A stretch of DNA of 48,680 nucleotides from a virus: the IMG/VR virus record IMGVR_UViG_3300040801_002997, positions 1-48,680 of that record, one strand, 5' to 3'. Under the pieces are notes generated by a model. The model ran no database searches. It saw only the letters and a program-made list of their open reading frames with translations, and was not told the origin of the DNA. Below, in pieces: positions 1 to 48,680 of this stretch. A program made the position numbers and the translations under genes. Numbering within the stretch: the stretch's first letter is position 1; every line of letters starts with the position of its first letter.

Positions 1-135
1 AGCTCCTGGGTATTCCATTTGGTCTGCAATAAATTGTGCTGTCTGCATTGAATCCGCAATTATTTCGCACAAGACTATTGGGAAGGATCTTCCATTAATA
101 GATATAGCACCTATGGTGACCTCGTACCTTATCAA
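1..135 (-). CDS. Unknown protein, partial (N-terminal 45 residues)
   Basis: An open frame runs leftward off the window edge. It starts at a TTG whose TGA-overlapping context (TTGA) couples it to the recA stop codon. The visible N-terminus is MIRYEVTIGAISINGRSF, followed by a mixed helical stretch without a recognisable motif. The tight coupling places it as the third gene of the helicase-recA operon, so a role in DNA metabolism is plausible but inferred. The start is chosen because no ATG lies near the recA stop in this frame. The product is not recognised. Confidence 0.6.
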   Translation of the reverse strand, partial: MIRYEVTIGAISINGRSFPIVLCEIIADSMQTAQFIADQMEYPGA

Positions 136-1151
136 GTTAACTCTTTGAGTATTAATTCTTTAATTGCGTCTGTAAATTCTTTATTGTCTTCCAAAAATTT
201 AATAGCCCCAGGCCTTCCCTGACCTAAAGATACTTTTGACTCTTTAGTTCTCTCTGGTGTGTCGTAGTAATTAAACCAAGATCCTTTTTGCTCAACCAGG
301 TTGTACATGATTGCATAATCAAGAATGTCAGACTCCATGGAGAGACCCTTTCCAAATTCAATATCAAACTCTGAATTTACAAATGGCCTTGCAGTTTTGT
401 TCTTGCTTACTTTTAACCTACCCCTGTTAGCTATAACAACTTCATCTCCGTGCTCATCTTTACCTTTCTGCTTACTACCCCTCTGTACTTCTGCACGGAT
501 ACTGGAATAATATTTAAGGGCATTACCTCCTGATGTAACTCTTGGATCTCCAAACATCACACCAATCTTATCCCTAAGTTGGTTAATGAATATTAGAGTT
601 GTGTTAGCCTTGTATGTCTTACCTACGAGTTTTCTCATGGCTTGGCTCATTATCTTGGCCTGAACGCCAACTGAGGCCTTTCCCATCTCACCCTCAAGTT
701 CTGATTTTGGAACCATGGCTGATACAGAATCTACAATAATACAGGAGAAGGCTCCAGTATCGATAAGTTCATCTATACCCTGCAAACCTTCTTCCATGTG
801 TTTTGGTTGTGAGAGTACCAGTTCATTGGTATCAATACCGAGCGCTTGAGCATATACCTCATCAAAGGAGTGCTCATAATCTACAAACGCAATAGCCTTA
901 TCCTGAACATCTCTTTGAAACGCTGCAGCAATGTGAAGGGCAATAGTGGTTTTTCCTGAGGACTCCTCCCCGTATAATTCAATAATTCTTCCAAGGGGTA
1001 CTCCACCACCAAATGGAATGTCTATACTTAAAAATCCAGTTTGTACTCTCGGCATAGGTTGGGCTGTAGCCTGCCCTAATACCATAAACAGTTCAGATTT
1101 GTAGTTCTTATTTACTTGGTCAAGTATTTTCTTTATGTCGTTGGATTTCAT
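132..1151 (-). CDS. recA: RecA-family recombinase
   Basis: This is a 339-residue RecA-type ATPase that would form filaments on single-stranded DNA and catalyse strand exchange, probably serving phage recombination and repair. Walker A GEESSGKTT is at residues 61-69 and Walker B IIVDSVSAMVP at about 138-148. The L2-region signature, from FINQLRDKIGVMFG through TSGGNALKYY, is at about 188-215. The usual DAEHALD appears as DYEHSFD. The length is close to bacterial RecA, so it looks like a full bacterial-type RecA and not a UvsX. Its ATG overlaps the helicase stop by 4 nt (ATGA), and its TGA overlaps the next gene's TTG. There is no separate promoter, so it depends on the helicase promoter. Confidence 0.96.
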   Translation of the reverse strand: MKSNDIKKILDQVNKNYKSELFMVLGQATAQPMPRVQTGFLSIDIPFGGGVPLGRIIELYGEESSGKTTIALHIAAAFQRDVQDKAIAFVDYEHSFDEVYAQALGIDTNELVLSQPKHMEEGLQGIDELIDTGAFSCIIVDSVSAMVPKSELEGEMGKASVGVQAKIMSQAMRKLVGKTYKANTTLIFINQLRDKIGVMFGDPRVTSGGNALKYYSSIRAEVQRGSKQKGKDEHGDEVVIANRGRLKVSKNKTARPFVNSEFDIEFGKGLSMESDILDYAIMYNLVEQKGSWFNYYDTPERTKESKVSLGQGRPGAIKFLEDNKEFTDAIKELILKELT

Positions 1152-2533
1152 GCTGGTATATTTAATACTATCTCTATGTTTTTTTTCAATGTTAACATCT
1201 TCGCCCCATTAAACTCAAACTCTTTATGTATCCATGCAAGGTAGCTCTTTGGGATATCTTTTAACATCTTATCGTTGTGTTTACCAAACCAAAGTTTTGC
1301 TGTCTTTGCAGTCTGCTCCTCTGTCATGTTTTTTCTTGCAAGCCTTGCTCTTAACGATTGCTTGGTTGGTCTTTTAAACCCTGAGGCTTGTACGATGTCT
1401 GTAAGTAACTCATCTCCTGTAAACATACCCCAACCATAACCATCAATGTACTCATAGTTAAGGTGCTCAATAGGACCGAAGTTGCTTGTATTACCAGATA
1501 AATCAACAATCTTCGTATTCGCCTTTTTCGGGTGAATACGAGTTCCTCTTCCTAACATCTGGTAATAAAGAGCAATAGATGCTGTAGGCCTGGCAAGGAC
1601 TATGGCATCCAACTGAGGGTGATCAAATCCTGCAGTAAGAACCTGTACGTTAAACACAGTTCTAACTTTACCGGACTTGAAATCGTTGATAATCTGGTTC
1701 CGCTCGCTCTTTTTTGTCTTGCTGCTTACAACAGCTGAGTTTGGCACCTCTTTAGATAACTCTCTTGCTTCTACTATACTTGGTACAAAAACCAGAATAC
1801 TTTTACGGCCCTCATCAATTAACTCCCCAACGGTCTGTACTACATCCTGGTGGGTATTGTTTATTTCATAGGCTATCTTTATACTCTCTTTGGTATAGTC
1901 CGTACCAGCCTGGTTAAACTCAAGACCTTCCATTTCGTCAGTCCTGATGTCATATATCAATTCAGACCAGTATTTAGCATCAACAAGTTCTTTAATCTGT
2001 ACAACGTGATGTATATTTGAGAACATGTTTTTAAATGATCTATTCATCATTTTTAACATACCCCCGTCACCCCCTGTTGTTAGGATTACTGGTGTTGCTG
2101 TAACGCCAAGGACATTCTTAATACCAGCATCTTTTATGAATTTATCGATAGTTGACCCTCTTGCCGTACCTATGTGACACTCATCTATGATGATGTACTT
2201 AACACCAAGGGCCTTTACCTCCTGGTGGTATTTCTTTATGCTTTGGATTGTTGCGTAGGTTACGTGACCTAACTCCTTGCTGTTCATTGAGGCTGAGAAT
2301 ATACTGGCCTGGTACCCATAGGAGGTGTACTTAGCATAATTCTGCTCAAGGAGTTCTTTATTTGGTTGTAGGACAATGGTAGGTGCATCAAGCCTGCTAA
2401 CCGTACCTGCTATACAGATAGACTTACCATACGCCACAGGGGCTACCATTATCTCCTTACGTGAAGACTTTGATTGCAGAACTTCAACTGCTTTATTTAC
2501 AAACTCTTCCTGAGTACCTCTTAAACTTAACAT
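1148..2533 (-). CDS. Superfamily 2 DNA/RNA helicase
   Basis: This is a 461-residue ATP-dependent helicase of superfamily 2. Motif I is APVAYGKS (about 31-38), motif II is DECH (117-120), motif III is TATP (145-148) and motif VI is QMLGRGTR (325-332). It resembles UvsW/RAD25-like phage enzymes that unwind branched recombination and replication intermediates. Position as first gene of an operon with RecA supports that role, by inference. The start ATG lies only 5 nt downstream of a perfect TATATTTG promoter element, so the mRNA is probably leaderless. The 3' end overlaps recA by 4 nt. Confidence 0.92.
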   Translation of the reverse strand: MLSLRGTQEEFVNKAVEVLQSKSSRKEIMVAPVAYGKSICIAGTVSRLDAPTIVLQPNKELLEQNYAKYTSYGYQASIFSASMNSKELGHVTYATIQSIKKYHQEVKALGVKYIIIDECHIGTARGSTIDKFIKDAGIKNVLGVTATPVILTTGGDGGMLKMMNRSFKNMFSNIHHVVQIKELVDAKYWSELIYDIRTDEMEGLEFNQAGTDYTKESIKIAYEINNTHQDVVQTVGELIDEGRKSILVFVPSIVEARELSKEVPNSAVVSSKTKKSERNQIINDFKSGKVRTVFNVQVLTAGFDHPQLDAIVLARPTASIALYYQMLGRGTRIHPKKANTKIVDLSGNTSNFGPIEHLNYEYIDGYGWGMFTGDELLTDIVQASGFKRPTKQSLRARLARKNMTEEQTAKTAKLWFGKHNDKMLKDIPKSYLAWIHKEFEFNGAKMLTLKKNIEIVLNIPA

Positions 2534-2538
2534 AGGTA

Positions 2539-2569
2539 CAAATATACAAAAAATAAACTAACCTTGCAA
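2539..2569 (-). promoter_or_regulatory. Promoter of helicase-recA operon
   Basis: On the minus strand TTG (2569-2567) is followed by exactly 20 nt and TATATTTG (2546-2539), matching the Bacteroidota housekeeping promoter. Only 5 nt separate the -7 element from the helicase ATG, so transcription should start at or next to the start codon. Confidence 0.8.
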
Positions 2570-2618
2570 ATATAATTAATACAATTTTATACTTGAATAA
2601 GCGTTTGTGTTGTGGGAC

Positions 2619-2635
2619 TTAAAGTATAACTTTAA
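2619..2635. repeat. Perfect 7-bp palindrome upstream of helicase promoter
   Basis: TTAAAGT-ATA-ACTTTAA is a perfect inverted repeat with a 3-nt centre. It lies 50 bp upstream of the helicase -33 element, a suitable place for a regulator to bind. A near copy (14 of 15 bases) lies upstream of the gene at 47151. Its function is unknown. Confidence 0.45.
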
Positions 2636-2646
2636 CTCACTTTACA

Positions 2647-2680
2647 GCTTATGCTTTTGTGAAGCCGACTCTAAGCATAT
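2647..2680 (-). other. Hairpin-forming intergenic segment
   Basis: Minus-strand TATGCTT pairs perfectly with AAGCATA across a loop of about 15 nt, extended by a competing GCTTA/TAAGC pairing. A further GAAGC/GCTTC pairing from neighbouring bases would exclude the first stem. The segment lies between the ncRNA T-run and the helicase promoter. I see no tRNA arms and no ORF here. It could be part of an origin or a regulatory element. Confidence 0.35.
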
Positions 2681-2746
2681 TATTGATTTACAACCTTAGC
2701 TTCGTTTATTGTGAGGTGGTCTGTAATGTGTGAAGTCTATAAAAAT

Positions 2747-3079
2747 AAAAAAAAAAGCGTTTAGGGTCATGTATTTGTGCGTTGCGGACCTCAACCCTCC
2801 GTAGGTTCCCTTCTCCAAGAGACACCTAAGGGGGCCCCAGCACCATAACCCTCTGACGTTGCTGAGTGGATTTTTTGTTTTGGAATTGAAGAACGAGACC
2901 ATCATACGGATTCTTAGTCGCCTATTCGATACACAGTGATGTTTTGGTGTACCTACATACATTCCTTTGGCAGAAATCTTATAAACTACCATACTCTGGC
3001 GGTGTACCCGGGGAGGGGCCTCTTCCATTTGACTCTTACCTACGAGCTCTTTCGAGCGGTTACGTAGCACTGGGGTATT
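2747..3079 (-). ncRNA. Candidate structured non-coding RNA, about 330 nt
   Basis: A canonical promoter directs leftward transcription from about 3079, and a 10-T run at 2756-2747 marks the probable end. Near the 5' end CTACG (3067-3063) pairs with CGTAG (3044-3040). Inside that helix GCTC and GAGC enclose a GAAA tetraloop (3057-3046). A long-range helix joins CCCCAGTGC (3075-3067) with GTGCTGGGG (2843-2835), 9 bp with two wobbles. A local CTCAGC/GCTGGG helix would compete with it. The segment is more GC-rich than the flanks. The overlapping 147-codon frame has no protein-like composition and reads through the T-run. Group I intron, RNase P, tmRNA and SRP signatures were looked for and not found. 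The RNA is unidentified. Confidence 0.55.
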
Positions 3080-3084
3080 TTTTG

Positions 3085-3115
3085 CAAACTTACAAAAATA
3101 AATTGACTTGTGCAA
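3085..3115 (-). promoter_or_regulatory. Promoter of the candidate ncRNA
   Basis: TTG (3115-3113), exactly 20 nt, then TAAGTTTG (3092-3085) on the minus strand. It follows the terminator of the upstream leftward gene and has no convincing ORF downstream, which is a main reason for calling an RNA gene. Confidence 0.75.
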
Positions 3116-3129
3116 ATTTTTTATTAAAA

Positions 3130-3153
3130 AACCCCTCATCCGAAGACAAGGGG
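3130..3153 (-). terminator. Rho-independent terminator of the 89-residue gene
   Basis: On the minus strand CCCCT-TG-TC and GA-TG-AGGGG form a stem with a UUCG tetraloop, followed by TTTTTT. It lies about 20 nt after the stop of the leftward gene at 3175-3444. Confidence 0.8.
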
Positions 3154-3174
3154 CAACACACCATCAACACTAAT

Positions 3175-3444
3175 CTACTCTAAACTATTTCTGAAATTGT
3201 CGGGAATCTCCCTAATATTTTCAGTACCTGGGTTAAAGAAGAACAAATTGGTCATTGTAATCTCAACCATTTTTTTGATGTAACGGGGATCTATGTGAGC
3301 CATCTCATAAAGACGGAACAGCTCAAGGGACCAGTTACGAATAAAATCATCGTTCTCTTCCAGGTATGCCGTAGATACTATGATTTCCAGGGATTCGTCT
3401 TCCCACAGATATTCATAGAAATCATGAAAATTCATTTTATTCAT
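3175..3444 (-). CDS. Unknown small acidic protein (89 residues)
   Basis: A monocistronic leftward gene with its own promoter (3469-3499) and its own terminator (3130-3153), which is strong evidence that it is real. The protein is acidic and rich in aromatic residues (FHDFYEYLWEDESLEII near the N-terminus) and is probably mostly helical. It has no signal peptide, membrane segment or known motif. Standing apart from the structural genes and back to back with the rightward promoter, it could be an early host-takeover or regulatory protein, but that is only an inference from position. A second in-frame ATG three codons in is an alternative start. Confidence 0.75.
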   Translation of the reverse strand: MNKMNFHDFYEYLWEDESLEIIVSTAYLEENDDFIRNWSLELFRLYEMAHIDPRYIKKMVEITMTNLFFFNPGTENIREIPDNFRNSLE

Positions 3445-3468
3445 CGGTATAACTGTATTGGTTTAAGA

Positions 3469-3499
3469 CAAAGATACGAACAAGTTATGAGACTACCAA
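3469..3499 (-). promoter_or_regulatory. Promoter of the 89-residue leftward gene
   Basis: TTG (3499-3497), exactly 20 nt, then TATCTTTG (3476-3469) on the minus strand, leaving a leader of roughly 20 nt. It is divergent from the rightward promoter at 3531-3561. Confidence 0.78.
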
Positions 3500-3530
3500 A
3501 AGTCTAAAATAAAATTAAATGTAAGAAAAT

Positions 3531-3561
3531 TTGCATAATTCATAAATTTTTGTTAACTTTG
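3531..3561 (+). promoter_or_regulatory. Promoter of the rightward packaging operon
   Basis: TTG (3531-3533), exactly 20 nt, then TAACTTTG (3554-3561). A leader of about 30 nt, rich in A and C, precedes the ATG at 3600. Confidence 0.8.
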
Positions 3562-3599
3562 CAAATCTAAACACCACAACAACACTATTATACGAACGC

Positions 3600-4007
3600 A
3601 TGCAGAGTAAAAATGATAACAGTAGATTGCAGGTGCTGGACAAACTCTCCCTTGCGGACAGGTGCTTTTACAAAAACGAAATTGACTTGGTAGATAAACT
3701 TTTAAGCATATACTCTATTACCAAGAAAGATAAAAAGCAACAACTACGTAAGTTTGAGAAGGACGTCCTGAATTACTACATGAGGTTTGGTTATAGTCCA
3801 GAAACAAAAAAGAAGCTGATAGAGGATCTAAAAAAATCATCAGACTCTATAACTCAAGCCACATTTTACCTGACAAAGAAGGGATACCTGGTACAGAATG
3901 AAAGAAACTTTGCCAAGAAAAGTTTATCAAAAGACCTACTAAGATTTAGTGAGGCATTTGTATCTGGAGATAAAGTAATGTTAGTTCTTGCATTTAAGAG
4001 AAAATGA
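3600..4007 (+). CDS. Unknown protein, possible winged-helix DNA-binding protein
   Basis: A 135-residue basic, mostly helical protein. The segment from about residue 75 (SSDSITQATFYLTKKGYLV) reads like a recognition helix followed by the wing of a winged-helix domain, with a Lys/Arg-rich surface. It is the first gene of the packaging operon, behind a good promoter. DNA-binding proteins in this position are often small terminase subunits or regulators, and either is possible. I cannot assign it to a family. It overlaps the next gene by 4 nt (ATGA). Confidence 0.75.
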   Translation: MQSKNDNSRLQVLDKLSLADRCFYKNEIDLVDKLLSIYSITKKDKKQQLRKFEKDVLNYYMRFGYSPETKKKLIEDLKKSSDSITQATFYLTKKGYLVQNERNFAKKSLSKDLLRFSEAFVSGDKVMLVLAFKRK

Positions 4008-4423
4008 AGAAACTAACCTACATAGAAGATTTAGCAAAAGAGCTGGCTGAAGAGCACGGACTTACATATAGGGAGGCTCTCGAAATATGCAAACTCTCTG
4101 TAGAGTATGCCACAAAGATGATGAGGGACCCAAAAATAATCTCTATACGTTTTCCAAATCTTGGTATACTACACCTAAACAAGAAGAAAGCAAAATGGGC
4201 AGTTGCTAAATCCGCAGCCTTTGCGCACTTAAAGGACGTAATAAATAACCAACTTAGTATTATAGATGAGCTGTTAGAGCAACACAAAGACACCGTACAC
4301 GGAAGAACATCTTACTATACCAGGTTGAGAATATTTTTTTACAAAGATAGGGTAAAAAGATTGAATGCCAGCAAACATGATGTTTATCTAAAAATAGAAG
4401 AAACGCAGAATGAAATTAAATAG
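4004..4423 (+). CDS. HU/IHF-like DNA-binding protein
   Basis: A 139-residue protein whose first 70 residues follow the HU/IHF pattern. An N-terminal helical pair (DLAKELAEEHGLTYREALEI) leads into IRFPNLGILHLN, which corresponds to the RGFGTF region of HU. The DNA-binding arm is not conserved in sequence, and a helical basic C-terminal extension of about 60 residues replaces it. A DNA-bending or architectural role in packaging is inferred. A second, more divergent HU/IHF-like gene lies at 38773. The gene overlaps its neighbours by 4 and 14 nt. Confidence 0.65.
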   Translation: MKKLTYIEDLAKELAEEHGLTYREALEICKLSVEYATKMMRDPKIISIRFPNLGILHLNKKKAKWAVAKSAAFAHLKDVINNQLSIIDELLEQHKDTVHGRTSYYTRLRIFFYKDRVKRLNASKHDVYLKIEETQNEIK

Positions 4424-5090
4424 TATTAAAGATCTGAGGACTATAGTAAAGGCAAAGTTCTCTGATAAGAGTGGTCTTGGGTCCTGGTATACAGACAGAC
4501 TTGAAATCTGTAACCTATGCCCTCTTAACCATAAAAATAAAGTAGAAGCCGGGGAGGAGCTCACAGCCAGGGAGAAAATCTTTGTGACAGCCAACTTGGG
4601 AAAACCAACCTGTACTGCTTGTGGTTGTGAAATTGCAGCAAAGGCCTCTGTGAAAGAGGCAGAGTGTGGTCTCGCTGAAAGAGGAGAGGAACCACTGTGG
4701 ACTGCAATAGTAGATCCGGAGGTAGATGCAGTCCAAGCTAAGATCTTCAATAAAAACCCAGACAAGGCTGTGGTCTCCGTCCAAGGCGGTAAGATTGATG
4801 TTAACTATGGGGTAGTACCTCATGGATTTGACTCAAAGATAGAATTGATAGTTGTACCGAAAGAAGGACCTGCCACTGAAGTTAAAACGTCAGCCGGTTG
4901 TGGGTGTACCGATGTAAGAGGGTCAATTAGAAATGGAGAAATTTATTTTACCCTTGGTTATGATACTGTGGGTAGAAAAGGAGGAGCAACTAAAACATTC
5001 AACATTCACTACAAAACAAATGGTAAAATGAGGTTGTTAGTGGGCACCTTGCGGATTAATGTTCAAGAACCAATAAGTCGAAACAAATGA
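4410..5090 (+). CDS. Zinc-site protein with DUF1573-like domain
   Basis: A 226-residue two-part protein. The N-terminal part has CNLC (34-37) and CTACGC (68-73) plus Cys86, the arrangement of a zinc-binding knuckle or ribbon. The C-terminal part from about residue 115 has the hallmark SAGCGCTD (161-168) followed by a beta-rich pattern typical of DUF1573, an Ig-like domain common in Bacteroidota. It lies inside the packaging operon, between the HU-like gene and the terminase. Whether it is a virion component or a DNA-packaging factor cannot be told. It overlaps the next gene by 4 nt. Confidence 0.7.
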   Translation: MKLNSIKDLRTIVKAKFSDKSGLGSWYTDRLEICNLCPLNHKNKVEAGEELTAREKIFVTANLGKPTCTACGCEIAAKASVKEAECGLAERGEEPLWTAIVDPEVDAVQAKIFNKNPDKAVVSVQGGKIDVNYGVVPHGFDSKIELIVVPKEGPATEVKTSAGCGCTDVRGSIRNGEIYFTLGYDTVGRKGGATKTFNIHYKTNGKMRLLVGTLRINVQEPISRNK

Positions 5091-5311
5091 ATTACAGAAG
5101 CGCTGGATTAGCAGAGCTATCAACACTCGCAAACGAATTTGATAATTATACCGTAGGGCAGCTGCTATACGCAATTATTAATCGAAAGCCTGAAGGGGTT
5201 AGCCTGAAAGAATGGTTGTTTACAGTACCAGACGAGGATATGTACACAGCAATAGAAGAAACAAAACTAATTGAAAGAGCAATACCAGATGGAATTTTTA
5301 GAAGAAATTAA
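5087..5311 (+). CDS. Unknown small protein (74 residues)
   Basis: A small, helical, slightly acidic protein without cysteines, membrane segments or a recognised motif. The ATG overlaps the upstream stop (ATGA), and the 3' end overlaps the next gene by 23 nt, so it belongs to the translationally coupled packaging cluster. Its composition is protein-like throughout. The function is unknown. A small helper of the terminase is possible but rests on position alone. Confidence 0.7.
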   Translation: MNYRSAGLAELSTLANEFDNYTVGQLLYAIINRKPEGVSLKEWLFTVPDEDMYTAIEETKLIERAIPDGIFRRN

Positions 5312-5756
5312 AAGAGTAGTAAACTCAAGATTTACTGAGCTTAAGGATTACACTGAAACCTTTAATAAGGAGGTTGCAAAGAAAAGGGAGGATGTTATCC
5401 TCCAAGCAAAAGAGAAGATGAAGGAAAATCCCGACTCTGTAAACCTTGAGGAGATTGCTTACGAGACTATGTTTTTAACTGGTTTCCACCAGACTGACAT
5501 TCGAAAACTTCAAGAACAACTACTAATGGCCTACGACCTTTACAGGGAGCTTGGTGGAGAAGAGAAGTTTGAGACAGACCTGGAGGAAGCGGTACAGTTT
5601 TTGAGAGTTAACCTCCCTAAAAGAATTTTTGTAGCTAAGAACGGTAAGTTTGAGGAGATTGAAGAGGGATACTTAGACAAAATGAAAACCAACTACAAGA
5701 GCCAGAACTATTATAAAATGTTCGAAGGGCCTTTAAAACAAATACTGAGTGAGTGA
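5289..5756 (+). CDS. Unknown helical protein next to terminase (155 residues)
   Basis: A charged, helical protein (MEFLEEIKRVVNSRFTEL at the start) with coiled-coil-like stretches and no recognised domain. I start it at ATG 5289, which has AAAGAG about 9 nt upstream. A TTG six codons further upstream is open but less likely. The gene overlaps the terminase start by 8 nt. A small terminase subunit would fit the position and helical character, but no helix-turn-helix or ATPase motif is visible, so this is only one possibility. Confidence 0.75.
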   Translation: MEFLEEIKRVVNSRFTELKDYTETFNKEVAKKREDVILQAKEKMKENPDSVNLEEIAYETMFLTGFHQTDIRKLQEQLLMAYDLYRELGGEEKFETDLEEAVQFLRVNLPKRIFVAKNGKFEEIEEGYLDKMKTNYKSQNYYKMFEGPLKQILSE

Positions 5757-8436
5757 TTTCTCAGATAAATTTCTACACAGACACAAAAAGTGGATAGACC
5801 GAACAAGAGAGTATCTTTTGTCATCCGTATGGCATGAACAGAAGATACTTGATTGTATTAGGGAGAGGGAGGAAACTGCCAAAGAACCACTTAAGGAAGG
5901 GTCAAAGGTTACAATAGCAGAAGGCATTACTGAGACTAAAACAGACGGCCTCAAGAATGACTTCAACATGGCTAAAAACATGACCAGCAGACTTGGATAT
6001 TACCTAAAAAATACAGAAGGAGAGAAACATACTGCAAAGAATAAAAAGACAAGAGAGGCAATCCTTGAGCCTATTCAGATATTTTTATCTAACTGTAACT
6101 ACTACATAGAAGAAAATAAGTTAGAAGATCTTGAAAACCAAAAAGTTAGAAATCTTGAAATTGAGTTTCAAGATAAACTTTTTAACTACAAGATAAAAAT
6201 TGAAGACGAGTTAGATAAACTCGGAGTGTTTGATGAGCACGAAAATATAACAGTTAGGTTCTTTAAAGGAGAGCAGGCTTCCTTGGTAATGAGGGAGCCT
6301 TTGGTATTAAAGAATCCAGACATCGCAATCAGAATGGAGTCAATTCCTGTTGACTTCCATGTTGGAAGCTCAAAAGAGCTTTTAATAAACATGAGGAAGC
6401 AAGATGTGCCGCCCTGGAATCCAAAAAAACACTTCTTCGAACAAGAGACTTCCACTATACAGTTTTGGCAGGAGGAGTACTACAAGATGAAGAATGGCAT
6501 TAATATTAATGGCTACTTCTTACATCCATGGTTGTATCATCACCTAAATATATTCATGACCAAAATTCCGATTAGTCAAAATGAGGAGCCGGTTATGAAT
6601 CCACCCCTACGTGACAACGAGTGGTTTTTTGTAGAGAACTTGAAAAAAGCCGAGGATGCCGGGGATAAAGGGCTTATGTTATATGGAACAAGGCGCTTCT
6701 CAAAGTCTACAATAATGGCATCTTACATTGAGTGGAAAGCTAAAACTAAGTTTAACTCAGTAGCCACATTGACAGGAGGTAGTGAAACAGACCTTATACA
6801 GCTACTCGATAAAGTAGACACCTCTTTAATGTATGGACCACCAGCATTAAGACTTATCCTTCAAAAGACTGACGGAGACAGGACTAATGGTATTATGCAC
6901 ATGGGTCTAAAACTCACAGCTTCTGACCTACTTGATTTCTCTCAAATTCAAGTTCAAAATTTAGCTCAAGGACGTAAATCTTCTTCACAGAAAACCGCTG
7001 GAGGTGCACCATCCGCTTTTGTTGTGGATGAGATTGGTAAGTTTGCGTTTCTTGGGCCTTATCTTGCTGCCCTACCTGCCTTCTCCACGCCACACGGATA
7101 TAAGTGTGTTCCAATATTATCTGGTACAGGTGGGGAGGCAGACCTCTCACAGGACGCCATGATAGTTCTAAAGAACCCAGAAGCTTATAACCTACTACCA
7201 ATGGATTGGGACTTACTGGAGAGTAAAATAGATCCAGACTATATAACCTGGAAAAGGAGGATATTCACGACATATATGCCTGGACAGATGGGTTATGAGT
7301 CAGGTTTTAAATATATAGAAAAGCCTTTTAGCGAGTTTCTTGGTCTTGACTCTGGGACGCCACTTGATAAAATTAAGATAAAGCAGGCAGATTTCAAAAA
7401 CAATAATGAGGTTTTGATGAACATACGTGCAAAAGCTGAGGCCGAAAAGGGTACTGCAGGAAAGCGTTTGTTACAACAGAAAAAAGTTCAAAACCCAATG
7501 GACCCAGAAGATTGTTTTATTACCATTGAAGGTAACCCGTTCCCTTCAGCAGAGGCTAAAGTTCATAGACAGTTTATTGAGGAAACTGGAGATGTAGGGA
7601 GGAAAGTTATTCTGGATATGGATGCTCGTGGTAATATTATAGATCACCCAGCAGAGGATAAGCTATTGGCAGACTTCCCATTCGCAGGAGGTTTCCATAA
7701 TGCCCCAGTACAGCTATTTGAACCTATACCAAGAGAGCAGCCACCTTTTGGGTTGTATGTGGCTGGAATGGACGATTACAAACACGATCAATCAGACGGA
7801 GATTCTGTTGGTACTATTTACATTTACAAAAGAAACTGGTTTGATGCTACCTCTATGACCATTGTAGCGTCATACGCATCAAGACCAAACCCAAGGTCAG
7901 AATTTGATCGTCAATGCTATTACCTATTAAAAGCGTTTAATGCAGTACTATTTCATGAAAATGAGGATAATAACTTTAAATCATACCTTGATAAAAAGCA
8001 TGAAACAGAACTTTACCTGGCTAAAGGATTTGACTTTGCGGCAGAGCTAAATCTTAACAATAATGGTAATAGAAAGTATGGATGGCCTGCAACGCCAAAG
8101 AACATTGAATTTGGATACTCACTAATAAAAAAATACCTTGAAGAAGAGTTTGAAGTTCAAATGGAGGACGGTACTACAAGAACCATACTTGGAGTAAAAA
8201 GGATAAAGGATGTAGGCCTGTTGAGTGAAATAGAGAGCTTTACAAAGGGCGGGAACTTCGATAGATTAAGAGGGTTTATGGGAGCCCTTATGTATGCTCA
8301 TTATCTTGATACTACGTACAACTTTCCTAAGCCTCAAAACCAAAGGGATAAAGAGGCAATTCAGAAAGAGAAGAATAGTTTGAGAACCAGGATCAGCCCG
8401 TACAGAAAGACTACAGGGTCGGCCTTCAGGAAATAA
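5749..8436 (+). CDS. terL: Terminase large subunit
   Basis: An 895-residue packaging motor: an ATPase that pumps DNA into the prohead plus a nuclease that cuts the concatemer. Walker A is GTRRFSKST (313-321), Walker B is AFVVDE (423-428) and the coupling motif SGTGG is at 459-463. An RNase H-like nuclease domain begins near AGMDDYKHDQ (672-681), with its Asp as the likely metal ligand. An unusually long N-terminal region of about 290 residues precedes the ATPase. The start is GTG, overlapping the previous gene by 8 nt. The 79-nt gap after it holds the portal promoter. Confidence 0.93.
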   Translation: MSDFSDKFLHRHKKWIDRTREYLLSSVWHEQKILDCIREREETAKEPLKEGSKVTIAEGITETKTDGLKNDFNMAKNMTSRLGYYLKNTEGEKHTAKNKKTREAILEPIQIFLSNCNYYIEENKLEDLENQKVRNLEIEFQDKLFNYKIKIEDELDKLGVFDEHENITVRFFKGEQASLVMREPLVLKNPDIAIRMESIPVDFHVGSSKELLINMRKQDVPPWNPKKHFFEQETSTIQFWQEEYYKMKNGININGYFLHPWLYHHLNIFMTKIPISQNEEPVMNPPLRDNEWFFVENLKKAEDAGDKGLMLYGTRRFSKSTIMASYIEWKAKTKFNSVATLTGGSETDLIQLLDKVDTSLMYGPPALRLILQKTDGDRTNGIMHMGLKLTASDLLDFSQIQVQNLAQGRKSSSQKTAGGAPSAFVVDEIGKFAFLGPYLAALPAFSTPHGYKCVPILSGTGGEADLSQDAMIVLKNPEAYNLLPMDWDLLESKIDPDYITWKRRIFTTYMPGQMGYESGFKYIEKPFSEFLGLDSGTPLDKIKIKQADFKNNNEVLMNIRAKAEAEKGTAGKRLLQQKKVQNPMDPEDCFITIEGNPFPSAEAKVHRQFIEETGDVGRKVILDMDARGNIIDHPAEDKLLADFPFAGGFHNAPVQLFEPIPREQPPFGLYVAGMDDYKHDQSDGDSVGTIYIYKRNWFDATSMTIVASYASRPNPRSEFDRQCYYLLKAFNAVLFHENEDNNFKSYLDKKHETELYLAKGFDFAAELNLNNNGNRKYGWPATPKNIEFGYSLIKKYLEEEFEVQMEDGTTRTILGVKRIKDVGLLSEIESFTKGGNFDRLRGFMGALMYAHYLDTTYNFPKPQNQRDKEAIQKEKNSLRTRISPYRKTTGSAFRK

Positions 8437-8464
8437 CAAAAATCTTTACTGACATTTTATGGTT

Positions 8465-8495
8465 TTGGTAGTTAAGAATTATTTAACTACTTTTG
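8465..8495 (+). promoter_or_regulatory. Portal promoter with palindrome in the spacer
   Basis: TTG (8465-8467), exactly 20 nt, then TACTTTTG (8488-8495). A perfect 8-bp inverted repeat, GTAGTTAA/TTAACTAC (8468-8475 and 8483-8490, 7-nt loop), fills the spacer and enters the -7 element. It could act as an operator, or as a terminator for terL read-through because T-rich sequence follows. An AGAGGA Shine-Dalgarno-like sequence precedes the portal ATG. Confidence 0.75.
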
Positions 8496-8515
8496 TAATA
8501 TTTTAGAGGAAATCT

Positions 8516-11296
8516 ATGTCCACGTTTTTAAATAGTCAGTATCATTACTATAACGGGCTTGGTGCTAACCAAATAGCCAACTCTCTACCTGTACAAACTC
8601 TACCAGATAGCAGTAAAGGCCCAAAGTGGCAAAAAAATGTTATGGATAGGTTGGAGATGATTGCCCTTACCCAAGTTAGTAATAACCTTGAGTTCAGGGA
8701 TTATTACAAGATGGTTGAGGGTCGCCTTGTATATTCTGATTTTGAAGCACCACCCGAGATAACAAAAGACATCGCCACCTTAAGACAGGAGATGGATCTA
8801 CCCACTTATCTTAGACACTATGACATCATTGGAGTAGTAGCCAACCTACTTACCGGTGAGTTAGACAATAATAAAGATAAGCTGAGGGTAGATTCTATAG
8901 ATGAGTATTCTCAAAATGAATACATTAGGGAGAGGAGCAGCAGGATTAACGAGTACATGAAACAAAAGTTTGACATGGAAGTCCGCAGAGGGTTAGCCAT
9001 GAAGGGTATTAACCCCGATGCAAACATACAGTTTCAAAGTGAAGAAGAGCAGCAGCAATATATGCAAATGCTGCAGGCAGAAGCTGCTAAAATTGTAAAC
9101 CCTGAGCATATAGAAAAAGAACTCAGTAAAAGCTTTAAAGTAAAAGCAGCTGAGTGGGGGGAGGCAACATTGGAGGCCGACACTGAGCGGTTTGGATTAG
9201 ACTATCTGGAAGAACAGGAGTTCATGGATTACTTCCTTACTGGAAGGTACTTTAGGCACTACCAAATTGGGTATGACTTCTACAAGCCAGAAAGGTGGAG
9301 GGTAGAGCAGGTATTTTTTTCACAAGATCTCGACATAGAGTATCCACAGGATGGAGAATATGTAGGAAGGCTCACATGGATGAGCGCCTCCGAAATTATA
9401 AGCAGGTGGGGGGAGAAGTTATCACTAAAAATCCAAGAACAGCTTGGGAAAGTTTACGACAATACAAAAGGTCAAGACGGTGGGCAAAAGTCAGACTTCA
9501 CTACAAAACTACAAAGACCAGTAGGATCTGATACTGTTCCTCACCAGGATTACTACGATCAACAACTTACACTACAGCTCCAAGAGGCGTTTGGCGTACC
9601 TGCGGGTATGTCAACATATATCGATGAGAGCGGCCAGGTAAAGACAGCTCCAGATTGGTTATCTGGTTATACTACAAATGAAGCCTTCTTTGGCTCAAGA
9701 TATGCTCAAAATCTTAGGAATGACATAGAAGTAAGAAGGGATTTATTTAGAGTAACAGAGGCCTACTTTAGAAGCTACAAAAGGGTAGGGTACTTAAGGT
9801 ATCAATCGCCAACAGGAATTATAGCAGAAGAGTTGGTTACCGACGACCTTTTAAAGGACTTCATAAAGGAGAACAATATTAAGCAGATGAAATCCATTTC
9901 CCTTGAAGATTTCGAAAAGGGGGATGAGGTTAACGTAATTGCTTACTTCTACGTTCCAGAGATATGGAGCGGTAAGAAGATTTCAGCAGCAGGAGGACTT
10001 GGGTCTCAGGAAATCATATTTGATGTAAAACCACTTGAGTTTCAGATAAAGGGAGAGAGCAATATTTTTGATGTAAAGCTACCAGTATCTGGAATTATCA
10101 CCAGCTCTTATGCACGAAGGCTGCGTCCGTACCAAATGGGGTACAATATCTGCATGAACCAGATATTCAACCTACTTGAGAAGGAGATAGGAATGTTCTT
10201 CCTTATGGATATTAACTTCCTACCTTCTGAGTTTAAAGACATGGGGGATAGCGCAGAGCTGCTTGCACAGCTGAGAGAGATGGCGAGAGACCTTGGGTTT
10301 TTACCTGTTGACACCTCAAGACAGAACATGGCTGGTACAAATCCACAAGCCGGGTACTTCCAAAAGCAAGACATCTCCTATGATGTTCAGATTAATAGGA
10401 GGGCTGTTATGGCAGAAATGTATAAGAGGCTGGCTCTTGAGCAAATTGGAATCACAGAGCAACGTAAAGGAACTCCAGACCAATATGCTACTGCTGAAGG
10501 TATAAGGGTAGGACAGGAGGCTTCCTATGCGCAAACGAGAACTATCTATAGTAAGTTCAACGAGGCAAGAAAGAAAACAGCCATACTACACTTAAATGTT
10601 GCCCAATTCTGCCAGGGTGAAAATAAAGACATAACAGTATTCAGCAGGAGAAGTGATGGAGATATTGCTTTTCTTGAGTTTTCAGATGAACTATTCCCAC
10701 TAAGACAGCTTGGGATTACAGCGGTATCAGACTCGAAGGCAAGGAAAAGCCTTGAAAATCTTCGTCAGTTTATGATGCAGAATAATACTGCAGGAAGTGA
10801 CATACTTGACTTTGCACAAATTATGACTGCAGACTCCATGGTTGAGATGATAGACATTGGTAGAAGAAGCAGGTTGAAACAACAACAAGATAAGCAAGAA
10901 GAACGTCAACACGAAGAGAAACTTCTACAAATGGAGCTTGATGCCAAGAAAGAAGAAAAGGCTAACGATCAAGCAATTCTTGAGCAGTCTAAAGAGCGTG
11001 ATCGTGAGATGCGAGTTCAGGTTGCAGAGATACAAGCTCTTGGTCGTGCCAGCGATAAGCAGTCAGACCAGGCTGGTATTGCAGCTATTAAAGAGGCCGC
11101 AGACCAGGCATTCCAAGAGAGGAAGCACGATGATGAGATGGGCCTAAAGGAGGTGGAGCAAGAGATGAAGCAACAACAAATGCAGCAGACAAATAAGCTC
11201 CAAGAAGCAGAGCTTAGACTTAAACTTGAAGAGTTAAGAGAGAAGAGAGCTCAGAGAAGATCTGAAGATATGAGAGCAGTTATTAATAAAAACTAA
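8516..11296 (+). CDS. Portal protein
   Basis: A 926-residue portal, which would form the dodecameric ring at the head vertex through which DNA passes. It is identified by size, position directly after the terminase, and architecture. The N-terminal part contains DIIGVVANLLTGELDNN, the central part is a mixed alpha/beta region, and the C-terminal region of about 130 residues (from about 795) is rich in Gln, Glu and Lys and forms a long coiled coil, like a barrel helix. The portal call rests on pattern and synteny, not on an invariant motif. It has its own promoter and one of the few clear Shine-Dalgarno sequences in the window. Confidence 0.85.
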   Translation: MSTFLNSQYHYYNGLGANQIANSLPVQTLPDSSKGPKWQKNVMDRLEMIALTQVSNNLEFRDYYKMVEGRLVYSDFEAPPEITKDIATLRQEMDLPTYLRHYDIIGVVANLLTGELDNNKDKLRVDSIDEYSQNEYIRERSSRINEYMKQKFDMEVRRGLAMKGINPDANIQFQSEEEQQQYMQMLQAEAAKIVNPEHIEKELSKSFKVKAAEWGEATLEADTERFGLDYLEEQEFMDYFLTGRYFRHYQIGYDFYKPERWRVEQVFFSQDLDIEYPQDGEYVGRLTWMSASEIISRWGEKLSLKIQEQLGKVYDNTKGQDGGQKSDFTTKLQRPVGSDTVPHQDYYDQQLTLQLQEAFGVPAGMSTYIDESGQVKTAPDWLSGYTTNEAFFGSRYAQNLRNDIEVRRDLFRVTEAYFRSYKRVGYLRYQSPTGIIAEELVTDDLLKDFIKENNIKQMKSISLEDFEKGDEVNVIAYFYVPEIWSGKKISAAGGLGSQEIIFDVKPLEFQIKGESNIFDVKLPVSGIITSSYARRLRPYQMGYNICMNQIFNLLEKEIGMFFLMDINFLPSEFKDMGDSAELLAQLREMARDLGFLPVDTSRQNMAGTNPQAGYFQKQDISYDVQINRRAVMAEMYKRLALEQIGITEQRKGTPDQYATAEGIRVGQEASYAQTRTIYSKFNEARKKTAILHLNVAQFCQGENKDITVFSRRSDGDIAFLEFSDELFPLRQLGITAVSDSKARKSLENLRQFMMQNNTAGSDILDFAQIMTADSMVEMIDIGRRSRLKQQQDKQEERQHEEKLLQMELDAKKEEKANDQAILEQSKERDREMRVQVAEIQALGRASDKQSDQAGIAAIKEAADQAFQERKHDDEMGLKEVEQEMKQQQMQQTNKLQEAELRLKLEELREKRAQRRSEDMRAVINKN

Positions 11297-11327
11297 AAGT
11301 ATTTACTAATATTTTATGTGAGTATTA

Positions 11328-11360
11328 TCTAAAATTTTATGTTATTTCTAAAATTTTAGA
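11328..11360. repeat. Tandem operator-like sites before the scaffold promoter
   Basis: TCTAAAATTTTA occurs twice (11328-11339 and 11347-11358) with a 19-nt period. The second copy extends to the perfect 14-nt palindrome TCTAAAATTTTAGA (11347-11360). The pair ends 4 bp before the -33 TTG of the promoter at 11365. Spacing near two helical turns suits cooperative binding of a dimeric regulator, which is inferred. Confidence 0.45.
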
Positions 11361-11364
11361 TATT

Positions 11365-11394
11365 TTGAAAAACCAAACATTCTACTTAAATTTG
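11365..11394 (+). promoter_or_regulatory. Promoter of the scaffold-capsid genes
   Basis: TTG (11365-11367), 19 nt, then TAAATTTG (11387-11394). The ATG follows 10 nt later, so the leader is a few bases at most. It probably also transcribes the capsid gene, which has no visible promoter of its own. Confidence 0.78.
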
Positions 11395-11404
11395 CAACAA
11401 CATT

Positions 11405-12601
11405 ATGGAAACCAACACAAGTACAGAGCCGAACCTGACTGACCTTATAAGCGAGTTCGATTTTTTGATTGATGAAAACACAGGAGTAGCGTCACCTGCT
11501 CCTGCACCAGAAAAAAAAGAAGCTCCTTCCGGAGCTGCTGACGGACCTGATGACGGAGGTAACCCCGAGTCTAAAAACAAAGGAGGTGTTCCAGCAACAG
11601 GGGAACCTGCTGCCGGGTCTAACGGTACAGATGATGACGAGGATGACGGAGGTGAGGCTAAACCAGCCCCAGCTACAAAAGCCCCAACTGGGAAATCAAA
11701 CTCCTTCTATGCAGGTCTTGCTAAAAAGTACCTGGAGAAAGGAAGATGGTCTAAAGACCTGGCTATAGAGGATGCGGACGGAAACCAAATTCCCATTGAA
11801 GAGGTAGAAGACCTTAATGAAGAGACGTTCTTTCAAATAGAGGAAGCAGTACAAGCAGAGCAAACTGAGAAACTCGAAAAGGAGTATATCCCAGTAGCTA
11901 ACCTTGATGAGCGCAAGAAAAAAGTAATTGAAATAGTTCGTATGGGTGGTGACCTTGCAGAGATCTTCAAGACACCAGAACAGCTCAACAACTACACAAA
12001 CGCTTTTGCAGGATTGGATCTTGACAATGAGAAAGTACAAGAGACTGTATATAGAAATGCACTCATTCAATATCAGGGATTAGACGCTGAGTCAGCTCAA
12101 GTTCTTGTAGATAAAGCTAAAGCTGACTTTACTCTTGACCAAAAGGCAAAAGATTTTGTTGATAGATACAACAAAAAATTTGACGAGTTTGTAGAGAGCA
12201 AAACAGCCGAAATTAAACAAAGACAAGAGGATGAGAAAAAACAACTTGCTGAGTTTAAAAAAGAGCTATCAAATCAATACAAGCAGTATGGTCTAAGTGA
12301 CACTTTGGTTAAGAGCTTAACCAGCGCAGCGGTCACTAAAAAGGATGATGGTTTTGAAATCGACTCAGTGTATGAGGAGAAGATGCAGGACCCGAAAGAG
12401 GCAGCAGAGCTTGTATTATTCCTTAAAGATAAAAAAGCTTACCTTGAAATGATGATGAAGGACACTAAAGTTGGAGAACAAATTAAAACCAGAAAGGTTG
12501 TAAAAATGATTCCAAGCAAAAAGACTTCAAATTCAAATCAAGGACCAGAAGGTACAGAAGGAGAGGATGAGTTTTCATTCGAAGTGGAAGTACCAAAATA
12601 A
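11405..12601 (+). CDS. Probable scaffolding or head-assembly protein
   Basis: A 398-residue protein. Residues 1 to about 95 are acidic and rich in Pro, Ala, Gly and Asp, and look disordered. The rest is helical and charged, with a coiled coil around residues 265-305. A position between portal and major capsid genes, acidity and a helical C-terminal part are the usual features of scaffolding proteins, which line the prohead and are later lost. No protease is visible nearby. The product is assigned by context only. The 3' end is followed after 13 nt by the leader motif of the capsid gene. Confidence 0.7.
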   Translation: METNTSTEPNLTDLISEFDFLIDENTGVASPAPAPEKKEAPSGAADGPDDGGNPESKNKGGVPATGEPAAGSNGTDDDEDDGGEAKPAPATKAPTGKSNSFYAGLAKKYLEKGRWSKDLAIEDADGNQIPIEEVEDLNEETFFQIEEAVQAEQTEKLEKEYIPVANLDERKKKVIEIVRMGGDLAEIFKTPEQLNNYTNAFAGLDLDNEKVQETVYRNALIQYQGLDAESAQVLVDKAKADFTLDQKAKDFVDRYNKKFDEFVESKTAEIKQRQEDEKKQLAEFKKELSNQYKQYGLSDTLVKSLTSAAVTKKDDGFEIDSVYEEKMQDPKEAAELVLFLKDKKAYLEMMMKDTKVGEQIKTRKVVKMIPSKKTSNSNQGPEGTEGEDEFSFEVEVPK

Positions 12602-12614
12602 TAATGAATAAGTA

Positions 12615-12627
12615 AACACAATCAATA
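12615..12627 (+). promoter_or_regulatory. Shared leader motif upstream of the capsid gene
   Basis: AACACAATCAATA is identical to 16106-16118 upstream of the 693-residue structural gene. Both are followed by a similar TTTA(C)AACTAAAT stretch before the ATG. No TAnnTTTG promoter lies here, so this may be a translation or mRNA-stability element, an RNA-processing site or an unusual promoter. Confidence 0.5.
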
Positions 12628-12648
12628 ATTAATTTAAACTAAATACTA

Positions 12649-14334
12649 ATGTCGGTAATTCAAAAAGGACAACCTACCCTCTTTAATGGAGATCAGGTGA
12701 TCAAGTTTACCTCAGCCAAAAAGGTTAAGAGTATCCAAGGTTACCAAGATCTTCCGTCTATGGAGGCGTGGTACAAAGAAGACCCAATGAACAGACACTT
12801 GGGTCTGCAGCGTTTCTTTGCAAATCAAGCCGGTACACCCTCTGGGATTTTCCCAGAGCTTTTGAGCAGCAAAGCTGTTCTTGAGGTTAACGGGGTTGGT
12901 GGAACTTTCACCTATGATGTACCTATGGTGGAGGATGATTATGTAATGACAACAAGAGACTATTCTCACCAGATTAAGCCTGGTATCGATGGGTCTACGT
13001 TCAAAATTGCACTTAACAGAGAGTTCACTACTGGTGACATTCTGACTAACGATGCTGAGTTTGGACAGCAACTCATGGTTACGGCTGAGCCTGTAGAGAA
13101 CCAAGGGGATAGCTATATCCACACCGTTACTATGGTGTCTCAAGACAAAACTGAATATTTCTTCGCCTCTAACCTGGCAAAGGGAATCCAGTACTTCAAA
13201 CTCAATCACGCTATTCTTGGAGAGTATGGTACAAACTACTCTCACGTAGAAATGCCCAACACTATAGGTCAAATGACCTGCGAGTTCACCCTTGGTGACT
13301 TGAGAGGGGTTGAGGCCTATGTTACAGGTATGGCTGACATGAAGAGCTTCAGCGGAGCCGCTGCTTCTTCTAAAGAGTACATGAGCAAACTGGAAGCTGA
13401 AGCCCAAGCTATGGGAGAGTTGGCAGTTATTATGGACGTTTCTAACGGACGTACCCTGCCTTCAACCGCTCGTATTGGTGCTACTATGCAGTTCCTGGTA
13501 TTCCGTGAGCTTGAAAGATTGACTGCACAGTCTCTTCTTTTCCAACGTGCCGGAACATACCGCTCTGCCAATGGTGTTGTAAGACTGAATGAAGGTCTGT
13601 GGCACCAACTGCGTAGAGGTAAGATCATCAAATACGCTCGTCCAGGTGGAATCACCAAGGTACAAATTAAGGAAGCCGCTGAATATGTATTCCGTGGTAA
13701 TCCTTACAAGCGTTACGAAGATCGTAGATTGAAGTTCAAGTGTGGTCTGGAAGCCCTCCACAACGTATTGGAGATCTTCTCAGAAGAGGTGAACGCACAG
13801 CTGAATCGCCTTCCTCAATTCATGGGAGCTGACAGAAGCATCCCGAACCCTATTTCAGGACCAACCCTGAAAGAGCTTAGAATGGACTTCGTAAGGTTCA
13901 CTGAAGTTTACCTGCCACAGATCGGATATGTGAAGCTTGAGCACGATCCTAACCTGGACTACACTATGATGCAAGATAGGCTGTCTTCCGGATACAACGG
14001 AAACGGTCGTGCACATACCACCTACTCAATGGTTATTTGGGATGCTGAAGACCAGCAATACTCTAATAACCGTGAGATGCCGAGAGGTGCAAACCTGGTA
14101 GAAGGTGGTGATGCAGGGGCTAACGTATACCTTGTAAAACCAGAAGGTGAAATGACCTACTGGGGTACAACCTACGGACGCTACAGCATCAACAAAGCTG
14201 CTGACATTGTTTCCAGCTACAAGCACATTGGACAAGAGTTCTGGGCTTGGAACAGCTGTGCAATCTGGGTGAAAGATGTTACTCGTTTCGTAATGATCGA
14301 GCTGACTGAAAGCGCCAGAAAAGGGTTCAGATAA
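12649..14334 (+). CDS. Major capsid protein
   Basis: A 561-residue protein assigned as the main shell subunit. It follows the portal and scaffold-like genes and is closed by a strong hairpin. Its codon choice is distinctive: CGT, CTG, AAG and AAC are frequent, whereas flanking genes prefer AGA/AGG, TTA and AAA, as expected for the most abundant protein. An N-terminal segment followed by an alternation of helices and strands is compatible with an HK97-fold subunit, but the fold is not proven by a motif. The leader lacks a Shine-Dalgarno sequence and carries the shared 13-nt motif. Confidence 0.8.
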   Translation: MSVIQKGQPTLFNGDQVIKFTSAKKVKSIQGYQDLPSMEAWYKEDPMNRHLGLQRFFANQAGTPSGIFPELLSSKAVLEVNGVGGTFTYDVPMVEDDYVMTTRDYSHQIKPGIDGSTFKIALNREFTTGDILTNDAEFGQQLMVTAEPVENQGDSYIHTVTMVSQDKTEYFFASNLAKGIQYFKLNHAILGEYGTNYSHVEMPNTIGQMTCEFTLGDLRGVEAYVTGMADMKSFSGAAASSKEYMSKLEAEAQAMGELAVIMDVSNGRTLPSTARIGATMQFLVFRELERLTAQSLLFQRAGTYRSANGVVRLNEGLWHQLRRGKIIKYARPGGITKVQIKEAAEYVFRGNPYKRYEDRRLKFKCGLEALHNVLEIFSEEVNAQLNRLPQFMGADRSIPNPISGPTLKELRMDFVRFTEVYLPQIGYVKLEHDPNLDYTMMQDRLSSGYNGNGRAHTTYSMVIWDAEDQQYSNNREMPRGANLVEGGDAGANVYLVKPEGEMTYWGTTYGRYSINKAADIVSSYKHIGQEFWAWNSCAIWVKDVTRFVMIELTESARKGFR

Positions 14335-14355
14335 GAACCAGTAGTTAAATAGGAA

Positions 14356-14385
14356 TTAATCCCCCCTGAAATATGGGGGGATTAA
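14356..14385 (+). terminator. Strong hairpin after the capsid gene
   Basis: TTAATCCCCCC and GGGGGGATTAA form a perfect 11-bp stem with an 8-nt loop, 21 nt after the stop. The following ATATCC is not a T-run, so it may stabilise the mRNA 3' end as much as terminate. Confidence 0.75.
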
Positions 14386-14393
14386 ATATCCTT

Positions 14394-14422
14394 AAATACA
14401 TTATACAGGGTTTTATGTATTT
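14394..14422. repeat. Inverted repeat overlapping the next promoter
   Basis: AAATACAT (14394-14401) and ATGTATTT (14415-14422) are perfect inverted copies 13 nt apart. The right arm ends inside the -33 TTG of the promoter at 14421. It is a possible operator. Confidence 0.4.
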
Positions 14423-14451
14423 GGTTATTTCATAGTAAATTACTATTTTTG
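14421..14451 (+). promoter_or_regulatory. Promoter of the 322-residue gene
   Basis: TTG (14421-14423), exactly 20 nt, then TATTTTTG (14444-14451), 22 nt before the ATG. Confidence 0.78.
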
Positions 14452-14473
14452 CAAACGAAAAACCAATTCAACC

Positions 14474-15442
14474 ATGAAATCTACAGATTTTGAGATTACA
14501 GTTCCTGGGACTGAATTTGTAATCAAATCCAACACTATTTACACAGTAATCCCCAAGCCGGACCCCAGTGCTCCGGATGGGTTTAAAGAACACGGAACCA
14601 CTAAGGTAATCCACCCACTTGTAGGAGATGTTATAACAGCTCCATTTGATATTGCAATGGGAGTTTGGGATACCGGGTTTTACGAACACTCCCCATGTTT
14701 GAGGGGAATGAGTAGTGAGGAAGTTAGGAAACACCTTGCCAACGTAAGAAAACATCTGGTAGAACCAGTAGAAAGGCTTAAAGGAGAGGGAACACTTAAC
14801 CACCACTCGTCAAACAACTTCTTTGATGAGTTTGTCGTCAGCTTATCAAATAAGATGATGTTTAACACAGCAGAGCCACTTCAACTTCTGATGTTGTACA
14901 TTGCAGTTTTAGGAAACCAGTTAGCACCTAAAGAACAAGTTGGAAACCCAGCTTTTAAACACGCAGCTTTCCAAGTTGTGAACAGAGATAAGGAAATCTC
15001 CAACAAAGAGCAGTCTAACATTGACAACAGCAAGGCGACAGGAGAGTTCTACATGCTGCTGCAAAACGATAAAAACAAGCTTCTTAAGATTTTCAGATAC
15101 ATGGGAATCTCAAGAACAACAATTCAGGATGAAGACACCTTTATTACTGTCTTTAACAAATTTATGAACGACAAGACTGATGGCTACCGAAACGGTAAAA
15201 TTTTCCTTGAGCACGTTAATAAATTTAAGACAGAGCAAGGAGAAAACGAGCTTAATGTTTTTGACATTTTGTCTACTCTTGTTGATAAAGGAGTTGTAAA
15301 AATTGTAAGACAAGAGTACTACTTTAACGGTACAAATCTTGGAAACACTCTGAAAAACGCAGCCTACAAAGTTGTGAATGACGAAAAGCTTCATGTTGAA
15401 GTTATCGAGGCTGCTGGAGCCGCAGAGGAAATTAAAAGCTAA
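14474..15442 (+). CDS. Unknown protein (322 residues)
   Basis: The N-terminal third is beta-rich (MKSTDFEITVPGTEFVI at the start) and the rest mainly helical. No signal peptide, membrane segment or catalytic motif is visible. It has its own promoter and is coupled to the following connector-like gene by a TAATG overlap. The position right after the capsid gene suggests a head or neck component or an assembly factor, which is inferred from synteny alone. Low codon optimisation argues against a very abundant virion protein. Confidence 0.75.
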   Translation: MKSTDFEITVPGTEFVIKSNTIYTVIPKPDPSAPDGFKEHGTTKVIHPLVGDVITAPFDIAMGVWDTGFYEHSPCLRGMSSEEVRKHLANVRKHLVEPVERLKGEGTLNHHSSNNFFDEFVVSLSNKMMFNTAEPLQLLMLYIAVLGNQLAPKEQVGNPAFKHAAFQVVNRDKEISNKEQSNIDNSKATGEFYMLLQNDKNKLLKIFRYMGISRTTIQDEDTFITVFNKFMNDKTDGYRNGKIFLEHVNKFKTEQGENELNVFDILSTLVDKGVVKIVRQEYYFNGTNLGNTLKNAAYKVVNDEKLHVEVIEAAGAAEEIKS

Positions 15443-16107
15443 TGACCCCAATAGAAATCTACGAAAGCTTTATAATAAAAGCGAATGAAAATGCCCAAAC
15501 AGATAACATTGCAGTAGATAAAGCAAGGTTCTCTAATCTTTACAATGAGGCATCAATTAAATTCGTAGAGTGGGTCTTAGAGAAGAAGAACGAAGATGAG
15601 ATAAGGTACCTGGCGCCTATTCTGGGTACCAAACCTCTTGAAAGAATAGAGCAGAATAAAACAAGAGCTTTATTCAAATTACCAGAGGACTTCCTTGATC
15701 TTGGGAATGTAAATGGTACTGCTTCCGGAGGATGTTGTACAGATGTACAAATTGAGCTTTGGGAATTAAAGACTGACAATGAAAATGTAATCCTTAATGA
15801 TGAGGATAACAAGCCTTCAATAGAATACCGAGAAGCACCATACTACTTAGCTGAAGATAAAGTGAAGGTTTTAGTAGATGATTTCGAAATCTCAAGTTTA
15901 GAACTCACCTACTATAAATACCCGATGAAGATCGAGTTGGATGACCCAAACGATCCAGAATCTGGATTTGCAAGAGAAGACACTCACCTTGAGTTTGATC
16001 CAAAAGTAATTAATCGTATTGTATCTATAGCTGTAGCTGACTACAGTCTTAATGTGTCAAGTCCGAAATTTCAAGGAGATAAATCAAGAGTGATTAGTAA
16101 ATTTTAA
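15442..16107 (+). CDS. Probable head-tail connector (adaptor) protein
   Basis: A 221-residue protein with an N-terminal helical segment, a central beta region containing CC at about 97-98, and a C-terminal helix in the pattern FDPKVINRIVSIAVADYSL. A late helix of this type preceding a basic end is common in phage adaptor or tail-tube proteins that dock below the portal. The product is inferred from this pattern and from position. Translation is coupled to the upstream gene (TAATG). The stop is followed directly by the shared leader motif of the next gene. Confidence 0.6.
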   Translation: MTPIEIYESFIIKANENAQTDNIAVDKARFSNLYNEASIKFVEWVLEKKNEDEIRYLAPILGTKPLERIEQNKTRALFKLPEDFLDLGNVNGTASGGCCTDVQIELWELKTDNENVILNDEDNKPSIEYREAPYYLAEDKVKVLVDDFEISSLELTYYKYPMKIELDDPNDPESGFAREDTHLEFDPKVINRIVSIAVADYSLNVSSPKFQGDKSRVISKF

Positions 16108-16118
16108 CACAATCAATA
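16106..16118 (+). promoter_or_regulatory. Shared leader motif upstream of the 693-residue gene
   Basis: AACACAATCAATA, 13 of 13 identical to the capsid leader at 12615-12627, with 29 nt to the ATG (21 nt in the capsid gene). It begins within the TAA stop codon of the previous gene. Confidence 0.5.
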
Positions 16119-16147
16119 TCTAATACTTTACAACTAAATTTTAAATT

Positions 16148-18229
16148 ATGGCAAGTCACAAAGGCTGGGATAGACACTATCCCGTAAAATCTGTAGCGAC
16201 AAGTGGAGGATCACTTAACCTGGCACAAGCTCAGCTTGCGCTGGTTGATATGGATGCTGCCCCTTCTTCTGCAGGTCTTAAAATCATTAGCGACCTTAGC
16301 GGTAAAGATGCCGGGTCTAAATTCCAACTTCGTGTTGGTAAAGCCCCTATCGCAAACAACCGCTCTCAGTCCTCTAAAGCATGGAGCACAGAGACCTTCA
16401 AAATTTCTGAAGTGATTGATTTGAAAGTTGATGCCCCTAAAGAAGGCATTGTAACTGACGAGTTTATCATCGGATACGATGGTTTCAACGCTAACACAGC
16501 AATCGAGCTTGTAAACGGAGACAACGAAGAAATCTCCATCACTCTTTGTGGTGAGGTTATCGGAGCAATCGGCTACCAAGCCGCTGAGGTTGAGATTAAA
16601 GAATACCTAACTGCACCCAACTCTGGTTCCTTCACAAACCAAGAGCTTGTAACCAAAGCAGTTGAGAGGCTGAACAGCTACAAGCTGATGGGTGACATCC
16701 CCCTTACTGACTATGTGGAGATTACTCCGGTAGACAGCGAGAGAACCACAACAGGTACCCTTGTATCTATCTACACCCTTACTGTAGCAGATAATGGTAC
16801 TTACAGCGACCTTGCTGCTGTTCAATCACAGTACAACGGGTTTGTTGTAAAAAGAGTGTCTTACGACTTCAACGAGTCTGTATACTCTATCATGACTGAT
16901 GTTGCTGCTGCAACTGTAACAGCCGGGTCTTTTGTAGTTGGCCAAGAGTACGAAATCGTAACTACTGGAGATACTGACTTCACCCTTATCGGTGCTGCAG
17001 ACTCTAATCCAGGAACAAGATTCGTAGCAACTGGAGTTGGTGCCGGAACCGGTACAGCTATTGAAGTTCTTGTTGGAGCTGCAGTCTTCAATAAAGAGTT
17101 CAAAGTAAAAGGATGTGCTGATTGTCCTGCCGGATACAGCTTGTACTCAGATGGATTTATCTACTCTGTAGATCTTGAAGACGATGGAGGTGACTCTACT
17201 GCAACTGTAGAAACTCTTCCTGGAGCTGAAGTTAACTCTGCAGTATTGGTTGCAGTTAACGCTGGGGTATCTACCTACACCGTAGTTGTAGATGACCAAC
17301 TCACAGCAGATGAAATCGATACATTTGTAAGAGATAACCCTACAGCTGTTGTTTCTCTTGTATCTGAAAAATCTGTTGCGGAAGTTTGTGCCCCTGACTC
17401 AAGCATATCTATCAACTGGGTTCTGTCCAGCGAAGATTGCCGTGTAACTGTAGAGACCTACACCCTCCAGCTTGCTGATGATGTTTGTGGTACCTCTCGT
17501 CTGGCAGAGCTTCAAGCTGCATACGATGAGCTGACTATTGTACAAGGAGCTTCTGCACTGTGTCAAACACAGTACACCGCAGACGTCACCTCTAACGTAG
17601 TTTGCGCTCAATGTGATCCTAAACTCTTGGCTCTGTTTTCAACAGAAGCACCTGAGCCCTACAGAGGATCTGAGTGGACAAAGGCTGATCCTGTTTGGAG
17701 TGACACTGCCCTTATGGGAATCCGCTTCAAAGCTAAGGAAATCGTACTTGCTGGCTCTGAGGAGTACAGAGACGACATGCCTTTCATCGCAACATCTGCA
17801 AGGATTAAAGTTGCAGGAGGAGCTTACACTAACGTAAACGAGTCCTTCAATGTAGGAACAAACGGACGTTTTGCAGGTAAGATCCTTTCCATCGCTTCTG
17901 AGCCTGAGAACTTCGGAGGAAATCTTCGTGAGTTTGAGGATATCACTAAGCGTTACGAGGAAGGTGTAAGCCGCCACGAAGGAAACAACTATGGAAAGTG
18001 GATCTTGGGTGAGGAAACTCAACTGGATGCAGTAACTCCTTATGTTGATTACATCCTTACGATCAAGCGTGACTCTTACTCTCAATCCTTCTCTGGGTTG
18101 AAGTCTGAAACTATCAACTACCACTTCCTGGTTGCACCTGGAAGGCACGTAGCGGTAGAAGATCTTCTGAACGCCATCGCTGGTAAAGCCGGAGTTGGGC
18201 CCGTTCAGGCTTTCGCTAAGGATGCCTAA
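16148..18229 (+). CDS. Abundant structural protein (693 residues), modular
   Basis: Codon use resembles the capsid gene (CGT, CTG, GGT, AAC), the two share a leader motif, and a terminator follows, so this is probably a high-copy virion protein. Residues about 257-303 (SFVVGQEYEI through TDFTLIGA to GTGTA) form a small beta module seen in many phage structural proteins. A second unit recurs: YTLTVAD near 217 and YTLQLAD near 440 each lead into a Leu/Gln/Tyr helix. A Cys-rich stretch lies at about 320-490. The N- and C-terminal parts look like one assembly domain with these modules inserted. It could be a tail protein or a decoration protein. Sequence alone does not decide. Confidence 0.7.
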   Translation: MASHKGWDRHYPVKSVATSGGSLNLAQAQLALVDMDAAPSSAGLKIISDLSGKDAGSKFQLRVGKAPIANNRSQSSKAWSTETFKISEVIDLKVDAPKEGIVTDEFIIGYDGFNANTAIELVNGDNEEISITLCGEVIGAIGYQAAEVEIKEYLTAPNSGSFTNQELVTKAVERLNSYKLMGDIPLTDYVEITPVDSERTTTGTLVSIYTLTVADNGTYSDLAAVQSQYNGFVVKRVSYDFNESVYSIMTDVAAATVTAGSFVVGQEYEIVTTGDTDFTLIGAADSNPGTRFVATGVGAGTGTAIEVLVGAAVFNKEFKVKGCADCPAGYSLYSDGFIYSVDLEDDGGDSTATVETLPGAEVNSAVLVAVNAGVSTYTVVVDDQLTADEIDTFVRDNPTAVVSLVSEKSVAEVCAPDSSISINWVLSSEDCRVTVETYTLQLADDVCGTSRLAELQAAYDELTIVQGASALCQTQYTADVTSNVVCAQCDPKLLALFSTEAPEPYRGSEWTKADPVWSDTALMGIRFKAKEIVLAGSEEYRDDMPFIATSARIKVAGGAYTNVNESFNVGTNGRFAGKILSIASEPENFGGNLREFEDITKRYEEGVSRHEGNNYGKWILGEETQLDAVTPYVDYILTIKRDSYSQSFSGLKSETINYHFLVAPGRHVAVEDLLNAIAGKAGVGPVQAFAKDA

Positions 18230-18250
18230 TAAGGCTAACTAACCAAAACT

Positions 18251-18289
18251 AAGGGGATGGGGTTTTTCAAATTCCCCCTCCCCTTTTTT
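18251..18289 (+). terminator. Rho-independent terminator after the 693-residue gene
   Basis: AAGGGGATGGGG (18251-18262) pairs with CCCC-T-CCCCTT (18275-18285) with one bulge, followed by TTTTTT. It separates the structural block from the lysis cassette. Confidence 0.82.
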
Positions 18290-18320
18290 ATTACGTTCCC
18301 AAACTTACTGAATAAAAGAA

Positions 18321-18336
18321 CCTTATAAACTTAAGG
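18321..18336 (+). promoter_or_regulatory. Possible RBS-sequestering hairpin of the lysis cassette
   Basis: CCTTA (18321-18325) and TAAGG (18332-18336) are inverted copies. The AAGG arm is the only Shine-Dalgarno-like sequence before the ATG at 18338, so pairing would hide it. The stem is only 5 bp. No TAnnTTTG promoter is visible between the terminator and this gene. Confidence 0.3.
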
Positions 18337-18337
18337 T

Positions 18338-18613
18338 ATGACAATGCTATTAGCACAGGCTTTATCTGACGCTAAAGACATTCTAACTATAAGAGATGTA
18401 ACAATAATAGGGGTTTTAGCTGCTACCAACATTATACTTGGTTTTGTGGTTCGATATCTATACATAAGACTCAATAAACTACAAGATGAAAGACTTGAGG
18501 ACCATAGAGAGTTTACAAAAGAGGTATTGGGCATTACAGACAAAACTACAAATGCTGTCCAGCAGGTAAATGAAATCCTAAGATTGACAAAGGACCAAAG
18601 GACAAATGTTTAA
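18338..18613 (+). CDS. Small membrane protein, holin/lysis-associated
   Basis: A 91-residue protein with a single strong transmembrane segment (VTIIGVLAATNIILGFVV, about residues 21-38). A charged helical tail follows that could form a coiled coil on one side of the inner membrane. As the first gene of a cassette with a holin-like protein, an amidase and a spanin-like protein, a role in timing or triggering lysis is likely. It could equally be an accessory membrane protein. It overlaps the cupin gene by 8 nt. Confidence 0.7.
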   Translation: MTMLLAQALSDAKDILTIRDVTIIGVLAATNIILGFVVRYLYIRLNKLQDERLEDHREFTKEVLGITDKTTNAVQQVNEILRLTKDQRTNV

Positions 18614-19094
18614 CAGAACTACAACTGAAAAAATAGCCGAACTCAAAGCGCTAAGGAAGCAGGCCGTTAATAATTTTAACGACCTTTCCCGATTAAAAAA
18701 TGAAGAATTAGCTGAGTACTTCTATTGCAAATTTCAAGAAGGACAGGATGTCCCGTACAGCCTGTTAGCTGTAATACCGGTCAATCATATTTTACAACTC
18801 CCAGTGGTGAGAGGTGGTGTTATAATAACAACCAAAGTTGACCACATGCACAGAGGTATAGCAAGATTCATCACAAACTGGACCCCAGGAAGTACACTTA
18901 CCTGGCATTTCCACAGCGATGCAAACGAGCTTATACTTGTGAAGAAAGGAATGTTGAAGGTGTATTTAGAGGGAGCAACTAAGATATTGAAGGAGGGGCA
19001 ATCTATACAGATAGCCCACGGTATTGGACATCAAATAACAGCTTTAGAGGATACCGAATTAGAGGTTGACTTTATAAAAATACATGACCTGTGA
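18606..19094 (+). CDS. Cupin-fold protein
   Basis: A 162-residue protein. The first 60 residues are helical and charged. Residues about 90-162 form a cupin barrel: TPGSTLTWHFHSDANELILV holds a likely metal-binding HxH and Glu, and GIGHQI holds a further His. Single-domain cupins bind metals and small ligands or act as sugar isomerases or dioxygenases, and no substrate can be predicted. It is embedded between membrane lysis genes by overlaps of 8 and 4 nt, which suggests co-regulated function with lysis. Confidence 0.8.
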   Translation: MFNRTTTEKIAELKALRKQAVNNFNDLSRLKNEELAEYFYCKFQEGQDVPYSLLAVIPVNHILQLPVVRGGVIITTKVDHMHRGIARFITNWTPGSTLTWHFHSDANELILVKKGMLKVYLEGATKILKEGQSIQIAHGIGHQITALEDTELEVDFIKIHDL

Positions 19095-19288
19095 GTAGAT
19101 TATTAACATCAAGAAAATTGTGGGGAGCTCTTATAGGGTCTGTCTGCATTTTAGTAGCTGGTAAGTTTATAGATATTACTGTGGCTGCAACCGCAATAAC
19201 AGCTCTTGGAGCATTGTGGGGAGCTGCTATAACTGGCCAAGCTGCTTACGATTATGTTAAGGGAAAAGCTGGTGAGAACAAAGACTAA
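19091..19288 (+). CDS. Holin-like small membrane protein
   Basis: A 65-residue protein with two hydrophobic helices (about residues 11-29 and 30-50) joined by a short turn, a basic start (SRLLTSRKLW) and a charged tail. This is the usual form of small phage holins, which open the inner membrane at lysis time. The start is GTG, coupled to the cupin stop (GTGA). It lies two genes upstream of the amidase. Confidence 0.7.
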   Translation: MSRLLTSRKLWGALIGSVCILVAGKFIDITVAATAITALGALWGAAITGQAAYDYVKGKAGENKD

Positions 19289-19595
19289 TTTTATTAAAGA
19301 TTACTGGCCGCAACTTACTACAATAGTTATGGCACTACTCTTATTGGGACAGATGTATAGCGACTTCAACACAATAAAACAAGAGTTGAGGGATATGGCT
19401 AAACAACAAGAAACTCAGTGGAGAGTCTTTAATGACAAATTAGCAGAGACCATTAAAATGTTAAATGAAGAGGATGATGGGGTTAGGGGGGATTTTAATG
19501 TTGGTGATAAACACATTCAAGAGCTGGAAGCCTTAAGATCTGAAAGGGATAAACTGGAGCTTAAAGTTTGGTACTACGAACAAAATAGGAAATGA
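19254..19595 (+). CDS. Membrane-anchored coiled-coil lysis protein
   Basis: A 113-residue protein with one transmembrane segment near residues 20-37 (LTTIVMALLLLGQ) and a long charged coiled-coil tail that ends just before the amidase gene. The topology resembles inner-membrane spanins or holin partners. The ATG start overlaps the holin-like gene by 35 nt. GTG at 19272 is a plausible alternative start that would shorten the overlap. It overlaps the amidase by 4 nt. Confidence 0.68.
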   Translation: MLREKLVRTKTNFIKDYWPQLTTIVMALLLLGQMYSDFNTIKQELRDMAKQQETQWRVFNDKLAETIKMLNEEDDGVRGDFNVGDKHIQELEALRSERDKLELKVWYYEQNRK

Positions 19596-20206
19596 AAGTT
19601 AAAAACATTATACTTGATCCAGGACACGGGGGTTTAAACCCAGAAGGTAAGTATACCACAGCGCCAGCAAAAATGCATATCTTCGAGGATGGTGTAGTAG
19701 CTTATGAAGGTGTTATAAATAGGCAGATAGTATCTTATATGCTACAGTGCTTTGAAGATTATCCAGAGTACTATGTAATTAAGACAGTATCTGACTACAG
19801 AGATATATCCCTAAAACAAAGAGTAAACATTGCTAATTACTTTAGCCCAGCTGAGACTATATTTGTATCCGTACATTGCAATGCTGGAGGGGGAACCGGG
19901 TGGGAAATTTTTACAACACCAGGACAAACTAAAAGCGATAAGCTTGCCGAGTACATAACAAATGCAGTGGAGCATATTTATAAGAGGGAAGGCCTCGGTT
20001 TAAGGTACGACACTTCAGATGGAGATAAAGACAAAGAGGCAAAATTTTACGTACTGAGAGAAACCAACTGTCCCGCAGTACTACTTGAGTGTGGGTTCTT
20101 CGATAATAGGAAAGACTTTGAACTATTACAAGATGCCAGTTTCCAGGCAGACCTGGCCTCATTTATAGTAACAGGGATATTAAACTACATTGAAAATGAA
20201 GCTTGA
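19592..20206 (+). CDS. N-acetylmuramoyl-L-alanine amidase (endolysin)
   Basis: A 204-residue zinc amidase of the Amidase_3 type that would cut the bond between N-acetylmuramate and L-alanine in peptidoglycan. The zinc ligands and catalytic Glu fit: His12 in LDPGHGG, Glu39 in AYEGVINRQ, His95 in VHCNAGG and Glu166 in LLECGFFDN. There is no signal peptide, so export presumably needs the holin. It occupies the whole protein without a separate cell-wall-binding domain. It overlaps the genes on both sides. Confidence 0.93.
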   Translation: MKVKNIILDPGHGGLNPEGKYTTAPAKMHIFEDGVVAYEGVINRQIVSYMLQCFEDYPEYYVIKTVSDYRDISLKQRVNIANYFSPAETIFVSVHCNAGGGTGWEIFTTPGQTKSDKLAEYITNAVEHIYKREGLGLRYDTSDGDKDKEAKFYVLRETNCPAVLLECGFFDNRKDFELLQDASFQADLASFIVTGILNYIENEA

Positions 20207-20924
20207 TGTTAAATCAATTATTATAATTGGTCTTGTAATATTTGCAGGATTTCAATTTTATAAACAGAACATTACACAGCAACAGCTGGAAGAGGCCACT
20301 ACAGCAGCAAGAACAGAGCTTATAGCTAAAGACTCATTACAGAAAATTAATGAGGGGCTTTACACAAAATTAGCTGCTGACACGCTAACGATAGCAGAGT
20401 TAAGAAGGCTAAATGACAGTTTAGGCTTAGCCCTTGGTAAGAAACCAACAGTCATTATTCAGACAGAATTTTTACCAGCACCACAAACAGGAGACGCAGA
20501 CGTAGCAATAGGAGCCTTAGGAGAGATTAAAATATCAGACAGGTATCCTAAGAGTGAAGAGACTCCGTTCGTGAAATATGAAGCACTTGTGAGCCTTGAG
20601 GACACTACTGCGGTAGGAACATTTACCTTTAACCCAATAAGTATCAACTTGGGGATTGAAGAAACAGAAGAAGGCTTGTTTAGGGTAAATACAAAAGTCC
20701 CAGACTGGTTGCAAGTAAACAGTATCGATGTACAATCTCTACCCATGACACTCCCAAAACAAGATAAATTTGGTGTATTACTTGGTGGTGGGTATGGAAG
20801 AGACTTTCAAGATGACTCTCAATTTCTATATTTAAGTGGTGGATTGAGGTACAAAAAAATATACCTTGAGATAAATGGAGGTACTAATGAAACGTTATCA
20901 ACGGGATTGAAATTAGAATTTTAA
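20196..20924 (+). CDS. Spanin-like protein with outer-membrane-type C-terminus
   Basis: A 242-residue protein: an N-terminal transmembrane anchor (IIIIGLVIFAGFQF, about residues 8-22), a charged coiled coil (about 25-80), then a beta-rich periplasmic region. The last 50 residues read like amphipathic strands (GVLLGGGYGRDF, FLYLSGGLRY, LEINGG) and end in LKLEF, like the beta-signal of outer-membrane proteins. Position after the amidase and this topology suggest a single-protein (unimolecular) spanin that joins inner and outer membranes. I prefer ATG 20196. A TTG six bases earlier is also open. It overlaps the amidase by 11 nt. Confidence 0.65.
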   Translation: MKLDVKSIIIIGLVIFAGFQFYKQNITQQQLEEATTAARTELIAKDSLQKINEGLYTKLAADTLTIAELRRLNDSLGLALGKKPTVIIQTEFLPAPQTGDADVAIGALGEIKISDRYPKSEETPFVKYEALVSLEDTTAVGTFTFNPISINLGIEETEEGLFRVNTKVPDWLQVNSIDVQSLPMTLPKQDKFGVLLGGGYGRDFQDDSQFLYLSGGLRYKKIYLEINGGTNETLSTGLKLEF

Positions 20925-20941
20925 CATAAAAATTTAACAAA

Positions 20942-21226
20942 ATGACTACATGGTTTAATTTACCATCTAAAGTAAAAGAGAGGTTTGCAGTACTACAAGC
21001 TTCCACACTAACTTGTTTAGATGACCCAAATAAAAACTCTCTGGTAGACGGCCTCAACTGGTTTAGATTACCAGAAAAAATACAAGCTCTCATCGAGGCT
21101 TCTAACGAAGAACTTCTTGGAAACGAGTATGACCCGGGCAAGACACTAAGATGGTTTAACCTACCTTCTGATATTGAAGCATGGTTTACACATCTTGAAT
21201 CGCTAACAGGGGATGCTTGCTTCTAA
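20942..21226 (+). CDS. Small protein with three WF-x-LP repeats
   Basis: A 94-residue protein with three copies of a tryptophan motif: WFNLPSKVKERF (residues 4-15), WFRLPEKIQAL (40-50) and WFNLPSDIEAWF (71-82). They are spaced 36 and 31 residues apart, and each is followed by a helix. No known family is recognised. It begins the adsorption locus, with an A-rich start region lacking a Shine-Dalgarno sequence. Repeated aromatic-Pro motifs suggest binding to a repetitive partner such as a fibre trimer or a glycan, which is inference. Confidence 0.7.
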   Translation: MTTWFNLPSKVKERFAVLQASTLTCLDDPNKNSLVDGLNWFRLPEKIQALIEASNEELLGNEYDPGKTLRWFNLPSDIEAWFTHLESLTGDACF

Positions 21227-21239
21227 TAAATTTTAAGAC

Positions 21240-21797
21240 ATGGCTGATTTAACACAAGTTATAGTTGACTTTATTGTATTCACCGCATACGATCCAAAAG
21301 TACTGCTGGTGTCTGACAACTCAAACTGGCTGCACATTGAGAACCAACCTTCTATTATAGAGATTACGTTCCCAGGTTCAACCAAACCCCTTGTGTTCAA
21401 CTTCCAAAAAAGCGCTGTAAACAGCTTTAATTCCCATAACCTTCAACTAACCTGTTTGACAGGTAATTGCGATGGAGAAGATTATATAGATCTTCCTGAC
21501 GGAATTTACACTATAACAGTGAAGGGGTCACCAGATACTTTCCAGACAACTAAATACCACCTTAAAACGGATAGGTTTCAGATTGCTATGGATCAGTTGC
21601 TGGTACAAATGGGATTCGACTATAACCCAAGAAAAGCACCACAGAGAAAGAAAATAGAAGAGGTGGACTTTTTGAAGAAAGTAGCAGAAGCACACATCCG
21701 CAGACAGGACGTTGGCAAGGCAAAAACCTTCTTTGACCAAGCTCAACAAGAGTTAAAAAGACTACAAGATTGTTTCGAAGATTCTGATTGTAAATAA
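21240..21797 (+). CDS. Unknown structural-type protein (185 residues)
   Basis: The N-terminal 110 residues are beta-rich, with LPDGIYTITVKGSPDTF near 80-96 suggesting an Ig-like fold. The C-terminal 75 residues are helical and charged (KVAEAHIRRQDVGKAKTFF). Two cysteine pairs are present, C72/C77 and C178/C184. It lies between two small unknown genes at the start of the fibre locus, so it may be a baseplate, hub or fibre-attachment protein. That is inferred from position. Confidence 0.7.
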   Translation: MADLTQVIVDFIVFTAYDPKVLLVSDNSNWLHIENQPSIIEITFPGSTKPLVFNFQKSAVNSFNSHNLQLTCLTGNCDGEDYIDLPDGIYTITVKGSPDTFQTTKYHLKTDRFQIAMDQLLVQMGFDYNPRKAPQRKKIEEVDFLKKVAEAHIRRQDVGKAKTFFDQAQQELKRLQDCFEDSDCK

Positions 21798-21799
21798 CC

Positions 21800-22189
21800 A
21801 TGAGCGCTACCTCAGTAACCTTACGTGATAAAGAAAATGTTTACCATGATCTTGAGAATGAGCTCATTAAGCAGGGAGATAAATACTTGCTTATGAAAGG
21901 GTTTAGGCTGGGGAGTGGAGTAGAGCAAGAAAAAGTAGACTTTTTAATGCAATACACCGCTCTTCTATGTAACACTAACTGTGATGTTAACAGCCTTATA
22001 GAACAGAGGATCAAGGGCTTAGAACAGATTGATTGCAAAACACGAGTTTCATTTGAAACCGAGCTGACAAGGTTAAGCGAGCAATACTACGATTGGTTGA
22101 ACGAAGGTAATTCAGGTAACTTTTTAGAGTACATACTTTCGGAAGCAAACCTCCAAACGTGTGTCTCGTGGACCCAAACAGCCTGGTAA
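21800..22189 (+). CDS. Unknown helical protein (129 residues)
   Basis: A mostly helical, acidic protein with cysteines in its second half (LLCNTNCDVN, QIDCKTRV, LQTCVSW). No membrane segment or known motif is visible. It lies 2 nt after the upstream gene and 3 nt before the first fibre gene, so it is cotranscribed with them. A role as a fibre chaperone or as an attachment subunit is possible but not supported by any motif. Confidence 0.7.
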   Translation: MSATSVTLRDKENVYHDLENELIKQGDKYLLMKGFRLGSGVEQEKVDFLMQYTALLCNTNCDVNSLIEQRIKGLEQIDCKTRVSFETELTRLSEQYYDWLNEGNSGNFLEYILSEANLQTCVSWTQTAW

Positions 22190-22192
22190 TAA

Positions 22193-24256
22193 ATGGCTAC
22201 AGAGTGTACTAACATAAGATTTTTTAAGGTAACAACACTCCCGACGACAGGAGTGCCTGACTCCATATACCTCCTATTAGAAGGAGGTTTTGTACGTCAA
22301 TACGTTACAGATTCCCAGGGAAACCTTCTATCTGCCCCAGGGGTGTTAGAAACCCTAACGCAACTTAGAAGGTCTGGTAGTAGTATTATATACAGGGATG
22401 AGTCTAATGTAGAGATAAACATTGCTTTTTCCTCTGTAGCATTTAGTGGATTATATTCAGAGCTAATAGGTTCCCCGACAAACACATCATCATTCACTAA
22501 TGACGGGGATGGTACAAGTCCTTTTGCGACCCTTGACGATATCCCTACCGATGTCGGGGACCTTACTCTGAATTTTGACATAGGAAGTAGTATAAGGTTC
22601 TCCCCAGGAGACCCGTTCACACTTGAGCTTGTAGATAGAAATAATGTAGTAATAAGCTCTGTGATGCTTACCCCTGCAAATATAGCAGGGCTTTCAAGCT
22701 ATATTGGATTCGACTCCAGATATTACACGAAAGCATCCATTAATGATTTCTTTGCTGGCAACACACCAATCAACGGCTATAACAAATCACAATGGGATGA
22801 AGCATATTCTTGGGGGGACCACAGCTTAGCAGGGTACTTAACCTCTTTTACAGAGACTGACCCGGTGTTTACAGCCTCTGCTGCAGCATCAATTACAACA
22901 TCACAGATTGCTAATTGGAATGTGGCATACAGCTGGGGGGACCACAGGGCAGCTGGGTACTTAACACAGTTCATTGAAACAGATCCTTTATTTAGAGCCT
23001 CAGCAGCTTTTGGGATTGATATCCTTATGATTGCTAACTGGGAGGAGGCATACAGTTGGGGAGACCATGCTCTTGCTGGGTATTTAACATCCTTTACAGA
23101 GACAGACCCACTATTCTCCTCATCCCCTGCTTCAGGAATTTCAGGCATACAGATTGCAAATTGGGATATTGCATTTGGATGGGGAGACCACGCAGGGCTG
23201 TATGTAGATCTTGTTAGTAATCAGACTATAGGTGGGGACAAGACTTTTACTGGGGCGGTACAAGCTCCGTCAGTACAGCTAACTGGAGGAGTAGGTACAC
23301 AGGGTACCCTAAGCTGGAATCCTGATGAGGAAACGCTGGATTTAATACAAGATGGTGCTATTCTTCAAATAGGACAAGAGATACATTACCACGCCAGAAA
23401 CAACACAGGTTCTGCAATAGCAGACGGAACTGCAGTTATGGCTACTGGTACTTTAGGGAATAGTGGTAGAATTACCATAGCTCCAATGTTAAATGATGGG
23501 ACCCTTGAGCCGGAAGTGTTCATGGGTATTGCTACAGAAGTTATAGAAGCTGGAGAGGATGGGAAGGTTACTCACTTTGGTAAGATTAGAGGTATACAGA
23601 CCGATGGGGCTAATTATGGAGAGACTTGGAATGATGGAGATTTCCTATATCTGAGTAAAACAACACCAGGAAACCTTACTAAAGTAAAACCAGAAGCCTA
23701 CGCTCACAGGTCCCCAATAGCTATAGTAATTAATGCTCACGGTAATAATGGTGCCATATTTGTCAGGGCCCATATTAACGAGGGACTACATGAACTGCAT
23801 GATGTACAACTAACTAATCTTGCAGATCAAGATCTTCTTAAATGGAATGCAGCAGCAGGCAGGTGGGAGAATTATGTAGGAGGAAATTGGGTTTTACTTG
23901 ATACTCCAAACACTGGTAGTATAGAAGTTACTGGCACAATAACAGCTGCTGAAGTTTTTGTAGATGATGAGCCGTATAGCTCAGCTTGGAATAACAGCCT
24001 TGAAGTACCAACTAAGAATGCAGTTTACGATAGAGTAGAGCAGATAGTAGCAGGAGGAGCAGATAAAACATTTACTTTTGTACAAGGACTACCCTCAAAC
24101 ACATGGAATGTAAATCATAATCTTAATAAATACCCCTCTGTAACAGTTATAGATAGTGCTAATACAGTGGTAATTGGAAACGTAGAATACACAGACCCTA
24201 ATAACTTAATAATAACTTTCTCAGGAGCTTTCTCCGGTAGAGCCGAATTAAACTAA
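22193..24256 (+). CDS. Tail fibre with 41-residue WGDH repeats
   Basis: A 687-residue fibre protein. The N-terminal 190 residues have a Gly/Ser/Thr-rich virion-protein composition. Four tandem 41-residue repeats carrying AYSWGDH or AFGWGDH and ETDPLF follow (residues about 201-336). A beta-rich region and the fibre module VFVDDEPYSSAW...LEVPTKNAVYD (about 588-616) come next, and a C-terminal domain ends the protein. It would form part of a trimeric adsorption fibre. The N-terminus lacks the Cys-type module of other fibres here, so it may attach differently or extend another fibre. Confidence 0.85.
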   Translation: MATECTNIRFFKVTTLPTTGVPDSIYLLLEGGFVRQYVTDSQGNLLSAPGVLETLTQLRRSGSSIIYRDESNVEINIAFSSVAFSGLYSELIGSPTNTSSFTNDGDGTSPFATLDDIPTDVGDLTLNFDIGSSIRFSPGDPFTLELVDRNNVVISSVMLTPANIAGLSSYIGFDSRYYTKASINDFFAGNTPINGYNKSQWDEAYSWGDHSLAGYLTSFTETDPVFTASAAASITTSQIANWNVAYSWGDHRAAGYLTQFIETDPLFRASAAFGIDILMIANWEEAYSWGDHALAGYLTSFTETDPLFSSSPASGISGIQIANWDIAFGWGDHAGLYVDLVSNQTIGGDKTFTGAVQAPSVQLTGGVGTQGTLSWNPDEETLDLIQDGAILQIGQEIHYHARNNTGSAIADGTAVMATGTLGNSGRITIAPMLNDGTLEPEVFMGIATEVIEAGEDGKVTHFGKIRGIQTDGANYGETWNDGDFLYLSKTTPGNLTKVKPEAYAHRSPIAIVINAHGNNGAIFVRAHINEGLHELHDVQLTNLADQDLLKWNAAAGRWENYVGGNWVLLDTPNTGSIEVTGTITAAEVFVDDEPYSSAWNNSLEVPTKNAVYDRVEQIVAGGADKTFTFVQGLPSNTWNVNHNLNKYPSVTVIDSANTVVIGNVEYTDPNNLIITFSGAFSGRAELN
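22793..23200 (+). repeat. Tandem repeat, 123-bp period, about 3.3 units
   Basis: The WGDH tryptophan codon recurs at 22811, 22934, 23057 and 23180, exactly 123 bp (41 codons) apart. Units differ at many synonymous and non-synonymous positions, so the expansion is not recent. Confidence 0.9.
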
Positions 24257-24263
24257 AAAAAAA

Positions 24264-25604
24264 ATGAGATATCTTGTAAATTTAGATCTTAGCAACAACC
24301 AACTATTAAATGCCGTTGTTCAAAACTTAGCTACTGCACCTGGATCTCCATCTGCCGGGCAAATATATTTTGATACCACACTCGACGAGCTTAGGTATTA
24401 TGATGGTACTCAGTGGATAACCCCTAATGAGTATGTTCACCCCACCTTTACAGACACTGATTACTCAAGTTCTGGAGCTAACGTGCTGTCTTCTATTGAA
24501 ATTACAAACGGGCATATTGTATCTACTGCTAATAGGGTGCTTACCCTGGCAGACCTTGGGTACACAGGGGCTACGGATGCTAACAACTATGTTCACCCTA
24601 CTTTCTCAGATCCGTGGACAGGTATTACACACCCACTGACAGGAGTAGAAGTAATTAGTGATCTTACCATTTCAGCAGAGGGACACGTTACAGATGTAAC
24701 AACACGAAACCTTACAGCAGCGGATCTTGCAGCCGTAATTATTAATGACGGAGTTACTGCGGCCAACACAACTTGGTCAAGCACTAAAATCCAATCAGAG
24801 ATTAATAATGCGGTAACAGGAGGTATGAACTACCAAGGGGGCTATAACGCCTCCACAAATACCCCAAACCTCGACAGCTCCCCAACAGCTGGGACAATTC
24901 TTCAAGGGTATACATATACTGTAACAACAGCAGGGACATTCTTCACTGAAGACGTACAAGTTGGAGACGTTATTATTGCTGAAATAGATGACCCAGCTAC
25001 TCTTGCTGACTTTACTATTGTTAATAAGAATATCCCAGACATTGTATCTGCATCTGAAACAGAGCAAGGTATAATTGAGCTGGCTACTCAGGCTGAGGTT
25101 AATGCAGGTACTGATACTGTAAGAGCAGTGACACCTGCTACCCTGGCTACATACGTTGCTAACCAGACCTATACCCTTGATGACCTTACAGACGTTATTA
25201 TCACAACTCCTGGAAGCAACCAATTCTTATACTTCAACGGTACAAACTGGGTAAACGGTAACGTAGCAGCCTCAGAGACAGTACAAGGTACAGTAGAGCT
25301 TGCCACACAGGCAGAAGTAAATGCTGGGACGGACACTACAAGGGCAGTAACCCCAGCAACTCTTGCAGGCTATATATCCACACTGCCTGTTAGTACATAT
25401 ACAGCCAGCGTTGGTAACGGAGCAGCAACAAGCTTCGCCTTAACACATAACCTTGGTACTCTTGATGTTATGGTTCAGGTATATGAAAACTCTACAGGAG
25501 ATACTGTAATAGCGGACACCACAAGAGATACAGTAAACCAAGTAACAGTAAGCTTTAATGTAGCCCCAACAACAAACCAATTCAGGGTAATTATAAAAGA
25601 CTAA
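24264..25604 (+). CDS. Tail fibre protein with collar repeats
   Basis: A 446-residue fibre. The N-terminus (NLDLSNNQLLNAVVQNLA, then AGQIYFDT) is typical of a phage fibre oligomerisation region. Two copies of the collar repeat ELATQAEVNAGTDT...RAVTPATLA lie near residues 271-298 and 344-371. Between them is LDDLTDVIITTPGSNQFLYF, related to segments in the two S74 fibres. The C-terminal 75 residues (NGAATSFALTHNLGTLDVMV) form a domain common at fibre ends. It starts after a poly-A stretch 7 nt behind the previous fibre. Confidence 0.85.
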   Translation: MRYLVNLDLSNNQLLNAVVQNLATAPGSPSAGQIYFDTTLDELRYYDGTQWITPNEYVHPTFTDTDYSSSGANVLSSIEITNGHIVSTANRVLTLADLGYTGATDANNYVHPTFSDPWTGITHPLTGVEVISDLTISAEGHVTDVTTRNLTAADLAAVIINDGVTAANTTWSSTKIQSEINNAVTGGMNYQGGYNASTNTPNLDSSPTAGTILQGYTYTVTTAGTFFTEDVQVGDVIIAEIDDPATLADFTIVNKNIPDIVSASETEQGIIELATQAEVNAGTDTVRAVTPATLATYVANQTYTLDDLTDVIITTPGSNQFLYFNGTNWVNGNVAASETVQGTVELATQAEVNAGTDTTRAVTPATLAGYISTLPVSTYTASVGNGAATSFALTHNLGTLDVMVQVYENSTGDTVIADTTRDTVNQVTVSFNVAPTTNQFRVIIKD

Positions 25605-25607
25605 TAA

Positions 25608-28600
25608 ATGCCTAAGTTGTTAACCGACTTACTACCAGGATCTACCGGCTCGGTAAATCTCGGGTCCTCTTCATTGGAGTTCCTCAACATCTACTCACAG
25701 AAAGTGTTTGTGGACGATGAGGCCTATGGAGTGGCCTGGGATGGCAGCCTTGAGGTACCAACCAAGAATGCTGTATACGATAAAATTGAGTCACTGGCTA
25801 TTCCTGATAACACTGACTATGTTGATCTTACAACCGGTCAAACTATCACAGGGCAAAAAACTTTTTCTTCACAGCAGAATTTCAGCTCTATTATTAACAT
25901 GAGGGATGGCTTTCCTCAGGTGGAAGCTATTGACATTTACCCCTCTACGCCTCCTTCAACAACTACTGGTGCCTTTGTTAAATTAGGATCAGATGGCGCC
26001 AACAGAATATTCTTAAATAAGCATACGTCAACGGTTCAAGCCTTCTTAGACTTTGATGGCATAACTGTGGATAGAACTTATACATTCCCGAATGCCTCTG
26101 GTACATTTGCACTAACCACAGACATCCCTGCTGGGGCTGGGGATAATATTTATAATTCCGATGGGTCTTTAACAGGAGCCAGGACAGTTACTATGGCCGC
26201 AAACGAGTTACAGTGGTCAGGTACTGGTGGTATTATTTACATGAACTCAGGAAGACTTGGAGTACAGACTCCAGTATTTGGTGGTTCACGCCTTGGAGAT
26301 AATGAGTTTCAGGCAAAGAACATCGATACCCAGTCTATATTGTTTAAAAACAATGCCCAGGCAACCGTAGGGTCTTTGTTTATGAACCCCTCTTTTGATA
26401 CTTTTACAATAAAGAACTTTAACGGGGAGGATAACTTTATAGAGGTAACCTCCAACGACATAGACGACACTAACGCTTCCAGATCAGGAAACCTTGAGCT
26501 TGGTCTTACTCTAAACTATACAGACACAGGAATTAACTCTATTAAGCTCTTCAATAATGACGTTGGCACTACCCCAGGTACTATTGGAGATAAGATGGGT
26601 ATTCTACTACAAACAGATGGCACATTTCAATCAGCTAAAGAGTTCTGGTTTGGTAGATTTAATGGTACATCATATTCAAACATATTTAGTGTAAGCACGG
26701 CTGATGTGGTAACTTTTACCAACGATGTAAATGTACCAGATGAAGCATACGGAGTAAGTTGGGATAATTCTCTTGAGGCTCCTACGAAAAACGCTATCTA
26801 TGACAAAATAGAGTCTATTGATCCTGCCGGAAATTACTTACCTCTCTCTGGAGGTACTATGACAGGAGCTATTAACTCCCAAAGTATTATTCCCACAGCT
26901 GGTGACACTTATGATTTAGGATCAGATACAAACGACTTTAGGTTTGTTTATGCAAGGGATGTAGATGTTAAAAATGGTAGATACTATCAAGATTATTTAG
27001 ATCAGGCTAATGTTTGGGTGGGGGATACTATAGTAGGATCAGGAGACCCAGCTTGGGCGGGACAACCTGGAGCCTGGGCTACTGTTAGATTAGGAGTTGG
27101 GGCAGGACAAGCTTGGGATGGTTATTCAAATCTTGGAGGTATAGCTATAGGGTATAAAGCAGGTGGAGTACAAAACGAAGGAGTAGCCATAGGTTTCAAA
27201 AGCCAATTATTAAGACAAGATGGAGAGGCCAGCACAACAGTAGGATTTATGGCCAGCATGTGGGGTAATGATCCAACCGTTACTGCAATGGGGTATAAGG
27301 CCGCTCAAGTGGCTAATAGGGTAGGAGTAGCCGTGGGATTTGAAGCAGGGAGGTATGCTTTTTCTACTACTGGACAGAGGACCTTATTAGTAGGTAGCGC
27401 TGCTGGTAGATATGCCAATGGTGATGATATTCTAATAGTAGGTAGTGCTTCTTTTGGATCTAATTTTATAAATGATACAGCTAATGCAAAAACTTTCTCA
27501 GATGGAGACTATACCAGAAACGCAGGAGCACAGACTGTAACAATAACCATTACAAATCATGGGTTTGGATCGACCAGCCAGAGAGTAGTACTAAGGTACA
27601 CAAATAATCCAATTACCGGAACTACTGGTAATTTTCGAAATAATATTCTATACACATTTGTTGTAGAAGATGCCAACACCCTTAGGTATTTTAACGAAGA
27701 TGATGAGAATTTGTGGGACATAGGACTCACACCTTCAACAAGCCATACTCTTACCCCAGCTGTTCAATATGAGAACATAATAGTTATGGGTCACAACAAT
27801 GCCTCTGATGTAACCCAAGATAATGCTACATACATAGGAAGTAGTGGTATAACAGATGCTTTTATAAAAGGAACTCATCATATTGAGGATGCTGTGTTTA
27901 TTCCTACAGACACAGAACCTACAGCAACAGCAGGGGCATTATATTATGATAATTCAGAGGCAAGGTTAAAGCTTTATAATGGAACGTCATGGGAGCCACT
28001 CCCTTTAGGCGGGGCTTCTGGGGACTACGTATCAAAAACAGCTGGAGGAACTTTTGATGCAGACATATCTGTACCAGACGAAGTATATGGAGCAGGGTGG
28101 AATGGCAGTCTTGAGGTGCCCACAAAGAATTCGGTATATGATAAGATAGAGTCCTTAGCATTAGGAGCTACCACACTTAATGGACTCACCGATGTAACTA
28201 TTACAGCAGCAGCAACAGGAGAGTACCTGCGCTTTAACGGTACAGCTTGGGTTGATTCCACTATTCAGGCAGGAGACCTTCCCTCTCACACCCACACAAA
28301 GGCAGACATCACCGACTTCGATGATACTGACTACGTAGCGGTCACAGGAGATACTATGACGGGAGACTTGGTTATTTCTTCTGGTAATGGTGAGGCACTT
28401 AAAATCGTAGGGGGTTCTACAGGAGCATCTAATACTACTTGGCTGTCTTTTTATGAAACAGGAGGAACAGTAAGACAAGGATATGTTGGGTTCGGGTCAG
28501 GAGGAAATACTAATCTTTATATCCTAAACGATGTATCAGGCACAAACCTCCAACTCACTGGTGCAGGTAATCTTGTTTTTAATGATGGTGTAGCAGATAG

Positions 28601-30053
28601 GAATGTATGGCACGCAGGGAATGACGGAGCAGGCTCTGGTCTGGATGCTGACACTCTCGATGGTGTGTCTTGGGGGAATGTGAACACAGCCATTGTCACA
28701 TCGGAAACCATTCAAGCCGATGAAGTTATTTCTGGGGTTGCCTCAACACTGGACGGAGGATTCACCGTACACAAGGCAGATGGCGCACAGATGGGGATAC
28801 AGTGGGAGGATGACTTTTACAGGTATAGACGTGGAGGAGGGGGAACCATTGCCGGATGGAGATGGGATAACTTTGACACCGAGCTGTTTAGTTTAGACAC
28901 CTCTGGAAATGCTACACTTCGAAACAACTTTACCTTGTCCACGTTTGGGGGGGAGCGTATCAAGATAATAGGGAACTCCACAGGAGATGCAAACACCTCA
29001 ACAATAGGGTTCTACGAGTCAAACGGAACAACAAGACAGGGTTATATTGGTTTCCCAACAGCAAGTAATGATGACTTCTATATTACCGCAGACACTGGTA
29101 TTGTAAGGATTTCTTCGGGAGGTGGTCAGGTGACGTTTAACGGTGGTAGTATAGCAGCAGAAGGTGTAGCTACTATTGGAACAAGCCATGCCAACTCAGC
29201 ACCATTGAGAATTGAAGGTACAGGAGACTGGTCTGCTGCAACAACAGCACAGTGTTATATGCTTGGTCGAGATGGTACGGGAGACAATATGTGGTATGTA
29301 GGAAATGCAAGTCCAGCCCAGAATGACCTCATTCTATACAACTATGACGGGGCTTCCTTTTTAGCAATACTTGATGATGGAGGTGGTTTTGCCTACAACA
29401 ACGGGGCAGAAAGATTTTCGGTAAGCAACTCTGGAACCATTACCACAGCCGATGAAATTGTCCTCGATGGTGGGTATAGGTTAAGAAACTCGACAGACAG
29501 ACCAGGGCTTTTACAGATTGGACACGACACTACATCTTTTGGTTGGTACGGTATCCAGATACAAGACGATGCCGGAGACCTGTGGAGTCTTATGGGTAAT
29601 GGAGGTCAGTTTGGTCTATATGACGACGGTGAGTCCGAATGGATTCTCCAATACACCCAGAACGCACAGGTGAACCTCTACCATAATGGTAGTATGAAGT
29701 TTGCCACCTCCGCAGCCGGGATAACCGTCACAGGGACAGGGACAGCTACCGACTGGATTTTGTCTTCTGACGAGAGGCTTAAAACCGACATCAAACCTCT
29801 ACAAAAAGAGGCTCCAAAGGTTGAGTGGAAGCAGTTCTTTATGAAGAACGAAGACCGTCAGAGGTACGGGGTTATTGCCCAAGAGGTAGAGAAGACACAC
29901 CCAGAACTGGTGACAACCGGGGAAGATGGAATGAAGGCTGTCTCGTACACAGACCTGCTTGTATTAAAGATGGCTGAAAAGGACAAGGAGATAGAAAGCC
30001 TTCAAGAGAGGGTAGAAAGATTAGAGTTATTGGTCGAAAAGCTTATTAAGTAA
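25608..30053 (+). CDS. Large tail fibre/spike with Peptidase S74 chaperone domain
   Basis: A 1481-residue modular fibre. The module PDE.YG..W..SLEVPTKN occurs three times (about residues 33-61, 374-402 and 820-848). Residues about 504-610 repeat AIGYKAGG-like motifs resembling trimeric autotransporter heads. Shaft repeats TGxxNTxxxxFYExxGxxRQGYxGF follow, with VWHAGNDGAGSGLDADTLDG between them. The C-terminus from about 1385 (SSDERLKTDI, YGVIAQEVE) is an intramolecular chaperone that trimerises the fibre and cuts itself off, ending in a coiled coil. Cleavage would be expected just before SDERLK. The stop overlaps the start of a BACON gene (TAATG). Confidence 0.92.
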   Translation: MPKLLTDLLPGSTGSVNLGSSSLEFLNIYSQKVFVDDEAYGVAWDGSLEVPTKNAVYDKIESLAIPDNTDYVDLTTGQTITGQKTFSSQQNFSSIINMRDGFPQVEAIDIYPSTPPSTTTGAFVKLGSDGANRIFLNKHTSTVQAFLDFDGITVDRTYTFPNASGTFALTTDIPAGAGDNIYNSDGSLTGARTVTMAANELQWSGTGGIIYMNSGRLGVQTPVFGGSRLGDNEFQAKNIDTQSILFKNNAQATVGSLFMNPSFDTFTIKNFNGEDNFIEVTSNDIDDTNASRSGNLELGLTLNYTDTGINSIKLFNNDVGTTPGTIGDKMGILLQTDGTFQSAKEFWFGRFNGTSYSNIFSVSTADVVTFTNDVNVPDEAYGVSWDNSLEAPTKNAIYDKIESIDPAGNYLPLSGGTMTGAINSQSIIPTAGDTYDLGSDTNDFRFVYARDVDVKNGRYYQDYLDQANVWVGDTIVGSGDPAWAGQPGAWATVRLGVGAGQAWDGYSNLGGIAIGYKAGGVQNEGVAIGFKSQLLRQDGEASTTVGFMASMWGNDPTVTAMGYKAAQVANRVGVAVGFEAGRYAFSTTGQRTLLVGSAAGRYANGDDILIVGSASFGSNFINDTANAKTFSDGDYTRNAGAQTVTITITNHGFGSTSQRVVLRYTNNPITGTTGNFRNNILYTFVVEDANTLRYFNEDDENLWDIGLTPSTSHTLTPAVQYENIIVMGHNNASDVTQDNATYIGSSGITDAFIKGTHHIEDAVFIPTDTEPTATAGALYYDNSEARLKLYNGTSWEPLPLGGASGDYVSKTAGGTFDADISVPDEVYGAGWNGSLEVPTKNSVYDKIESLALGATTLNGLTDVTITAAATGEYLRFNGTAWVDSTIQAGDLPSHTHTKADITDFDDTDYVAVTGDTMTGDLVISSGNGEALKIVGGSTGASNTTWLSFYETGGTVRQGYVGFGSGGNTNLYILNDVSGTNLQLTGAGNLVFNDGVADRNVWHAGNDGAGSGLDADTLDGVSWGNVNTAIVTSETIQADEVISGVASTLDGGFTVHKADGAQMGIQWEDDFYRYRRGGGGTIAGWRWDNFDTELFSLDTSGNATLRNNFTLSTFGGERIKIIGNSTGDANTSTIGFYESNGTTRQGYIGFPTASNDDFYITADTGIVRISSGGGQVTFNGGSIAAEGVATIGTSHANSAPLRIEGTGDWSAATTAQCYMLGRDGTGDNMWYVGNASPAQNDLILYNYDGASFLAILDDGGGFAYNNGAERFSVSNSGTITTADEIVLDGGYRLRNSTDRPGLLQIGHDTTSFGWYGIQIQDDAGDLWSLMGNGGQFGLYDDGESEWILQYTQNAQVNLYHNGSMKFATSAAGITVTGTGTATDWILSSDERLKTDIKPLQKEAPKVEWKQFFMKNEDRQRYGVIAQEVEKTHPELVTTGEDGMKAVSYTDLLVLKMAEKDKEIESLQERVERLELLVEKLIK

Positions 30054-30499
30054 TGCCAGTAGGAGTAGGAGCTATATCACTAAGTCAAGTACTTGCAGAG
30101 GTTGTTGGGGAAGCCACACAATCACTACAAGGAGCAGTAAACGCTGCTAATTTATCAGGGCTTAACAATACATATTATACAGCACCATTAAACAGTTTAG
30201 CAGACTTTCAAGGATATGACCACACACCAGTAAATGTTACAATATCTCCTACATCAACTCTTAGGTCCAGTGCAGCAGGAAGCTTTTCAATATCAGTAAC
30301 TGTAACAGGCGGCACAACAGCTTGGTCAGCAAGCGATAACCAGACCTGGATTACACTATCAGGAACAACATCATCAAGTAGCTCTGCCTCATTTACTGTG
30401 AACTATACTGCAAACACCAGTGGATCAACAAGGGTTGGACTAATAACAGTAACATGGTCAGGGACAAACAGAACCTGTACATTAACACAACAACCATAA
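30053..30499 (+). CDS. BACON-domain protein, first copy
   Basis: A 148-residue protein. Residues 1-55 begin with ISLSQVLAEV, a start seen in small phage structural proteins. Residues about 62-148 form a BACON domain: WSASDNQTWITLSG (91-104), a variable Ser/Thr stretch, STRVGLITVTWSG and a final TLTQQP. BACON is an Ig-like fold associated with carbohydrate or mucin binding in Bacteroidota and is also known from crAss-like phages. Its start codon overlaps the stop of the S74 fibre, which suggests a 1:1 partner or an accessory receptor-binding subunit. Confidence 0.85.
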   Translation: MPVGVGAISLSQVLAEVVGEATQSLQGAVNAANLSGLNNTYYTAPLNSLADFQGYDHTPVNVTISPTSTLRSSAAGSFSISVTVTGGTTAWSASDNQTWITLSGTTSSSSSASFTVNYTANTSGSTRVGLITVTWSGTNRTCTLTQQP

Positions 30500-30500
30500 T

Positions 30501-31175
30501 ATGAGAATAGTAAGAGCATGTTGGACTGACTCTAACCTTATATTCCACTGGGACCACGTACCTACAACACCACAACACAATGAGGTTGTTTATGTATGGG
30601 GAGTGGAGAATGAGCAGAGATTAAGAGATATGGGTTACGATACGAGACTTGTAGAAAATTCTGTATTCAATGAAGAATACGCTTATGGTAGAAAGCTGGA
30701 GGCTCTTGATAGAGGGTTGAAGGAGTTTGGTGAGGTCCTTCTGTTGGATTGGGACTGTGTGTTTGTAAAACCAATAGATACCAGGTTTTATGAACTACTA
30801 CAAGAAAAGCCTATTCAAGTTCCTATTTATGTACACCCTATTGATAACCCATTCGGTAATAGTTGGAAAGTTGAAGAGGGAGTATACTTTAGCCCAAACT
30901 TTGGATTTTGCTACAGTAGAGATAGGAACCTTGGGAGCACACTTATAGACATTGCAAAAGCTAACGATATACCTGGGTGTGTAGAAGAGTGGTCTCTTAG
31001 TTTTTTAGTAAACTGTACTTTAGAAGAGTACGTCAAAAACTATCTACCTAAAATAGGACATGGTGTTGGCCAAGAGGCCGTACCAATAGACCACGAGAAC
31101 TATAGCCTACAAAAAAAGGCCTGGGACTATGTGGAAGAGAAACACCAGATGGAAATATATTTGAAACACTTATAA
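30501..31175 (+). CDS. Glycosyltransferase, GT-A-like
   Basis: A 224-residue enzyme with the GT-A hallmark GEVLLLDWDCVFVKPID, where D83-W-D85 is the DxD metal and nucleotide-sugar site. Upstream of it NEEYAYGRKLEALDRGL fits the donor-binding helix. The donor and acceptor cannot be predicted. It begins 2 nt after the BACON gene, in the middle of the fibre locus, so it may glycosylate virion fibres or modify host surface sugars. The C-terminal part (IGHGVGQEAVPIDHENYSL) probably completes the fold, so the gene looks intact. Confidence 0.75.
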   Translation: MRIVRACWTDSNLIFHWDHVPTTPQHNEVVYVWGVENEQRLRDMGYDTRLVENSVFNEEYAYGRKLEALDRGLKEFGEVLLLDWDCVFVKPIDTRFYELLQEKPIQVPIYVHPIDNPFGNSWKVEEGVYFSPNFGFCYSRDRNLGSTLIDIAKANDIPGCVEEWSLSFLVNCTLEEYVKNYLPKIGHGVGQEAVPIDHENYSLQKKAWDYVEEKHQMEIYLKHL

Positions 31176-31191
31176 ACTAAACTATAAAAAA

Positions 31192-31953
31192 ATGGCAGAT
31201 TGCGGATTTTCAGTTAAGAACACATGCGGGGAAAGACTCTTTGCAACTTGTGTTTACTATGAGGGCATACTACCGGCTTTCACAAACGTACCGGAAGCTA
31301 ATTGCTACACCCTTGAAGAAATAGTTGCGGACGTTTACCAACAGTTCCAAACTATTTATGATGAACTTGAGGTAGACTCCCTACTTGGGGATCTATCTCT
31401 TACTTATACTCTTGTAAACAGCAAGGTAGTAGTAAGACAAGCTTTGAAAACTTTCGAGCAAGAGATAGACTCGTTAAAGACTAAAGTAGACAATATAGCT
31501 AAGTATCAACTTTGCGACCTACCAATAGCTGGGTGTAACTTAAACCTCGGGGCTTTAGAAGATGCTTGTGGTAACCAGATTACAAACTTTGGAGAACTAT
31601 TCCAAGCTTTGATCGATGGAGGGGTTGGAGCTGGAGCAGTAATAGTAGCCTTTGATTTGTTTAATAATGGATTCTCCTCACTGACAGTTACTATAAGTCA
31701 ACCTGGTGAGGCAGATCAAATTATTACCTCTGATCCACTTCAAACTACAGTGGTTAACATAAACATAAATAAGGAAGTTACTATAACAACATCTGGAGGA
31801 GCCGAGCCTATTGCTCGGGTAGCTGACTCAAGATATGCATTTAACAACATTACTATTCTGGAAGGTATAGCCTTTGACTTCACTCAATCCATGATCAATG
31901 TATTGGTTACTGGTGTTAATAATAACCCAAGAATTGAGCTGTACGACTCCTAA
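31192..31953 (+). CDS. Fibre-like protein with Cys-type N-terminal module
   Basis: A 253-residue protein. The first 70 residues carry a cysteine-rich module (MADCGF, NTCGE, ATCVYYEGILPAF) followed by a long helix. The same layout occurs in the fibres at 32025 and 36016 and may anchor them to the tail. A helical middle with CDLPIAGCNLN precedes a beta-rich C-terminus. It has an A-rich start region and lies upstream of a promoter, so it ends the upstream transcription unit. It could be a short fibre or an attachment protein. Confidence 0.7.
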   Translation: MADCGFSVKNTCGERLFATCVYYEGILPAFTNVPEANCYTLEEIVADVYQQFQTIYDELEVDSLLGDLSLTYTLVNSKVVVRQALKTFEQEIDSLKTKVDNIAKYQLCDLPIAGCNLNLGALEDACGNQITNFGELFQALIDGGVGAGAVIVAFDLFNNGFSSLTVTISQPGEADQIITSDPLQTTVVNININKEVTITTSGGAEPIARVADSRYAFNNITILEGIAFDFTQSMINVLVTGVNNNPRIELYDS

Positions 31954-31973
31954 TAAACTTGTAGTTAATGGTT

Positions 31974-32004
31974 TTGTAATTTCAAAATAATTAAGGTACC
32001 TTTG
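31974..32004 (+). promoter_or_regulatory. Promoter inside the fibre locus
   Basis: TTG (31974-31976), exactly 20 nt, then TACCTTTG (31997-32004), 20 nt before the ATG of the second S74 fibre. It is the only clear promoter between 14421 and 38051. Confidence 0.78.
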
Positions 32005-32024
32005 TAAAATAATTTATAGTAACC

Positions 32025-35000
32025 ATGGCTGATAAGTATTGCGGACAAGTAAATATCCCAACAGTAAATAACGATGCTATAGCATGTAGAAACTACTATG
32101 ATACCAACTGCGTTATCTACCAGGACCCTATTGCCTATTTTGGGACTACGGAGCCGAGTACATCTACAGAAGTTTTTAACTTCCTAATAGCCAGTCTATC
32201 TGACGCAAGATCAAGAATAGTAACACTCGAAAGTGCGAGTGCTGTCAATTTTGATTTAGTACCTACAGATGGGTCTATAAATGCGGTTCAATCTAATGGT
32301 ATATTTGATGCCCTGTCAGTAAAGCTGGAGGATGCACCAAGTAACGGAACTCAATATGTAAGGCTTAATGGGGCATGGGCACCGCTTGCTGGAGCAGCCA
32401 ATGTACTGGTAGGGGATAATGTGGCAGTAGCTACTACACCACTACCTGCGTACACTACAGGAGCTGGAAATGCTTCTTTTGGTGATAGAGCCCTTGAGAA
32501 TGCGATAACCATTAATGGTACTGTGGCTCTCGGTGACATGGCAGGTTTCTATGCATCAAACACAGAAACCCCAACAGAAGGAGTAACACCAGAGCTTACT
32601 ACTGTTACTGATGGCATTTTTATAGGAGCAGAGGCTAAGCCTAACGCAAACAACTCTATTAATGAAATTGTTATTGGAGCTCAGGCTTATGGTAATGGCT
32701 CTAATACGGCCACATTTGGAGACCTAAGGGTGACCAATACTTACCTTAGAGGTGATGTTACCATACAAGCAGGAGCTGGAACAGGACTCTTAACAACAGC
32801 AGGAGGAGCTATTTTCAATGATTCGATAGTAGTACAAGGAGGCATTAGCGTTCTTGGACAGGTTGATGGTAGAGATATTGCTGCAGACGGAGCTAAGCTT
32901 GACGGTATAGAGGTGGGGGCTACTGCAGATCAAAATGCTGCTGAGGTCCCTATAACAGACGCAGGATCTTTCTTTACAGCTACAGATGTAGAGGGGGCAC
33001 TACAAGAGCTTGCCACAGCATCTGGTGGAATTACTGATGGAGATAGAGGAGATATAACTGTATCTGGTTCTGGTGCTATATGGACAGTAGACCCACAAGC
33101 CGTTACCTTTGGTAAGATACAAAATGTAACTACTGGCGTGTTTGCTGGTAGAGTAAGCTCTGGTTCTGGGTCACTTGAAGAGTTGAGTGGTGCTCAGGCT
33201 ATGACTTTACTACCACAATTCAGCACAACTACAACAACTCAAGGGGTAGTTCCAGGGTCAAATAACGTAGGGGCTACATTTTATCTTGATGCTACAGGAA
33301 ACTGGAGTGTTCCAGCAGGAGGTGGCGGGGCATCAAACACCATCTACACTGCTGACGATGCGCTCACAGGTGCCCGTATAGTTACAACAGGTACTAATCA
33401 ACTTACTTTCTCTGGAACAGGAGGAGATATTGTAATTAACTCAGGAAGACTTGGGGTTAGTACAGCTGTGTTTGGTCCTTCGAGACTTGGAGACAGCGTG
33501 TTCCAAACGCCAGCAATAGATACCCAAAGTATTAATATTAAAGACGGAGCTTTAAACACAGCTCTGGCTATATTCAGCTCAGCTGTAGGCACTACACCAG
33601 GAGATGGATTTGTGACTACAATGAAAAACTTCACCGATAGTGTGAATGTTATAAGTATTGCCGCAGCAGATGCAAACCAGCTTAGTGGAACCAGACAGGT
33701 AGAGTCAACCATAGGACTAAGAAACGACTACCAGGACAATAGTTTTACAGTTCTGGATATGTTTAACCAAGATTATGCAGCCAGCGCCACAGATGTAGCT
33801 CAGAAAATGGGCTGGGTAGCTATTCATGGTGGAGGAGCCACAGCTAAACCAGTAGGACTTTGGAGATATGATGGCACTACTTACACAAACATTTGGGAGT
33901 TAAACCCTTCTAATGTATTAACATTTGGGGTAGATGTAAATGTACCAGATGAAGTGTACGGAGTATCTTGGAATGGCTCAACAGAAGTACCAACTAAAAA
34001 TGCTGTCTATGATGCAATAGAGGCTATAGATTTAAGCAACTATGTAACTTTAGACACGCAACAAACAATATCTGGGTTTAAAGTATTTAACAGGGCTGAT
34101 GCCTCTTTACCTGTAGCAGCATTTATAGGTCATACAAGGTATTCAGGAACTATTCCCTCATTTAACGATAGCAGTGCTGGGTTTGGGTACGATACCCTTA
34201 GCGATACTTGGTTCTTTCAAGAGCAAAATGGTACTCTTAATTTCGGTCTTCTTGACTTCAAAGCTATTACCCAGAATAGAACTTATACGTTCCCCAATAA
34301 TGATGGAATTGTCCTTCTTGGTAATGCTATTAATCCAGACACCTCTTCAGGACTTGTAACACAAATAGGTAGGTCTACAAGAGAGCGTATAAGGCTTCTC
34401 CCAGCGTCAAACTCTCTGAACCTTATTGGAGATGATGGAGTAAACTCTGTAAACGTATCCATAGGACCTACTATAGTGTCTGCAGAAGGGATGACTACTG
34501 CAGCCATTGCTGGGGCTGCAAGTAATAAAGTACTTATAACCAGAGAGTATGCAGATGCTAATTATTCAGGTGGAGGTGGGGCAACAGTCCTAAACGACCT
34601 TACAGACGTAACAATTACAGCAGCAAGCACTGGGGAGTATCTAAGATACAACGGAGCTGCCTGGGTAGACGCTACAATTCAAGCCTCAGACATCCCCCTT
34701 CTTACAGACTACGTAGCTGTAGCTGGGGATACTATGACAGGGCCACTTACTATGGCCTCTAATATTCTGGCTGACACTACAAGCACGAGGGATATAGGTA
34801 CGTTTGCAATACCATTCTATGAAACATTTAGTCGTAGATTTATAATCAAAAAACCAATTTCCAACAAATCATGGAGGTTTGAGGGAAATCAAGTTGGTGA
34901 TGATTTAGGAATTAACGTAGAAGCAACAGCCAACAGTAATACTTGGATCGAAGTATATAGATTTAACGCTACAGGATCTCCAGTAAACGGTGGTGATATT

Positions 35001-35567
35001 GTAAACCTATCGTATCTTGAGAATAACTTTTTAGAGCTTACAGGTAACCAATCTGTAAGTGGTGTTATATCCTTCACCAATGCAACGGCCAGTACAACAA
35101 AAGACACTGGGGCGGTGGTAATTGCAAACGGAGGGCTTGGTGTAGAAGGAGCTATTAATGCAGGTGGGGATATCACAGCCTTTGCTTCTTCTGATCCAAG
35201 GTTGAAAGATAATATGACAAGGATCTCTAACCCTATGGAGATACTTAGCCAGATGTCTGGATATAACTTTGTTTGGAATGATAAGCAAGGTATCTATGAG
35301 GGGGCTGATATAGGGCTTAACGCTCTTGAAGTTCAGGAGGTTATACCATCTGCTGTAAGAGAAAGTTCTCCTACTGTAGGGGGTTGGTTACAAGTAGACT
35401 ACAAAAGAGTAATTCCTGTACTTGTTGAAGCTATCAAGGAGAAGGATGCAGAAAATAAAGATCTTAAAGCTCAACTACAAGCTCAGGGTCAGCTGCTGCA
35501 GAGTAATGAAGTAAGGCTTAGGGAGTTAGAAGATACAGTGAGATATCTAATTAATAAAGTAGGATAA
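32025..35567 (+). CDS. Tail fibre with Peptidase S74 chaperone domain, second copy
   Basis: An 1180-residue fibre. The N-terminal Cys-type module (YCGQVNI, IACRN, TNCVIYQDPIAYFG) precedes a helix. The beta-rich shaft includes GDRGDITVSGSGAIW and AGGGGASNTIYTADDALTGA, the latter related to DNIYNSDGSLTGA in the 25608 fibre. The module PDEVYGVSW...EVPTKNAVYD lies at about 641-665 and TDVTITAASTGEYLRYNGAA near 863-882. The C-terminus from about 1053 (SSDPRLKDNM, IGLNALEVQEV) is a self-cleaving S74 chaperone ending in a coiled coil. A BACON gene follows 1 nt after the stop. Confidence 0.92.
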   Translation: MADKYCGQVNIPTVNNDAIACRNYYDTNCVIYQDPIAYFGTTEPSTSTEVFNFLIASLSDARSRIVTLESASAVNFDLVPTDGSINAVQSNGIFDALSVKLEDAPSNGTQYVRLNGAWAPLAGAANVLVGDNVAVATTPLPAYTTGAGNASFGDRALENAITINGTVALGDMAGFYASNTETPTEGVTPELTTVTDGIFIGAEAKPNANNSINEIVIGAQAYGNGSNTATFGDLRVTNTYLRGDVTIQAGAGTGLLTTAGGAIFNDSIVVQGGISVLGQVDGRDIAADGAKLDGIEVGATADQNAAEVPITDAGSFFTATDVEGALQELATASGGITDGDRGDITVSGSGAIWTVDPQAVTFGKIQNVTTGVFAGRVSSGSGSLEELSGAQAMTLLPQFSTTTTTQGVVPGSNNVGATFYLDATGNWSVPAGGGGASNTIYTADDALTGARIVTTGTNQLTFSGTGGDIVINSGRLGVSTAVFGPSRLGDSVFQTPAIDTQSINIKDGALNTALAIFSSAVGTTPGDGFVTTMKNFTDSVNVISIAAADANQLSGTRQVESTIGLRNDYQDNSFTVLDMFNQDYAASATDVAQKMGWVAIHGGGATAKPVGLWRYDGTTYTNIWELNPSNVLTFGVDVNVPDEVYGVSWNGSTEVPTKNAVYDAIEAIDLSNYVTLDTQQTISGFKVFNRADASLPVAAFIGHTRYSGTIPSFNDSSAGFGYDTLSDTWFFQEQNGTLNFGLLDFKAITQNRTYTFPNNDGIVLLGNAINPDTSSGLVTQIGRSTRERIRLLPASNSLNLIGDDGVNSVNVSIGPTIVSAEGMTTAAIAGAASNKVLITREYADANYSGGGGATVLNDLTDVTITAASTGEYLRYNGAAWVDATIQASDIPLLTDYVAVAGDTMTGPLTMASNILADTTSTRDIGTFAIPFYETFSRRFIIKKPISNKSWRFEGNQVGDDLGINVEATANSNTWIEVYRFNATGSPVNGGDIVNLSYLENNFLELTGNQSVSGVISFTNATASTTKDTGAVVIANGGLGVEGAINAGGDITAFASSDPRLKDNMTRISNPMEILSQMSGYNFVWNDKQGIYEGADIGLNALEVQEVIPSAVRESSPTVGGWLQVDYKRVIPVLVEAIKEKDAENKDLKAQLQAQGQLLQSNEVRLRELEDTVRYLINKVG

Positions 35568-35568
35568 G

Positions 35569-36003
35569 ATGGCACTACCTGGACCAGGAAGCCCTATATC
35601 ATTTAGTCAAATAAACACCGAGCTTGGGTTTGGAGCCACTACAACATGCAGCCTACAAACCAGAACAGGCCAAACGGCTCCTGCTATTAACCAAGCAGCC
35701 CCGTACTCAGTTAGTGAGTTTCAAAGTCATGTTCAGGAGACGGTTGAAATTACCCCAACAAGCCAGACAGTAGCAGGAACTAATGGCACAACAGCTGTGT
35801 ACACTATTACTACATCTGAATCTTGGACAGCAAGCGACGACCAAGCTTGGGCCACACCAGATAAAAACTCTGGGACAGGAAACGATACAATAACCTACAC
35901 CCTGACTGAAAACAACACAGGAAGTACAAGGTTTACAATTATAACAATAACAACATCTGGAGGGGCGACAGACACAGCGTCTATTGCTCAACAATCAATT
36001 TAA
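35569..36003 (+). CDS. BACON-domain protein, second copy
   Basis: A 144-residue protein. It starts with PISFSQINTELGFGA, like the 30053 protein and other small phage structural proteins. Residues about 58-144 form a BACON domain with WTASDDQAWATPD (86-98), GSTRFTIITITTSG and a final SIAQQSI. It has the same architecture as the first BACON protein but low identity. The ATG begins 1 nt after the stop of the S74 fibre, so translation is coupled. Sugar binding is a family-based expectation. Confidence 0.85.
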   Translation: MALPGPGSPISFSQINTELGFGATTTCSLQTRTGQTAPAINQAAPYSVSEFQSHVQETVEITPTSQTVAGTNGTTAVYTITTSESWTASDDQAWATPDKNSGTGNDTITYTLTENNTGSTRFTIITITTSGGATDTASIAQQSI

Positions 36004-36015
36004 TAATAACACACC

Positions 36016-37215
36016 ATGGCAACATGCTTACAATGCCCACCGCCCTCAGGGGACTGCGACTGCCCAATTAAAGATCTCAGTACAGACTGTATTCTTTACC
36101 CGGCAACAGGCCTAAACCTTACCCATATTGGGGTGGCGCCACAAACTATATTAACCCAGGCTCTTGAAAACATCAACACTAATGTTGGTGCTATTAAGGA
36201 CTTAATTGGGTCTGTAGTTATTGTGAATGTAGGTGGGGGTGATGGCCTCTTTAAGCAGATTAATAATATAGGCCAGAGAGAGTTTAAATCTCTTATTGCT
36301 GGACCTAACGTATCTCTTACATCAGGTGCGGACGATATTACAATAGCAGTAGCTCAGGCTACAAGCAGTGTTGCAGGGGTAATAGAAATTGCTACACAGG
36401 GAGAGGTTTCAACTGGAGTGGATAACACAAGGGCTGTAACACCTCTTACCCTTAAAACAGTACTGGATATTGGAAACTTTCTACCTATAGCCAGTACAAC
36501 TGTAAGAGGGATAGTAGAGCTTGCAACAACAGCGGAAGCTTCTGCAGGGGTGGATACCACAAGAGCGGTGACTCCAGCAGGCCTGGCAGCAGCTTTAGCG
36601 GGTGGTAGTGTACCAGACGCCACCACAACCGTTAAGGGAATTGTAGAGCTTGCTACAGGACCAGAGGTGCAAACCGGTACCGACAGCACCAGGGCAGTAA
36701 CCACAGCAGCACTGGTAACAAGAACAGCTACAGAAGCCAGAACAGGTTTGGCAGAGATAGCTACTACAGCAGAAGTAACTGCTGGTACAGACGACCAAAG
36801 AATCGTAACACCACTGAAGCTTAAACAGAGGTTAGACGTAGCAATCCCTACAAACACTTCCGACTTGGTAAATGATGGGGATGGTGTTAATGACTTTGCA
36901 ACTGTAGATCAAATCCCTCAGTTTATAAACAAAACTGTAATACTACCCTATACCCTTATAGCAGCAGACAAAGGAGCAGTGTTGTACACCTCTGGATCAG
37001 GGAATATAACAGTTCCCTCAGGACTTCCCTCAGACTTTGAGTGTGGTATAATCCAGCTGGACGGAGGTCCTGTAAATATAGTAGGCTCTGGTACAACCGT
37101 AAGAGTTCCTTCAGGACTTACAAATACTATCGAAGGTCAGTACTACCAGGCTTATGTGAGAAGGGCACCAGGATCAGAAGTATACAATGCGTTAGGTAAC
37201 TTACAAACAGCATAA
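36016..37215 (+). CDS. Short tail fibre with Cys-type N-terminus and collar repeats
   Basis: A 399-residue fibre. The N-terminus (CLQCPPPSGDCDCPI, then STDCILYPATGLNLTHIGV) is the cysteine module shared with 31192 and 32025, followed by a helix. Four collar repeats of the form IVELATxAExxxGxDxTRAVTPxxL lie at residues about 120-270. A C-terminal beta domain (about 310-399) contains LPYTLIAADKGAVLY and may be the receptor-binding tip. The stop overlaps the start of the third BACON gene (TAATG). Confidence 0.85.
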   Translation: MATCLQCPPPSGDCDCPIKDLSTDCILYPATGLNLTHIGVAPQTILTQALENINTNVGAIKDLIGSVVIVNVGGGDGLFKQINNIGQREFKSLIAGPNVSLTSGADDITIAVAQATSSVAGVIEIATQGEVSTGVDNTRAVTPLTLKTVLDIGNFLPIASTTVRGIVELATTAEASAGVDTTRAVTPAGLAAALAGGSVPDATTTVKGIVELATGPEVQTGTDSTRAVTTAALVTRTATEARTGLAEIATTAEVTAGTDDQRIVTPLKLKQRLDVAIPTNTSDLVNDGDGVNDFATVDQIPQFINKTVILPYTLIAADKGAVLYTSGSGNITVPSGLPSDFECGIIQLDGGPVNIVGSGTTVRVPSGLTNTIEGQYYQAYVRRAPGSEVYNALGNLQTA

Positions 37216-37952
37216 TGTTTAGTACATTCACCAGGAACATACTCGCCACTAAGAACCGGTTAGATGTGGTAATACCAATAACAATATCTGACCTTGAGGC
37301 CTCTTGTAGGGAAACTGGAGCGTGTAACGACTCCCTATTGTGTGAAGTGGAACTTTTTGTACCAATATTCAATCAACCACCAGGGGCCTATATCACTATA
37401 TCTGTAGTTACCAATGGAGGGGCCACAGTTACAGTGGTAGAGCCTGCTGCAGAAAATGCAAAAATTTTATTCTCTAACAATGGTATTGACACCAATTTCG
37501 TTTCCTTTAATATTGAAGTAAGAGATTCTGGTGGTAATTTACTGAGTACAAGGACGTTTGGACTGTCTAACTCTTCTTCAGAAATAAAAACAGCGTGGGC
37601 GGCCCTACCAACTTGTGCAGTAGATCCATTCATAATAATCAACCCTACATTTTACTCTACAAACTACCTTGCAGCCTTGTTTGAAATACAGATTACTTCT
37701 AACACTACCTGGAGGGTAAGCGAAGCTCCTGATGTGGATTGGGTGTCTTTCACTATTATTTCAGGAGGCACTGGGGGGAATGCTGGTTCAGGTAATGGTA
37801 TTGTCAGAGTTGGAGTACTACAGAATCCTATAAACAATAATGGAAGGGTGGCCTACATTAATGTTGGTAACACTATAGTAGAGCCTGACATCATAAGGAC
37901 CTGCACTATAGAGCAAACAGCCGACCCCAATGGAAGCGGTGGAAACCCATAA
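37215..37952 (+). CDS. BACON-like protein, third copy, with extra N-terminal domain
   Basis: A 245-residue protein. Residues 1-140 form a separate domain with three cysteines (SCRETGACNDSLLC) and beta strands. Residues about 145-240 are BACON-like: FEIQITSNTTWRVSEA, DVDWVSF, a Gly-rich loop, GRVAYINVGN and CTIEQTA. It is translationally coupled to the short fibre (TAATG), repeating the fibre-BACON arrangement seen twice upstream. The N-terminal domain differs from the other two copies. A Gly/Pro-rich end closes the protein, and a terminator follows. Confidence 0.75.
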   Translation: MFSTFTRNILATKNRLDVVIPITISDLEASCRETGACNDSLLCEVELFVPIFNQPPGAYITISVVTNGGATVTVVEPAAENAKILFSNNGIDTNFVSFNIEVRDSGGNLLSTRTFGLSNSSSEIKTAWAALPTCAVDPFIIINPTFYSTNYLAALFEIQITSNTTWRVSEAPDVDWVSFTIISGGTGGNAGSGNGIVRVGVLQNPINNNGRVAYINVGNTIVEPDIIRTCTIEQTADPNGSGGNP

Positions 37953-38002
37953 TAGTAAATGGCTTGGTAATTAGGTTTGTTGGTTTCTCCTGATTACCCA
38001 TA

Positions 38003-38024
38003 GACACCCCGTAACAGGGGTGTC
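38003..38024 (+). terminator. Terminator hairpin after the fibre locus
   Basis: GACACCCC and GGGGTGTC form a perfect 8-bp stem with a 6-nt loop (GTAACA), followed by TTGCTATTT. It separates the fibre locus from the tail genes. Confidence 0.8.
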
Positions 38025-38050
38025 TTGCTATTTACTAAGAGTTAATACAT

Positions 38051-38081
38051 TTGCATAAGATATAAAAAAAGCATAATTTTG
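38051..38081 (+). promoter_or_regulatory. Promoter of the tail/neck operon
   Basis: TTG (38051-38053), exactly 20 nt, then TAATTTTG (38074-38081). The ATG follows after 5 nt, so the mRNA is probably leaderless. Confidence 0.8.
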
Positions 38082-38086
38082 CAATT

Positions 38087-38773
38087 ATGAAGAACAGTGA
38101 GTTAGTCTCAAGAGTTGTAAATGGGTTCAATGCTGTCAATAAAGACATGAGAATCCCAAAGCGCTTTGTATTGCGTGTAGCAATAGGTAAGGCGGTAGAG
38201 CTCATGGCTCAAAAGTTCAGAGATAGAAGTCTATTTAGGGAGGTTAATTTGTATAGAACTGTATCTTGTGTTGAGCTACAACAGATCGACAAATACGCTT
38301 GTGATATTGTAGAGTTCAGGACATGTAATAGGGTAATGAGGTCTGTAGAAAAGCTCCCGCCACTTGTATATTCAAGGTGGGGGTCTTCCTTAAGGCAGGT
38401 TACTAACATAGATTTTAGTGAGGACTTCTACCCCACTAACCCAAGAAAATTCCGAAACGACAGGAGGAGAAGAGAGTACGGTAAAGATCACTTCTTCTAT
38501 GTAAAAGATGGTTACTTATATCTACCTGACTCTGATGTACTTAGAGTTTCTCTATACCTGTACACACCTAATGAGTATGATATACTTAAACTATCTGGAT
38601 GTGATAAGGAAGCAAAGTGCATAAACCCATGGGACTCAGAGTTTCTTGTTAGCGATAAGCTTGCTGAGACAGTAATTCAAATGACAAGACAAGAAATCTC
38701 TTCCAGGTTTCAAATACCAGAAGATGAGAACCCCAACTTGGATAGCAACATTAAATCAAAAACCACCAACTAA
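38087..38773 (+). CDS. Probable neck/tail connector protein
   Basis: A 228-residue protein. A helical, basic N-terminus (NSELVSRVVNGFNAVNKDM), a central beta region with three Cys, and a C-terminal helix (SDKLAETVIQMTRQEISSRF) before a disordered end match the layout of phage connector or ring proteins. It starts an operon with an HU/IHF-like gene, a ring-like gene and the giant tail gene, an order that resembles crAss-like genomes as I remember them. It overlaps the next gene by TAATG. The exact position in the neck is not known. Confidence 0.65.
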   Translation: MKNSELVSRVVNGFNAVNKDMRIPKRFVLRVAIGKAVELMAQKFRDRSLFREVNLYRTVSCVELQQIDKYACDIVEFRTCNRVMRSVEKLPPLVYSRWGSSLRQVTNIDFSEDFYPTNPRKFRNDRRRREYGKDHFFYVKDGYLYLPDSDVLRVSLYLYTPNEYDILKLSGCDKEAKCINPWDSEFLVSDKLAETVIQMTRQEISSRFQIPEDENPNLDSNIKSKTTN

Positions 38774-39282
38774 TGCGTAATGTAGTAATTCCTGCAAAGG
38801 GGAAAGCTAAGATAAACTGTAAAGGAGCCTTTAACCACTATAAAGATAACGCTAAACATCGAAATAAAGAAAACACATATAGATTAACTGACTATAATAA
38901 GATAGTTAGGTCCTTCTACACAAAGGTAGCCAGGGATCTTGTTAATAATGAGGGTGGAGTCTTTATCCGAAATTTAGGTTATTTTACAATTCTAAAGAAT
39001 CCAAGGAAGTCTGTAGTTAAAACACCACACAATGGGGGTAAGACTTATTTCAATCCCAATACAGATAACCACGTTTACTTTCCTGTCTTCTTTGGTGTAG
39101 GGAAGAATAAGCCCTTACTACATCTTTGGGTTATGGATAGAGCGTTTAGCAAGCTGCACGTCAAGAACCCACTTCATAAAGCTCTTATTTCAGGTCGAAA
39201 GTACAAGACATATATATCAACACTGTCGAGCCTGTACCTACTAAAAGGATTAAAGAATGACTATAGACGAATTAATAGCTGA
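38773..39282 (+). CDS. HU/IHF-like protein of the tail module
   Basis: A 169-residue, strongly basic protein (many Lys, Arg and His). Residues about 45-77 follow the HU/IHF pattern: a helix (YNKIVRSFYTKVARDLV) then GGVFIRNLGYFTILKN, equivalent to the RGFGTF region of HU. An N-terminal basic extension and a C-terminal helical part are additional. IHF-like genes beside ring and tail genes are a feature of crAss-like phages, where they may be virion parts or DNA organisers. It overlaps the next gene by 26 nt. Confidence 0.65.
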   Translation: MRNVVIPAKGKAKINCKGAFNHYKDNAKHRNKENTYRLTDYNKIVRSFYTKVARDLVNNEGGVFIRNLGYFTILKNPRKSVVKTPHNGGKTYFNPNTDNHVYFPVFFGVGKNKPLLHLWVMDRAFSKLHVKNPLHKALISGRKYKTYISTLSSLYLLKGLKNDYRRINS

Positions 39283-40120
39283 AATAGTATCTGGAGGTTT
39301 CGAAAAATATGACGAAGCCGGTCAGGTTGATAGAATATCTCTAAGGACCTGGATTAGAAACGAGCTCAAGAGGTTCGGTGGTAATCTTACAACCAGAAAC
39401 GAAACAATACTGCATGTAAAGGACAATAGGACTAAACTTCCTGAGAATTTCTGGCAGCTATTTCTTGCAGTAAACTGTGAGATAGAAGCTTTCGAAAAGG
39501 ATGATCCAAATAATATTCTACAAAACAGCTTTTTCTTTAAGGAAAGGACTGAAGGTATTATGGAGTGGGACAATATGAATGAGTCCTATGTAAATAAAAC
39601 CTACAACTACGTAAGGGAGGATTTCTATTTCCATGATGCTAAAGCCAGCTTCTACTACAAAAATCCTACACTTTTAAGATTAGGTAAAGGTTTCAATAAG
39701 TCTGTCTGCAACTCCGAGTGCCCTAACCTAAGGCCGTACTTAGTTTCTAATGATCTTAATGAAATTAATAAGGTAGGAGATTACCTTAATGCTAACTTCA
39801 GGGAGGGTATGATATACATGCAGTATGACGGGCTTGCATGTGATGAGGATGGTAATATTCTTATTCCTGAAACACAACACAACAGACTTCGAGAGTATCT
39901 TATCTACTACTGCCGCATGAGGATTATTGAGGACCTTATGCACGAGGAGCCAAGTATAGCCAACATGTTAAACTACTACAGCGGAAGGGTTAATGAAACA
40001 TTCGGCTTAGCCATGACTGAGGTAAAATTTGAAGCACTTGGGAAAGGTTGGAAGCAGAAGGTTAGAAATAGAATGAGAGCTCAAACACTGAAGTATGACT
40101 ACATGCTACCCACAAAGTAA
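39257..40120 (+). CDS. Tail-tube/ring-like adaptor protein
   Basis: A 287-residue protein. The start TIDELIAEIVSGGFEKYDEA, then LRTWIRNELKRFGGN, TRNETILHVKDN, LPENFWQLFLAV and a late LREYLIYYCRMRIIEDLM with GLAMTEVKFEAL, follow the pattern I associate with the tail tubular (ring) proteins of crAss-like phages, distant relatives of P22 gp4. It would join the portal complex to the tail. It overlaps the upstream gene by 26 nt and ends 10 nt before the giant tail gene. The product is inferred from pattern and synteny. Confidence 0.72.
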   Translation: MTIDELIAEIVSGGFEKYDEAGQVDRISLRTWIRNELKRFGGNLTTRNETILHVKDNRTKLPENFWQLFLAVNCEIEAFEKDDPNNILQNSFFFKERTEGIMEWDNMNESYVNKTYNYVREDFYFHDAKASFYYKNPTLLRLGKGFNKSVCNSECPNLRPYLVSNDLNEINKVGDYLNANFREGMIYMQYDGLACDEDGNILIPETQHNRLREYLIYYCRMRIIEDLMHEEPSIANMLNYYSGRVNETFGLAMTEVKFEALGKGWKQKVRNRMRAQTLKYDYMLPTK

Positions 40121-40130
40121 GCAGCAATAG

Positions 40131-43100
40131 ATGAAGAAGAACCAAAATATCTCCCTGGCTAAAGCTGGAATGAGCCGTGACCTGGCGGTAGACTCCCTGG
40201 ACCAACAAGCTTACAGTATAGCCATTAACGCAAATATGGAAAACGAATCCGGAGAGCTGTATAAGCTTAAATCCGAGCATTCGAATATTCTTGCGTCAAA
40301 ATTCAAAGCTGGGTTTAGAGTAATTGGTTTTGAGGTAAACGAGTTTAAAAATGAAACTTTATTTCTTCTTGTAAACCCAGAGACTGGGGTATCTGAGATA
40401 GGTAAGATTAAGAACAGCACACAGATCTCCTCAATGAATGATGTTGAGAGAGAGTGTCCTGAGTGTAATTATGAGAGAGTGCTACAAACTCCCCTTGAAG
40501 ATACAAACCAACCAGAGCACCAGGTATACGAAACTTTACTTACAGATGATTGTCCAGACGCAGCATCTTGTTTAAACTTCAACATAAACTATCCTGTAAG
40601 AAGAATAGTAGTCAAAAACGAGAAACTTGCTACCAAGTGGTTCTGGACAGATGGTCTTAATCCACCAAGATACCTTGATGAGTCAAGGCTTGATGAATAT
40701 AAAACCACAGGCACTGTAGTTTGTGGGGTAGATAATACTCAACCAACCTGTATCGATTGCGGCAAGCTTAGGGTGTTTCCACAAGCCAACCCATTGAGTT
40801 TAGAAGTAGAGTCTATAGAGTTGGGTGGTAATCTTGGACTTGGAACCTACAGCTTCTTTGTTGCTTATGCTGATCAGATTGGGCAGGTGTTATCAGAATA
40901 CCACTCACTAACTGAGCAGGTATCTATTTTTGATCCAAACAACAGGATCAGAGACAATATAGAAGAAGAGAGGCCTACTAACTTTGCAATTAAACTTAAA
41001 GTATCTGGGGCTGATCCACAGTATAGGTATTACAAGGTAGTAGGGGTATACACCAACTCTGTTGATCAAGGAAAGAGGTACTTCGATATAGGATTATTCC
41101 CCGTTACTAATGAGTTTGTATTGGTAGACACGATACAGGGAAAAGTAGAGTCACAAGTTGCAGATGTACTAAGGCCAGCACAAAATATAAAAACACTTGC
41201 TGGTTTTACAGAAGCTAACAACCACCTGCTTGGTTTTAATGTTACCAGAGAGAAGGAGTGGAACCTACAACCAGTTGTTAACTTAATGGGGCCATTTTTA
41301 AAGTGGCAAACTCACGTTGCAACGGAAAGGTTGTATGAAAACGGAGAGCTCGGCTCAAAATATAAAGGGTACTTTAGAGATGAAGTGTATCCTTTGGGTA
41401 TTTCATTCAGAACAAACACTGGGTTTAGAACAGCTATTTTCCCACTTATAGGAAGGCCAGCGTTAAACTCTGATAGACAGTTAGTTGTTAACGCAGACTC
41501 TAACTCCCTTAATAATAACTCTATAAATTGTGCTGGTGGGGATAGAACAGAGCGTTGGGAGATTTATAACACTGCAGCAGTAGAGGGGCAATTTCCATTT
41601 AACTTTTCAACAAGCATTGTTACAGAACCGGCAGTGAAGGCAAGCGTCACGCCTTGGGGTGTAGACGTTAATGGCTCTTTTATTATTGATGACCCAGAGA
41701 TAGTAAACAACTTCACAACGCTTGAAAACTTTATAGAACAAGATCTTGAAGATGGTTGTGTGTCTGGCGCTCCATATTGTGATGCGGCAGACCCAAACAC
41801 CCCACCATGTCCTGTATGTCAGCCTACGGTACCTACGTTTAATAATTGTGGAGCTCCAGAAGAATATGGGGCCCCAATAGTTAGACTAAACCAACTTGTT
41901 AATGACTCTGTAGTATTTAATCAAGCCCCCTGGCCTTCTGGCTACAGAGCGCTTATAGGCGCTGCAGTATGTTCAATGTACCAGGCGTCCTCAAGTGGAG
42001 ATGGGTTCCAAAGAGACGGTAATTTTGAAGATGAATATTTCCCTGGAGCAAATCAGGTATACTATAGAAATTATACCTTCACTAATGACAGACCAAGGAA
42101 TGCTTTGGCCTTAGAACCAGTAGCAGATCCTAAGCAGCCTGTAAACACTTTATATTTTCACAACTATCTTGGCTTTACTGGTAACAGTCAGCCAGACGTA
42201 TTAGCGCAAGCAACTCAGGCCGATTATACCATTACAGGATTTTCAACAACTGCCGATTTAGTAACAGACACTGATAAATATGGCGGTGACCCATTTAGTA
42301 GAATCGAGCTTTGGCACAACACACTACACCAAGGAGCTTTGTGGTTTTCTGTAGATGTAGAAGAGAACCCTGACGGAGTTATAGAAGTAATTAGAGCTTT
42401 TAATCCAGATGGGGATGACATTGTAGACAACTCAGAGCGTATTAGAGTCACTATATGGGAGGATAATACCCCAGGAAACTCTCTTTATTACACAAGATTT
42501 AATATAGCCAGGGGAGGTTTTAGAACTAAGATAGAATATAATCAAGATACAGGCAGACTTATACTCCTATCTGACGACAACACTCCACAGGAGTTGGTTA
42601 ACATTCCTAACTTCAAATCTGGGGAAACAACAAAAAGGATATACATAGCTATAGACTGTGCCCTTGAAGGGGAGAGGTACGATAGCGAAAACAAACTTGT
42701 AGTGGCGCCAACAAGATTTTGTTTTGGGGTAGCCCTACGTGGTCCAGAGTTCGACAGCATAACGGCTTCTTATGACGCAGTGTCATTTGAGCTTGTACAA
42801 AGATTCAGAGCTACCTGTAGTACTGAGGTTCCTGTAATAGGAGAGTGTCAAGTAGAACCATACGAATATGGTAGTTTTGCATATTGGGAAAGTACAGCAG
42901 CCTATCCAGATAACCAAGAGTTATACGACTCTTCCGGTTTAAATATAGAGCCTACAGACTTCATTAATTCAGGGGTGGCCTCAGAGTTCGAAAGCTTGTT
43001 TACAACTGGAGTAGTCGGTGGGGAGTACCAACTTGACCCAACAGAAACAAACTTTAGCTGTAAACCTATCAGACACTTTAAATTCCCTGATAATGAGGTG

Positions 43101-46100
43101 TCTCCATTTATGTATGACAGTATCCAGTCAGGCTTTAATGACACCCTTGTTTTCCCACTTGGAGTTACTATCGATGATAACATAATAAACGAGTTCCTTA
43201 ATATTGCTGTTAAGAACAATCTTATTACAGCAGAGCAAAGAGCATCTGTAGTAGAGTATGAAATATACAGAGGGGATAGAACTCTTGATAAGGGTGTAGT
43301 AGCCAAGGGCCTTCTCTACGATATGTATAACTATGTGGAGGACGAGAGGACTATTTGGTATTCAAACTTCCCATATAACGACCTTGGAAGGAACCAACTG
43401 TTCTATGATGAGGATAGGGTAAATAGGCTGGAACACCCAAACAACGATAAGTCTAATAGCAACTACACCTTCCACTCTCCAGAAACGGAGTTTGCAAAAC
43501 CAACTCTCCCTACAGACTTAAAGGTAGAGGGTTATCAGTTTGGTAAATCAAAAGGTGTTTTTGAGGACGTAGAAGACCACCCAAGGTATGTAATACTTGG
43601 AGGGGAGGCGAAGAGGTTAGCTAAGAGATTAGCTACTCTTGAGGTTATATCAGAGGCTGCAATTATAGCAGCGGAGAGTGCCGAAGTGTTTAGAGTACAG
43701 ATTGGGGTTTCTAACTCTGGAAACCCTATAGGTATAGGTCTCAATATTGCCGCAGTAGCCCTAAACGCAATAGGCTCTGCCGTATATAAATATGCCAGAT
43801 ATAAGTTTCAATGGGAGCAAAGCTTTAGAGAGAACGGGGACCCACATAACTTTGCATCCTACTATACCTCTGTAGGTAAATACAACTACCTGGATTCTGA
43901 GCTCAGCACAATGGAAGGAAACAAGGTAAGGGGTATTAATAAAGCTACCTATCTAAGAGATGGAAGGTTTATAATTGTAAACGAAGCAGCTGGGGAAAAA
44001 TATGAAATAAACAACTTCCAAAGAGAGGAGTCTGTATTTATTTCGTTAGGACTTGGTAATGCTATCTCTCATAAAAATGACTACCTTGGTTATGACAATG
44101 GGGATATAGACCCCTCTGCAAATAGTAGGATTACCTCAGGTGAAGCCTTTGTATGTAGGAAAGGTAGAAGTGTTGAAATTGAAAGAAATATTGCGTCACC
44201 ATACGTATCTCTTAAGAATTACCTTCCTTCTCAGTATGGAACGATAGATAGTATAAATTGGTTAACAACCTCGTATAGAGGAAAAACGGACACCCCTATA
44301 TCTGGGGCTAAACCAATATTTGGAGGAGACGCTTTCATAGCTCGCCACACTTTAAAAAGGAAGATGCCATTATTCTTGAGAACAGGAATGGGGCTATCAG
44401 ACTTCACACCATTTAACTATAGGAGCTACGGTAACCTTGGACAACAACCAGCATTCTATGGAAACTTCCTATCTCCAGATGAAATTACATTCGACAGAGA
44501 TCTACCTCAGATATACTCTGAACACATCTTCGATTGTCAAACAAGACTTGGAGCATTCTACATAGAGCCACCGAGCAAAATGTATCTGTACTACTATGGG
44601 ATACCAAGCTTCCTAACCGAGACAACCCTTAACTTGAACTACAGAACAGGTGGAGTTCAACCTAAGGATCAGTTCTATCCTTTATTTGGTGACTATGTAC
44701 AGTGGACGCAGCAGAACTTTATTCCTATAAATGAAAGAAACATCTACCAGTACAATCCTGTATACACCACAAAGGCAAACTTTGACATAAGCAGAACTCT
44801 TCCAGCTACGTATTCAGCTGAAGAGTTTGATACTGTATACGACTCTCCAAATGGGCTGGTATATTCCAGACCAGATAATAATGAGAATAGTCTTACAGAA
44901 CCTTGGTTAACTTTCTTGCCAAATGATCGATATGACTTCCCTACCACTTATGGTCAATTAGTAGAGGTTAAAGGCATAGAGAAGGAGTTTGTTATGTGTA
45001 GGTTTGATATGCTAACAGCTACATTTAACGCTATAGATACCATAATAGATGATGGTACAAAACCAGAGACACAAAACCTTGGAGATGGGTTTAAAAGAAG
45101 ACCTGTAACCTTCTACGAAACAGATCTTGGTTATGGAGGAAGTCAGTCTGCAGACTCTATAAGCTGTGAGTTAGGGCATTTCTTTGTAGACGCTAAAAGA
45201 GGACAGGTGTTCAGAATGTTACCAGGGGCCCAGGGATTAGAGGAAATCTCAGCTGTTGTGAATGGGAAACCTTCTGGTATGAGAAACTGGTTTAAGAGCC
45301 ACCTACCCTTCAAAATACTGTCTCCTGTAATTGAGAACTTTGAAAGTATAAATACTGATAACCCGTACAATGGTGTCGGTATTGTAATGGGTTGGGATAG
45401 TAGACACAAAAGGATATTCCTAACTAAGAAGGATTACAAGCCCAGAAGAGCAATGACCTACATAGATGGAAAGTTCTATGATGGTGCTACTGAAATACAG
45501 CTAAACAACTCTACCTACTTTGAGGATGTATCATTCACAGTAGCATACAGCGCTCTAACAGGAACCTGGCTTTCTTACTATGACTTCCACCCAAACTATT
45601 ATCTTGCCCATAACAACTACTTCCAAACAGGTATAAACATAGGGACAGCAGATCAATTTGGATTGTGGTCACACCTGCTTACAAATAAATCTTATGGGGT
45701 CTTCTACGGTACTAAACATGATGTAGTTATAGAGTACCCAATTAAGAATGACTTTGCATCTAAAACACTTGAGAACATCCAGCTATGGACCTCAGGCCTT
45801 AGATACCATAATGATCACGATTACTCATATAATAGAGACATCAACTTCAATAAGATGTATGTTCTCAACAGGAGAGAAGCCTCCGGTTTGTTACACTTGG
45901 TACCACAAAAAACACTTAGGGATAATGTGAATTACCCAAAGACATTCCAAGACTACCAGGAGGTCCTTATGACGAACACCAACGACAGGTGGAATGTAAA
46001 CTATTTATTTAACAGAGTAAAAAGCGAGTATAACAATCAGCCTATATTTAACTGGGATGAGAATCAAATCAGAAGAACCTTTAATAAAAACGCAGTAGCA

Positions 46101-46226
46101 TTTAAGGGTAAGAGAGTGTTGGAACCACTGAGAGGTTCTACATTTTTGGTAAACCTGGCATACGATAAGGACTCAAGGTTCCAGATAGAGTTTGATTGGG
46201 CAACAAATGAGGAAGATCTAAGATGA
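40131..46226 (+). CDS. Giant tail (stabilisation/muzzle-like) protein
   Basis: A 2031-residue protein, the largest in the window. The N-terminus (NISLAKAGMSRDLAVDSLD, then YSIAINANMEN) is the kind of start I associate with tail stabilisation or muzzle proteins of crAss-like phages. The protein is mostly beta-rich, with Cys pairs such as CPECNYERV and CIDCGKLRV and a Cys/Pro-rich stretch near residues 543-585. A hydrophobic helical segment lies near 1160-1225 (ending NIAAVALNAIGSAVY). It probably surrounds the tail end or DNA exit channel. It overlaps the lysozyme gene by 4 nt (ATGA). Confidence 0.75.
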   Translation: MKKNQNISLAKAGMSRDLAVDSLDQQAYSIAINANMENESGELYKLKSEHSNILASKFKAGFRVIGFEVNEFKNETLFLLVNPETGVSEIGKIKNSTQISSMNDVERECPECNYERVLQTPLEDTNQPEHQVYETLLTDDCPDAASCLNFNINYPVRRIVVKNEKLATKWFWTDGLNPPRYLDESRLDEYKTTGTVVCGVDNTQPTCIDCGKLRVFPQANPLSLEVESIELGGNLGLGTYSFFVAYADQIGQVLSEYHSLTEQVSIFDPNNRIRDNIEEERPTNFAIKLKVSGADPQYRYYKVVGVYTNSVDQGKRYFDIGLFPVTNEFVLVDTIQGKVESQVADVLRPAQNIKTLAGFTEANNHLLGFNVTREKEWNLQPVVNLMGPFLKWQTHVATERLYENGELGSKYKGYFRDEVYPLGISFRTNTGFRTAIFPLIGRPALNSDRQLVVNADSNSLNNNSINCAGGDRTERWEIYNTAAVEGQFPFNFSTSIVTEPAVKASVTPWGVDVNGSFIIDDPEIVNNFTTLENFIEQDLEDGCVSGAPYCDAADPNTPPCPVCQPTVPTFNNCGAPEEYGAPIVRLNQLVNDSVVFNQAPWPSGYRALIGAAVCSMYQASSSGDGFQRDGNFEDEYFPGANQVYYRNYTFTNDRPRNALALEPVADPKQPVNTLYFHNYLGFTGNSQPDVLAQATQADYTITGFSTTADLVTDTDKYGGDPFSRIELWHNTLHQGALWFSVDVEENPDGVIEVIRAFNPDGDDIVDNSERIRVTIWEDNTPGNSLYYTRFNIARGGFRTKIEYNQDTGRLILLSDDNTPQELVNIPNFKSGETTKRIYIAIDCALEGERYDSENKLVVAPTRFCFGVALRGPEFDSITASYDAVSFELVQRFRATCSTEVPVIGECQVEPYEYGSFAYWESTAAYPDNQELYDSSGLNIEPTDFINSGVASEFESLFTTGVVGGEYQLDPTETNFSCKPIRHFKFPDNEVSPFMYDSIQSGFNDTLVFPLGVTIDDNIINEFLNIAVKNNLITAEQRASVVEYEIYRGDRTLDKGVVAKGLLYDMYNYVEDERTIWYSNFPYNDLGRNQLFYDEDRVNRLEHPNNDKSNSNYTFHSPETEFAKPTLPTDLKVEGYQFGKSKGVFEDVEDHPRYVILGGEAKRLAKRLATLEVISEAAIIAAESAEVFRVQIGVSNSGNPIGIGLNIAAVALNAIGSAVYKYARYKFQWEQSFRENGDPHNFASYYTSVGKYNYLDSELSTMEGNKVRGINKATYLRDGRFIIVNEAAGEKYEINNFQREESVFISLGLGNAISHKNDYLGYDNGDIDPSANSRITSGEAFVCRKGRSVEIERNIASPYVSLKNYLPSQYGTIDSINWLTTSYRGKTDTPISGAKPIFGGDAFIARHTLKRKMPLFLRTGMGLSDFTPFNYRSYGNLGQQPAFYGNFLSPDEITFDRDLPQIYSEHIFDCQTRLGAFYIEPPSKMYLYYYGIPSFLTETTLNLNYRTGGVQPKDQFYPLFGDYVQWTQQNFIPINERNIYQYNPVYTTKANFDISRTLPATYSAEEFDTVYDSPNGLVYSRPDNNENSLTEPWLTFLPNDRYDFPTTYGQLVEVKGIEKEFVMCRFDMLTATFNAIDTIIDDGTKPETQNLGDGFKRRPVTFYETDLGYGGSQSADSISCELGHFFVDAKRGQVFRMLPGAQGLEEISAVVNGKPSGMRNWFKSHLPFKILSPVIENFESINTDNPYNGVGIVMGWDSRHKRIFLTKKDYKPRRAMTYIDGKFYDGATEIQLNNSTYFEDVSFTVAYSALTGTWLSYYDFHPNYYLAHNNYFQTGINIGTADQFGLWSHLLTNKSYGVFYGTKHDVVIEYPIKNDFASKTLENIQLWTSGLRYHNDHDYSYNRDINFNKMYVLNRREASGLLHLVPQKTLRDNVNYPKTFQDYQEVLMTNTNDRWNVNYLFNRVKSEYNNQPIFNWDENQIRRTFNKNAVAFKGKRVLEPLRGSTFLVNLAYDKDSRFQIEFDWATNEEDLR

Positions 46227-47077
46227 GATTTAAAGACAAAGAAAAGGGTAAGCAGCGCAGAGATAAGGCCTATCAATATTTAATAGATAAGGGTATACAG
46301 CCGCATCTTGCTGCTGGCATTATAGGAAACCTTATGCAGGAGTCTCATGACTATCTTGATAGTACAGTTGAAAATGAGATAGGGGCGTTTGGCATTGCTC
46401 AATGGTTAGGCCCAAGAAAAAAATCTTTGTTTGAGTTTGCAAAAGCCAGGGGGACTGCACCTACAGACTTCGACACACAGCTTGACTTCCTGCACAAAGA
46501 GCTTACAACCACAGGAGATAGTTGGAACAGCAGAGCAGATAGAGATGCTTTCTTTAATGCTAAAACTATAGACGAGGCCGCAGATATATTTGTTAGAAGG
46601 TTTGAAAGGTCTGGGGAAAAACCAGGGGATAAGGGGTACGACAACCGCTTAAAAAATGCTAAGAGAATTTATCTTGAGTATAATGATAAGGCTATTTACG
46701 ATAAAGACAAAAATGGAAACATAGTAAATGTCAATCCAGAAGTAGCAACCCAAGATCAGATTGATATGTCACCGGTTATAAAAGATGAGTTTTACAGAGA
46801 GAACTTTGATATAATAGCTGAGATGGATAAGGTGCGTGTAGATGAGCCGCCAGCGGCTATAAAAAAGGCCGAGGAAGACGCTACCAAAGCTAAGCAAGAG
46901 CAGGAACAGATGAAGGAGTTTATGGAGAGGTTGGGCAAAGGACAGCAGGAAGCACAAAAGCAAGTTGAGGAAAGAGCCAAACTACCAAAACAGGCACCAC
47001 CAGAGCCTATTAATGCACAGGAGTTGACTCCAAACCAGAACGAATTTTTTGGAGCATTTATACCAAAAGGACTATAA
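46223..47077 (+). CDS. Tail lysozyme (Phage_lysozyme2-like)
   Basis: A 284-residue virion-type muralytic enzyme. Residues about 15-155 carry the tail-lysozyme pattern: GIQPHLAAGIIGNLMQES with the likely catalytic Glu40, then GAFGIAQWLGPRKKSL (54-69), and FVRRFERSG further on. The rest (160-284) is charged and coiled-coil-like, then Pro-rich, and may dock it in the tail. It would open peptidoglycan during infection, unlike the amidase at 19592 that serves lysis. It overlaps the giant tail gene by 4 nt. Confidence 0.88.
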   Translation: MRFKDKEKGKQRRDKAYQYLIDKGIQPHLAAGIIGNLMQESHDYLDSTVENEIGAFGIAQWLGPRKKSLFEFAKARGTAPTDFDTQLDFLHKELTTTGDSWNSRADRDAFFNAKTIDEAADIFVRRFERSGEKPGDKGYDNRLKNAKRIYLEYNDKAIYDKDKNGNIVNVNPEVATQDQIDMSPVIKDEFYRENFDIIAEMDKVRVDEPPAAIKKAEEDATKAKQEQEQMKEFMERLGKGQQEAQKQVEERAKLPKQAPPEPINAQELTPNQNEFFGAFIPKGL

Positions 47078-47122
47078 CATTAAAGCATAGTTTACATATT
47101 TTTATTTCTCAACTTAAAGTTG

Positions 47123-47130
47123 TACTTTTA
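47123..47130 (+). promoter_or_regulatory. Weak promoter candidate before the last gene
   Basis: TACTTTTA resembles a -7 element 20 nt before the ATG at 47151, but the final G is replaced and there is no TTG at the expected upstream distance. It overlaps TTAAAGTTGTACTTT (47114-47128), a near copy of the palindrome at 2619-2635. Confidence 0.3.
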
Positions 47131-47150
47131 CACATTTAACGGCACCAAAC

Positions 47151-48680
47151 ATGAGAATCAAGAGAAAGTTTAAAGGTGGTTCGACCAAAGATAACAAGGG
47201 CTACCTAAGATCAAATACAGATAACTTCACACCATACAAGGAAATTGATGGTGGGAATATCACTATGAAAGGCGTTGATATGCCTTTGTTAGCTATACCT
47301 ATGGGGAAAGATGGGAAAGCTATGGACTTTCAATTTATGAAGCCTGGGAAAGACTATGAGTTTGGGGGTGCCACCACAACAGTAGAAATTCCTATGTACA
47401 AAAAAGGAGGTAAGTCAGAATGGATCTCAAATAAAATCTCAACTCTTGTAGACGAAGGTTACCCGCAAAAGCAAGCCGTGGCTATTGCGTATAGCATGTA
47501 TGAGCGCAAGATGAATGGAGGTAGGGTTGATCAGATGCAGTATGCTGGTATGGTAGGAGCCTCACCCTCTCCAGAAATGATAGAAGCCAAGAAGAGAAAG
47601 TTAGCAGAGGAGGAGGAACTTAAAAGATTACAAGCTTTTGCTGCCAGCACAGCTACAGGGGGCAATACCCCACAACTCACAGGTCCAGCGCCATTTATGA
47701 GTCCAGAGATGCAGGCAAACCTAACAAGGTTAAATGCACAAAATAATCTTAGTGGGCCTGTAAACATCCCAGTAGGGACCTCACCAGTAGTACCACCGGT
47801 TGCTACAACAACCCCAAACTTCCCAATGCCAAACATAGACGATAATGAGGATTTGTTAGAGGATGCTTTAACTACGTCTTATGATCTGGACAGGATGCTT
47901 GGTACAAAAACCACAGGAGAGGCTTGGCAAGGTGGCGATAAAACCACGGCAGAGCAGAATTTTAATAAGGCTACAGACACCACGGCTGTAGATGAAGAAA
48001 TAGCAGCATCGACAGCAACACCTATAGGACAACAAGATGACTTCCAATTCTTCAACCCATACGCTGGGGTAGATATACCTGGCGCTGCATATCTGTTTGG
48101 ACAAAATATAGGGGAAGGGGGAAACAAAGCAACCGCTTTATTCTCAGGATTAAAGCTTGGTACAGGCCTGGCTCGCAACATTATGTCTGGAATGGGAAAT
48201 CAGAAGAGAACCCAAATAGGCCTTGAAACAGATAGGAAGAACCGCAGAGACCAAATGACAGGTGAAGCTGTAGCTATAAACCAAGCTGGTGGTGTTGTGG
48301 AGAGGCCAGACGCCTATAAGGGTAAGAGGTATAGCGGAATGGTAACTGAGAGTGTGGACAGCATTCCAGACATTGACATTTCCGGGTCTTGGGTAGAGGA
48401 GAATGTAGTAAAAATGACTCCTGGTGATTTTAACCCTCCCCCAACTTACAACCCAAACATGGGTAAATACAAACCTGTTGGTTATTTTAAAGACCCTGTA
48501 GTAAAGGACAGCACTATCAATTTAAACACTACTGATAGATTCCCAGGAAACAGGGAGACTATGAGGCAGTATGTAGATTATCTGGAAGAGTACAACCCAG
48601 GCTATAAGGTTAACATTAACTACCTACCCAAGAAAGAAGAGGGTGGGGAGGTTGAGTCTGAGTATCTTCTAACAGGAAAC
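47151..48680 (+). CDS. Virion-associated protein, partial (first 510 residues)
   Basis: The frame is open from ATG 47151 to the window edge without a stop. The N-terminus is basic and Gly-rich (RIKRKFKGGSTKD). Residues about 90-120 (WISNKISTLVDEGYPQKQAV, then AIAYSMYERK) form a short helical motif often found in proteins carried inside phage or large-virus particles. Repeated KKGG, NGG and EGGE segments and long Pro/Thr/Ala-rich disordered stretches follow. This resembles the cargo or inner proteins that lie after the muzzle-like gene in crAss-like phages. No catalytic domain is visible in this part. The function is inferred from context. Confidence 0.75.
   Translation, partial: MRIKRKFKGGSTKDNKGYLRSNTDNFTPYKEIDGGNITMKGVDMPLLAIPMGKDGKAMDFQFMKPGKDYEFGGATTTVEIPMYKKGGKSEWISNKISTLVDEGYPQKQAVAIAYSMYERKMNGGRVDQMQYAGMVGASPSPEMIEAKKRKLAEEEELKRLQAFAASTATGGNTPQLTGPAPFMSPEMQANLTRLNAQNNLSGPVNIPVGTSPVVPPVATTTPNFPMPNIDDNEDLLEDALTTSYDLDRMLGTKTTGEAWQGGDKTTAEQNFNKATDTTAVDEEIAASTATPIGQQDDFQFFNPYAGVDIPGAAYLFGQNIGEGGNKATALFSGLKLGTGLARNIMSGMGNQKRTQIGLETDRKNRRDQMTGEAVAINQAGGVVERPDAYKGKRYSGMVTESVDSIPDIDISGSWVEENVVKMTPGDFNPPPTYNPNMGKYKPVGYFKDPVVKDSTINLNTTDRFPGNRETMRQYVDYLEEYNPGYKVNINYLPKKEEGGEVESEYLLTGN

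Follow-up and report, generated by a model that had tools for sequence, protein, structure and literature searches.

Few viruses of Bacteroidota are as abundant as the crAss-like phages. RNA II of ColE1 and the origin transcripts of phage T4 are structured RNAs with a G-rich stretch, lie beside replication genes and prime or mark replication, and the pRNA of phage phi29 is a phage RNA with an essential fold. GOLLD and ROOL are phage RNAs of unknown function that are often found near tRNA islands (PMC12286853), and the theta (HDV-like) ribozymes are structured RNAs of gut phages that lie beside tRNAs (PMC10879173). Our survey of the open-access literature found no conserved structured non-coding RNA for crAss-like phages.

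Here we analyse a segment of the 48,680-base virus record IMGVR_UViG_3300040801_002997, the whole of which is referred to below as the window. The segment almost certainly belongs to a real family of structured non-coding RNAs, and we read it, with a probability of about 0.6, as a discrete structured non-coding RNA of a family not in Rfam that functions in trans in folded form. Like GOLLD and ROOL, it is phage-encoded, structured and non-coding with a conserved, elaborate fold, and it is likewise discrete and covarying. The setting near tRNA islands is seen for the family in one phage (locus L031), whereas most carriers have no tRNAs nearby; the RNAs of the family are 270–330 nt long, compared with ~660 for a ROOL example and >800 for GOLLD; and they match neither GOLLD nor ROOL in sequence or covariance model. 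Since one carrier shares the tRNA-island setting, but sequence, size and model match are not shared, the RNA forms a new family within a broad kind already known. The theta ribozymes are also structured phage RNAs near tRNAs, but they differ in size and fold, and the present family is found mostly away from tRNAs and has no match to an HDV-type model in Rfam. The pRNA of phi29 is likewise a folded phage RNA not far from packaging genes; unlike it in setting, the window RNA lies ~2.7 kb from the terminase gene and is transcribed away from it.

The RNA gene and its transcription signals

The terminase, portal and structural genes of the window run rightward, and the minus strand carries genes for RecA/UvsX (132–1151) and a DEAD/ResIII helicase (1148–2533). 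The nearest named phages are Cellulophaga phages phi4:1 and phi17:2 (TerL 35%, helicase 39%) and the epsilon crAss-like phage csAssE-Sib. The consensus of Bacteroidota-type promoters is TTTG-N19/20-TAnnTTTG, and the presence of such promoters in the window is consistent with its placement near the Cellulophaga and crAss-like phages.

The RNA gene is predicted to occupy positions 2747–3078 of the minus strand, giving a transcript of ~332 nt from just past a promoter to a run of ten T; both ends are predicted from these two signals, and across the family the RNA is about 270–330 nt long. The preliminary description had claimed a promoter with N20 spacing and a closing 10-T run, and both are present. 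The promoter, of Bacteroidota type as judged from its sequence (3085–3116, minus), consists of TTTG at 3116–3113, a spacer of exactly 20 and TAAGTTTG at 3092–3085, and the T10 run at 2756–2747 (minus) is the probable 3′ end. Upstream, a 10-bp stem and T-run at 3131–3154 (minus), the predicted strong terminator of an 89-aa gene, separates that gene from the RNA. Downstream, the helicase gene has a promoter of its own at 2539–2570 (minus), with TTTG at 2570–2567, an N20 spacer and TATATTTG at 2546–2539. The terminator of the 89-aa gene and the separate helicase promoter together mark the RNA segment as its own transcription unit.

The same layout is found in the relatives described below. Of 17 homologous sequences, 16 carry a TAnnTTTG box 10–17 nt ahead of the RNA and 13 have a fully spaced −33/−7 pair upstream, the latter compared with ~0–2% in shuffles. 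A −7 box stands directly before the start codon of the helicase or recA gene at all 17 homologous loci (as part of a full promoter at 13), after a gap of 114–332 nt from the RNA to that gene. Six of the 17 loci are without a spaced −33/−7 pair on either the upstream or the downstream side. In most close relatives (L012 and L014–L029, excluding L028), the RNA is preceded by a tandem pair of promoter boxes spaced ~52 nt apart, at ~60–70 and 11–17 nt upstream; the window has a single box. The gap between the RNA and the next gene (~2570–2740, minus, in the window) holds inverted repeats that differ among relatives when compared by eye, an example being GGTCTTCTAAGG/CCTTAGAAAGAC in L023.

Searches for known RNA classes were negative. 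At the gathering threshold, Rfam 15 gave no match for the RNA in the window, and permissive cmscan searches (E up to 5) returned nothing overlapping the RNA in window positions 2500–3600 and no Rfam match in relative L018. The Rfam models of RNase P, tmRNA, SRP, 6S, group I intron and HDV-type ribozymes were unmatched, as were the GOLLD and ROOL covariance models in these cmscan searches, and ARAGORN found neither a tmRNA nor a tRNA. The earlier failure to place the segment in a familiar RNA class (RNase P, tmRNA, SRP or group I) is borne out at both stringencies.

Distribution and gene neighbourhood in related phages

Terminase-guided retrieval from IMG/VR yielded 80 loci, in many of which the RNA, used as nhmmer and blastn query, had its match where it lies in the window, in the gap between the helicase and 89-aa genes, at a terminase identity of just 43–47%. 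L031 and L043, with terminase identities of 33–36%, also matched. Stricter DNA patterns added L417 and L438, a check with the covariance model left family members only, and a final DNA pattern scan found no additional carrier. Searching phage records with blastn gave no match for the window RNA and chance matches only for that of L018. A loose two-part DNA pattern, run on genome and viral contigs, was discarded because its matches were mostly due to chance, and weak covariance-model matches in G005/L443 (within a coding gene), L041, L033/L036 and L030 were rejected.

The RNA is present in 18 of the 18 closest terminase relatives (L011–L029 without L028) and in three distant phages, L031, L043 and L417. 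It was not detected in Cellulophaga phi4:1, and the intermediate relatives L028, L041, phi4:1 and L039 gave no significant match to the model. The carriers are environmental phages related to Cellulophaga phi4:1 and the epsilon crAss-like phages. On the terminase tree, where they fall into the clade of the window, the divergent L031 and, in a separate clade, L043, their distribution requires three changes, a clustering far beyond chance. Ancient origin with loss or divergence, and transfer, are both possible explanations of this patchy distribution.

In the phage of L045, a partial relative at L444:1501–1562 (E ~3e-6 for that genome) comprises the 5′ domain of the RNA only, that is, helices H1, H1b and H2 and the motif GCTAAA, preceded by a promoter-like box and followed by unrelated sequence. 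The 5′ domain may be modular; a descriptor search for more copies of it gave chance matches only.

In the related IMG/VR contigs, the RNA adjoins a helicase or recA gene, and the co-directional gene that follows it is the helicase, or recA in L417 and L043. In the window and L417, the 89-aa gene points the same way as the RNA; in L011–L029, the two are divergent. The position of the RNA is kept whichever way the 89-aa gene points and whichever of the two genes lies downstream. A tRNA island fills the gap in L031 and in phi4:1, and the RNA of L031 stands at the end of an island of 18 tRNAs; no tRNA lies near the RNA in the window or in L011–L029.

The tRNA islands contain further elements. A second unannotated hairpin RNA is found at L005:9348–9430 (phi4:1) and L031 ~2550–2460 (minus); the loops GAGAACCGTTAGTTG and ATAAACGAGCAAACGTCATACT are common to both copies, the closing helix differs, and there is no match in Rfam. 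A promoter, a long stem and a T-run occur in the tRNA region at L005 ~9629–9760, L031 ~2010–1910 (minus) and L041 ~6400–6260 (minus), where, by eye, the loop of the stem base-pairs with a stretch further downstream (ACCTACC/GGTAGGT, CCCACC/GGTGGG and CCCTTAGAC/GTCTAAGGG); judged from these sequences, the element looks like another conserved pseudoknotted RNA or a terminator. Two sequences resembling tRNAs at L005:8990–9250 (phi4:1) carry exceptionally long insertions ahead of the T arm and score weakly with the tmRNA model; they are possibly intron-bearing or degenerate tRNAs.

Conserved fold and covariation

Thirteen relatives, not including the window, served to build a covariance model, R1, with 160 positions and 35 pairs. 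The model recovers the window at 3070–2925 (minus) with 74.3 bits and an E-value of 9e-18, and it scores the distant loci L031, L417 and L043 at 86.7, 77.0 and 76.8 bits, with E-values of 4e-17 to 1e-19, all of these E-values being rough by the tool's own statement. Among 17 distinct sequences, two-sided compensatory changes occur at 26 of the 35 pairs. In these 17 sequences, 96.4% of cells are paired, compared with 32–48% when the partners are slid by 1–3 columns, counts that lean towards structure because the alignment was fitted to the model and that overstate the number of independent events because the homologues are mostly of one lineage. No shuffle out of 500 reached the observed covariation values. 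The large gap to the controls and the recovery of the held-out window make model fitting an unlikely explanation, RNAalifold returned nearly identical pairs from the same alignment, and independent support comes from the deep carriers, L031, L043/L417 and the window.

This comparison has to carry the proof, since on its own the window sequence is no more stable than shuffles: the minimum free energy of the window RNA is −89.2, compared with −88.2 ± 5.3 for shuffled sequences (z −0.19). The strong pairing claimed in the preliminary description therefore fails for the single sequence, and the evidence beyond chance is comparative. The local helices it named fared better, in that covariation was found when they were checked in relatives. 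The GAAA-capped hairpin that it placed within a CTACG/CGTAG helix is present, and both helices covary: H1 (3040–3067, minus) pairs CTACG at 3067–3063 with CGTAG at 3044–3040 and has two-sided changes at four of six pairs, and H1b, inside it (3057–3046, minus; GCTC-GAAA-GAGC), has them at all four. Docking of a GNRA tetraloop was rejected, as the H1b loop is not GNRA in L018, L029 and L417.

H3 (2997–3027, minus) has an invariant outer helix, TGG/CCA at 3027–3025 and 2999–2997, an invariant internal loop, TGGAAGAG...CGCCAGAG, and a variable inner stem with two-sided changes at 6/6 pairs. H4 (2969–2990, minus), GGTAG at 2990–2986 with CTGCC at 2973–2969, has two-sided changes at 3/5 pairs and 100% of cells paired, and H6 (2928–2953, minus), GGTACA at 2953–2948 with TGTATC at 2933–2928, has them at 5/6. 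H6 and H7 are enclosed by a closing helix, H5 (2882–2965, minus; GGAAT at 2965–2961 with ATTCC at 2886–2882), which is absent from R1 and emerged when every pair of columns was scanned. The strands of H5 were positioned manually, in a register from the flanking invariant motifs that is constant in the window and most relatives; 12 distinct helices were found with 53 of 60 cells paired, and none of 10000 strand shuffles scored as high. The variants in relatives include GTTAC/GTAAC, ACCAC/GTGGT, ACTAC/GTAGT, GTTAT/ATAAC and TTTGC/GCAAT, and the GGAAT/ATTCC of the window is a different, fully paired version.

An invariant A6 linker (2871–2876, minus), recognised in the alignment, lies between H5 and H8. 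H8 (2838–2864, minus), placed by eye in the window as CAGCA at 2864–2860 with TGCTG at 2842–2838, has two-sided changes at five of six pairs in relatives; it corresponds to the local CTCAGC/GCTGGG helix noted earlier, which is conserved with covariation. Its U-rich loop, GGATTCGGTGTTTTTCC, is nearly invariant in relatives and lost in the window copy. The A-rich linker and the U5 loop of H8 might form a triplex or pseudoknot, a guess from their sequences. H9 (2795–2834, minus) pairs CCCCCTTAGGT at 2834–2824 with ACCTACGGAGGG at 2806–2795, a window counterpart inferred from position; in folds of the relatives it is a pyrimidine/purine hairpin followed by TGTTTT at the end of the RNA. Several loops of the RNA are better conserved than its stems. 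A helix GTAG/CTAC, joining the starts of H6 and H8, was left out of the fold, since it is largely invariant and, in L031 and the window, disrupted.

The preliminary description had also proposed that a 9-bp long-range helix competes with the local one as a conformational switch. The pairing exists in the window (2835–3075, minus; CCCCAGTGC at 3075–3067 with GTGCTGGGG at 2843–2835), where the energy model prefers it with a probability of ~0.85, but none of the 16 relatives can form it: their equivalent segments reach 3–6 bp at best. Conserved mutually exclusive helices, the mark of a riboswitch, were thus not found for this 9-bp competing helix; confined as it is to the window, it leaves the switch unsupported. 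The predicted minimum-energy fold of the window differs from the conserved fold, which costs ~15 kcal/mol there (−73.7 kcal/mol constrained versus −88.8 free), and on the energy model a window-specific rearrangement is therefore possible. What stands of the proposal, by covariation and the negative Rfam searches, is a structured, non-coding phage RNA of ~330 nt, predicted to be independently transcribed, that belongs to no known class.

Alternative explanations and proposed function

The least improbable alternative, though still unlikely, is that the RNA is a long cis-acting 5′ leader or attenuator, riboswitch-like, of the helicase or recA gene, with H9 and the T-run as a regulated terminator. 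As in riboswitches and attenuators, a structured RNA lies upstream of a gene, here co-directional and always helicase or recA, H9 in relatives resembles a terminator hairpin, and the window is able to form the competing 9-bp helix. Unlike in those systems, the downstream gene has a predicted promoter of its own, which would disfavour a cis leader; the downstream gene also varies, and there is no conserved alternative helix. Next in rank, and also improbable, comes an origin element, in which the transcript would prime or mark the replication of phage DNA and its G-rich 3′ strand would promote an RNA–DNA hybrid. With RNA II and the T4 origin transcripts the RNA shares structure, a G-rich stretch (GAGGGGGTAAGGGGG in the 3′ strand of relatives) and replication-gene neighbours, helicase and recA, at or near the divergence of two gene arms, and the cumulative GC skew of two contigs (123 and 128 kb) reaches its global minimum within ~250 bp of the RNA. 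The 3′ end of the window RNA is less G-rich, however, and in L031, where the tRNA island lies between the RNA and the point at which the gene arms diverge, the skew minimum remains at that point, 5 kb away from the RNA. This location away from the RNA, at the switch of orientation, disfavours an origin primer and indicates that gene orientation, not the RNA, explains the coincidence.

A self-cleaving or processing ribozyme tied to the tRNA islands of related phages, to which the RNA at the end of the L031 island and the tRNA neighbours of theta ribozymes (PMC10879173) might point, is more improbable again: the size of ~300 nt, the lack of an Rfam ribozyme match and the absence of nearby tRNAs in most carriers, the window and L011–L029 among them, all disfavour it. 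That the segment is an ordinary protein gene or a product of chance pairing can practically be dismissed. The window does have an uninterrupted 147-aa frame (3139–2696) that spans the RNA, and the fold energy of its sequence is the same as for shuffles, but the frame is unique to the window, being lost in all relatives, it has no Pfam or PHROG match, and the covariation is far above controls. A conserved ATG opens 7–41 codons in relatives, in shifting frames, on which ground a 28-aa ORF starting from it in L018 and L021 was rejected; the homologues keep no common frame, in agreement with the earlier finding of no credible protein. A frame preserved among homologues and helices that fail to covary had both been named beforehand as grounds for refutation, and the RNA withstood each of these checks.

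Overall, the computational analysis shows the layout of an own transcription unit, a conserved multi-helix fold, no conserved frame and no Rfam match. In the preferred reading, a discrete RNA acting in trans, the host RNA polymerase would transcribe the RNA from a Bacteroidota sigma-factor promoter, alongside the replication and recombination genes, and the RNA would work as a folded scaffold, with a protein, the ribosome or its own copies as binding partner. Its working surface would be the invariant positions, namely the internal loop UGGAAGAG/CGCCAGAG, the A6 linker and the loop GGAUUCGGUGUUUUUCC of the relatives, and by analogy it would be akin in kind to GOLLD and ROOL rather than to an antisense RNA or a switch. 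More tentatively, and with the odds against it, it may represent an RNA class whose function is new among catalogued RNAs, a small, highly conserved RNA machine or ribonucleoprotein made during infection across a whole crAss-related lineage, perhaps built on the guessed contact between the A6 linker and the U5 loop of H8.

The defined fold, promoter and invariant loops make the RNA directly testable in a cultured host, and the covariance model can be used for Rfam and in metagenome and metatranscriptome searches. All the close relatives found, together with some distant phages, carry this covariation-supported RNA, a pattern that suggests strong selection for a function at the RNA level.
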